From positions 1 to 34,691 of IMG/VR virus record IMGVR_UViG_3300045258_000060: 34,691 nt of DNA. One strand, given 5' to 3'. Under the pieces are notes generated by a model. That model worked only from the letters and a program-made list of their open reading frames with translations. It had not been told where the DNA came from and did not search any database. The position numbers and the translations under genes were made by a program. The stretch's first letter is position 1; each line of letters begins with the position of its first letter. The stretch comes from a virus. This document shows positions 1-34,691 of this stretch, in pieces.

Positions 1-71
1 CACGTTGTTGTATGTCGGCATTTGCCCAACCCCGATTTTATAGGGCGGAACGTGATAGGCGGAGCAGACAA
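1..71. repeat. 71-bp terminal direct repeat, left copy
   Basis: Bases 1-71 match bases 34621-34691 without a mismatch. The portal reading frame runs unbroken when base 1 is followed (on the minus strand) by base 34620, so the repeat marks a circular or circularly permuted molecule of 34,620 bp. The short length and its position inside a coding gene fit an assembly overlap better than a packaged terminal repeat. Confidence 0.95.
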
Positions 72-927
72 ACTCGGCGGTGAACTTCAACTGCTCGATA
101 AGCTGGGCATCTTCAGCCGTCATCGTCAGTGTCTCGAACTTCAGCCCGTCCCCCAGGACCGCGATCTTCGTGGCGCCATTGGCCCCGCCGTACTGAGTCT
201 CCCAAGTCTCCTTGAGCCTCTTTGCGTTCTCGGCATCAATCCGTCCCGGTGCCGACAGGATGCCGGATGGGCGAACCCCGTTTGCCGCCAGCCTTGCGCC
301 GGCGCGTTGAATGTTGGTTGCCTGCGTCGCTGCAAGGGCTGCAGCATAGAGCGGGGAAATCCCGACTAGGGGATGGAACAGGCAGTTGAAGCGGTCGTGA
401 ATGATCTCACGGGCTGGGACGACAACTTCCATTGCCTCGATGCCCGAGATGTTATCCGTGCTGAGCTTGTAGAATATCTGTCCATCATCACTGACGAGCG
501 TTTGAACCCGGTCTGGGTTGAGGACGTACAGAGCCGTGACCACATTGCGGCCGTCGCGGCGTTTCAGGACGTAGGTGTTGCCACGGGCCAGTTTTGAATT
601 AACCCAGTTCTCAAAGAACTGGATTCGGTTCTGGAAATGGTTCGGCTTGCGGAGGACAGGCGAATAAGCCGGGTTAGTTGTTTCCTCCCAGACCTTGCCG
701 TTCAGAGTTACCAGCTTGACCCTCAATTTGGCGATGTCAGAACAGATAAGGGTGTGGCAAGCGAAGGGCGCGAAGTTGGCTAAAGCCTGGTCGGCCGTCA
801 GTTCTTCGTTACGCTGCCAAGCCCCTGAGAAGGGCTCGCGAATGATCGACGTCCACGATCCGCGGTTGTCAGGCGGGGAGAGCGTCTTTTCTTTTGCCCG
901 CGTGATCTGAAGGCCGAAGATTTCCAC
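1..927 (-). CDS. HK97-family portal protein, N-terminal part (cut by window edge)
   Basis: The portal forms the dodecameric ring at the capsid vertex through which DNA enters and leaves. This piece codes for the first 309 residues. The rest is at 34201-34620, giving about 448 residues in total, a normal size for the Phage_portal family. The start is a GTG at 927 that shares a base with the stop of the upstream glycosyltransferase. GGGAGG lies 7 bases ahead of it, a good ribosome site. The protein begins VEIFGLQITRAKEK and contains typical portal segments such as GNTYVLKRRDGRN, the clip-region NPDRVQ and the late YHVPPYKIG. Portal normally follows terminase directly; here it follows a fibre and sugar-transfer block and lies beyond the capsid gene. 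The family assignment is from memory of the motifs. Confidence 0.92.
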   Translation of the reverse strand, partial: MEIFGLQITRAKEKTLSPPDNRGSWTSIIREPFSGAWQRNEELTADQALANFAPFACHTLICSDIAKLRVKLVTLNGKVWEETTNPAYSPVLRKPNHFQNRIQFFENWVNSKLARGNTYVLKRRDGRNVVTALYVLNPDRVQTLVSDDGQIFYKLSTDNISGIEAMEVVVPAREIIHDRFNCLFHPLVGISPLYAAALAATQATNIQRAGARLAANGVRPSGILSAPGRIDAENAKRLKETWETQYGGANGATKIAVLGDGLKFETLTMTAEDAQLIEQLKFTAEFVCSAYHVPPYKIGVGQMPTYNNV

Positions 928-1649
928 TAAGCGGCCTCCCTCTGGGCTATCCGATAATTATTGGTTGTGAATGGGTCGATGTTAATTGGGGCAATCGTCC
1001 AGGGCTTGATCTTGCCCGGGAAGAACAGGATGCGAGGCATGATCTTCTTGGCTACGGCTTGGTAAATTGAACCCCGGCCGTACCAATAAACTCCATCCCT
1101 CTCGGCCCATGTCTTTTCCTTGGGGCCCAGCTTGAGAGCCAGCCAGGCTTGATCGGAACCAACGAACTGTTCCCCGCTGAGCCTTGCGCCCTCTGCGTTG
1201 AAGCCCTCGTAAACCTTGGGACGGCAACCCGCCTTAATCAGCATCATCGAACCATTATAGGGACGGTCAGACTGAGTGCCCTTGAACAGCACCAAATCAT
1301 CCTTGCGATCAAACAACGGGTCTAACGGACCTCCGATGACGCAATCCAAATCCATGCAGACGAACCGCTCGCCGAAGATATTCGCGGCATCGTGCCGGAA
1401 CATTGAAAGCCTGCGGTAACAGTTCGGCTTCCTCGGCCCCCACTTGGGCATGATGTCGTGGAACTCGCCCGGGGGCTTGATGATCTCGATGTTTGAACCG
1501 ATCCCCTTGGGCATATCGGTAACGCAGGCGATCCGGTGCGGCATGGAAAGGTTGCGCCTCACCATGTCGGCCCAGATGTTGACATTGTTTGCCGTGAACT
1601 TGGTTCGTCCCTCAGGTTGCGACCAAAGCCAGGTTAGGACAGTAATCAC
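927..1649 (-). CDS. Glycosyltransferase, GT-A type with DLD metal motif
   Basis: A 240-residue protein that probably transfers a sugar from a nucleotide-sugar donor. The N-terminus (VLTWLWSQPEG) and the strand-ending VCMDLDCVIGG, with the DLD triad at residues 100-102, match GT-A fold phage glycosyltransferases; the DxD acids bind the metal and nucleotide diphosphate. There is no membrane segment or signal peptide. The start is a GTG at 1649 overlapping the stop of the collagen-like fibre gene, so the two are probably translationally coupled. I infer that the fibre, or another virion protein, is the acceptor. An alternative target is a host surface glycan. Enzyme class is fairly sure, substrate unknown. 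Confidence 0.8.
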   Translation of the reverse strand: MITVLTWLWSQPEGRTKFTANNVNIWADMVRRNLSMPHRIACVTDMPKGIGSNIEIIKPPGEFHDIMPKWGPRKPNCYRRLSMFRHDAANIFGERFVCMDLDCVIGGPLDPLFDRKDDLVLFKGTQSDRPYNGSMMLIKAGCRPKVYEGFNAEGARLSGEQFVGSDQAWLALKLGPKEKTWAERDGVYWYGRGSIYQAVAKKIMPRILFFPGKIKPWTIAPINIDPFTTNNYRIAQREAA

Positions 1650-2422
1650 GCGGTTACCGCCTTTATGACGCTGAATTTAATGACAACCGCCTCCGAAAGA
1701 GACCCCGCAGAAGTGTTGCGAACAGCGATTGATGCAGCGCCGGCCCCGGTCACGCGGCCATTGATCAGATAAGGCCCAATCGTCCCGCCCGAATGATGCG
1801 ACACGACCAGCATATCCCCCGCGGCTACTGCGCTGTTATTCAGAACAAATGTAGCAATGGCTCCCGCAGCCAACGCCGCGTTGGTCATTGTGATCTCGCC
1901 AGTCAACTTGTTAAGCGTGACGGCGTTTGACTTGGTTCCTGACTGGGCAACCGTTCCGCCCGCGCCGGCTGAATAGCCGAAGGCGGTTGAAGCTGTGCGA
2001 ACTCCATCGACGCCGGGGTTTCCCTGAACCCCTTGGATGCCCTGAATGCCTTGCGATCCGGCGTTGCCTTGGATGCCGGGATTGCCCTGCGCCCCAGTGT
2101 CTCCGGTATCGCCCTTGACGCCTTGGATGCCTTGCTGACCAGCCGCGCCATCTTCCCCGTCATTTCCGGGTGGCCCCTGTATGCCTTGGATTCCTTGCTG
2201 CCCAGTTTGGCCGGTCGCTCCGTCTTGGCCTGGCGCCCCATCCTGACCATCAGCACCGGGCGCTCCATCCTGCCCGTCAACCCCCGGCAAGCCTTGTTCG
2301 CCGGGATCGCCCTTATCTCCCTTCGGCCCTGTGCCGCTACCAACGCCGCCAGCCTGTAGCGCCTCAACGCTTTCCCATAGGCATTTGAGTTGCCGGAAAA
2401 GTCCGATCGGTCGTGCGGCCAT
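1646..2422 (-). CDS. Collagen-like phage fibre protein
   Basis: 258 residues in three parts. Residues 1-31 form a helical N-terminus (LFRQLKCLWESVEALQ) likely to anchor or trimerise the protein. Residues 32-140 are 36 uninterrupted Gly-X-Y triplets rich in GIQ, GQD and GDT, which should form a collagen triple helix. Residues from about 145 to the end form a beta-rich C-terminal domain containing DMLVVSHHSGGTIGPY, of a kind seen on phage fibres. The position between capsid and portal suggests a head fibre rather than a tail fibre, but this is inference. The gene starts in a TGATG overlap with the methyltransferase-like gene upstream, and its stop overlaps the start of the glycosyltransferase gene. 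Confidence 0.85.
   Translation of the reverse strand: MAARPIGLFRQLKCLWESVEALQAGGVGSGTGPKGDKGDPGEQGLPGVDGQDGAPGADGQDGAPGQDGATGQTGQQGIQGIQGPPGNDGEDGAAGQQGIQGVKGDTGDTGAQGNPGIQGNAGSQGIQGIQGVQGNPGVDGVRTASTAFGYSAGAGGTVAQSGTKSNAVTLNKLTGEITMTNAALAAGAIATFVLNNSAVAAGDMLVVSHHSGGTIGPYLINGRVTGAGAASIAVRNTSAGSLSEAVVIKFSVIKAVTA
2003..2329 (-). repeat. Collagen Gly-X-Y coding repeat
   Basis: This is the stretch coding for 36 Gly-X-Y triplets plus a closing Gly. At DNA level it is an imperfect 9-bp-phased repeat in which blocks such as ccttggatgcc recur on the plus strand. Repeats of this kind are prone to length change by slippage or recombination. It is protein-coding, not a CRISPR or tandem satellite. Confidence 0.9.
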
Positions 2423-3345
2423 CAGGCGGCCTCCTTTGCGAACACTCCTTGACGCTCAAGATACTGAAACAACGGAGCATAGCGGGTCACGAAGTCCGGA
2501 CGGGCTTCGCGTAGATAACGCCATTTTTTAACGATTGAGGCGGGCTCGCCTGCATAGATGCCTTTGAGGCGCTGAACGGCTTCTTGATGGAAACCAAGAT
2601 CACAGAGGAACATGGGCTGCCCGCAATCGAACAGCGCCTTTTTCTCAGGGGCAACGAAGTCCCGCCAATAGAGCCAAGCCTGTTCGATCTCTTCAGGCGA
2701 CCATGCGCCCAGGTCGAAAGCGGCTAGCGATGCTTCGTTCTTCGACCACTGAGACTTGACGCGGAAAACCAGCGTGGTCCCCGGGACAACCGCTTCCACG
2801 AACTCAATGTGATCCCGCAGCCGATAGAGGCAGGCCGGGATTTCGTATGATGGAAAGTGGCAGAAGTCCTGCCACGCCATGATTGAGCCGGGTTGAAGCC
2901 CTTTCCTCAGAGCGGTCATCACCGCAGAGATTGCCGGAACCCGCTTGGGCGCGTCAGTGACCAGAAGTGCTATCGGATCCGATGACCATTTGATTGCTTC
3001 GATCTTGCCCTGGTGAGGCTCGACGTAGGCCATCAAGTCCCCAAGATTATCCTTGAAGCTATCGAGGCAGGGGCCGACAGGAACCTTGTCGATGCCATTG
3101 GTCTTATAGAAGGCTTTCACCTTGCCGATATGCCCCGGCTTCGACCTGAAGTAGTCATAAACCTGGGCCTTTAGAACGCTGTCACGGTCACGAAGGCCGG
3201 CCGCGATGTAGGCGGTTGAAGCCCCCATCCATGCGCCAAGCTCGATAACCGCTCCTGGCCCAGCTTCCTTCGCCAGCCGATAGTAGCATTCGCGCTCAGC
3301 ATCGGTCGTCATGGCCGGAATGTTCAGGCCAGTTGGTGCCGGCAT
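2422..3345 (-). CDS. SAM-dependent methyltransferase-like protein (Methyltransf_24 type)
   Basis: 307 residues from ATG 3345, chosen because GGGGAG sits just upstream and the longer frame would lie deep inside the previous gene. The N-terminal half has a Rossmann motif I, AVIELGAWMGASTAY (residues ~32-46), with later segments ALLVTDAPKRVP and SIMAWQDFCHF resembling strands 4 and 5 of Methyltransf_24 proteins, which are often found in polysaccharide loci. The C-terminal ~90 residues, rich in Trp and Leu (IEQAWLYWRDFV), do not look like methyltransferase. It overlaps the upstream ParB-like gene by 22 bases and the downstream fibre gene by one base. It probably helps build or methylate a glycan or fibre; the acceptor is unknown. 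Confidence 0.68.
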   Translation of the reverse strand: MPAPTGLNIPAMTTDAERECYYRLAKEAGPGAVIELGAWMGASTAYIAAGLRDRDSVLKAQVYDYFRSKPGHIGKVKAFYKTNGIDKVPVGPCLDSFKDNLGDLMAYVEPHQGKIEAIKWSSDPIALLVTDAPKRVPAISAVMTALRKGLQPGSIMAWQDFCHFPSYEIPACLYRLRDHIEFVEAVVPGTTLVFRVKSQWSKNEASLAAFDLGAWSPEEIEQAWLYWRDFVAPEKKALFDCGQPMFLCDLGFHQEAVQRLKGIYAGEPASIVKKWRYLREARPDFVTRYAPLFQYLERQGVFAKEAA

Positions 3346-3779
3346 ATAATCTCCCCAGCTATTTTCGTTTCGAGAACCACGGCCATTGCCAGCCGATGAT
3401 TGCCCTGGTTGCCGATAAACATTTCCCCGCCCCTGCCGATGAGCAGCTTCGGAAGTGAGCCGTTGGGCCGAAATCCGTTCTTCTCGAGGTCGGCAAACAT
3501 GCCGTCGACCCGCGTGTAATATTGCGAGAGCAAATCCCTCATACACCATTCGCCGCGGACTGATTCCCCGGCGTCGAACCGCCTCTGGTAAAGGTCGGTG
3601 AACAGGTCTGTTTCTTCCCAGCGTTTGCCTTGGGAATATCTCTCGATAATCGAGCGATACTTGGCCGAGCCCTCAATCGGGAACCGCCTCTCGACGTCCC
3701 AATCCCCTCCCGCTCGGCCTTTCAAATCATTGTGCGGCGAAATCTTGTACTTGATCTCGCCAGGCTCAACCCAAATCAC
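3324..3779 (-). CDS. ParB/sulfiredoxin-fold-like protein of unknown role
   Basis: 151 residues. The C-terminal segment KLLIGRGGEMFIGNQGNHRL (residues ~111-130) resembles the GxHRL core of ParB-like domains, which bind nucleotides. The rest, including DWDVERRFP and SIIERYSQGKRW, is unassigned. No DNA-binding HTH of a true plasmid ParB is visible, so partitioning is unlikely. Proteins of this style occur beside methyltransferases and glycosyltransferases in phage and surface-sugar loci, and that is the setting here: it overlaps the methyltransferase genes on both sides. A nucleotide-handling or regulatory role in the modification block is inference only. Confidence 0.55.
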   Translation of the reverse strand: MIWVEPGEIKYKISPHNDLKGRAGGDWDVERRFPIEGSAKYRSIIERYSQGKRWEETDLFTDLYQRRFDAGESVRGEWCMRDLLSQYYTRVDGMFADLEKNGFRPNGSLPKLLIGRGGEMFIGNQGNHRLAMAVVLETKIAGEIICRHQLA

Positions 3780-4339
3780 TTGCGCCCAACGACGATTTGA
3801 TCCCCGTCGAAAACCTGTGAGGCAATCTCGTACCCATGCCGAACAAGAAGGGCCGTCATGCCTTCAAGCGAGGCGTAAAAGTTATCCGCGCCCTCGCTGG
3901 TTTCACCAGTGCGCCATTTGTTAGCCCGGTTGCCGTTCCCGCATAGGACTACGTTGGGAACATGCTTGGCGACGGCTGTAAAAACCATGTCCAGAGCGTC
4001 GCCCAAGTAATAGATCATGCGAACGGCAACTAGGGTATCCATGCCCTTGAGCCGTTCGAGGTTGTCCCTGATGTCCCCGCAAATGAACCTTGGGCCCGAG
4101 ACTTCCATCCCCCAGGCGTCCCTGAGGATCTGCGCAGTTTCGTGGCGTTCCGGGGACCGCTCCAGTGCAATGACTTCCTTCCCCTGCTTGGTGAGCAGTA
4201 AGGCCAGGACGCCTTCAGCCGATCCGATCTCGATGATCCTTTGCCCCGGGATATGCGGGAGCAGGCGCCTATATTTCGAAGGGACTTCGCCGCTCAGAAT
4301 GGCGGCTTCGTTCTTGCGGTACGCTAGACTGCCGGTCAC
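3776..4339 (-). CDS. Class I SAM-dependent methyltransferase
   Basis: 187 residues. A clear Rossmann motif I, IIEIGSAEGVLALLLT (residues ~35-50), is followed by the acidic strand-2 end VIALERSPER and a motif-4-like FICGDIRDNLERL, matching small-molecule or sugar methyltransferases. There is no target recognition domain and no NPPY or DPPY motif, so a nucleic-acid adenine methylase is unlikely. The start ATG overlaps the stop of the small post-capsid gene (ATGA), and the gene ends in an ATGA overlap with the ParB-like gene. It is the first enzyme gene of the modification block between capsid and portal. Likely acceptor: a sugar or a virion protein, not determined. Confidence 0.75.
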   Translation of the reverse strand: MTGSLAYRKNEAAILSGEVPSKYRRLLPHIPGQRIIEIGSAEGVLALLLTKQGKEVIALERSPERHETAQILRDAWGMEVSGPRFICGDIRDNLERLKGMDTLVAVRMIYYLGDALDMVFTAVAKHVPNVVLCGNGNRANKWRTGETSEGADNFYASLEGMTALLVRHGYEIASQVFDGDQIVVGRK

Positions 4340-4599
4340 GCTAACTTCTTGGCCCTTCTCTTGCGCGGGGCGATCTTCTTGGCTTCAGACACCTTGGAAG
4401 CCTTGAACGTCTCGGCCTCGGATGCGTCAGCGGAGGCAACGTAATCGGTATCCACCTTCTTCGGCTTTTCTTCCGTGACTTTGCCGAGGTGGAGATAGAG
4501 CCGCTGGTGGGGACCGATCATCTCGACCGGATCGCCGGCCTTCAGCCTCCGCGTCCCATAGCGGAACTCGCCAGTGGCATAGAGTTGTTTGGTTGCCAT
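4336..4599 (-). CDS. Small conserved post-capsid protein
   Basis: 87 residues. The N-terminal half (YATGEFRYGTRRLKAGDPVE, then LYLHLGKV) looks like the small beta-barrel proteins commonly coded just after HK97-type capsid genes in siphoviruses. The C-terminal third is a charged, probably disordered tail ending KKIAPRKRRAKKLA. AAGGAG lies 6 bases before the ATG. It follows the capsid gene after 51 bases and overlaps the methyltransferase by 4. A head-associated or cement role is plausible but not shown by the sequence. Confidence 0.7.
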   Translation of the reverse strand: MATKQLYATGEFRYGTRRLKAGDPVEMIGPHQRLYLHLGKVTEEKPKKVDTDYVASADASEAETFKASKVSEAKKIAPRKRRAKKLA

Positions 4600-4650
4600 G
4601 ACTCACTCCTTGAAAAGTAGGGCGGGCCCCGAAAGACCCGCCCCAGTTCA

Positions 4651-6078
4651 CTAGGTGTTGGTTGCGCCACCCCATGCCGCGCCGGTCAGGTAGACCGCCG
4701 CATTCGCACGACGCCGCGCCCAGTTCAGGATGCGCTCTGCGCGGAAGCCGACCGAGTTGGTCTGCCACAGCGAAACCAGCGAAGTCGCCGTAGGAGTTAC
4801 GGTGTCGTTCGTTGGATTATCGAGCATCTGAAGCGAGGCTTCCCGGCTGACATCGACCTGGAACCCGCCGTCGTCCGCAAAGTACACCTCACTGGGCTGC
4901 AACGCCACCACAACGCCGGAAGGAACCGCCTGCGACGTGATAACCCGGATGCCCTTGATCGTGCCGCCGTCCATCGTGATGTTCTCGAACTCGGGCTGGC
5001 CGAGCGCGTTATCAATGAACGAAGCACCAAGAGCAGTACCCGTCCGCATGATCAGGACCGGAGCGGTCCCGTCCATGTTGTTGTTGACGAACACCTGCAA
5101 CAGGTTCCGGATGTCCAGCTTGATGTCGTCTGCGTCACCCGTACCAGTGGCAGCGATGCCGATAGCGCCGTAGGCAATGCCCGCTGGTTCCACGCCGGCC
5201 GAACCCGCGTTGGTTGGATCAATGAACGAATCATCAATCAGAGCCACCAGCGCGTTCACCATCTCGTCACGAACGAAGGTTTCGGCGCTGTAGTCGGCAC
5301 GGCGAAGCAGTTCCTCGGTCAGAACCACGATGTTGGCGCACTTCAGCGGGGCCAGGTTCGTCTTGTCCACGTTGAAGGCGGTTAGCGGCTTCGGCTTACC
5401 TTCCCCGACCCAGTAGCCGTTGCCGGCGATGGTCGAGATTCCGAGAGCAGTATCGAACGGGATTCGCCGAAGCGAACCTTCGAGCTTGCCGAGGATCGTC
5501 TGCGGGCGAAGATAGTTCGCGAAGTCCGCAAACGCGCCGCCGTCGGTCAGAACGAGATCAGCGTAAGCCGTTCCCGCAATGGCCGAACCAGCAACCACGT
5601 TGTTCTTGTTAAAGCCCTCGAACGCAAGACGGTCGCTGCCATGCTCAAACATCTGCTTGAAATGACCAGCGGCATCACTGTCCTCGCCGTAGCGACGGGC
5701 TGCGATCTGCTGGGCACGCCCAACATCACCCTTCGCGGCACCGAGCGACTTGACCAGGCGAGCAAAAGCAATGCCCGGTTCCAGCTTCTCGGGAGCCTTG
5801 ACGGTGATTTGTCCGCCGCGGCTCGTGCTGGCGTCAGCGAAGTTGCCACCGGCAACCGGAACCGCCTTCGCGCCGGCAGTCGCCTCAACGATCTTCAGGC
5901 GCTTCAACTGAGCGTCGATGGATTCGATCTCGCCCTGAAGCGTGTCGAACTTCTCGGAGCCATCGGTGTCGAGGGTTTCGCCCTTGGCCGAGGCGTCGTC
6001 CATAATGGACTTCTGCTCAGCGGCCTTCGCGGCCCGGGAGTTCTCCCAGGTCGTGATCTGTTCTGCATAAGTTGCCAT
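4651..6078 (-). CDS. Major capsid protein, HK97 fold
   Basis: 475 residues from ATG 6078; the frame is open further upstream but only through the protease gene, so the longer start is rejected. Residues 1 to about 100 are a helical, charged delta-like scaffold domain (EKFDTLQGEIESIDAQLKRL) expected to be removed by the prohead protease. The remainder is the HK97-fold Phage_capsid domain, with the N-arm and E-loop area around GNGYWVGEGKPKP and the late SVGFRAERILNWARRRANA. It lies two bases after the protease stop, the usual protease-capsid pairing. Many copies should form the icosahedral shell. Confidence 0.95.
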   Translation of the reverse strand: MATYAEQITTWENSRAAKAAEQKSIMDDASAKGETLDTDGSEKFDTLQGEIESIDAQLKRLKIVEATAGAKAVPVAGGNFADASTSRGGQITVKAPEKLEPGIAFARLVKSLGAAKGDVGRAQQIAARRYGEDSDAAGHFKQMFEHGSDRLAFEGFNKNNVVAGSAIAGTAYADLVLTDGGAFADFANYLRPQTILGKLEGSLRRIPFDTALGISTIAGNGYWVGEGKPKPLTAFNVDKTNLAPLKCANIVVLTEELLRRADYSAETFVRDEMVNALVALIDDSFIDPTNAGSAGVEPAGIAYGAIGIAATGTGDADDIKLDIRNLLQVFVNNNMDGTAPVLIMRTGTALGASFIDNALGQPEFENITMDGGTIKGIRVITSQAVPSGVVVALQPSEVYFADDGGFQVDVSREASLQMLDNPTNDTVTPTATSLVSLWQTNSVGFRAERILNWARRRANAAVYLTGAAWGGATNT

Positions 6079-6079
6079 G

Positions 6080-6700
6080 TCAGGCACCTTTCGTATGAAT
6101 CTTGTTGATGACGAATGGCGCCCTGTCCTGGGCATCCTTACCCAGCCGCACCACGACAGCCTTTTTGCCTTCAGGCGGCGTGTCGGGTTCGCTGGGAATC
6201 TCTGTGTCGACAATGCCCTCGGCTTCGCGATAGCCGGCATCAATCGACTTGATCTGTGTAATCAGGGCTTCCGCGTTCATCGGGATTGTGACCGCTGAAA
6301 GCTCGAAAATCTCGACCTCGGGAAAGGTCATCCCGCCGCTCTTGTTCATTTCCGGCTGGGCCAGGGGAAGAAAACCAATCGACGTAGCCCTAACGAGCCC
6401 GTGCTTGATCTCGCCCCAAGCCGTGTCAACGCGATCCTTGAGCGGGCCGGATTCCTTGACGACTGGGATTTGAGCTTCGAACGGGGTTCCCTTGGCGGTC
6501 GGGGTTTCGAACGTAACACTTCCGATGGGCTGATCGTGCTTGTGCTGCCAAAGCAGGGGAAGCGGATTCTTGAACTTCATTCCCTTGTGGTCGATCACAT
6601 CGCCGATCCGGTCAGGAGTCGGCGTGGTGGCGATACCGCGGAACACGCGGCTTTCCTCGTCGATCGATTTGACCTCGAGGACGGAATAGGCACGGTTCAT
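6080..6700 (-). CDS. Prohead protease, HK97 family (peptidase S78)
   Basis: 206 residues. It should cleave the capsid N-terminal scaffold and itself during head maturation. The core fits S78: VFRGIATTPTPDRIGDVI, the histidine segment LLWQHKHDQPIG with His53 as the likely catalytic base, and the serine segment LVRATSIGF with Ser107 as nucleophile. The C-terminal ~50 residues are an acidic then basic tail, common in this family and perhaps self-cleaved. AAGGAGG precedes the ATG. The first 21 bases of the gene, with part of its ribosome site, are duplicated 199 bp upstream in the mini-ORF at 6831-6899. Confidence 0.92.
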   Translation of the reverse strand: MNRAYSVLEVKSIDEESRVFRGIATTPTPDRIGDVIDHKGMKFKNPLPLLWQHKHDQPIGSVTFETPTAKGTPFEAQIPVVKESGPLKDRVDTAWGEIKHGLVRATSIGFLPLAQPEMNKSGGMTFPEVEIFELSAVTIPMNAEALITQIKSIDAGYREAEGIVDTEIPSEPDTPPEGKKAVVVRLGKDAQDRAPFVINKIHTKGA

Positions 6701-6712
6701 TGCGAACCTCCT
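6680..6712 (-). repeat. Protease 5-prime end, source copy of duplicated segment
   Basis: Bases 6680-6700 are identical to 6879-6899 (21 of 21), and the adjoining ribosome site shares GAACCTCCT on the plus strand. This pairs with the repeat copy inside the mini-ORF. Confidence 0.9.
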
Positions 6713-6830
6713 TGGATTGGGCTATTCAGGGATTGGTTGCGGTAATCGCGAACGGCAAAGTGTGACGGGTGCCCCCTGAGCATTCCAACGCTGCCAAAAA
6801 CGAAGCCTAGCGAGTCAGGGCCGCAACCAC
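6701..6830. other. Non-coding spacer between mini-ORF and protease gene
   Basis: About 130 bases without a convincing gene on either strand. It ends in the protease ribosome site. I see no clear promoter or terminator hairpin. In the other copy of the junction (6900-6909) the equivalent gap is only 10 bases, so this spacer is an insertion relative to that copy, or has been lost there. Confidence 0.6.
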
Positions 6831-6899
6831 TTAAATCACCAAAAATTCATATTCGGGAGCGGCTTCGACTTCGTTCGGGACGGAATAGGCACGGTTCAT
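6831..6899 (-). pseudogene. Chimeric 22-codon mini-ORF: protease start fused to terminase end
   Basis: ATG 6899 to TAA 6831, preceded by a strong AGGAGG. It reads MNRAYSV, the protease N-terminus, followed directly by PNEVEAAPEYEFLVI, the exact C-terminus of the large terminase. Bases 6831-6878 differ from terminase bases 6910-6957 at six positions, all synonymous or stop-for-stop (Pro, Leu, Val, Ile and stop codons changed). It therefore looks like a recombination scar carrying the terminase end of a related phage rather than a recent copy of this one. It could be translated as a microprotein, but no function is evident. Confidence 0.8.
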
Positions 6900-6909
6900 A
6901 AGAACCTCC

Positions 6910-6957
6910 TCAGATTACGAGAAATTCATATTCAGGAGCGGCTTCGACTTCGTTCGG
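6910..6957 (-). repeat. Terminase 3-prime end, source copy of duplicated segment
   Basis: A 48-bp coding end matched by 6831-6878 with 42 of 48 identities. All six differences leave the encoded peptide unchanged. Confidence 0.9.
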
Positions 6958-8436
6958 CGCCACCCCGAAAGCCATTGCGAGGGCAACCATCCCGTCAATG
7001 CGGGTGGCTGACTTCTGCTTGTTCAATTTCCGGTTGCCAGCTGGATCCGATGTCACCACTGCGTTAGCAGCGCACATCGTCAACACCGGATGCCCGCCGT
7101 GGCGAACCTTGCCCTCGAGCAATACCGCTTCGGTATCTCTGAGAGCCGGCGACATCGAGACGAACCCCTGTCCGAACTCGACGAACAGTTCCTCCAGCCG
7201 TTCTTCCGTGAACCCGGCTTTCAATAACCACGGCCGCAGATGTTTCATTGCCCAGCGGTCGAACGCGCATTTCTTCCAGTTGTGGGTCTGGTCGAACTCG
7301 TACAGTTCGCGGGCAACCCATTCATATTCAACCGCTCGTCCTGGCGTGGTCAGGAGAAACCCGTCCTTGTGCCAGGTGTCATACGGAACGCGATCAGACC
7401 TAGACTTTTCCCTAAGTCCCTCGCCCGGCAGCCAGAAGGTCGGCTTCGTTTCCCATGCATCCTCGATCCATGCAATCGGAACGTGGGCCGTAAGGTCTGA
7501 AGTAGAAGCGAGATCGAGGCCGGAATAAACCTCGGCCCGCCCCCAGTCTTTCGATATTTCCCCGTTGCAACCCTGCCATACAGTCCGAGAAATAAACGGC
7601 GCGTTCATCTCGACGCGCTGGTTCAGGATCAGGTTTCGAAATTCAGGCTCCCGGCTCGGCATGCGGCGGGCATCTTCAGCCATCGCCATGACTTCCGCGG
7701 CGTTGAGGAAATCCCCCATTGCCGGGTTTGCCTGCCGGATCGTCTTTTCCTTGAACGGGTCGTCATCGAGGCTGGCAGTGTAGAGCGACAAAACTACTCT
7801 AGGATCATTCCCCGCCAAAGCGTCATCTATCAGGATCGAAAGCAAGTCCCCATCAGACGGAGCTTGGGTGGAAATGATGACCGACAGCGGGGCATCATGG
7901 GCACCGACCGCGGTTTCAAGCGCATCGTACAGTTCCGACCTTGGGCCTTTGACCTGTCCCAGTTCGTCGTGAACAATGAAGGCCGGCGACAACCCGTAGG
8001 CCGTCGAAGCCTCCGCGGATAAAGCCTTGTAAAGTGTCCCAAGCTCGGGACAGAAAAGCTCCTTGATTGTGTCCCGGATGACGATGACCGGATTAAGCGT
8101 GGGCGATAACCGAACTACCTTGGCCGCAAGCTTGAACAGGATCGCGGCCTGGTCTTTCGACTGGGCGGCGCTGTTCAACTGAGAATTGGCTCTCGCTTCG
8201 TCGCCGCAGAGATGCAGAAGCAGCAGGAAGGCGGCCAAGGTAGTCTTTGCGTTCTTGCGTCCGAATGAAACGATGGCCCTGCGTGTTCCGGCCGGGTTAT
8301 CGTAAATCTTCCTGATCTCGTCCTTCTGCCATTCCCTCAACCGGACGGGTTTTCCGACATCCTTTCCCTCGGGAATGCGGCAGTGGAACTCGATCCAGTC
8401 TATATTGTCCTGGCCCCTGCTTACCGACGATGCCAA
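6910..8436 (-). CDS. terL: Terminase large subunit
   Basis: About 508 residues; the packaging motor ATPase and the nuclease that cuts concatemers. Walker A is SFGRKNAKTT (residues ~57-66), Walker B is AFIVHDELG (~152-160, Asp-Glu), and the RNase H-like nuclease domain shows GLDLASTSDLTA with Asp308 and Asp314, then the late IDGMVALAMAFG. This is the HK97-like terminase type. The start is uncertain: the first ATG in frame (8553) would overlap the small subunit by 133 bases, so I prefer TTG 8436, which overlaps by 16. No strong ribosome site marks it. The last 15 codons are duplicated in the mini-ORF downstream. Confidence 0.95.
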   Translation of the reverse strand: MASSVSRGQDNIDWIEFHCRIPEGKDVGKPVRLREWQKDEIRKIYDNPAGTRRAIVSFGRKNAKTTLAAFLLLLHLCGDEARANSQLNSAAQSKDQAAILFKLAAKVVRLSPTLNPVIVIRDTIKELFCPELGTLYKALSAEASTAYGLSPAFIVHDELGQVKGPRSELYDALETAVGAHDAPLSVIISTQAPSDGDLLSILIDDALAGNDPRVVLSLYTASLDDDPFKEKTIRQANPAMGDFLNAAEVMAMAEDARRMPSREPEFRNLILNQRVEMNAPFISRTVWQGCNGEISKDWGRAEVYSGLDLASTSDLTAHVPIAWIEDAWETKPTFWLPGEGLREKSRSDRVPYDTWHKDGFLLTTPGRAVEYEWVARELYEFDQTHNWKKCAFDRWAMKHLRPWLLKAGFTEERLEELFVEFGQGFVSMSPALRDTEAVLLEGKVRHGGHPVLTMCAANAVVTSDPAGNRKLNKQKSATRIDGMVALAMAFGVAPNEVEAAPEYEFLVI

Positions 8437-8843
8437 GGCTTGCTCACTTCGCCCGCATTCTTCGCCGCGGTGCCGGCCGCCTGAGGCGTATACCTCGACT
8501 GGTTGGTGAGACGGAGCTTCGTCGCCTTGTCGGCAAGGGCTTTCGTCTCGCAATCCCTGGTACGGACCAATCGCGTATAGCGGTCTAGTCCCTCATCGGT
8601 ATCAAGCCACTGGGAATCGAAACTGTCGATCTTCTCAGTCAGCAACCGGGCCGAGCTAACGTGCCTGCAATACTCCATGAGCAGCTGCTGAAGGGCAGGT
8701 GTCTTGAAGATGTCCAGCCCCTCACCCGCAACCGTCCGGGTCCAGATGTCCTGTTGTTCGGCGGTTAATTCGTCCGGCGCCTGGGGGCGGCTGTCTATGG
8801 ACCCAACCACAACCGACAGGGCCGCTGCTGACTTGCGGGCCAT
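8421..8843 (-). CDS. terS: Terminase small subunit, P27 family
   Basis: 140 residues. The small subunit recognises the packaging site and loads the large subunit. The Ala-rich start MARKSAAALSVVVGSIDSRP followed by PDELTAEQQDIWTR and FKTPALQQLLMEYCRH is the Terminase_4 (P27-like) pattern. The C-terminal TKLRLTNQSRYTPQAA also fits. It sits directly upstream of and overlapping the large subunit, and downstream of an HNH nuclease, the standard order for this terminase type. The ATG follows GGAGAC. A perfect GC-rich palindrome lies 14 bases upstream of the start. Confidence 0.92.
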   Translation of the reverse strand: MARKSAAALSVVVGSIDSRPQAPDELTAEQQDIWTRTVAGEGLDIFKTPALQQLLMEYCRHVSSARLLTEKIDSFDSQWLDTDEGLDRYTRLVRTRDCETKALADKATKLRLTNQSRYTPQAAGTAAKNAGEVSKPWHRR

Positions 8844-8857
8844 AATGTCTCCGATGT

Positions 8858-8871
8858 CACGCGGGCGCGTG
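8858..8871. promoter_or_regulatory. Palindrome CACGCG-GG-CGCGTG upstream of terS
   Basis: A 14-base sequence with perfect 6-bp arms and a 2-base centre, in the 42-base gap ahead of the small terminase gene. Packaging recognition sites often lie in or next to terS, so this could be part of a pac or cos region. Other readings are a protein-binding operator or chance in GC-rich DNA. The symmetry is directly visible; the role is a guess. Confidence 0.4.
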
Positions 8872-8885
8872 AATGAGGTTACGAT

Positions 8886-9077
8886 TTAACGAAAGAACGG
8901 CTCAGGCGCGGTGTCCGGCAGGCTCGAAATGTGATCGGGCCCTCCCCCCGGTCGATCCATGTGGATCACCGCTGCTTCGTGGTTGTAGATGTCGGCAACG
9001 TCACCATGCCAAGGAAGTTCTGCCAGCATTGGTGTTTTGCTGATTAACCAGTCTGCCCACCAATCAGGCCATTGCAT
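8886..9077 (-). CDS. Hypothetical protein, Trp-rich, 63 residues
   Basis: Start ATG 9077 overlaps the stop of the upstream membrane microprotein (TGATG), a coupling signal that favours this start over ATG 9143 in the same frame. The protein begins MQWPDWWADWLISKTPMLAE and ends in a Pro/Gly-rich tail. No family is recognised and no membrane segment is clear. Its place between HNH and terS is often occupied by small packaging accessories, but nothing in the sequence shows that role. Confidence 0.6.
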   Translation of the reverse strand: MQWPDWWADWLISKTPMLAELPWHGDVADIYNHEAAVIHMDRPGGGPDHISSLPDTAPEPFFR

Positions 9078-9193
9078 CAGAACAGCAGGATGATGAGGAT
9101 CGCGACCGATACGCAGAAGTGAACCGCGTTGAGGTATTGCCATGCTGCTATCTTGGTGAGTTGGGCTTCTACGTTGGTGGTTATGTTGGCCAT
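9077..9193 (-). CDS. Single-span membrane microprotein, 38 residues
   Basis: ATG 9193 lies inside the end of the HNH gene and the TGA stop overlaps the next ATG. The protein starts MANITTNVEAQLTKIAAWQY and then has a hydrophobic C-terminal stretch with VSVAILIILLF, giving one likely transmembrane helix. The overlaps on both sides support it as real. No function is known. Confidence 0.65.
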   Translation of the reverse strand: MANITTNVEAQLTKIAAWQYLNAVHFCVSVAILIILLF

Positions 9194-9459
9194 CCGTCTG
9201 CTCCTATCTCTACCTTCTGCTTATGTCCGAACTGTTCAGCAGTGCGCTTGGTGTGGTGATCGTCGCATAGGTTGCGTGTGTTGCTGTCTATGTCCTGACC
9301 ACCCAGTGCCAATGGGTTGATATGATCCACTACATTGGCGGGCACTATACGGTTCTGGGCTAGGCAGTCCTCACATAACCCATGTGTGCGCTGTAGCCGG
9401 CGCTCCCTTAGGGCCTGTCCCTTACGTCCCCTTATGCGGTCAGCCATCCCTGGCTTCAT
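9181..9459 (-). CDS. HNH endonuclease upstream of terminase
   Basis: 92 residues (88 if it starts at ATG 9447). A zinc-type HNH motif is complete: CEDCLAQ, then VDHINPLALGGQDIDSNTR, then LCDDHHTKRT, with the DH and final HH in place. Such small HNH proteins next to the terminase genes of HK97-like phages act with the terminase in making the packaging cut, as shown for HK97 gp74 and relatives. It overlaps the upstream 46-residue gene by 20 bases and the microprotein downstream by 13, so it is expressed with the packaging genes. Confidence 0.88.
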   Translation of the reverse strand: MKPGMADRIRGRKGQALRERRLQRTHGLCEDCLAQNRIVPANVVDHINPLALGGQDIDSNTRNLCDDHHTKRTAEQFGHKQKVEIGADGWPT

Positions 9460-9580
9460 TCTTCAGCATCTCGAACAATAGCTTGCTGTCGCTGTAGGGT
9501 ATGCGCTGGCAGGGCTGGTCATGCCTGGGGCCATGAGGGATGTAGATGCTGATCCGTTTCCTCTTGGCCTCGTCAGACAT
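9440..9580 (-). CDS. Hypothetical small basic protein, 46 residues
   Basis: ATG 9580 is preceded by GGAGGG at proper spacing, so I reject the longer ATG 9640 start. The protein begins MSDEAKRKRISIYIPHGPRH and contains IPYSDSKLLFEMLKN. It is the first gene after the structured leader at 9581-9758 and so probably the first gene of the late, packaging-led transcript. It is not recognised; short basic proteins here may be HNH or terminase accessories. Confidence 0.65.
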   Translation of the reverse strand: MSDEAKRKRISIYIPHGPRHDQPCQRIPYSDSKLLFEMLKNEARDG

Positions 9581-9758
9581 AATCGCCCTCCGAAAGTTGC
9601 CCGCGCCAGCCAACAGGGGAGTCAAACAGGCGCGGGCCAAGCGTCAAGGATGGGAAGCGGGGGCAACTCAACCCTATGGCGCTTGATACAGAAGCACCCG
9701 CAAGGGATGGTGTCCCCGCGGGCGCAATAATCCAAGATATTGATTTGAAGATACACAT
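9581..9758 (-). promoter_or_regulatory. Structured leader with two alternative hairpins ahead of packaging genes
   Basis: A 178-base gap, the longest in the leftward unit. On the minus-strand RNA, bases 9636-9629 can pair with 9607-9600 (8 bp, all G/C, 21-base loop). Bases 9668-9661 can instead pair with 9602-9595 (8 bp). Both use the same downstream strand, so they exclude each other, as in attenuators. The common strand ends 14 bases before the ATG at 9580. It may hold a late promoter or an antitermination site. No convincing gene lies within; an ATG at 9758 opens a 61-codon frame with no support. Confidence 0.45.
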
Positions 9759-10397
9759 TTACGCAGCTTTGACAATGCGGGAAAGTGTTAATTCAGTGAC
9801 AATTTCACGCAATGCCTGCCTATAGCGGTCCTGCAATGTGCGGGTTGGCAGGTCGCCGAACTCTTTCAGATGTATCCGAAGGCGGTTCCAGCTGATGTTC
9901 CTGCCGGCATCGCCGCGCTTGGATGTAGCTCCAACCACGAGGATTTTCCGATAGCGTTCGTCAACCAGAAGCAACCAGTCCAGCGCATTCGATGCAGCGT
10001 CTATTTCATCAGGGCCGGGAATGGATGGGCGCGGGGCTATTGTCTCATATTTCCCGCCTGGTGCGTCGGTATAGCGGGCATGTGTATCCAGCCGATCATG
10101 AATATAGGATATGCCGTTGCGGTTGTCCTCGCTGGGGCTGAGCCGCGGCATGGGTTGCTTGGCTATCGTCCAGAAGGCTTTGACCAGCCTTTGTTCAACT
10201 GCAAGCATGGCCTTTGCGGTGCTGAGCCTATCAGGAGCATAGGACAGGCGATCTACCGTTCGTCGCATCCTCGAGCTCTCAGCGATCATCACGCCGGCCT
10301 TCAGCCCATAACTGGCCTCGATCCGAACACGCTCAGCCTCGGGACCGGACAATTCCTTGCCGTTCACGATTGTCACGATCCTAAGTTGATGTGTCAT
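9759..10397 (-). CDS. Possible late regulator, DUF6362-like C-terminus
   Basis: 212 residues. The C-terminal part (ALDWLLLVDERYRKILVVGA, then ISWNRLRIHLKEFGDLPTRT and LQDRYRQALREI) resembles the DUF6362-type domain seen in alphaproteobacterial phages, with a probable helix-turn-helix in which a branched DNA-binding region selects on RTLQDRYR. The N-terminal half is unassigned. It lies between the replication genes and the structured leader of the packaging genes, the position of late activators or antiterminators in many phages. That role is inference from place and HTH look. It overlaps the DNA methyltransferase stop by 4 bases. Confidence 0.55.
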   Translation of the reverse strand: MTHQLRIVTIVNGKELSGPEAERVRIEASYGLKAGVMIAESSRMRRTVDRLSYAPDRLSTAKAMLAVEQRLVKAFWTIAKQPMPRLSPSEDNRNGISYIHDRLDTHARYTDAPGGKYETIAPRPSIPGPDEIDAASNALDWLLLVDERYRKILVVGATSKRGDAGRNISWNRLRIHLKEFGDLPTRTLQDRYRQALREIVTELTLSRIVKAA

Positions 10398-11407
10398 GCT
10401 GCCTTACCCTCCACGAAGAAGTCGCCCTGCCGCTGGGCATCCTCGATGCGCTTGCAGGCCACGGCGAACCAATGCGGGTCGCGCTCTATGCCAATGAACT
10501 GCCGCCCCATCCTCAGGGCCGCGTCTCCAGTTGCCCCGCTGCCCATGAAAGCATCCAGAACAACCGCATCGGGCTTCGTGCTGACCTGCACGATGTGTTG
10601 CAAGAGCGAGAGCGGCTTTTCGCAGGGGTGCTTGCCGCTGGTCGGGGGGGGCGGATCAAAGTCCCATACATCGCCCCACTGGAGCTTGTCGTGTAGGTTG
10701 AACGGGCGCCGGATTTCTTCCAATTCAGTCTGCCTCGACAGCACCAGCTCCATTAGCTTGGCGTGATCCGGCAGCTTGCCAAGACGAGTCTCTAGGACGG
10801 TCCACTGTTCGGGGGTTGGGCAATTATACCCAAGCAACCAGTTGGCGGCGTAAAGGGCGGGACCGCCAGATGATCTGAACAGCCCGTTGATGTCTCCACG
10901 AGTGGCCCCTGCTGCGGTCATGGAATCTCTAATAGCCGCGCCGAAAAGCTCGGCCTTCGCGGCCCTTAAGGCGTCGTCGTATTCCGCTCCGTTAGGCTCC
11001 GCGAAGATTATGCGCTCGCTCGACGCCTGCCAGAATGTGCGGAGCGAAGTCACGTCAACACCGCGGCCCGCCGCGCCCTTGCGCCTCGCTCCCTTGTTCC
11101 AGGTTATCATGGCGAGGACGCTCATCGCCTCACGAACGACAACCTCAACTCGGGCCGCCATCTGTGGCGAGGCGAATAGGTAGAGGCTCCCGTTCGCCGC
11201 TAGCCGAGCGTTGAGCAGCGAAACGATCTCGCGCATCCAATCTAGGAAATGCGCGGGCTCATCCCACTCGTTGTCCCAATAGTCGCCCTTGACCTTGAAG
11301 TAGGGCGGATCGGTCACGACAGCATCAACCTTGCCGAGCAAGGGCAGCACATCGCGGCAGTCGCCAAGGTAGAGCGTGGCGCGGCCTATGATGACGGATG
11401 AGGTCAT
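10394..11407 (-). CDS. DNA adenine-N6 or cytosine-N4 methyltransferase
   Basis: 337 residues. Catalytic motif IV is TDPPYF (residues 32-37), and the AdoMet-binding motif I comes late in the chain as DAFMGSGATGDAALRMG (~285-301), so the order is catalytic first, the beta-class arrangement of DNA methylases. The middle region holds the probable target recognition domain. No restriction endonuclease lies next to it, so it is an orphan methylase, probably protecting phage DNA from host restriction or marking it for replication. The ATG overlaps the upstream gene stop (ATGA). Recognition sequence unknown. Confidence 0.9.
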   Translation of the reverse strand: MTSSVIIGRATLYLGDCRDVLPLLGKVDAVVTDPPYFKVKGDYWDNEWDEPAHFLDWMREIVSLLNARLAANGSLYLFASPQMAARVEVVVREAMSVLAMITWNKGARRKGAAGRGVDVTSLRTFWQASSERIIFAEPNGAEYDDALRAAKAELFGAAIRDSMTAAGATRGDINGLFRSSGGPALYAANWLLGYNCPTPEQWTVLETRLGKLPDHAKLMELVLSRQTELEEIRRPFNLHDKLQWGDVWDFDPPPPTSGKHPCEKPLSLLQHIVQVSTKPDAVVLDAFMGSGATGDAALRMGRQFIGIERDPHWFAVACKRIEDAQRQGDFFVEGKAA

Positions 11408-11622
11408 CAGTACCGATCCTCAATCGTGTAATATCCGCCACGGCAAACCCATTGGAGATGATGATTGCCAGCGGCAGCCAGGTTGGCATTGCCACGCTCG
11501 ATCCAGTACCGCTGCCTAGCGGCCTTGTCGGCCTCGCTGTCGCCTTTCGGCATGTCGGGAGGGCATTGGTTTTTCTGCTTGCCAGTGACTGCAGGCCTAT
11601 CTGCAAAAGGATTATCCGCCAT
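11407..11622 (-). CDS. Hypothetical protein, 71 residues
   Basis: ATG 11622 has GGAGGG just upstream and is preferred over ATG 11691, which would lie deep in the previous gene. The protein starts MADNPFADRPAVTGKQ and has the charged segment SEADKAARQRYWIERGNANL before the ending GYYTIEDRY. A lone pair of cysteines is not a zinc ribbon. Not recognised. Co-transcribed between the replication-type protein and the DNA methylase. Confidence 0.65.
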   Translation of the reverse strand: MADNPFADRPAVTGKQKNQCPPDMPKGDSEADKAARQRYWIERGNANLAAAGNHHLQWVCRGGYYTIEDRY

Positions 11623-12130
11623 AACTGCCCTCCAAAATTCTCGTGAATGACTTGGGTTGAAGGAAGAAATCGAAATCGGCTTTCCAGCCACGGTCGTTCT
11701 CGCCGCAGAGGAACGGCGTTCGTGGAATCGCCCAGATGGCCTCGGTGATGTCCTCGACCTTGTGCCGGGTGGTGAACGTTTTGAGTTTCTTGCGGCGTTC
11801 AGGTGTCATCCTGGCCTTGGGAAGCCCAGCTTCACCGGCCATCAGGTTGTAGGCTTCCAAAACCAAAGTTGGTGGATCGGATGGGGGAGTGATTTCGTCA
11901 GAAATCACAGAGGGGGTCGGGGGGGTTAAGATATATTCTTCATTAGGGGGGGTGTCACGCGTTACTGTAACGCCGTTACTCTCACCCTTCTTCTTCTCCC
12001 TATGGCGAGCCTGACGAACAGCATTCGTCGGATCAGCCTTCTTCTCCGCTGCCCTCAAGATGCGAATGCAAGCGTCCAAGTCTAGCCCTTCGGCTTTCAT
12101 CGCTTCAAGCATGGCGGAATTGAAGCTCAC
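11612..12130 (-). CDS. Replication-initiation or helicase-loader-type protein
   Basis: 172 residues. The N-terminus includes a basic stretch (AVRQARHREKKKGE) after an acidic helix, the middle is Pro/Thr-rich and probably disordered, and the C-terminus holds the phage replication signature: FLCGENDRGWKADFDFFLQP followed by KSFTRILEGSYGG. That ending is common on phage O-type or DnaD-like replication proteins, where it probably contacts the host helicase. The phage has no polymerase or helicase of its own, so recruiting the host replisome is expected. The replication origin may lie in or near this gene, but I see no clear iteron set. Confidence 0.65.
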   Translation of the reverse strand: MSFNSAMLEAMKAEGLDLDACIRILRAAEKKADPTNAVRQARHREKKKGESNGVTVTRDTPPNEEYILTPPTPSVISDEITPPSDPPTLVLEAYNLMAGEAGLPKARMTPERRKKLKTFTTRHKVEDITEAIWAIPRTPFLCGENDRGWKADFDFFLQPKSFTRILEGSYGG

Positions 12131-12342
12131 AGATCATGCCTCCCGCATTCAGCCTCAACCTTGGCGAGCAGCCTTAGTTCTTCGTTCCTGTGCTGTGCGA
12201 GGGTGGCGCTCTTGCGTTGCCGGCAATAGACGGCATGGAGGGCTCGCCTGAGTTCGTCGCTTTCCTCGCTAGTCAAGGGACGGCGAAGGCTTTCCAGCCA
12301 TTCCAGCTTTTGTTCTGAGATGGTTTTGAGGGCTGGCGTCAT
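12127..12342 (-). CDS. Hypothetical helical protein, 71 residues
   Basis: The protein is nearly all charged helix: SEQKLEWLESLRRPLTSEES, then DELRRALHAVYCRQRKSATL. No family recognised. It overlaps RusA upstream (ATGA) and the replication-type gene downstream by 4 bases, so it belongs to the same polycistronic message. Its length and composition fit a small adaptor or DNA-metabolism accessory, which is only a guess. Confidence 0.65.
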   Translation of the reverse strand: MTPALKTISEQKLEWLESLRRPLTSEESDELRRALHAVYCRQRKSATLAQHRNEELRLLAKVEAECGRHDL

Positions 12343-12683
12343 GCCACGACCTCGACAGTGACGGAGCCGCCCTTGACCGGATCGGCAAAGCGATAGGACG
12401 GGTCGAAGCGGTTATCATCGACACCCATGCGGTAGGCGACGACATCGAGCGCATACTTGAGCGATGCCTGCATGTTGTCGCGATCCCGGCGCCGCTTGTC
12501 AGGAGGGCTCAGCGTGATGATGATGGGGATGCGATCAAGATGGTCGATGTTAGGCCGTGGTTGGCCGAGAAGCTGCCAGGCGCAGATGTCCTTGTATTTC
12601 TTCTTTGCCCTGTCGAGTGCGCGCCAGTGCAGCCGAGCGTTCGGAGACAACTGGGCTGGTGGCCAGGGAAGCTCGAGCGTCAT
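12339..12683 (-). CDS. rusA: RusA-family Holliday junction resolvase
   Basis: 114 residues, near the usual ~120 for RusA. It cuts four-way junctions made during recombination and replication of phage DNA. The N-terminal LELPWPPAQLSPNARLHW and the catalytic block RRDRDNMQASLKYALD with Asp67, Asp69 and Asp80, then GVDDNRFDP, are typical of the RusA fold. It would resolve branches before packaging and works naturally with the ERF annealing protein coded on the other strand. Start ATG overlaps the upstream stop (ATGA). Confidence 0.93.
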   Translation of the reverse strand: MTLELPWPPAQLSPNARLHWRALDRAKKKYKDICAWQLLGQPRPNIDHLDRIPIIITLSPPDKRRRDRDNMQASLKYALDVVAYRMGVDDNRFDPSYRFADPVKGGSVTVEVVA

Positions 12684-12844
12684 GCGCTCCCTACCCGATC
12701 AGAAAGCGACAGGATCAGGGGTGGATAAAGTGCAGGGTGCGGTTTCAGGCCGAGGCTGACGCGCATGGCTTGTGCCTTGGCATAGATAGGCTCTTTCGCC
12801 CTGGCGGCTGAGATCAGGCCGAGTTCTCTTGCAGCGGCGTTCAC
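12680..12844 (-). CDS. Hypothetical protein, 54 residues, GTG start
   Basis: GTG 12844 follows GGGAGG at six bases and overlaps the stop of the membrane microprotein upstream. A longer open frame reaches 13150 but its N-terminal part crosses three coupled microgenes and has no start signal, so it is rejected. The protein begins VNAAARELGLISAARAKEPI and ends with LYPPLILSLSDRVGSA. Unknown function; soluble and mildly basic. Confidence 0.6.
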   Translation of the reverse strand: MNAAARELGLISAARAKEPIYAKAQAMRVSLGLKPHPALYPPLILSLSDRVGSA

Positions 12845-12975
12845 ATGCACCTCCCAGCGTAGATCGCGGACACAATCAGGAACGCCTCGACCGCACCTGC
12901 TACGGCGCCGATGGTGAACCACAGGAGATGATTGAGATAGGCTATCCAAATAGCCTTGCCGACTCGTGCTAACAT
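12841..12975 (-). CDS. Membrane microprotein, 44 residues
   Basis: ATG 12975, with GGGGG upstream. The protein begins MLARVGKAIWIAYLNHLLWF and continues into a second hydrophobic stretch around GAVAGAVEAFLIVSAIY, giving one long or two short membrane helices. Its TGA overlaps the following GTG. It is one of three consecutive membrane microproteins at the start of the leftward unit. No function known; superinfection exclusion or host-membrane effects are possible. Confidence 0.65.
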   Translation of the reverse strand: MLARVGKAIWIAYLNHLLWFTIGAVAGAVEAFLIVSAIYAGRCM

Positions 12976-12984
12976 ACTGGCCCC

Positions 12985-13095
12985 CTAGTGTGAAATGCGG
13001 AAAGTCTCTGTTGCGCTTTCTGTTGCGGTATTGATGATGGTCCCAGCCACGGCCGCAACGGACAGGGCAAAGGCGATGCAGACAATGCGGAACAT
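12985..13095 (-). CDS. Small exported or membrane protein, 36 residues
   Basis: ATG 13095 with AAGGAG eight bases upstream; the start shares a base with the upstream stop (TAATG). MFRIVCIAFALSVAAVAG is a textbook signal-like or single-span segment, followed by a short polar tail NTATESATETF. No lipobox. Function unknown. Confidence 0.65.
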   Translation of the reverse strand: MFRIVCIAFALSVAAVAGTIINTATESATETFRISH

Positions 13096-13259
13096 TAGAA
13101 ACGCTCCTTGATTTGCCATGGGCATTCACCCTCGGCGAGTTGTCGTTCATAGTCGGCTAGGTCATCGGCCCTGTCGGCGAAATAGAAGGCGCCGAGGACG
13201 AACAGGATGATGAGCGCGAACACCCCGGAAATGAGGCAGGAGAGCAGCCACCAGTTCAT
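13095..13259 (-). CDS. Single-span membrane protein, 54 residues
   Basis: ATG 13259 overlaps the upstream stop (ATGA). MNWWLLSCLISGVFALIILF leads into VLGAFYF, a strong transmembrane helix, followed by an acidic cytoplasmic-type tail DRADDLADYERQLAEGE. Not recognised. Coupled on both sides, so very likely translated in the early leftward message. Confidence 0.68.
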   Translation of the reverse strand: MNWWLLSCLISGVFALIILFVLGAFYFADRADDLADYERQLAEGECPWQIKERF

Positions 13260-13477
13260 AAGGGTCTGTCCTTACCAAGAGCATACAGGCGAGAATTTAT
13301 GACTCTTAACCGAACGCCTAGAACACGGGCGGCTTTTTCCCGGTCCCCATACCGCTCTATGATATAAAGCAGCTTGCCGTCTCGTTCCTGTGTCCACCAG
13401 CCGCGGTCCATGCCGCGCGGACCGCCGTGAGTTTGATTAATGGCGCGATGACCGGGGATAACTCGCGCGGTCGTCAT
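13256..13477 (-). CDS. Small HTH-type DNA-binding protein
   Basis: 73 residues from ATG 13477, which overlaps the stop of the Cro-like gene; the ATG at 13558 in the same frame is inside that gene and rejected. The C-terminal half, WWTQERDGKLLYIIERYGDR then EKAARVLGVRLRVINSRLYA, looks like a SANT- or GcrA-like helix-turn-helix. The N-terminus is short and basic. Second gene of the leftward unit, so it may regulate early genes; target unknown. Confidence 0.6.
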   Translation of the reverse strand: MTTARVIPGHRAINQTHGGPRGMDRGWWTQERDGKLLYIIERYGDREKAARVLGVRLRVINSRLYALGKDRPL

Positions 13478-13671
13478 GCGGCCCTCGTTTCGAGAACGCG
13501 CAATTCCTCGTCCACCTTGTTCAGATTGGAGATGTTTGCCGGCGAACCCTTTTTCCAACGGTAGTAGGTGGAAGGCGCCAGGCCAGCGATTTCGCAGACC
13601 TCATAGAGCTTCAGGCCGACGGTAGCGGCCCTGCGTTCCATGTCTGCGATGAGGATTTTCTGATTGAACAT
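13474..13671 (-). CDS. Cro-like helix-turn-helix regulator
   Basis: 65 residues from ATG 13671. The HTH is clear: VGLKLYEVCEIAGLAPSTYY followed by RWKKGSPANISN. It is the first gene of the leftward unit and sits beside the divergent promoter region, the classic place of Cro-type repressors that bind operators between two early promoters. A longer frame to 13884 runs across the divergent promoter and is rejected. No SD of normal spacing precedes the ATG, which matches a leaderless message. No CI-size partner is present. Confidence 0.75.
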   Translation of the reverse strand: MFNQKILIADMERRAATVGLKLYEVCEIAGLAPSTYYRWKKGSPANISNLNKVDEELRVLETRAA

Positions 13672-13753
13672 TCCCAACCGATAATTCAAAAAAACGGACG
13701 CGTCAACGCAAATAACGCTTGCATAGGCGCGAAAATGAATTATGGTCATCGGC
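13672..13753. promoter_or_regulatory. Divergent early promoter/operator region
   Basis: This 82-base gap separates the two transcription units. Leftward: TTGACG (13706-13701), 17-base spacer, TATCGG (13683-13678), then six bases to ATG 13671. Rightward: TTGCAT (13719-13724), 16-base spacer, TATGGT (13741-13746), then seven bases to ATG 13754. The -35 boxes are fair and the -10 boxes weak. Between them are a GACGCGTC palindrome (13697-13704) and a direct repeat AACGC at 13705-13709 and 13714-13718, possible operators for the Cro-like protein. Confidence 0.45.
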
Positions 13754-14068
13754 ATGAGCAAAACCAACCCTTCCACCACCGCGGCGATTGCTACCCGTGG
13801 TGACGGCGCGGCAGTTAGTCCCCTGACTGTCGCGCCAAGTTTCCCATGCCGCAACTGCGATGGCTCGGGCGAAACCGAGATCATGGGCCTTACCGATACG
13901 GCTTATCGCTGGGCTAGGTGCCATGATTGCGATGGTTCGGGTGTTGAGGAACCGTATTGCGGAACCTGTTCTGGCAAGCTGACTTGCGATCTGTTTTGCA
14001 CGAGCTGCGACGAATATGAATCCCTCGTGTTCGTTGAACGCATTGCGCCGGGACGGATCGCATGTTGA
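13754..14068 (+). CDS. DnaJ-type zinc-finger protein, 104 residues
   Basis: The protein has repeated CxxCxGxG-like units: CRNCDGSGE, CHDCDGSGV, CGTCSG and CTSCDEYE, as in the DnaJ central zinc domain but without a J domain. It should bind one or two zinc ions. It is the first gene of the rightward unit. ATG 13754 is preferred to ATG 13742 because it matches the predicted transcript start; neither has a ribosome site. Role unknown; small zinc proteins here often interfere with host enzymes. Confidence 0.65.
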   Translation: MSKTNPSTTAAIATRGDGAAVSPLTVAPSFPCRNCDGSGETEIMGLTDTAYRWARCHDCDGSGVEEPYCGTCSGKLTCDLFCTSCDEYESLVFVERIAPGRIAC

Positions 14069-14196
14069 GCGGGATCCCAGAGCGCACGGTAGAGCAATAC
14101 CGCGCCGATGCCGCCTACCTTCGCGCAAGGCACAATCACAACGCTGCCAACGCGCTTGAGGAAAGAGCCGCCGAACTCGCACGGGGGCAAGCATGA
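14062..14196 (+). CDS. Hypothetical charged protein, 44 residues
   Basis: ATG 14062 overlaps the upstream stop by 7 bases and its own stop overlaps the next ATG. The protein, beginning MLSGIPERTVEQYRADAAYL, is one Ala/Arg/Glu-rich helix, likely a small coiled coil. No family recognised. Confidence 0.55.
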   Translation: MLSGIPERTVEQYRADAAYLRARHNHNAANALEERAAELARGQA

Positions 14197-14597
14197 CCCA
14201 GCCTATCCCTGACCGTCCCGACAGTGTTTGGGCGATGCCTACGGCCCGCTCTGGCGCCCTACGGGCTGAGCCAGTTGCACTGTCTCAGGCAAAGCCGCCT
14301 GCCGCTATCGCAGAAGCAATCGCATACGCGCTACGGGACGATGGGCCGCATTATGTCCTAGGGGCTGCGTTCTGGTGCGCCTTTATTGACCCCACGCGGA
14401 CCAAGTGGGACCAGCCCTACCCATGTCATTTTCTGACGTTCCTGCATAACGGACTCGTCAAACCCCATGATGGGCAGGGCGCCAAACTGACCCCGCTTGG
14501 CGAAGCCGTGCGTGACATCATGGCCAAGGCCCGGACACCGAAGAGTGGCGCAGCCGAAGGCGAGAGCCCGACCAGCGAAGCTGGGGACGCCCAATGA
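14193..14597 (+). CDS. Hypothetical protein with winged-helix-like C-terminus
   Basis: 134 residues. The first 35 are Pro/Ala-rich and probably loose. The middle AIAEAIAYALRDDGPHYVLG and the end HFLTFLHNGLVKPHDGQ then LTPLGEAVRDIMAKA look like a winged-helix fold in which a strand pair follows the recognition helix. DNA binding is therefore possible but unproven. Coupled by ATGA overlaps to both neighbours in the early rightward message. Confidence 0.55.
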   Translation: MTQPIPDRPDSVWAMPTARSGALRAEPVALSQAKPPAAIAEAIAYALRDDGPHYVLGAAFWCAFIDPTRTKWDQPYPCHFLTFLHNGLVKPHDGQGAKLTPLGEAVRDIMAKARTPKSGAAEGESPTSEAGDAQ

Positions 14598-14689
14598 CCC
14601 CCCGTCTCAACCGCACCCTAACCCTCTTATCTATTCCAGCAATACTATGGCTTTGGGTCGCAGACCTGTCGCCGTGGGTGACGCTCTAA
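14594..14689 (+). CDS. Membrane microprotein, 31 residues
   Basis: ATG 14594 overlaps the upstream TGA, and the TAA overlaps the next ATG (TAATG). Residues 8-26, LTLLSIPAILWLWVADLSP, form one hydrophobic helix. Too short for family assignment; the overlaps on both sides are the main support. Confidence 0.5.
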   Translation: MTPRLNRTLTLLSIPAILWLWVADLSPWVTL

Positions 14690-14826
14690 TGGCCGAACTC
14701 ATCTTCAACATCCTGGGCATAGCGGCGTCTGTGATTGGCGTTTGCTTTGTCGCCCTGTCGCTACTCGTTGGCGTGTGCGCGCTCTTCGGCGGCCTCGCCA
14801 CCCATTCATATGGAGATACGCAATGA
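14689..14826 (+). CDS. Membrane microprotein, 45 residues
   Basis: ATG 14689 follows directly on the previous microprotein. MAELIFNILGIAASVIGVCF runs into VALSLLVGVCALFGGLA, one long or two short hydrophobic helices, then a polar tail. Its TGA overlaps the ERF start (ATGA), so it lies in the recombination operon. Unknown role. Confidence 0.55.
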   Translation: MAELIFNILGIAASVIGVCFVALSLLVGVCALFGGLATHSYGDTQ

Positions 14827-15557
14827 ACGCGCAAAGCAAAATCGAGCGCAACGTGAAGGCGAACATCGCCCAGCGCATCAACGCCGCGATGGCCGAGGTC
14901 GATTACATCCAGAAGGAAAAGAAGGCCGGCATGAATTACACCATCGTGTCTCACGACGCGGTGACGGCCAAGGTTCGCCCGATCCTCCAAGGGCATGGCG
15001 TGGTTTACTACCCCCGCGACATGGTTGTCCGGCAGGACGGCAACCGCACTGAGGCGATGTTCAATGTTCGCTTCGAGAACGTGGACGACCGCACGGACTT
15101 CATTGATGTGGCGACGTTCGGCTACGGCGTGGACAACCAGGACAAGGGGCCGGGCAAGGCTATCAGCTACGGCGTCAAGTACGCGCTGCTCAAGGTTCTC
15201 GGGTTGGAAACGGGCGACGATCCCGACGATGTTCAGGACGCCAAGGCCGACCACAAACCAGCCAAGGACGCCGCGCCGTTCACCCTCGGGCCGGCGAAGA
15301 ACAAGACCAGCCTGAAAGAGCTTGGCCGCACCTTCTGGAAGGACGTTGAGGCTTGCGGGGACGAGGACGAACTAATCGCCCTGATTGCCACCAGCAAGCC
15401 GCTCATCACGCAGATCAAGGCCGAGCTGCCCTCATGGTGGAGCGGCGGGTTCAAGGACGGCGGCGAGCCCTTCGAGGGGCTGGAGCATGTGATCGACCGC
15501 AACCTCAACGACTTCCGCAATCTGGCGAACGTCAGAACCCCCATAGACGCAGGGTGA
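14823..15557 (+). CDS. erf: ERF-family single-strand annealing protein
   Basis: 244 residues from ATG 14823. ERF proteins anneal complementary single strands in phage recombination and help circularise or repair genomes. The signature is strong: VDYIQKEKKAGMNYTIVSHD near the N-terminus, and FGYGVDNQDKGPGKAISYGV followed by KYALLKVLGLETGDDPDD (residues ~98-135). The C-terminal ~85 residues, with LKELGRTFWKDVEAC, form a separate helical part that may bind partners such as the SSB-like protein two genes downstream. No exonuclease gene was found, though HNH nucleases sit beside it. Confidence 0.93.
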   Translation: MNAQSKIERNVKANIAQRINAAMAEVDYIQKEKKAGMNYTIVSHDAVTAKVRPILQGHGVVYYPRDMVVRQDGNRTEAMFNVRFENVDDRTDFIDVATFGYGVDNQDKGPGKAISYGVKYALLKVLGLETGDDPDDVQDAKADHKPAKDAAPFTLGPAKNKTSLKELGRTFWKDVEACGDEDELIALIATSKPLITQIKAELPSWWSGGFKDGGEPFEGLEHVIDRNLNDFRNLANVRTPIDAG

Positions 15558-15562
15558 TCGAG

Positions 15563-16045
15563 ATGGCTCGGCAAGCTAACTGGGGAGAGGCCCAAGCGTG
15601 GGCGCAAACCGCCGCTCGCTATACGGGCGATGACTGCCTCCCCTGGCCGTTCAAGGCCAACACTTACGGTTACGGCACGATGGGGGTTGGCGGCAAAACG
15701 GTGAAGGCTACGAGATACGTATGCCAGCTCGCGCACGGCGCGCCAGTTGGGCGGGTCGACTGCGCGCACAGTTGCGGCAACCGCCTGTGCTGCAATCCGC
15801 GACATCTTCGGTGGGCAACCCGCGCGGAGAATGAGGCGGACAAGAGGTTGCACGGACGAGATAACCGGGGCGAGCGCCACGGGGCGACAATCCTAACAAC
15901 CAACGACGTTCTTGCCATCAGGGCCGCGCGAAAGGCGGGAGAGCGGAACGGGAAGTTGGCCCGTCAATACGGCGTTAGCCCTGGCACCATTTGCAACATC
16001 ATGAGCGGCGCCAGTTGGGCGTGGCTTGAGGGAGAAAAGGCATGA
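15563..16045 (+). CDS. HNH endonuclease with C-terminal HTH
   Basis: 160 residues from ATG 15563. The HNH_3-type core is CAHSCGNRLCCNPRHLRWAT followed by RAENEADK, with VGRVDCAH supplying the first histidine. The C-terminus adds LARQYGVSPGTICNIMSG, a helix-turn-helix as in NUMOD-like homing nucleases. It may be a free-standing homing endonuclease inserted between ERF and the SSB-like gene, rather than a recombination enzyme. It overlaps the SSB-like gene by 4 bases. The N-terminus CLPWPFKANTYGYG is family-typical. Confidence 0.85.
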   Translation: MARQANWGEAQAWAQTAARYTGDDCLPWPFKANTYGYGTMGVGGKTVKATRYVCQLAHGAPVGRVDCAHSCGNRLCCNPRHLRWATRAENEADKRLHGRDNRGERHGATILTTNDVLAIRAARKAGERNGKLARQYGVSPGTICNIMSGASWAWLEGEKA

Positions 16046-16317
16046 GTACTTACCAACAGAAGGATATGAGCGGGAGCCTTTTTCGCAATGATAAAAAAGA
16101 GACGGATTCACACCCTGACTACAAGGGCTCGGCCCTGCTGGGCGGCGTGGATCACTGGCTCGACGCCTGGATCAACGAGAGCGCCAGCGGCACCAAGTAT
16201 ATGTCGCTCAAGTTCAAGCCCAAGGAGGGGGCGCGGGGTGTGCCGAATCCACCCCGCGACAACCCGCAGGCGCAACGACCGGGCTTTGATCCTGATGACT
16301 CGGACGTGCCGTTCTGA
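16042..16317 (+). CDS. SSB-like protein with acidic C-terminal tip
   Basis: 91 residues. SGSLFRNDKKETDSHPDYKG and KYMSLKFKPKEG are typical of small phage beta-barrel proteins that replace SSB; the C-terminus ends DPDDSDVPF, very like the acidic DDDIPF tip through which bacterial SSB recruits its partners. It probably coats single-stranded phage DNA and guides ERF or host proteins. It lacks the full length of host SSB (~150-180). Its stop overlaps the nuclease start (TGATGA). Confidence 0.7.
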   Translation: MSTYQQKDMSGSLFRNDKKETDSHPDYKGSALLGGVDHWLDAWINESASGTKYMSLKFKPKEGARGVPNPPRDNPQAQRPGFDPDDSDVPF

Positions 16318-16649
16318 TGACCTTTCTCCCACCCCGTATCAAGCGCGACAGCGGCAAGAAGGACGTTGGGAAGCGTTCGCCCGCGCACCGGAAATGGATC
16401 CGGGGCCACGTTTGCTGCGGGTGTGAGAGTTCCACCGCCATCGAGTGCGCCCACGTTAGGGACGGCACCGATGGCGGCATGGGAATTAAGCCCTCGGATC
16501 GCTGGACGGTTTCGCTCTGCCGAGACTGCCACACTCGCCAGCATCAGATCGGCGAGGCGTCATTCGAGAAAGAGCGCGGGATCAACCTCAAGGCGCTCGC
16601 GGAGGCCTTCTTCAAGGCCAGTCCGCACAGGGGGAAGTTGGAACAATGA
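16317..16649 (+). CDS. HNH-type recombination nuclease (DUF968-like)
   Basis: 110 residues. HRKWIRGHVCCGCESSTAIE then CAHVRDGTDGGMGIKPSDR and VSLCRDCHTRQHQIGEASFE match DUF968/Ref-type HNH nucleases coded in phage recombination loci. Zinc-binding cysteine pairs and the catalytic histidine of CAHVR are present. It is likely a single-strand or branched-DNA nuclease working with ERF and the SSB-like protein. Distinct from the HNH protein two genes upstream. It overlaps the next gene by 4 bases. Confidence 0.82.
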   Translation: MTFLPPRIKRDSGKKDVGKRSPAHRKWIRGHVCCGCESSTAIECAHVRDGTDGGMGIKPSDRWTVSLCRDCHTRQHQIGEASFEKERGINLKALAEAFFKASPHRGKLEQ

Positions 16650-16963
16650 GAAACGATCTTCCAGTCAGCGAGCAATACCGCCTCGCCGCCCAGCAATGGG
16701 TGAAGGTCGATGCGGCGGCACGGATGCTCGAAGAGGGCAAGTCGGCCTACGTCGCCCAGCAGATCAACAAGCTCGGAGATATTCCCCACGCGAAGGCTGA
16801 CCGCATGGTCAGGGCCTCGCCGGAATACGCCGACTACATCAAGAAAATGGTCAACGCCAAGACGGCGGCGAACGAGATGAAAGAGGAACTGGCCTGGCTG
16901 AAGATGCGCCACATGGAGCGCACCTCAGAGGAAGCCAATAACAGATCGGAGCGCAAGCTGTGA
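16646..16963 (+). CDS. Conserved phage hypothetical, helical, 105 residues
   Basis: Alpha-helical throughout. EQYRLAAQQWVKVDAAARML and the C-terminal EELAWLKMRHMERTSEEANN resemble small proteins often coded after recombination genes in siphoviruses; the heptad-like end suggests a coiled coil. No enzyme motif. It overlaps both neighbours by 4 bases. Confidence 0.65.
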   Translation: MRNDLPVSEQYRLAAQQWVKVDAAARMLEEGKSAYVAQQINKLGDIPHAKADRMVRASPEYADYIKKMVNAKTAANEMKEELAWLKMRHMERTSEEANNRSERKL

Positions 16964-17127
16964 AACCGAACCTACAAGTCGTCACCAAGACGCACCGCCC
17001 CGTGGTGGATATTTACGCCAGTTGGCGAGCCGAGATCGCTGAGCGCGATTGGGATGGGCTTCATGCCAGAGCCGACAAGCGGGAGCCGGTCGATATTCCC
17101 GAAACTCGTAAGGGGTGGAGAGCGTGA
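16960..17127 (+). CDS. Hypothetical protein, 55 residues, GTG start
   Basis: GTG 16960 overlaps the previous stop (GTGA) and the stop overlaps the next GTG. Begins VKPNLQVVTKTHRPVVDIYA and ends with a charged region DIPETRKGWRA. No family recognised; overlaps support translation. Confidence 0.5.
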   Translation: MKPNLQVVTKTHRPVVDIYASWRAEIAERDWDGLHARADKREPVDIPETRKGWRA

Positions 17128-17384
17128 ATTGCGAACGGTGCGGTAAGCGCCTGTCGCGCAAGACGGCCCGAACCTACGGCGGCGAGGTTCTGTGCAGCAC
17201 ATGCCTGTTCGCACCGCTCGACGCACTTCGTGACACGCAGCCAGCGCAAGTCGGGCGAAACCCGAAGGGTGGAGACGCGAAGCAAGGCTCCGTCGAAGAT
17301 GAGCACGCGGTCCCGAACGACAGTGAGGGATGCGCCCAAAGGCAGTCACCCCCAGGACCGGAGTCTCTTACCCATGACAGATAA
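17124..17384 (+). CDS. Zinc-ribbon protein, 86 residues
   Basis: GTG 17124 is chosen because GGAG lies five bases upstream and the stop of the previous gene overlaps it; a GTG at 17115 is possible. The N-terminus CERCGKRLSRKTARTYGGEV then LCSTCLF is a four-cysteine zinc ribbon. Residues after 35 are polar and probably disordered. Function unknown; second of four small zinc proteins in this unit. Confidence 0.6.
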   Translation: MNCERCGKRLSRKTARTYGGEVLCSTCLFAPLDALRDTQPAQVGRNPKGGDAKQGSVEDEHAVPNDSEGCAQRQSPPGPESLTHDR

Positions 17385-17877
17385 GCCGATGCCTACCGAT
17401 GCGATGATTGAAGCTGGCGTCGAGGTTCTTTGGAGGCTCGCCGATACCGACGAAAGCCCCGGCGACATGAAGCGATCCGCCGAAGCGATCTACCGCGCCA
17501 TGCAAGCAGCCCGCCCCCCTCTATCGGATGATAAGCTAAGCGGGTTGGTGGAGCGGTTGGATAAGCGCGCCGATGTTATGGACGGTGATCCAAGGGCCGC
17601 TGCATGGGTTGCGGATATTCGCGCAGTTCGCCCAGCCATCAAAGCCCTACAGCAACAGCTTAGGGTGAAAGACGAGCTATGGGCGAAATTCGCAGAGAAT
17701 ATCGGCCTAGAGATTTCGTGGGGCGAACTGGACAACGACCCTAGCGAATGTGGCTGGCGCGTTCACGCCCGTTTCGGCGGCGTCAATGACCGTGAGTGGA
17801 ATTTGGTGGCAACAGGCTCAACGCCGTTGGAGGCCATCCGCAAAGCCCTTTCCGCACCAGAGGGCTCCGACCGATGA
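17374..17877 (+). CDS. Hypothetical early protein, 167 residues
   Basis: ATG 17374 starts MTDKPMPTDAMIEAGVEVLW. The first ~50 residues (AEAIYRAMQAARPP) resemble a short domain common in phage early proteins, also echoed in the 18300-18782 gene. The middle is a helical region, LSGLVERLDKRADV and IKALQQQLRVKDELWAK, and the C-terminus WRVHARFGGVNDREWNLVAT looks like a small beta sheet. No function assigned. Confidence 0.6.
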   Translation: MTDKPMPTDAMIEAGVEVLWRLADTDESPGDMKRSAEAIYRAMQAARPPLSDDKLSGLVERLDKRADVMDGDPRAAAWVADIRAVRPAIKALQQQLRVKDELWAKFAENIGLEISWGELDNDPSECGWRVHARFGGVNDREWNLVATGSTPLEAIRKALSAPEGSDR

Positions 17878-18080
17878 CGGAAGATGTTGGGCGTTCCCCC
17901 GCTGACGCAGGGTCGGGCTGCCAGCCTTCGGCCTCAGCCGTTCCAGCTTCGCGGAGTGGCATCCCTAACGCGCTCGAGCAATACGTCCGGCGTCAACGCA
18001 CTCGAGGCGAGGCGCCGCGTCCGTGGCAGGTCAACGGCGCAAGCCTAGCTGAGATCGTCGCCGGAAAGTGGGTTCGATGA
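17874..18080 (+). CDS. Hypothetical protein, 68 residues
   Basis: ATG 17874 overlaps the previous stop (ATGA), and its stop overlaps the next ATG. The first half is Ser/Pro/Ala-rich; the second half includes NALEQYVRRQRTRGEAPRPW and SLAEIVAGKWVR. Not recognised. Confidence 0.5.
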   Translation: MTEDVGRSPADAGSGCQPSASAVPASRSGIPNALEQYVRRQRTRGEAPRPWQVNGASLAEIVAGKWVR

Positions 18081-18295
18081 CCGGCATTCAATGCGCTGAT
18101 TGCGGGCTGTTTTGCGGTGAAGCCGACTTTGCCTTGGGCCTCTGCGCCTACACACCCGAAAGCGAGTTCACACGCGAACGCATCGAGTGGACGTGCCGTC
18201 GCTGTGCGCAAGCGATCGAAGCCCAACGGGCCGAAACCGGAACGGGTTCGGTTCACGAGAGCGCGGTCGGCAACGCCGATGCGCCCAAGGAGTAG
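18077..18295 (+). CDS. Zinc-ribbon protein, 72 residues
   Basis: ATG 18077 overlaps the upstream stop (ATGA). CADCGLFCGEADF and CRRCAQAIEAQ give the two cysteine pairs of a zinc ribbon spaced about 30 residues apart. The tail is polar. Third of the four small zinc proteins. Function unknown. Confidence 0.58.
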   Translation: MTGIQCADCGLFCGEADFALGLCAYTPESEFTRERIEWTCRRCAQAIEAQRAETGTGSVHESAVGNADAPKE

Positions 18296-18299
18296 GACC

Positions 18300-18782
18300 A
18301 TGACCACCTTAGTTGAGGAAGCGGTAGAGCTGGCGGCTGATGTTGTCGCTGATATGTGCCTGGCCAATCCGAAAGCCAGTATGCTCGACACGACGCGAGC
18401 AGCAATCAAGGCATATCTCGCCGCAGCCCTGCCTACCGATGTTGCCGGTGCGGTCGCTGGTGACGGCCCAGGGTCGTGTTCGTCGGACGCGGGACTTGAT
18501 CGCGCCGGAGACGACCACTCCGCTGCCGCGTGTTCGAGCGACGGCCCTGGGCCACTGGAACGGCTGCACTACAATCTAGCCTGTGCGCCGCCTGATGCGA
18601 AAAAGTGTTTTGTCTCGCTGGACGATCATCGCGCAATCATCGCAGCCTTCGATGCCCTACCTACCGATGATGATGTGGAGAGGGTGGCAAAAGTATTCGA
18701 GAGCATTCAAGGCTACAAAGGCGACGAACATCGCGAAATGGCCCGTGCAGCTATCCATACCCTGATAGGGAGGGCCGAATGA
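18300..18782 (+). CDS. Hypothetical early protein, 160 residues
   Basis: ATG 18300 has an AAGGAG six to seven bases upstream, one of the few clear ribosome sites in this unit. Two helical ends (MTTLVEEAVELAADVVADMC; VERVAKVFESIQGYKGDEHR) flank a Gly/Ser/Asp-rich middle. That middle is coded by an inverted repeat, GGCCCAGGG and CCCTGGGCC about 75 bases apart. The C-terminus ARAAIHTLIG echoes the early gene at 17374. No function assigned. Confidence 0.6.
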   Translation: MTTLVEEAVELAADVVADMCLANPKASMLDTTRAAIKAYLAAALPTDVAGAVAGDGPGSCSSDAGLDRAGDDHSAAACSSDGPGPLERLHYNLACAPPDAKKCFVSLDDHRAIIAAFDALPTDDDVERVAKVFESIQGYKGDEHREMARAAIHTLIGRAE

Positions 18783-18925
18783 CCGAGTGCGACCACTACG
18801 CCGCCAAGCCACTAACCAGGATGGGAGATATGCAATGCGGCAAGTGCGGCATGATCTACCTGATCGAAGTTGGTGGAAACCGTTGGGCCGACCGGCCGGA
18901 AATGAAGCGGCGGCAGACTAAATAG
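18779..18925 (+). CDS. Zinc-ribbon microprotein, 48 residues
   Basis: ATG 18779 overlaps the previous stop. MTECDHYAAKPLTRMGDMQC then GKCGMIYLIEVGG contain a CDH and a CGKC pair, a compact treble-like ribbon. Last gene of the rightward unit, ending 18 bases from the convergent i-spanin stop. Function unknown. Confidence 0.55.
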   Translation: MTECDHYAAKPLTRMGDMQCGKCGMIYLIEVGGNRWADRPEMKRRQTK

Positions 18926-18943
18926 AGATGGGAGAGATGGGCT
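18926..18943. other. Convergent junction of the two transcription units
   Basis: Only 18 bases separate the stop of the rightward unit from the stop of the leftward unit. I see no hairpin followed by a T-run on either strand, so any terminator is not of simple intrinsic type or lies inside coding DNA. Confidence 0.6.
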
Positions 18944-19498
18944 CTATTGAGTTTTCTTCCACGTCTCCGTTAAATCCCGGTGCCAATTCCTCCAAGTCTC
19001 AGCCTCGGCCCGGTTCAAGTCACATTGCTCGGCACGGTCAACCAGCCACGGCCAGGGAACGGCAGCTAGCAGGGCGCTCCCGTCTCCGACAGGCACTTGA
19101 GGTCGGGTAGCATCGGGCTTCCCAGCGGGCGCGATACGTCTACCGGCGCCGGGGGTGGAGGGGTTGAGACAACTTGCTTTCCCTGGTCCCCGCAAGAGGA
19201 CAGTGCGAGCATCGCTAACAATGCGGCGGTTCGTTTCATTGTTCAGGCTCCTTGCCTTCGCAGAGATGGCTTCAGCGTCCTTGGCTATCTTGGCTGCCTT
19301 CGCCGCTATCCTGTCGCCTTCCGCCTTAACACCAGCCGCATAGCCTTCCTTCCGGGCATTGCTGACCGTGTGCTTATGCCACCATATCCCCCCGGCAATC
19401 ACGGCCAGGACAGCAAGCGCGATCCAGACCTGCCGCGGGATGCTTCCTGCTATCGAACGCGCCTTGGCGACAACGGCCAGTCCAGCTAACCCGCTCAT
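18944..19498 (-). CDS. i-spanin (Rz-like), inner membrane
   Basis: 184 residues from ATG 19498. An N-terminal membrane anchor, VWIALAVLAVIAGGIWWHKH (residues ~24-43), is followed by a long charged helical periplasmic part (EGDRIAAKAAKIAKDAEAIS) and a C-terminal Trp-rich segment AEAETWRNWHRDLTETWKK, the layout of Rz. With the lipoprotein o-spanin coded inside it, it bridges the envelope and fuses inner and outer membranes at the last step of lysis of a Gram-negative host. It overlaps the small membrane protein upstream by 4 bases. Confidence 0.85.
   Translation of the reverse strand: MSGLAGLAVVAKARSIAGSIPRQVWIALAVLAVIAGGIWWHKHTVSNARKEGYAAGVKAEGDRIAAKAAKIAKDAEAISAKARSLNNETNRRIVSDARTVLLRGPGKASCLNPSTPGAGRRIAPAGKPDATRPQVPVGDGSALLAAVPWPWLVDRAEQCDLNRAEAETWRNWHRDLTETWKKTQ
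19066..19239 (-). CDS. o-spanin (Rz1-like lipoprotein) embedded in i-spanin gene
   Basis: 57 residues read in a different frame wholly within the i-spanin gene. AAGGAG lies eight bases before ATG 19239. MKRTAALLAMLALSSCGDQG is a lipoprotein signal peptide with lipobox LSSC at residues 13-16; after lipidation at Cys16 the mature protein is Pro-rich (STPPPPAPVD), as in lambda Rz1. Two further cysteines near the C-terminus could form a disulfide. The nested layout is the lambda Rz/Rz1 arrangement. Confidence 0.88.
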   Translation of the reverse strand: MKRTAALLAMLALSSCGDQGKQVVSTPPPPAPVDVSRPLGSPMLPDLKCLSETGAPC

Positions 19499-19593
19499 GG
19501 TAAATCCCTCAGCCAAAGAACCACGGCCACGACACCAGCCGCCAGGATCAAGCGAACAACCCAGATGAGCCAGTTGGGCACACCGTCATTCAT
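19495..19593 (-). CDS. Single-span membrane microprotein in lysis cassette
   Basis: 32 residues, ATG 19593 overlapping the stop of the DUF1508-like gene and TGA overlapping the i-spanin ATG. MNDGVPNWLIWVVRLILAAG then VVAVVLWLRDLP is one transmembrane helix with a short N-terminal tail. It could be an antiholin, a pinholin-type protein or a lysis accessory; the place between holin-like and spanin genes supports a lysis role. Confidence 0.65.
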   Translation of the reverse strand: MNDGVPNWLIWVVRLILAAGVVAVVLWLRDLP

Positions 19594-19790
19594 CGCGGCC
19601 TCCCGGGAACCACGGCGCATCTGAGCGAGTGGGCAAAGCGAATTGCCGTCTTGTCGCGGGCAGCCTTGGAATTGTACGATTCGCTTGCCGCAATGATCTC
19701 GTTATTGCCGCAATCGACAATCCTGAAGAACCACTTCTTTCCGAGAAGTGTCTTGCGCTCGAAGGTCTGGATTTCCTCTGCTGGTCCCAT
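19590..19790 (-). CDS. DUF1508 (YegP-like) domain protein
   Basis: 66 residues. KWFFRIVDCGNNEIIAASES then YNSKAARDKTAIRFAHS match the small YegP/DUF1508 unit, a short beta-sheet-and-helix domain of unknown biochemical role that is widespread in bacteria and sometimes present in phages. GAGGAAA precedes ATG 19790. Coded within the lysis cassette, though a link to lysis is not known. Confidence 0.7.
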   Translation of the reverse strand: MGPAEEIQTFERKTLLGKKWFFRIVDCGNNEIIAASESYNSKAARDKTAIRFAHSLRCAVVPGRPR

Positions 19791-19802
19791 GGCTAGGTTT
19801 CC

Positions 19803-20102
19803 TCATGGTTTAGGTTGCATTTCCACGTTCTCGATATTCTCGGTGTTCAGGTCGCCGGCCACCTTCGTTTGCTTGCCAGCGCCAATCGTGCCGTCCTTGA
19901 TTGCGGAGCCAGCACCACCGCCGAACAGCAGCGCGCCAAGCCCCGTCGCCGCGGCCAGAGGATCGAATGTCTTGTTCACGACTAGATGCCAGCCGATGTA
20001 GCCAAGCATGGCGATGACGCTGAGCGCGGTTAGCGCCCGCATGATCTCGTAGCTCTCGTTATCCTTGCCGGTGAACCAGAACTTCATGATCCTGAAGAAC
20101 AT
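19803..20102 (-). CDS. Holin-like two-span membrane protein
   Basis: 99 residues. Two hydrophobic segments: ALTALSVIAMLGYIGWHLVV (~24-43) and PLAAATGLGALLFGGGAG (~48-65), then a polar C-terminal tail of ~35 residues (KQTKVAGDLNTENIENVE). Directly downstream of the endolysin gene. Size, topology and place fit a class II-type holin that opens the inner membrane for the endolysin. Other membrane proteins in the cassette could share or hold that role. Confidence 0.6.
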   Translation of the reverse strand: MFFRIMKFWFTGKDNESYEIMRALTALSVIAMLGYIGWHLVVNKTFDPLAAATGLGALLFGGGAGSAIKDGTIGAGKQTKVAGDLNTENIENVEMQPKP

Positions 20103-20106
20103 CGTG

Positions 20107-20580
20107 CTATCCTAGCTGCCAGTGAGGTCCGTCGATAAAAGCCGTCTTGCCCATGCCCCGACGGCGGGTGACGTAGGCGTTTACCGCCTGCTCAATCGCG
20201 GCAGGGGTTCCGTCCAAGTCGAGGAAGGCCCTGTCCCACACGCCGCCCCATGTCAGGGCAACGCCTAGCTCAGTAGCCGCCTGGTGAACGGCCGAAGCGA
20301 TGACGAAGATCGGCTTCCACTCCCAGCGGAGTTGACCGTTGATGTAGGGCACAAGGTCAAAGGCATGGCCGAACCCGTCCGGCTGCTTCATGTGCATGGA
20401 GTTCATTGTCTTGGAGACGCCGCGGCGAACATATTCCCGCTGCTCGGCAATGGTTCTCAGGCCGTCGTGAACGGCAAAGTCCTGCTTCGTGACCTCGATT
20501 GTGCGCTTGACCACTCTAACAAGGTCGGGATGCACACCCTCAAGCTCGGCAATCGACTTAGCGCCTAGGCTGTAAGTCAT
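20107..20580 (-). CDS. Endolysin, M15-family L-Ala-D-Glu type peptidase
   Basis: 157 residues. It should cut peptide cross-links of peptidoglycan. Zinc and catalytic residues follow the M15C pattern: SMHMKQPDGFGHAFDLVP gives His63 and Asp75, and DGPHWQLG at the C-terminus supplies the second histidine, His153. The N-terminus AELEGVHPDLVRVVKRTIEV is also typical of these enzymes. No signal peptide or SAR helix is present, so it needs a holin. It overlaps the upstream coiled-coil membrane gene by 4 bases. Confidence 0.92.
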   Translation of the reverse strand: MTYSLGAKSIAELEGVHPDLVRVVKRTIEVTKQDFAVHDGLRTIAEQREYVRRGVSKTMNSMHMKQPDGFGHAFDLVPYINGQLRWEWKPIFVIASAVHQAATELGVALTWGGVWDRAFLDLDGTPAAIEQAVNAYVTRRRGMGKTAFIDGPHWQLG

Positions 20581-20945
20581 GGTTTTTCCTTAGGGTTGTT
20601 TCGCTGATCGGTAAGACGATCCAGCGCCACCACGCCGGCCGCCTCCTGGCGGGCCTGACCTTGGCCTGCCATGTAACCCTCGAGGGTGGCGAGGCGGGTT
20701 TTCACTTCGTTGAGTTCGGTTCGGCAGCGTTCCTCGGCATCAATCAGGAAGTTGCAATGATCCCTTAGCCGTGACCAGTCGGCGGCCTTCTCCTCGGCCT
20801 TCGCTTTCTTGTAGGCGATCCACTGCTGAAACATGGCAGGGGCGCCGTTCCACGTTCGCATCACGAACAGGAACAGGATCGACACCGCTATCCATGCGGC
20901 GCTTTCCAGTGAGAAGATTTGCCTTAAAGCTAGAGCGTCAACCAT
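20577..20945 (-). CDS. Membrane-anchored coiled-coil protein upstream of endolysin
   Basis: 122 residues from ATG 20945, chosen for GGAGAG just ahead; a start at 20975 would lie further inside the upstream gene. One transmembrane segment, AAWIAVSILFLFVMRTW (~17-33), is followed by a long charged helix (AYKKAKAEEKAADWSRLRDH, then CRTELNEVKTRLATLEGYMA) likely to be a coiled coil, and a short Pro-rich end. This could be a holin variant or a spanin-like accessory. It overlaps the gene upstream by 8 bases. Confidence 0.6.
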   Translation of the reverse strand: MVDALALRQIFSLESAAWIAVSILFLFVMRTWNGAPAMFQQWIAYKKAKAEEKAADWSRLRDHCNFLIDAEERCRTELNEVKTRLATLEGYMAGQGQARQEAAGVVALDRLTDQRNNPKEKP

Positions 20946-21441
20946 CTCTCCAATACCCCGCAAGGGCGAGGCCATTGTCCGGAGGTTCGGATCTAGCTCG
21001 CGGTTTCACATCATGTCGGAACGAAAACGCCGCTTCGGCACCAGCGAGCAGGAATTGAATTATGACAAGGGCCCAAAGGCCCATCCACTTCCACCACGGA
21101 TCGACATTGAGGACGTAGAGGGGCCATGCTCCGAGCAAGAATATGGCCAGAATCCCCCTGTCCGAAAACGTGAGATCGGTGATGAAACAACGCAGCATGT
21201 CTCTTGCAGAAGGGTAGTATTTGGGCCCGCACTTTATGACCATCTTGGCGAAGATGGCGGTGATAACCATGACGTCAGCCATGAAGGAAAACTTGAGGGG
21301 CAGGCTGTCCCCCGTCAGTTGGTAAACAAGTTCAACGAAGAGCCAGGCGATGACCATTGCAAGAGCGGTGATGTTGCGGAACGCTGCCGGGATTCCAACC
21401 CCGGCAACGACCGCATACATCACTATAGCCTGCCAACTCAC
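20938..21441 (-). CDS. Multi-span membrane protein, 167 residues
   Basis: GTG 21441 overlaps the previous stop (GTGA). About five hydrophobic segments near residues 4-21, 25-45, 53-70, 96-113 and 118-137, for example ITALAMVIAWLFVELVYQL and GLWALVIIQFLLAGAEAAF. The C-terminal ~30 residues are polar. Its place at the head of the lysis genes suggests a holin or holin regulator, but five spans exceed known simple holins. Superinfection exclusion is an alternative. Family not recognised. Confidence 0.6.
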   Translation of the reverse strand: MSWQAIVMYAVVAGVGIPAAFRNITALAMVIAWLFVELVYQLTGDSLPLKFSFMADVMVITAIFAKMVIKCGPKYYPSARDMLRCFITDLTFSDRGILAIFLLGAWPLYVLNVDPWWKWMGLWALVIIQFLLAGAEAAFSFRHDVKPRARSEPPDNGLALAGYWRDG

Positions 21442-21560
21442 GGCTTACCGCCGCCTCCCGGTGGTCCGCCATGTCCGCCATCCTCGGTCTGGATCGGTGG
21501 GCCTTTCGGCACATCTTCCGGCTTGCCCGTTTCGGGCTTGGGTTTCTTTTCGTCAGCCAT
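21438..21560 (-). CDS. Pro/Gly/Lys-rich microprotein, 40 residues
   Basis: ATG 21560 with AGGAG eight bases ahead. MADEKKPKPETGKPEDVPKG then PPIQTEDGGHGGPPGGGGKP is wholly polar and disordered. It follows the tail fibre by 23 bases and overlaps the multi-span membrane gene. It resembles small disordered proteins between tail and lysis genes in other phages. Role unknown. Confidence 0.6.
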   Translation of the reverse strand: MADEKKPKPETGKPEDVPKGPPIQTEDGGHGGPPGGGGKP

Positions 21561-21583
21561 CGCGCTTCTCCTTTGGGTTTGAG

Positions 21584-23083
21584 TTAGGTCAGGCGCCAAC
21601 GTAGCCCGGCAAGATAACCATCAGGCGTTGTGCCATGTGCTGCTGCTGTTGCGCCGTTGGCCAATGGAAGGCTGGTGAACGCCATATATCCATCATTCTG
21701 GACTGGAGCGTTGACGTAGCGTAGCGCAGTCGTGGTTGACGGCAGCGGCAAGACGAATGAGCCAACATTGTCCGTCCGCGAAATCATCACTGCGTAAGTC
21801 GTGCCGGCTGTCAGCGCGACAGGCGTGGCAAACTCGAACAGGGCCAAGCGTCGGGCTGTTCCCGAGCCTGTTATGGTGGCACTCGTCCCAAGGATCGTAT
21901 TGATGACGCTCGCGCTGGTCAGGCTGCAAATATAGGCGACATAGGAGGCGGCGTTGACTTGTGTAACGAGTTGGGTGGAAACCCCGTCAACCGTGATGTT
22001 CTTCTGCGGCGTGATCTTGAGGCCCTTGGTGGCCTGTGCGCCAGCAGAGGCGCCGTCGCCATAATTCCACATGTGATCCCAGTGCTTTGCAAACGCCGTG
22101 ATCGACGGCGTCCCATCGGCATAGGTAAAGACGACGGAGTCATTATTGACCAGGATCGTACCGACCGCGTCCTGCGCTTCTTCGTCTGTGTAGGAACCGC
22201 CGCCGCCCGCTACCGCGGCGCCGCTCGCCCGGTTGTAAGACACGCAGCGAACAGCGTCGGATCCTTCGGATACGAAGCAGGCCGTATCACCCGCCGCGGT
22301 CGTGATGTTCGCGCCTGTCGGAAGGATCAGCGTCGAGCCATTATGCGTTAGGGTCAGGATGCCGGCGAACTTGACCCATGCCTTGCGGCCAGCCTTGTCG
22401 GTGGCAAAGTCAATATCCGTGATCGTGGTCGTGCCGGTGATATTGAAATAGCCGCCTTCGCCAATCGAAATCGTTCCCGAACTTGCGACGTCGCTTCCTT
22501 GTTCCCAAAGCGCGGCCACGCTATCCGAAGTCGAGCCCTTGGCGCTATCCGTCCCGGTTAATTGTTCGGTCGTTGAAGCCGCAGTGAACGAACCTCCACC
22601 AGCGATAATTGCCTCGATCTTGTCCCGCACGGCATTCTTTGTCGGAACTTCGAGATTGCCGTCCCAGTTTGTCGCATTGTAAGCCTCATCCGGAACGATG
22701 AGATCGCCCGTCATCGTGTCGCCGGCCTGGTTGACCGGGACGTAAGCGACATTGCCCTGGATGACGGTCCAGCTTGTCCCGACGCCGGCCTGAGTACCGC
22801 CTGCGTTATCGGCGAGGGCGAAGTATGTGTCGCCGGCCGTCACGACTATTCCCGAGGCGCCACCGATCTTGCCTGCAACCGAGACGAGGTAGAAGTCACC
22901 CTTACTCGCGGCGGGATAATTGGGATTAGCCGAGCAGTCGGTCGAGCCCTTGAAGTCGAGCAGGCCCGTCAGCCCAGCATAGACCTCTACAAAGTTGTCA
23001 TTCACCTTGTCGAAGGCATCACGGATCGGATCGCCCGTGCCGTCGTTCGGTGCCGAGCCGATGTCTACTGGTTGATAAGCCAT
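21584..23083 (-). CDS. Tail fibre / appendage protein
   Basis: 499 residues from ATG 23083. The N-terminus YQPVDIGSAPNDGTGDPIRD then AFDKVNDNFVEVYAGLTG is a recognised attachment-type motif on phage tail appendages. A repetitive beta-rich shaft follows (DMTGDLIVPDEAYNATN, and TTTITDIDFATDK). The last ~120 residues form a separate beta-sandwich-like end starting near NITVDGVSTQLVTQV, a candidate for host binding. It begins two bases after the tail hub protein gene. It probably binds the host surface; the ligand is unknown. Confidence 0.8.
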   Translation of the reverse strand: MAYQPVDIGSAPNDGTGDPIRDAFDKVNDNFVEVYAGLTGLLDFKGSTDCSANPNYPAASKGDFYLVSVAGKIGGASGIVVTAGDTYFALADNAGGTQAGVGTSWTVIQGNVAYVPVNQAGDTMTGDLIVPDEAYNATNWDGNLEVPTKNAVRDKIEAIIAGGGSFTAASTTEQLTGTDSAKGSTSDSVAALWEQGSDVASSGTISIGEGGYFNITGTTTITDIDFATDKAGRKAWVKFAGILTLTHNGSTLILPTGANITTAAGDTACFVSEGSDAVRCVSYNRASGAAVAGGGGSYTDEEAQDAVGTILVNNDSVVFTYADGTPSITAFAKHWDHMWNYGDGASAGAQATKGLKITPQKNITVDGVSTQLVTQVNAASYVAYICSLTSASVINTILGTSATITGSGTARRLALFEFATPVALTAGTTYAVMISRTDNVGSFVLPLPSTTTALRYVNAPVQNDGYMAFTSLPLANGATAAAHGTTPDGYLAGLRWRLT

Positions 23084-23084
23084 A

Positions 23085-25550
23085 TTATGCCATGTCCGCC
23101 GTGAGGAGAGTTGTGTCTGCGAAGATGAGAGTGCTGTCGGCCGTCGAGGCCAGCGGCCCGAAGATGATGAACTCACGCCAGCGGCCGTCGTTGACGTCCG
23201 ATGTCTGCCGAACCCGCCCCTCGACAATCTGGCCGGCAATCAGCCCATCAGTAACTTGATCCGCCGCTGAGTAAGAGAATGTCTCAGCCGAGACGGTCAT
23301 CGACCGAACCGGCGTTGCGTTGGTGATCTCGACGTCGAACTCAAAGTTGTCGTCAATGCCAAGCCCGCCAGCGAACAGACGGGAGCGGCTATCGAACGTC
23401 GCGGTCAGGTTATACGAACCATCCCAAGTTCCCTCGACGTTGACAGGTGAGAAGGGCCTCTTGCCTTCCCCGGTATTGGTGAATGTCTGCTCGTCTGCGT
23501 CGTCTGAATCCTGGTGAAGCGTGACGCCTCTGAAAGTATATTCATTGCCCCAATCGGTTTCGTCGGAATAGACGAACCGGTACAAACCCTCGCCATCGAG
23601 GACGGCAAACTCTTCCCCGCTGGCATGGGTGGCAATGGCCCAGTCGGTCCCCCTCCTGCCCCTGCGAAGGTCGGTAAGCTCCCAGGTCGCTACGCCAACC
23701 TTGGTTGCTGTTTTCCATTGCAGATATTCGCCGAGGCCATCCTTGCCGACGTAAGCGAAGTTGGCCCAGCCATCCAGTTCGTCGTCGGTTGCCGAACTCA
23801 GTTCCATTCCGTCATGCAGGAGAACGACCGTCAGGACAGTTGTGGTGTCCAGCGTATCATCGAGGCCGTCAGTCGTTCCGGCCGTCAGGGTTCCGGTAAC
23901 ATCGCCCATGACTGTCTGGAATGGCTCATCGAGGATGGTGGTAAAGGTTATCCCATCAGGTGAAGATTCGATGCTGCCCCTTGTCCATGATGCCTCGCTA
24001 CCGGCCATAGCGATATAATAGCCATATTCGTCATGCCTGTCCTGGATGATCGGACCGTCAATGAACACCAGGCGAGTGTCCGGGAATGCGGTTGATTCCT
24101 CATCAGGAATGGTGCCCGATGAACCAGCAACCGATGCTGTGTAGGTTACGCTCTCATCCGAGAGAGCTTCCACCTCGATGATGCCATTCGCGCCACGCGT
24201 CTTGCGGGTGACTCTGTAGGGCACATATTGGTCGGCGACAGGTATGGCGTACGCTAGGCCAGCCTCAATGCCGATCCATGCATCCGTCAGAGAGAAATTT
24301 ACCTCGGTCCTTCCCAGCCATGCATCCCAGTGCATCAGCGCCGCTGTGGTGGCTCCTTCCCCAGCCGACAAGACGACATTGACTGAGACCGCGATGTTAG
24401 AAGACGAGCTCCCCTCACTTCTGGCAGATGTCGCTGTGTTCGCCTGGAAGTCACGATCCGGATCGACAAACGTCAGACTTGTTTCTTGAGGGAGATTGAG
24501 ATCATTCTCCCGTCGAAACATGAACCTGGGTGGAGGACTTTCCCCATAGGTGTATGAGCCCATGTCATCGGGCAATATGGTGCCGCGCATGGTCTGCGAC
24601 CGCTTGTAGAAACGGATCTGGCCAGCCACATCAGCAACATCAACACCAAACACAGGCAGCAGCGGCTTGATCGCGTCGAAGCAGGTGCTTTCAGACGTAA
24701 TGGTATAGCCGCGCATCGGGTAGTTGATGAGTGCTGTCGATGATATTTCAGTGTCTGGGTCGATGTCGGCAGATGCGCAAATTGCCTCTACGACCTCAGC
24801 GAATGTCTGTCCCGACTTGACGTTGACCAAACCATCTACCGCGGGAACCGAATTGCCAAACGTATCTAACTGTAGGTCCTCGATCACCACATAAGCGGAG
24901 AATACGTAGCCACTTTCCTCATCGACTTCGGCGGCGAGGATCGGGTCAACTGTCTGGTCGGTGTGTCCACCGTATACGGTGAGGCTCTTGAAATATTTGT
25001 TCTTGCCATACTTGCGGCGGATCAGCTTGCCGTCACCGTCCAATGTCTCGGAAACCACCGACGATTGCGAAGCGGAGAAGATCAACTTGCCACTGCTCCA
25101 GAGTTTCTGGAGACCCTCGATCGGATCGTCATTGGTCCGGTCAAGAAAGAACAGTGCAAAGGTATCTGAATAAGTGTAATAATAATGGTTGGGTGAGGCA
25201 AAGCCCAGCACCGCCCCAACGCCAGCACCAATCGCGGCACCAACAGGCCCACCGATCAAGAAGCCTTCCGCTGCTCCACCGATCGCACCTGCAGCCACTG
25301 CAGCCGCTTTGCTACTGGTCTTGTGCTTGTGTTCCTCGATATCATCCTGGGCGATGAATGCACCGGTGAGTCGTACCTTCTCCCCGTACCCGCGAGGCAT
25401 GGGGACACCGTATTCTCCGCCAGCAGCCTCAAGGTTGCCAAGACGCGGACCATTCTGGGCGGTGAATCGTCCCATGACGAAACCAATGCCCAGGCTAGCG
25501 ATAAACGAAAGACCAGCACTGGCTCCGGGTGATAGTTTGGGGGCGGCCAT
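23085..25550 (-). CDS. Tail tip hub protein, GTA gp15 / J-like
   Basis: 821 residues. The N-terminal ~120 residues contain Gly/Ala-rich helices (AAAVAAGAIGGAAEGFLIGG, GAAIGAGVGAVLGFA), typical of hub proteins that contact or cross a membrane. The middle is a Phage-tail_3-type hub (SLTVYGGHTDQTVDPILAAE). The end shows WELTDLRRGRRGTDWAI, a hallmark of the GTA gp15 family. It should form the central tail tip with the DUF2460 and DUF2163 proteins and deliver the tail end to the envelope. TGATG overlap with the gene upstream. Confidence 0.87.
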   Translation of the reverse strand: MAAPKLSPGASAGLSFIASLGIGFVMGRFTAQNGPRLGNLEAAGGEYGVPMPRGYGEKVRLTGAFIAQDDIEEHKHKTSSKAAAVAAGAIGGAAEGFLIGGPVGAAIGAGVGAVLGFASPNHYYYTYSDTFALFFLDRTNDDPIEGLQKLWSSGKLIFSASQSSVVSETLDGDGKLIRRKYGKNKYFKSLTVYGGHTDQTVDPILAAEVDEESGYVFSAYVVIEDLQLDTFGNSVPAVDGLVNVKSGQTFAEVVEAICASADIDPDTEISSTALINYPMRGYTITSESTCFDAIKPLLPVFGVDVADVAGQIRFYKRSQTMRGTILPDDMGSYTYGESPPPRFMFRRENDLNLPQETSLTFVDPDRDFQANTATSARSEGSSSSNIAVSVNVVLSAGEGATTAALMHWDAWLGRTEVNFSLTDAWIGIEAGLAYAIPVADQYVPYRVTRKTRGANGIIEVEALSDESVTYTASVAGSSGTIPDEESTAFPDTRLVFIDGPIIQDRHDEYGYYIAMAGSEASWTRGSIESSPDGITFTTILDEPFQTVMGDVTGTLTAGTTDGLDDTLDTTTVLTVVLLHDGMELSSATDDELDGWANFAYVGKDGLGEYLQWKTATKVGVATWELTDLRRGRRGTDWAIATHASGEEFAVLDGEGLYRFVYSDETDWGNEYTFRGVTLHQDSDDADEQTFTNTGEGKRPFSPVNVEGTWDGSYNLTATFDSRSRLFAGGLGIDDNFEFDVEITNATPVRSMTVSAETFSYSAADQVTDGLIAGQIVEGRVRQTSDVNDGRWREFIIFGPLASTADSTLIFADTTLLTADMA

Positions 25551-26608
25551 CAGGTTGGAGCTTTCACATTAGCCGCGCCACCGCGCTTGTCGCCACCAGG
25601 CACCTTGTCAAAGCCTCCGTACCGAACCAAATTGGCCCACGCCGAGCAGCCATTGGTCCCGCCCGATGATTCTGTCAGGAATGTGCATCCTGGATCCATC
25701 GAGTATTGATCGCCAGCCAACAATCCAAACGGTAGGCGCGGCCAGAGCTCAAACACGCCTCCAGCTGTATGCAGCTTAATCTCGGCACTTATTCCGGCAT
25801 TAGCACCAGTGATGAATGTGACCTTGCCCTGAGTGAAATATCCAGCTGTCTCTGCCCTTGCAGCATCTACGAACTCTCTCTGGCCTGTCGCGCTGTCGAT
25901 GGTTCCAGTGACAGTCAGAGCTGTCAAATCCTTGCCGCAGAATGGTCCGCCGAAACCGCCGAACCTGCGCGACTTCCAACGGCACCCAGGCTGTATCAGC
26001 TGGATCAGCGGCGTCTGCATCAGCTTCGCGCCGTCACCTAACAGCTCGACCTTGAAGCCTGTGGGTGTCAGTTCGAGAGCACCGAAGTTGCCATTCAGCA
26101 GGGGCTTGATCCCTCCCGAGCCTGACCACGGAACCAGCCAAGCTTGGACCTTTGCTCCATCGAACAGACCGGAATAAAGATCCTCTGTCGTTATTGCATC
26201 CGGACCAATGGCTCCAGACAAGTCCATGTTGCCAGCCGCGTCAAGCTCAGACACAGATTCAGATGCGCTCGGCACCAGGCTGTCACACGATTGATAAGTC
26301 TCGCCGCCCCAAATGAAGTCTCTGTCGAGACTGGAGAAGCGGAATGTCTCTCCATCTGTGCGCTCGATCTTCCAGATCTGACACCATTGGGTGGTACAGG
26401 GCGAACCCTTATAGACCACCAGCACCGGTGCTTGGGAAACTTGAAGCGGAGCAATGACCCTGTAGACCGCAAGGACTGGAGCCTGGGTGATATTTACAGG
26501 TGCGGCAACCTTGTGGACCACAAGGACTGGAGCCTGGAACACCCGCACATCTGGATTTAACTTTACGACACCTAGTACTGGTGCCTGAGTTACGCGGATG
26601 TCCGTCAC
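25550..26608 (-). CDS. DUF2163 / BR0599-type tail tip protein with QAPVL repeats
   Basis: 352 residues; the start is a GTG at 26608, one base past the upstream stop. Residues 1-70 are four 17-residue repeats centred on QAPVL. Then comes the DUF2163 domain (QIWKIERTDGETFRFSSLDR, DLYSGLFDGAKVQAWLVPW) and a BR0599-type C-terminus with the late Cys pair (DPGCTFLTESSGGTNGCSAW). This domain pair belongs to GTA gp13-like distal tail proteins. The repeat extension is not part of that core and probably forms small beta hairpins on the tail tip. Confidence 0.85.
   Translation of the reverse strand: MTDIRVTQAPVLGVVKLNPDVRVFQAPVLVVHKVAAPVNITQAPVLAVYRVIAPLQVSQAPVLVVYKGSPCTTQWCQIWKIERTDGETFRFSSLDRDFIWGGETYQSCDSLVPSASESVSELDAAGNMDLSGAIGPDAITTEDLYSGLFDGAKVQAWLVPWSGSGGIKPLLNGNFGALELTPTGFKVELLGDGAKLMQTPLIQLIQPGCRWKSRRFGGFGGPFCGKDLTALTVTGTIDSATGQREFVDAARAETAGYFTQGKVTFITGANAGISAEIKLHTAGGVFELWPRLPFGLLAGDQYSMDPGCTFLTESSGGTNGCSAWANLVRYGGFDKVPGGDKRGGAANVKAPT
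26399..26608 (-). repeat. Four 51-bp in-frame repeats (QAPVL units)
   Basis: Gln residues of the four units fall at 8, 25, 42 and 59, an exact 17-residue period: TQAPVLGVVK, FQAPVLVVHK, TQAPVLAVYR and SQAPVLVVYK. At DNA level the units still share blocks such as aggactggagcctgg, so duplication was fairly recent. Confidence 0.88.
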
Positions 26609-26609
26609 G

Positions 26610-27671
26610 TTACGGCGCTACTCGCTCGAGCCTCAGCTGTGGTGGAACTGAATTGCTGTATGGCACTCCGGTATCCGGATCGACAGTGCTGACGAATGGC
26701 CAGTAGGTTGCTGCTGTGGTCGCTGGAATTTCCTCGTTGGGGGTAATGTCCGTGCCGACCTTTAGCCTTGCCGCAACCAGAACCGTACCAGCGTCCGTCT
26801 TGAGCAGACGCGGCAGAGCGCAATAGCCAATGATCTCGGCAACATTGCCTGGAAGAGCGGTGATATCGAAGTCCGAGATGTCACCATCCGCCGCGGTGGA
26901 GATGTAATCCGCGTCATTAACAGTGGTGTCGTCAATCAGGGTGTAGCCGGTGACGCCGGATGACTTGGCCCAATCAGCCTCAGCTGTGTCTGCGATGGGC
27001 AGATGAGCGCCAACCTTGCAATCACCCACCCAGTCTACCACTGTGTTGTTGGGATCTGTGTTGTCGGTGTCCCATGGCACAACGTCATCAACATAAAAGT
27101 GAGAAGCGGTCAATGCGCTGCCACTCAGCTCGCCAATAACCCATTGGCTGATCTCGGTCAGTGACGTATTCTTGGTATCGATACCGGTAAGGTTCAGACG
27201 AGTAAACTCATTGATGCGGACTTCGATCGCACCCACGGTGTCACTTATGGTCACCTTGAATTCAAAGTGATTCCATGCACCCGCAACAAACACATCAACA
27301 GCAGAATTGCCTAGCAGGGTGCCACCTCTGTAAGCGCTAACTGCACCAGCCGACTGGAAATAGATCGTCACCTGCTCAGCATTGGCAAAGTCCCTGAACT
27401 GGATCGCCGCTGCATTGTTCTCTGCTGGCAAAGAATCAAACCAGATCGCTAGTGCCACACCTTGGGTAGCATGAGAGACCCTGCACACCTTACGGGCATA
27501 GCTGGTATCAGATGATGGTCCTGTGCCGAATATCCTTAGGCTCCAGGTTCCGGTCCTTGCCCGAGTGGTAGAAAGAACAGGTGCAACACCACCGAGTTCT
27601 GCCCACGGTCCGTCCAGCATCGCAGTTTCATCGCCGCCATATTGGTCGAAGGCTTCAGGTGTTCCAAGCAT
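26610..27671 (-). CDS. Tail protein with LamG-like (concanavalin) fold
   Basis: 353 residues from ATG 27671 (TAATG overlap); a longer frame begins in the upstream gene and is rejected. Segments RTGTWSLRIFG, GVALAIWFDSL, AGAWNHFEFKVTISDTVGAI and EVRINEFTRLNLTG follow the strand pattern of LamG/concanavalin-like domains that bind carbohydrate. The rest is a less clear beta-rich C-terminus. Coded between two tail tip genes, so it is probably a tip-associated protein, possibly binding host glycans. Not typical of GTA tails. Confidence 0.68.
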   Translation of the reverse strand: MLGTPEAFDQYGGDETAMLDGPWAELGGVAPVLSTTRARTGTWSLRIFGTGPSSDTSYARKVCRVSHATQGVALAIWFDSLPAENNAAAIQFRDFANAEQVTIYFQSAGAVSAYRGGTLLGNSAVDVFVAGAWNHFEFKVTISDTVGAIEVRINEFTRLNLTGIDTKNTSLTEISQWVIGELSGSALTASHFYVDDVVPWDTDNTDPNNTVVDWVGDCKVGAHLPIADTAEADWAKSSGVTGYTLIDDTTVNDADYISTAADGDISDFDITALPGNVAEIIGYCALPRLLKTDAGTVLVAARLKVGTDITPNEEIPATTAATYWPFVSTVDPDTGVPYSNSVPPQLRLERVAP

Positions 27672-28351
27672 TAGCAGCGCCTCACTTCGACAAGAGTCAG
27701 ATCGGCAAAGCCTGCAGCTTGCCAAGTTCTCAATATACTTTCGAAAGCATCGTCGTTTTCAAAGCGAACTTCAACATCAAACATGAAGCCAGCTTTGATG
27801 ATCCCGTCGGCACCGACTTCGGGAGTTGGCGGGACATTGAACACCACCTCACCGCCTGGTCTCGTCACTGTGTATTCAGTGTCCTCAATCAGAGTTCCGT
27901 CCATCGAGACTAGGACGGTCGAAACCACTGGAAGATATATGTTACGGTCATAGGTCTCACTCCCGACGGAATAAGTCCTGACCAGCTGGAATGTGTCCGT
28001 GAAGCCATCGGCTGTTCCTATCAATTGGTCGGTCTCGCTGAGAAGTGGTATCAAGTCTTCATCTGGTATGTTAGGGATGTGGTCGATTGAAGCCTTGTCC
28101 ATGGGATCTTGCCAAGGAAACGAATTGAATGGTCCCTTCATTATCAGCCAATGGCTCTTGAGACCCAGGACGACATCGGTTTCGCGGGCAACCGCTTCAG
28201 GGATGATGAAATTGTGAAGTGGGTGCGACCAGTTCTGATTGCGTCGCTCGTTCCCGCCAGCATTCACCTGGATGGATGTGTTCCACCTGGGTGCCGAGAT
28301 GCATGGGTAGCCTGGTACCTCTTCCGGCATGTACTCATCGATGAAGCTCAT
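27671..28351 (-). CDS. Distal tail protein, DUF2460 (GTA gp12-like)
   Basis: 226 residues. FIDEYMPEEVPGYPCISAPR, WNTSIQVNAGGNERRNQNWS and SHWLIMKGPFNSFPWQDPMD show the DUF2460 family, which builds the ring at the end of the tail tube. The C-terminus GIIKAGFMFDVEVRFENDD is also family-like. Directly downstream of the tape measure gene (ATGA overlap), as in alphaproteobacterial GTAs. Confidence 0.9.
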   Translation of the reverse strand: MSFIDEYMPEEVPGYPCISAPRWNTSIQVNAGGNERRNQNWSHPLHNFIIPEAVARETDVVLGLKSHWLIMKGPFNSFPWQDPMDKASIDHIPNIPDEDLIPLLSETDQLIGTADGFTDTFQLVRTYSVGSETYDRNIYLPVVSTVLVSMDGTLIEDTEYTVTRPGGEVVFNVPPTPEVGADGIIKAGFMFDVEVRFENDDAFESILRTWQAAGFADLTLVEVRRC

Positions 28352-30822
28352 AGTCCTAGTCCACGACGAGCCAAGCGTCCGACTTGGGTCTTGTTGCGCC
28401 TGAAAGTGTCGAAGTCGGTCACACCATTGATGATGACGTCGCCGCCCCGGCCGTAGGACTGACGGGCGCTTGGGTTGTCATTCGAAACACTGACACGCTC
28501 GCCATAGGAGACGTTGGCGATGGGGATGCCGTTGAGCATCAACGTGTTGCGGTCGATGCCCTGCATACCCTTGACGGTGAAGCTGCCGCCGCCCGCGAAC
28601 CGCGGCCCGACGAAGCTCGGGGAAGAAGCGGACATGCCGCCAGTACTGGTCGCACCGCCGCCAAAGATCGAACCGAAATTGAATCCGCCTGAACCAAACA
28701 GCGATCCCAGCCCTTTCTGCAACTGCATCCTGAGTATCCCCTGGAGGAACTGCTTGATCGTATCCAGTAAAGCATCTTTAGCGTTGTCGAATCCCTCGGT
28801 CAGCGCAACAGCCGCGTCTATCAAACCTTCGAACCCTTGAACCTGAAGTTGCTCCATAGCTTCTTGAGCCTTGGCGGCCGTGGTCGGAAGCGATGCCAGC
28901 CAATCTCCCATCGGGCCGCGTGTGCCCTGCCTCGCTGTTTCCTCGCGGCCTGCGTAAATTGCATCCAGTGCGTCGAGGCGCTGCTGGGCCTGGGCCTTGG
29001 CAAGCTCGGACGATTTCACATCGGCAATGACAGCCTCAAGCCGCGCCTTCTCCTGCTGTTTCATCAGGTCGAGAATGCGAAGTTCAACCTCCCGCTTTTC
29101 TGCTGCGGTATCCGCGAGGGCCGATTCATTCTGAAGCTGTTCGAGGCGGATGTCGTAACTGGAATCGGCAAGCTCGGCTGTGTCATTCGCCTTGTCTGCC
29201 GCAAGATCGTTGGCAATGGCCTGGCGCTCCAGCGAGTCAACGCTATCATATTCCGCCCGCAGTTTCGCGGCCTGTGTCTTGACCTGTTCGAGTGCGCCGG
29301 CCGTGATCTTCTTTTCAGCGAAGTCACGCTCGGCCTTGCGTACGCGTTCGTCAAGTTCGGCGTTCTTCGATGCCTTCTCTGCGTCCAGCAACAGGAGCGC
29401 GATGCGGGCTCGTTCCTCATTGGTGACGGCCATGCTTTGCTGGGCGCGCAACACATCAGCTTGTGCCTGCCTCAGCTCTTGCGCGAACTGGAACTCAACG
29501 TCATCGGAACGATCACGCGGGGCGGCCTTGCCCTTCTTCGCCTTCTTTGCCTTGGCGGGAGGAGGTTTATACGGAGGTGGATTACGCGACAGTCCAAATT
29601 CGGACAGGACGTCTGCCGCGCTGCGGCCGAAGATCGCCTGACGGGATGCGGCAACGTCTTTCTTGTTTGTCCTGCCCAGGAAGTCCCCGCGCATGTCCGA
29701 CGGGTTGACAATGGGTTGTAGCCCAAGGCCGGGAAACGCAGTTCGTATGGCATTGCCGGGAAGGTTCAGAAGGTTGGAGAATTGGTTGATTACGCCGTCA
29801 ATGACCCCAAGCGTGTCTGCGAGCGCATCCCGCCAGCTATAGGTTGAATCTATCAGGGCCCCGAAACCGAAAACGCCATCCGTTTTCAGGCTGCCAAGCG
29901 CGTCGTGAATTGTCTCGATTGCGGTGAGGAGATCGCTGACTTGCTTACCGAAGCTGTAAGCTCGCTCCTCAAGCTGGGCGAATCCCTGTGAACCGTCGGT
30001 AACGAAATTCGCAAGCGCCGTTGAAAACTGGCCGCCGCGGTCGAACGCGCTGAACGTGACGATGGCGGCGTTATAAACCTGGGTCATCGCCTGGTCGAAA
30101 GTGACCGGCAGTTGCTTGAACTCAGCGTCAATCGCCGCGGTGAACTTCTTGTCGGTGAAAGCCTTGACCAGTTTATCTGCGGTTAGCTGGCCGGCTTCCG
30201 CCATTGCACGGAGTTTGCCAGTGGTGACGCCAAGGCTATCGGCCAGCAGCCTTGCGAGCCGCGGCGCGTTCTCCATGATCGAATTAAATTCGTCGCCGCG
30301 CAGAACACCGGACTGGAAAGCCTGTATTAACTGGCGGGTTGCTGCTGACTGTTCGGATGTAGCAGCGCCGGAAATAGTGAACGCCTCAGCTACAGTCCTA
30401 GTAGCGCGGGCGACTTGTGTCTGCGTTGTTCCGAGTTGGCCGCTGTTGCGCTGTAGCGCCGCGTAGAGTTGCGCGGTTTCAACCAGCCCCGAGCGGGTTT
30501 GCTCGGCAATGTCGCGAACGTCTTTGTTGGCCTTGGCGAAACTACCAAATTCCGCCGTTGCCAGTTTGAGTTGCGCCGTTAGCTGCTTGGCCGCGTCGGC
30601 AGCTTTGATGAACGCGGTGCCAGCGCCTAACAATCCAGCCGCGCCCAAGCTGATGCCGCCAATCGCGCCAAGGCCGGACAGCCTCGCGTTGAGGCCCTTG
30701 ACGGCGTTAGACATCACGCCCGCGCTCTTGGCGACCTGGCGCTCGGCGCGCTTCATTCCGGTCGTCAGGCCGGAAATGTCCGCCCCTACCGCTACCCTTA
30801 ATGCGCCGACCTGTGCTGCCAC
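28348..30822 (-). CDS. Tape measure protein
   Basis: 824 residues; GTG start 30822 with AGGAG six bases ahead. It fixes tail length and is ejected with DNA. The N-terminus (RVAVGADISGLTTGMKRAER) and LGAIGGISLGAAGLLGAG, then the TIGR02675-like block SGVLRGDEFNSIMENAPRLA (around 170-190), are typical. A long helical middle with EKREVELRILDLMKQQEKAR follows, and the C-terminus is Gly-rich with a short GDVIINGVTDFDTFRRNK. At about 0.15 nm per residue, this would give a tail near 120 nm. An antisense frame of 294 codons within it is only a shadow. Confidence 0.92.
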   Translation of the reverse strand: MAAQVGALRVAVGADISGLTTGMKRAERQVAKSAGVMSNAVKGLNARLSGLGAIGGISLGAAGLLGAGTAFIKAADAAKQLTAQLKLATAEFGSFAKANKDVRDIAEQTRSGLVETAQLYAALQRNSGQLGTTQTQVARATRTVAEAFTISGAATSEQSAATRQLIQAFQSGVLRGDEFNSIMENAPRLARLLADSLGVTTGKLRAMAEAGQLTADKLVKAFTDKKFTAAIDAEFKQLPVTFDQAMTQVYNAAIVTFSAFDRGGQFSTALANFVTDGSQGFAQLEERAYSFGKQVSDLLTAIETIHDALGSLKTDGVFGFGALIDSTYSWRDALADTLGVIDGVINQFSNLLNLPGNAIRTAFPGLGLQPIVNPSDMRGDFLGRTNKKDVAASRQAIFGRSAADVLSEFGLSRNPPPYKPPPAKAKKAKKGKAAPRDRSDDVEFQFAQELRQAQADVLRAQQSMAVTNEERARIALLLLDAEKASKNAELDERVRKAERDFAEKKITAGALEQVKTQAAKLRAEYDSVDSLERQAIANDLAADKANDTAELADSSYDIRLEQLQNESALADTAAEKREVELRILDLMKQQEKARLEAVIADVKSSELAKAQAQQRLDALDAIYAGREETARQGTRGPMGDWLASLPTTAAKAQEAMEQLQVQGFEGLIDAAVALTEGFDNAKDALLDTIKQFLQGILRMQLQKGLGSLFGSGGFNFGSIFGGGATSTGGMSASSPSFVGPRFAGGGSFTVKGMQGIDRNTLMLNGIPIANVSYGERVSVSNDNPSARQSYGRGGDVIINGVTDFDTFRRNKTQVGRLARRGLGL

Positions 30823-30831
30823 TGGATGCTC

Positions 30832-31481
30832 CTAAGCTGCGCGGGGGACGCGGGTGATTGAAACCGGAAAGCCCTTGGCTTTGAGCGATCCGAAGAAGTG
30901 AAGTGCTTCCGCCGCGTCCGACCGTTTGTCGCCACGGTGTAGCTGCTTTAAATAATGACTGAGGGGCTTGACCTTGGAAGCGCGGCTGAATGCGCCCGAG
31001 TTGTAAGCGAGAATTAGATCACGCTCGGCTTCCCGCCTATGGCGCTTCACCCTTCCTCTACATGCGGCGGTAAACGTCCGGGCGGTCTGTTCGAAAAACG
31101 TCTCGGGAGGGAAGTCCTCGCACCACGCTTCGAACAGTTCATCCCAATCCCAGGTTACGCCGCCAGCGGAGGGTTTTTTGCCTTCTCTTTCTGCGAACCG
31201 AAGTAAGCCGTTACGGCCTTGCCGACCGCCGCCGAAGCAACCTCGAAGCCAGTCTCGTCAATCAGCGCGACCACAACCTCGTCAGTCGTGCCGGGGTGCT
31301 TAACCTGTAGCCCTGCCCAAACGAAGTCGCGAAGATCGCCGAACCCCAGACCATCCGAAAGCATCTGCAATATCACGGGCATTTTCACCCCGACCTTTGC
31401 TTCCAGAGAGCAGAATACGCCGAAGTTAAACGTAAGGGTGTAGTCGCCCAACTGGGCCTCGCCCTTCATTGGATTAGCCAT
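30832..31481 (-). CDS. Tail assembly chaperone GT fusion via -1 frameshift
   Basis: The upstream frame from 31481 reads to the slippery site; a -1 shift then continues from base 31173 to TAG 30832, making about 216 residues (103 + 113). The -1 frame continues PSAGGVTWDWDELFEAWCED and later GRVKRHRREAERDLILAYNS, a plausible chaperone C-terminal domain. A GTG at 31050 in that frame could only give a truncated 72-residue product. Lambda G/GT and many siphoviruses use this design: a little GT is needed with much G to load the tape measure. Confidence 0.85.
31155..31481 (-). CDS. Tail assembly chaperone G, GTA gp10-like
   Basis: 108 residues: the short product when no frameshift occurs. MKGEAQLGDYTLTFNFGVFC, SLEAKVGVKMPVILQMLSDG and FGDLRDFVWAGLQVKHPG match the GTA gp10 family, a tail chaperone type. 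The end SQKEKAKNPPLAA lies past the slippery site. Just downstream of the minor tail gene and upstream of the tape measure, the usual place for the chaperone pair. Confidence 0.87.
   Translation of the reverse strand: MANPMKGEAQLGDYTLTFNFGVFCSLEAKVGVKMPVILQMLSDGLGFGDLRDFVWAGLQVKHPGTTDEVVVALIDETGFEVASAAVGKAVTAYFGSQKEKAKNPPLAA
31173..31179 (-). promoter_or_regulatory. Slippery heptamer A AAA AAC for -1 frameshift
   Basis: The minus strand reads GCA AAA AAC CCT in the chaperone frame, so the classic heptamer A AAA AAC lies in the right phase. After a -1 slip the next codons are CCC TCC GCT and the frame stays open for 113 residues, while the unshifted frame stops six codons later. No strong downstream pseudoknot was worked out by eye. 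Confidence 0.85.
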
Positions 31482-31484
31482 GCG

Positions 31485-31955
31485 TCATCCTTTGAAATTG
31501 CGGCTGATGGTTTTGACGAACTTGCGATCAAGCCGGCGAGCGGCCTTCTCGAACTCTTCCGCCAATTCCTTGGTTAGTATTTTCTCGACTATCCCTTTCA
31601 TGCGTTCCCACGCAGGGCGCATGAAGGGACGGGCCGTCTGCTTGTAGCTGCCAAATTCCTGAATGATAGCGTAGTTCAGGACTCGGCCGCCCTTTGTCGG
31701 GCCGACATAAACCTCGACCTCGTTTCGCTGCTCTCCGCGGTGGCGCCGCGTCAGTTGCGTAGCCACCGCGATAGAGCTTTTCAGGTCAGGTGCTGGCGTC
31801 AAGGGATCGTCGGGCGCGTAGTGACGAGCTACCACGGCCACGGGCTCGGCTGCTTTAACCAATGCCCGCCTGAGGGTGGCGCGACCAGTCGCACGGGGAA
31901 ACTCCCGTAAAGCGGCTAGCGTTTCCTCGACACCCTCGACGCCAGGATAGGGCAT
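31485..31955 (-). CDS. HK97 gp10-like tail completion protein
   Basis: 156 residues. EGVEETLAALREFPRATGRA then YAIIQEFGSYKQTARPFMRP fit the HK97-gp10_like family, proteins that complete or connect the tail end. Here it comes after the tail tube gene rather than before it as usual in HK97, an order change. A basic C-terminus (RRLDRKFVKTISRNFKG) is present. Its ATG overlaps the tube stop. Confidence 0.85.
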   Translation of the reverse strand: MPYPGVEGVEETLAALREFPRATGRATLRRALVKAAEPVAVVARHYAPDDPLTPAPDLKSSIAVATQLTRRHRGEQRNEVEVYVGPTKGGRVLNYAIIQEFGSYKQTARPFMRPAWERMKGIVEKILTKELAEEFEKAARRLDRKFVKTISRNFKG

Positions 31956-32413
31956 TAGCTACCGCTGCCGCCCGTGCCCTGTTCCAGAGCGCCCGTCACG
32001 CGGAACGTAGCAGTCGCCGTGATCGGCGCATTCGGTTCCATCGTGTCGGGAGCGTACTTCTTGACGAACACGCTTGTGACCATGTTCCAGTCGGCCGCGC
32101 CGGTTCCGCTGTCGTCAGGAATGACGATCTTGATCTTGCGGGTCGTGCCGGTGTCCTTGGCATCGGTCAGGGCAAGGTCAGTGGTTCCACCGGGGACATA
32201 GTTAAACGTGGCAGTCATCTCGCCGCCGTCGATCAATCCCTGAATGAACTCCTTGCGCCGACCGGGCGAAAGAAGGTGCGTGACCTCATGCTCATCGGCT
32301 TCGTCTTGCGGAAATCCGACTTCGCGGACTTCGCTCAACTCAACCAGGCTAACCTCAGTGTTGGCCGTGCCGAGGTAGAGCTTACCTCCCCAGCCAATCC
32401 GTGCTTCCGTCAT
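31955..32413 (-). CDS. Major tail tube protein
   Basis: 152 residues. IGWGGKLYLGTANTEVSLVE, a beta-rich core with PGRRKEFIQGLIDGGEMTAT and a C-terminal KYAPDTMEPNAPITATATFR match the phage tail tube family (lambda V-type). Ends in a Gly/Ser linker without an extra Ig-like domain. It stacks in rings to form the non-contractile tail. RBS AGGAGG lies shortly ahead of ATG 32413. Confidence 0.9.
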   Translation of the reverse strand: MTEARIGWGGKLYLGTANTEVSLVELSEVREVGFPQDEADEHEVTHLLSPGRRKEFIQGLIDGGEMTATFNYVPGGTTDLALTDAKDTGTTRKIKIVIPDDSGTGAADWNMVTSVFVKKYAPDTMEPNAPITATATFRVTGALEQGTGGSGS

Positions 32414-32423
32414 TTTTACCTCC

Positions 32424-32816
32424 TCAGGTATGGTAGAGAATCAGGTCCGCAGTCTTGCGAAAGACGGTTAACGTTCCGTCCCTCTCACCAGCGATGTCAC
32501 GCGGACCCATAACGACATCGGCGCGCTGGAATGTGTGGCTCTGTGTGGTGTGGCCTGGGACTATTGCCGCCAGTACCGCTTCCATGATTGCCTGCTTTGA
32601 AGAATAGGTATCGGCCCAGACGTCAATCTGGACACGGGCGGCTTCCAAATCCCAGCCGTTAAGAAGTTGCGGTCGGGTTTCGGTCACATCCAGAAGCGTC
32701 ACATAAGGGCGGGCCGTTCCTTGCGGCGCCTGCTCCCAGAAACTCTTGGTGCTTATCAGCGACGTCACGCCAGAGTTAGCCCGCAGCTTGTTAAGGAGAG
32801 CGCCCTGCCAATCCAC
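32424..32816 (-). CDS. Tail terminator protein, DUF3168
   Basis: 130 residues. DWQGALLNKLRANSGVTSLI, PQGTARPYVTLLDVTETRPQ and the strand RVQIDVWADTYSSKQAIMEA match DUF3168, the tail terminator that caps the growing tube and meets the head (GTA gp8-like). ATG overlaps the upstream head-tail adaptor stop by one base. Confidence 0.9.
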   Translation of the reverse strand: MDWQGALLNKLRANSGVTSLISTKSFWEQAPQGTARPYVTLLDVTETRPQLLNGWDLEAARVQIDVWADTYSSKQAIMEAVLAAIVPGHTTQSHTFQRADVVMGPRDIAGERDGTLTVFRKTADLILYHT

Positions 32817-33136
32817 TATAGAGTCCTTACTGCGGTGAAGCGGATTGTCTTGCGATCAAGCGGGGCTGTTTCCGTGATGTCCCAATAGGAGCCGATATAG
32901 GAAATACGATCCTTCAGCGTCACAGTCCTTAAGGTTGATGACGAGATGCATTCGAAGGAGGCTGCTTGGGTTCCCCCCTCTTGTGCCGCCTGCCGCTGTT
33001 CCTGTCCTGTCCCGAAGCGAACCCTTGCCCGCCGCGTGGCGTAGGTTGCCCATGTCTGGACGGGCTGGCCATAAGCATCCTCGCTTGCCGTCGCCCGTTC
33101 AAAGACGATCAATTCTTTCCTTTGGCCCGCGTTCAT
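32816..33136 (-). CDS. Head-tail adaptor / stopper (Phage_H_T_join)
   Basis: 106 residues. MNAGQRKELIVFERATASED, VQTWATYATRRARVRFGTGQ and SYIGSYWDITETAPLDRKTI match the SPP1 gp16-like head-tail joining family that closes the connector after packaging. A coupled one-base overlap joins it to the gp6-like gene upstream. Confidence 0.9.
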   Translation of the reverse strand: MNAGQRKELIVFERATASEDAYGQPVQTWATYATRRARVRFGTGQEQRQAAQEGGTQAASFECISSSTLRTVTLKDRISYIGSYWDITETAPLDRKTIRFTAVRTL

Positions 33137-33675
33137 CAGTAAGCCGAGATGGGCCTGAGATCGTCAAGCATCGAGCGGACAGCATACTCGATTTCATCCG
33201 ACATGATCCCAGCCTGCGCCGCCTCGCGGAACTCGAACCAGTGAGCGATCAGGATCAGGATAGCCCGCTTGGCGATGAGATATTCCTGGCTCGAGGAATC
33301 CAGAGCCCCCGCCGCTACCGTGACGGTGATGGTTGACCCTGGCGAGATGGTTGGGAACTCGTCATCAGCCGCGGGGAAGATGCGAAACGGATAAGCCCCC
33401 AAGGGAGCCAGCCCGGTATAGGTTTGGGCATCGCCTTCCTCATCGACATAGGCAACCGAGGTCAGGCTTGTGATCGGGCGAAGGAAGATTTCGAGATAGT
33501 CCCCCCAGCGGGTGAACGTGAAAACCCTTGTGCCTGATACCAGCCCATAAGTCGAAACCCGTTCCACATAGGCGCGGGCGGGAGCGATCAGCGAGGTTAG
33601 ATAAGTGTCCTCGCTGTTGTCGTCCGACATGCGGCATTGGGCTTTAGCCTCTGTGAGCGTGACGGGCTCAGCCAT
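33136..33675 (-). CDS. Head-tail connector, HK97 gp6-like
   Basis: 179 residues from ATG 33675. PVTLTEAKAQCRMSDDNSED, TSLIAPARAYVERVSTYGLV and KRAILILIAHWFEFREAAQA show the Phage gp6-like (TIGR02215-type) connector that binds below the portal. It overlaps the coiled-coil gene upstream by 8 bases; the alternative ATG 33684 would add three residues. Confidence 0.9.
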   Translation of the reverse strand: MAEPVTLTEAKAQCRMSDDNSEDTYLTSLIAPARAYVERVSTYGLVSGTRVFTFTRWGDYLEIFLRPITSLTSVAYVDEEGDAQTYTGLAPLGAYPFRIFPAADDEFPTISPGSTITVTVAAGALDSSSQEYLIAKRAILILIAHWFEFREAAQAGIMSDEIEYAVRSMLDDLRPISAY

Positions 33676-34201
33676 TCTTGGCATCCTTCCCGTTGCGGCC
33701 CTTTTTCACCGCTAGCGTCCAGTCCTCGGTTCCCGGCTTTGCCTTGGTTTCCTTGTCGCAATGCCAGAGTTCACCGCCCCATGTCGCGAGATCGCCAGGA
33801 ACGTACTGCTCACCCTCCTTGAATATCCCGCAATAGACCGGGCAGGGGAAAGTCAGTTCATATTCGTGACGCGTGTCGCCGCGGTCGAAACTGAGGACGA
33901 AGGTTCGCCCGTCAGCGCCCTTGGCAACATCGAAGTCCTCAAGGTTGAAACCGTTGAGGCCGTCCGAACCTTTTTCGCCGTCTCGGATACCGGTGCGGAT
34001 CAAGCGGCCGTCAGACAGGGTAAGCACCAGTTCGCCGGCATCCTTCAGCGCCTCGATCACCCTCGTTTCCGGGCGCGCCTCAAGCTGTGCAATCCTGGCC
34101 TTTAGCTCTGCGTTCTCGGCCTTCAGCGGAACGATCTCGCGCTCCACATAGCCTTTGACGAGTTCGACTATGCCCTCGCCATATGCTTTGCCGTCAAACA
34201 T
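33668..34201 (-). CDS. Coiled-coil, collagen-stub and carbohydrate-binding-type virion protein
   Basis: 177 residues. Residues ~14-45 form a coiled coil (YVEREIVPLKAENAELKARI), then a short Gly-X-X run (IRDGEKGSDGLNGFN), a beta core (FVLSFDRGDTRHEYELTF) and a CBM5/12-like C-terminus, CGIFKEGEQYVPGDLATWGG and ELWHCDKETKAKPGTEDW, ending in a Lys/Gly tail. Similar proteins next to portal genes occur in alphaproteobacterial prophages. Probably a trimeric head or neck fibre that binds carbohydrate. It overlaps the portal stop (TAATG). Confidence 0.75.
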   Translation of the reverse strand: MFDGKAYGEGIVELVKGYVEREIVPLKAENAELKARIAQLEARPETRVIEALKDAGELVLTLSDGRLIRTGIRDGEKGSDGLNGFNLEDFDVAKGADGRTFVLSFDRGDTRHEYELTFPCPVYCGIFKEGEQYVPGDLATWGGELWHCDKETKAKPGTEDWTLAVKKGRNGKDAKNG

Positions 34202-34691
34202 TAGGCGAGTCCTTTTGCTACTGCGGCCAGCATCTTCGCGGCTTGTGTTTCAGCGTCGTCATTGGCCGGTGGAGGCGTGGCCTCTTTTGGCTTGGCGGTT
34301 CCGAACGGATCATCCTGCGCGTCACGCTTCGCCAAAGCTTCCAGACTGAAGTCCTGCTGCTGGCGATACACCTTGTCGCCGCCTTCGGTCCTCGGGAGGC
34401 TCAACCGTTCGCGGCCCTCGTCAGGCGTGAAGTAGTTCCTGCCCTTTTCGAGCATTTCCATCTGCGTCACACTGTCCATGCGAAGCAGGTTGTCGGTATC
34501 GAACTCGGTTCCGAGGCCAACTGCCCAGCCGAGGCCGCCGAGCCCTTCGTCCAGGCATTCCTCGATGCTTTCGATCAGCACCTGTAAGCACTGGGAATAA
34601 TATTCGACGTTCAATGCCTGCACGTTGTTGTATGTCGGCATTTGCCCAACCCCGATTTTATAGGGCGGAACGTGATAGGCGGAGCAGACAA
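34201..34691 (-). CDS. HK97-family portal protein, C-terminal part
   Basis: Continuation of the portal gene at 1-927; bases 34621-34691 repeat bases 1-71, so the real junction is base 1 to base 34620. The unique part codes for the last 139 residues. AEFVCSAYHVPPYKIGVGQM and NVQALNVEYYSQCLQVLIES are characteristic of HK97 portals. The C-terminus (GTAKPKEATPPPANDD, ending AAVAKGLA) is a Pro/Ala-rich tail. TAA stop overlaps the next gene's ATG. Confidence 0.92.
   Translation of the reverse strand, partial: VCSAYHVPPYKIGVGQMPTYNNVQALNVEYYSQCLQVLIESIEECLDEGLGGLGWAVGLGTEFDTDNLLRMDSVTQMEMLEKGRNYFTPDEGRERLSLPRTEGGDKVYRQQQDFSLEALAKRDAQDDPFGTAKPKEATPPPANDDAETQAAKMLAAVAKGLA
34621..34691. repeat. 71-bp terminal direct repeat, right copy
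   Basis: Identical to bases 1-71; see the left copy. It lies inside the portal gene and adds no new gene. Confidence 0.95.

Follow-up and report, generated by a model that had tools for sequence, protein, structure and literature searches.

The short chimeric open reading frame (mini-ORF) between the genes for the terminase large subunit (terL) and the prohead protease of this phage is very probably a recombination scar, left by the out-of-register joining of two related phages. Comparison with relatives shows that both source arrangements exist, and that the window (the whole stretch of DNA analysed, an IMG/VR contig of 34,691 nt) changes over between them at the point of fusion. One parent would have been an A-type phage, with about 10 nt between the terL stop and the protease start; the other, a close relative of B-type, would have carried a 130-nt spacer between terL and protease. 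A would have been broken after protease codon 7, and B 15 codons ahead of the terL stop. The product would run from A's terL, ribosome site and seven protease codons into B's terL tail, spacer, ribosome site and protease. It would retain an intact terL (from A) and an intact protease with its own ribosome site (from B), and the redundant 199-nt segment between them would include the in-frame fusion of the gene ends. The features concerned are as follows.

6080..6700, minus strand: prohead (head maturation) protease, intact, 206 aa (Pfam Peptidase_S78; phrog_617, phrog_80)
6701..6830, minus strand: putative B-type terL-protease spacer with the inverted repeat TGGTTGCGG...CCGCAACCA, homologous to the 114-nt spacer of relative L086
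6707..6713, minus strand: ribosome-binding site AAGGAGG of the functional protease gene, from the sequence
6831..6878, minus strand: terL 3' end, second copy, from the putative B-type parent (6 silent differences in 48 nt)
6831..6899, minus strand: chimeric mini-ORF of 22 codons plus TAA, MNRAYSV-PNEVEAAPEYEFLVI-stop (protease start plus terL end)
6878..6878, minus strand: putative recombination joint, a 1-nt overlap of the two sources, placed by the repeat ends
6878..6899, minus strand: protease start, first copy, where the A-type segment would end (22 nt identical to 6679-6700; A-type alignments stop here)
6904..6910, minus strand: ribosome-binding site AGGAGGT of the putative ancestral A-type terL/protease joint, now serving the mini-ORF (from the sequence; arrangement as in L003, L007, L010 and L085)
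6910..6957, minus strand: genuine terL 3' end, the 15 last codons plus TGA and first copy of the tail (sequence, repeat comparison)
6910..8553, minus strand: terL, the putative A-type parent's (phrog_9, E 1.5e-108; Pfam TerL_nuclease and TerL_ATPase)

The phage is probably complete and circular, at about 34.6 kb, since a direct repeat of 71 bp stands at both contig ends (1-71 and 34621-34691); the portal gene is split over these ends, with PF04860 matches at 765..1 and 34689..34402 on the minus strand. When the whole window was scanned for direct repeats of 20 nt or longer, the only others to appear besides this terminal repeat were the two families belonging to the terL/protease duplication and one weak 22-nt pair. 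Small terminase, terL, prohead protease and major capsid protein genes were identified. Two small HNH endonuclease-like genes are also present, at 9181-9459 (minus) and 16317-16649 (plus), one of them a few hundred bases ahead of the small terminase gene on its upstream side. The interval between the capsid protein and portal genes (1646-4339, minus) holds a collagen-repeat tail-fibre-like protein and two methyltransferase-like proteins, one just over the Pfam cut-off and the other under it. The portal gene is placed downstream of that for the major capsid protein; in naming what would speak against a local rearrangement scar, the first-pass annotation had referred to phages with portal in the usual position. 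The relative L006 has the same order and lacks the mini-ORF, so scar and portal position look unrelated.

The mini-ORF is read on the minus strand, from an ATG at 6899..6897 to a TAA at 6833..6831, and consists of protease codons 1-7 fused in frame to the final 15 terL codons plus their stop. The stop of terL itself (TGA, 6912..6910) is followed by the ten bases GGAGGTTCTT and then by the mini-ORF ATG; preceded by the A of the terL stop, these bases read AGGAGG. The first-pass description of a 22-codon frame with a ribosome site, joining the protease N-terminus to the terL C-terminus, was correct, as was the identity of the protease part, which extends over 22 nt (6878-6899 and 6679-6700). The second of these copies is the protease gene's own start. 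Start to start, the two copies are 199 nt apart (21 + 48 + 130 nt).

The two terL tails (6831-6878 and 6910-6957) agree at 42 of 48 nt. The six differences fall in five codons (CCT/CCC, CTC/TTG with two changes, GTA/GTG, ATC/ATT and TGA/TAA), and codon comparison bears out the earlier observation that all five are synonymous or stop-for-stop. Six random substitutions in the terL tail would all be silent with a probability of about 2.5e-5 to 4e-4, depending on the transition bias assumed. All six lie in the distal 25 nt, while the 23 nt beside the joint are identical, a weak asymmetry (P about 0.014 to 0.03). Silent-only divergence of this kind is what would be expected of two separately selected terL genes, and the tail in the mini-ORF would have ended the working terL of another phage before the joining, which would explain why the differences are silent only. 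Unlike sequence follows the two tails: 10 nt and the protease start after terL, and 130 nt after the mini-ORF.

The A-type arrangement is found in about ten close relatives (L003, L004, L005, L007, L008, L010, L013, L014, L025 and L085), in which the protease starts 9-12 nt past the terL stop with a ribosome site between. The window has this layout from terL through the first seven codons of the mini-ORF. Its alignments to L003, L007, L085 and L216 cross the terL stop, enter the mini-ORF and stop at rc 27809-27814, which is window 6878-6883 and within 5 nt of the joint; they restart just upstream of the real protease start. The terL of the window is nearest to those of L003, L004 and L007 (78-80%), and its capsid protein to that of L007. 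The protease is nearest to that of L210 (73%), a relative with just 26% identity to the window in terL; the protease looks like a separate mosaic segment.

The B-type arrangement is represented by L086, in which terL is followed by a 114-nt spacer and then the protease. This spacer matches window positions 6701-6830 at 71.9% over 114 aligned positions (E 1.3e-9), and the alignment continues directly into the protease. On the evidence of this one relative, the comparison shows that the 130 nt after the mini-ORF are a terL-protease spacer, whose place would be directly behind a terL stop. We infer the B-type parent from the same homologous spacer in L086, and its terL would end in ...GAATTTTTGGTGATTTAA, followed by TGGTTGCGGCCCTGACTCGC. 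The terL tail of L086 matches the mini-ORF copy at 28 of 48 nt and the real terL at 30 of 48, and L086, which carries the homologous spacer, has no mini-ORF. An inverted repeat, TGGTTGCGG...CCGCAACCA, is common to window 6716-6830 and L086 2314-2410, and changes on both sides are seen at three of its pairs, too little to claim anything from two sequences.

Further copies of the spacer were sought more widely. There was no match in phage records, one chance 27-nt match in plasmids, and, in 385 genomes of one class, only matches of 23-31 nt in 3 genomes. Structured spacer patterns searched in viral contigs returned only L086 and L144, which are one and the same contig, and the remaining matches to a looser pattern were unrelated as judged by eye. 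The reading of the spacer as a widespread element was dropped, as phage, plasmid, viral-contig and genome searches gave no convincing further copies. A mobile element between terL and protease was also considered and rejected: the inverted repeat is there, but no target-site duplication was seen by eye on the flanks in the window or in L086. In the spacers of other relatives, duplicated gene ends gave only matches of at most 17 nt, taken as chance.

The parental arrangements are thus found in relatives, and the duplicated segments have diverged as separately selected genes would (6 of 6 differences silent). Homology at the joint amounts to 1 nt (6878), as judged from the two window copies and not from the parents themselves; because the sources share one base there, the event is best called illegitimate, and it would have been a single non-homologous step. 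The earlier proposal, in which a related phage with a drifted terL supplied the segment and illegitimate recombination joined it on, is supported by the A-type joints and the L086 spacer. The relatives that it pointed to, with the mini-ORF codons in an intact terL, were looked for among viral contigs: no genome with these exact codons was found, an exact 20-mer of the shared terL tail had no match, and a degenerate EYEFLVI-stop pattern had one, unrelated by eye.

Other histories could be written for the same structure. A B-type phage might have duplicated in tandem the 199-nt unit of terL tail, spacer and protease start, and then recombined by homology with an A-type phage over the 22 nt of the protease start, which would replace the upstream part, drop the first spacer and bring in A's terL. 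This route yields an identical final structure, the start-to-start spacing of 199 nt is one full unit of 21 + 48 + 130 nt, and the 22-nt identity of the protease starts could serve the exchange. We consider it unlikely, since it needs two events where one suffices and a duplicated protease start occurs in no relative among 197 junctions; the 22-nt and 23-nt identities between copies nonetheless leave room for such a history or for later gene conversion. A simple tandem duplication in a single phage, after which the copy without a use drifted, would account for the tandem order of the segments, but we give it almost no credence. Unselected drift would not yield silent-only changes (P about 1e-4), as the first-pass annotation had argued, and the tails lead into unlike kinds of sequence, that of terL into 10 nt and a protease start, that of the mini-ORF into 130 nt.

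In favour of an assembly artefact joining two co-occurring strains are the window's origin as an IMG/VR contig and the shortness of the identical stretches (22 and 23 nt). Such an artefact is nevertheless very unlikely, because with a 1-nt overlap no k-mer shared by the sources explains the joint, and because the 71-bp end repeat and the portal gene halves at both ends make the rest of the assembly look sound.

If the mini-ORF is a scar left by out-of-register joining, it would probably be translated as a functionless, harmless by-product, since the ribosome site once used by the protease now stands in front of it. The alternative of a selected small gene, or of a leader peptide controlling protease expression, is extremely improbable. 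In its favour are the good ribosome site, the in-frame fusion, the restriction of the differences to silent ones, and the few compensatory changes that the inverted repeat of the downstream spacer shows in L086. Against it, the mini-ORF occurs in the window only. The other 196 of the 197 distinct junctions, all of which had 300 or more bases ahead of the protease, lack it, and the B-type relative whose spacer is homologous is among them. RNA folding is no better than that of shuffled sequence (z -0.3 for the region and -0.2 for the spacer), there is no match to an Rfam family, here or anywhere in the window, and the end of the mini-ORF lies 130 nt ahead of the protease start, which makes direct translational coupling unlikely. 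A consensus scan found no promoter- or terminator-like sites in the region. The L086 spacer folds with z -2.1, whereas the window spacer is not significant; a structured-RNA reading of the spacer was set aside on that account, three paired changes in two sequences being too little. It is likewise highly doubtful that the fused mini-ORF or the shared inverted-repeat spacer is a selected regulator of the terminase-to-protease expression ratio, kept after recombination. The first-pass alternative of a constrained peptide finds no support in the other 196 distinct junctions, and conservation of the mini-ORF in many phages, which had been named as an outcome that would speak against a scar, was not seen in the 197.

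The gap between terL and protease holds cargo of up to 2.2 kb in many relatives (L119, L134, L107, L130, L062, L071, L072 and L104). A hydrophobic small ORF of about 56-99 codons recurs in these gaps, for example MSLLVFAIVVLIVVGIVCAIAYQIPFPPGL... and MTLTGLLLGLINICIIVAVL..., and looks like a small membrane protein.

Joints made by unequal-crossover duplication carry gene ends duplicated in tandem order and an in-frame fusion at the joint. The joint in the window is like them in both respects, and unlike them in that its copies would come from two diverged parents and not from sister molecules. A literature search on 'quasi-duplication' in bacteriophage found nothing. The joint belongs to a known kind, namely phage mosaic joints near gene boundaries. 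That such joints lie near gene boundaries without recognisable homology is an established picture, exemplified by mycobacteriophages Brujita and Island3 (PMC3029335). The present joint resembles that type of illegitimate exchange in its position at a gene boundary, the retention of functions and the lack of usable homology, and differs in that the crossover is out of register, with duplicated gene ends left behind and both parental arrangements readable. Relaxed homologous recombination by phage Rad52-like recombinases has been proposed as the main route to mosaics between diverged relatives, in which small gene fragments change hands more frequently than entire modules do; how the share of this route compares with that of illegitimate exchange is under debate (PMC3945230). 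That mechanism needs some homology at the joint, whereas the joint in the window shares 1 nt; the mechanism could have been at work at another place, such as the right-hand side inside the protease.

How a phage mosaic joint arose is often untraceable. Here, duplicates of both gene ends have been preserved, and they make directly visible the two parental arrangements, the near-lack of homology at the joint and the fact that each gene survived. For the debate on illegitimate versus relaxed homologous exchange, the joint is one modest but clear-cut case. For annotators, it carries the warning that a short ORF with a well-spaced ribosome site is not necessarily a gene when it lies at a joint of this kind. 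The mini-ORF is best read as a clear fossil of the ordinary shuffling of phage genomes rather than as a new gene.
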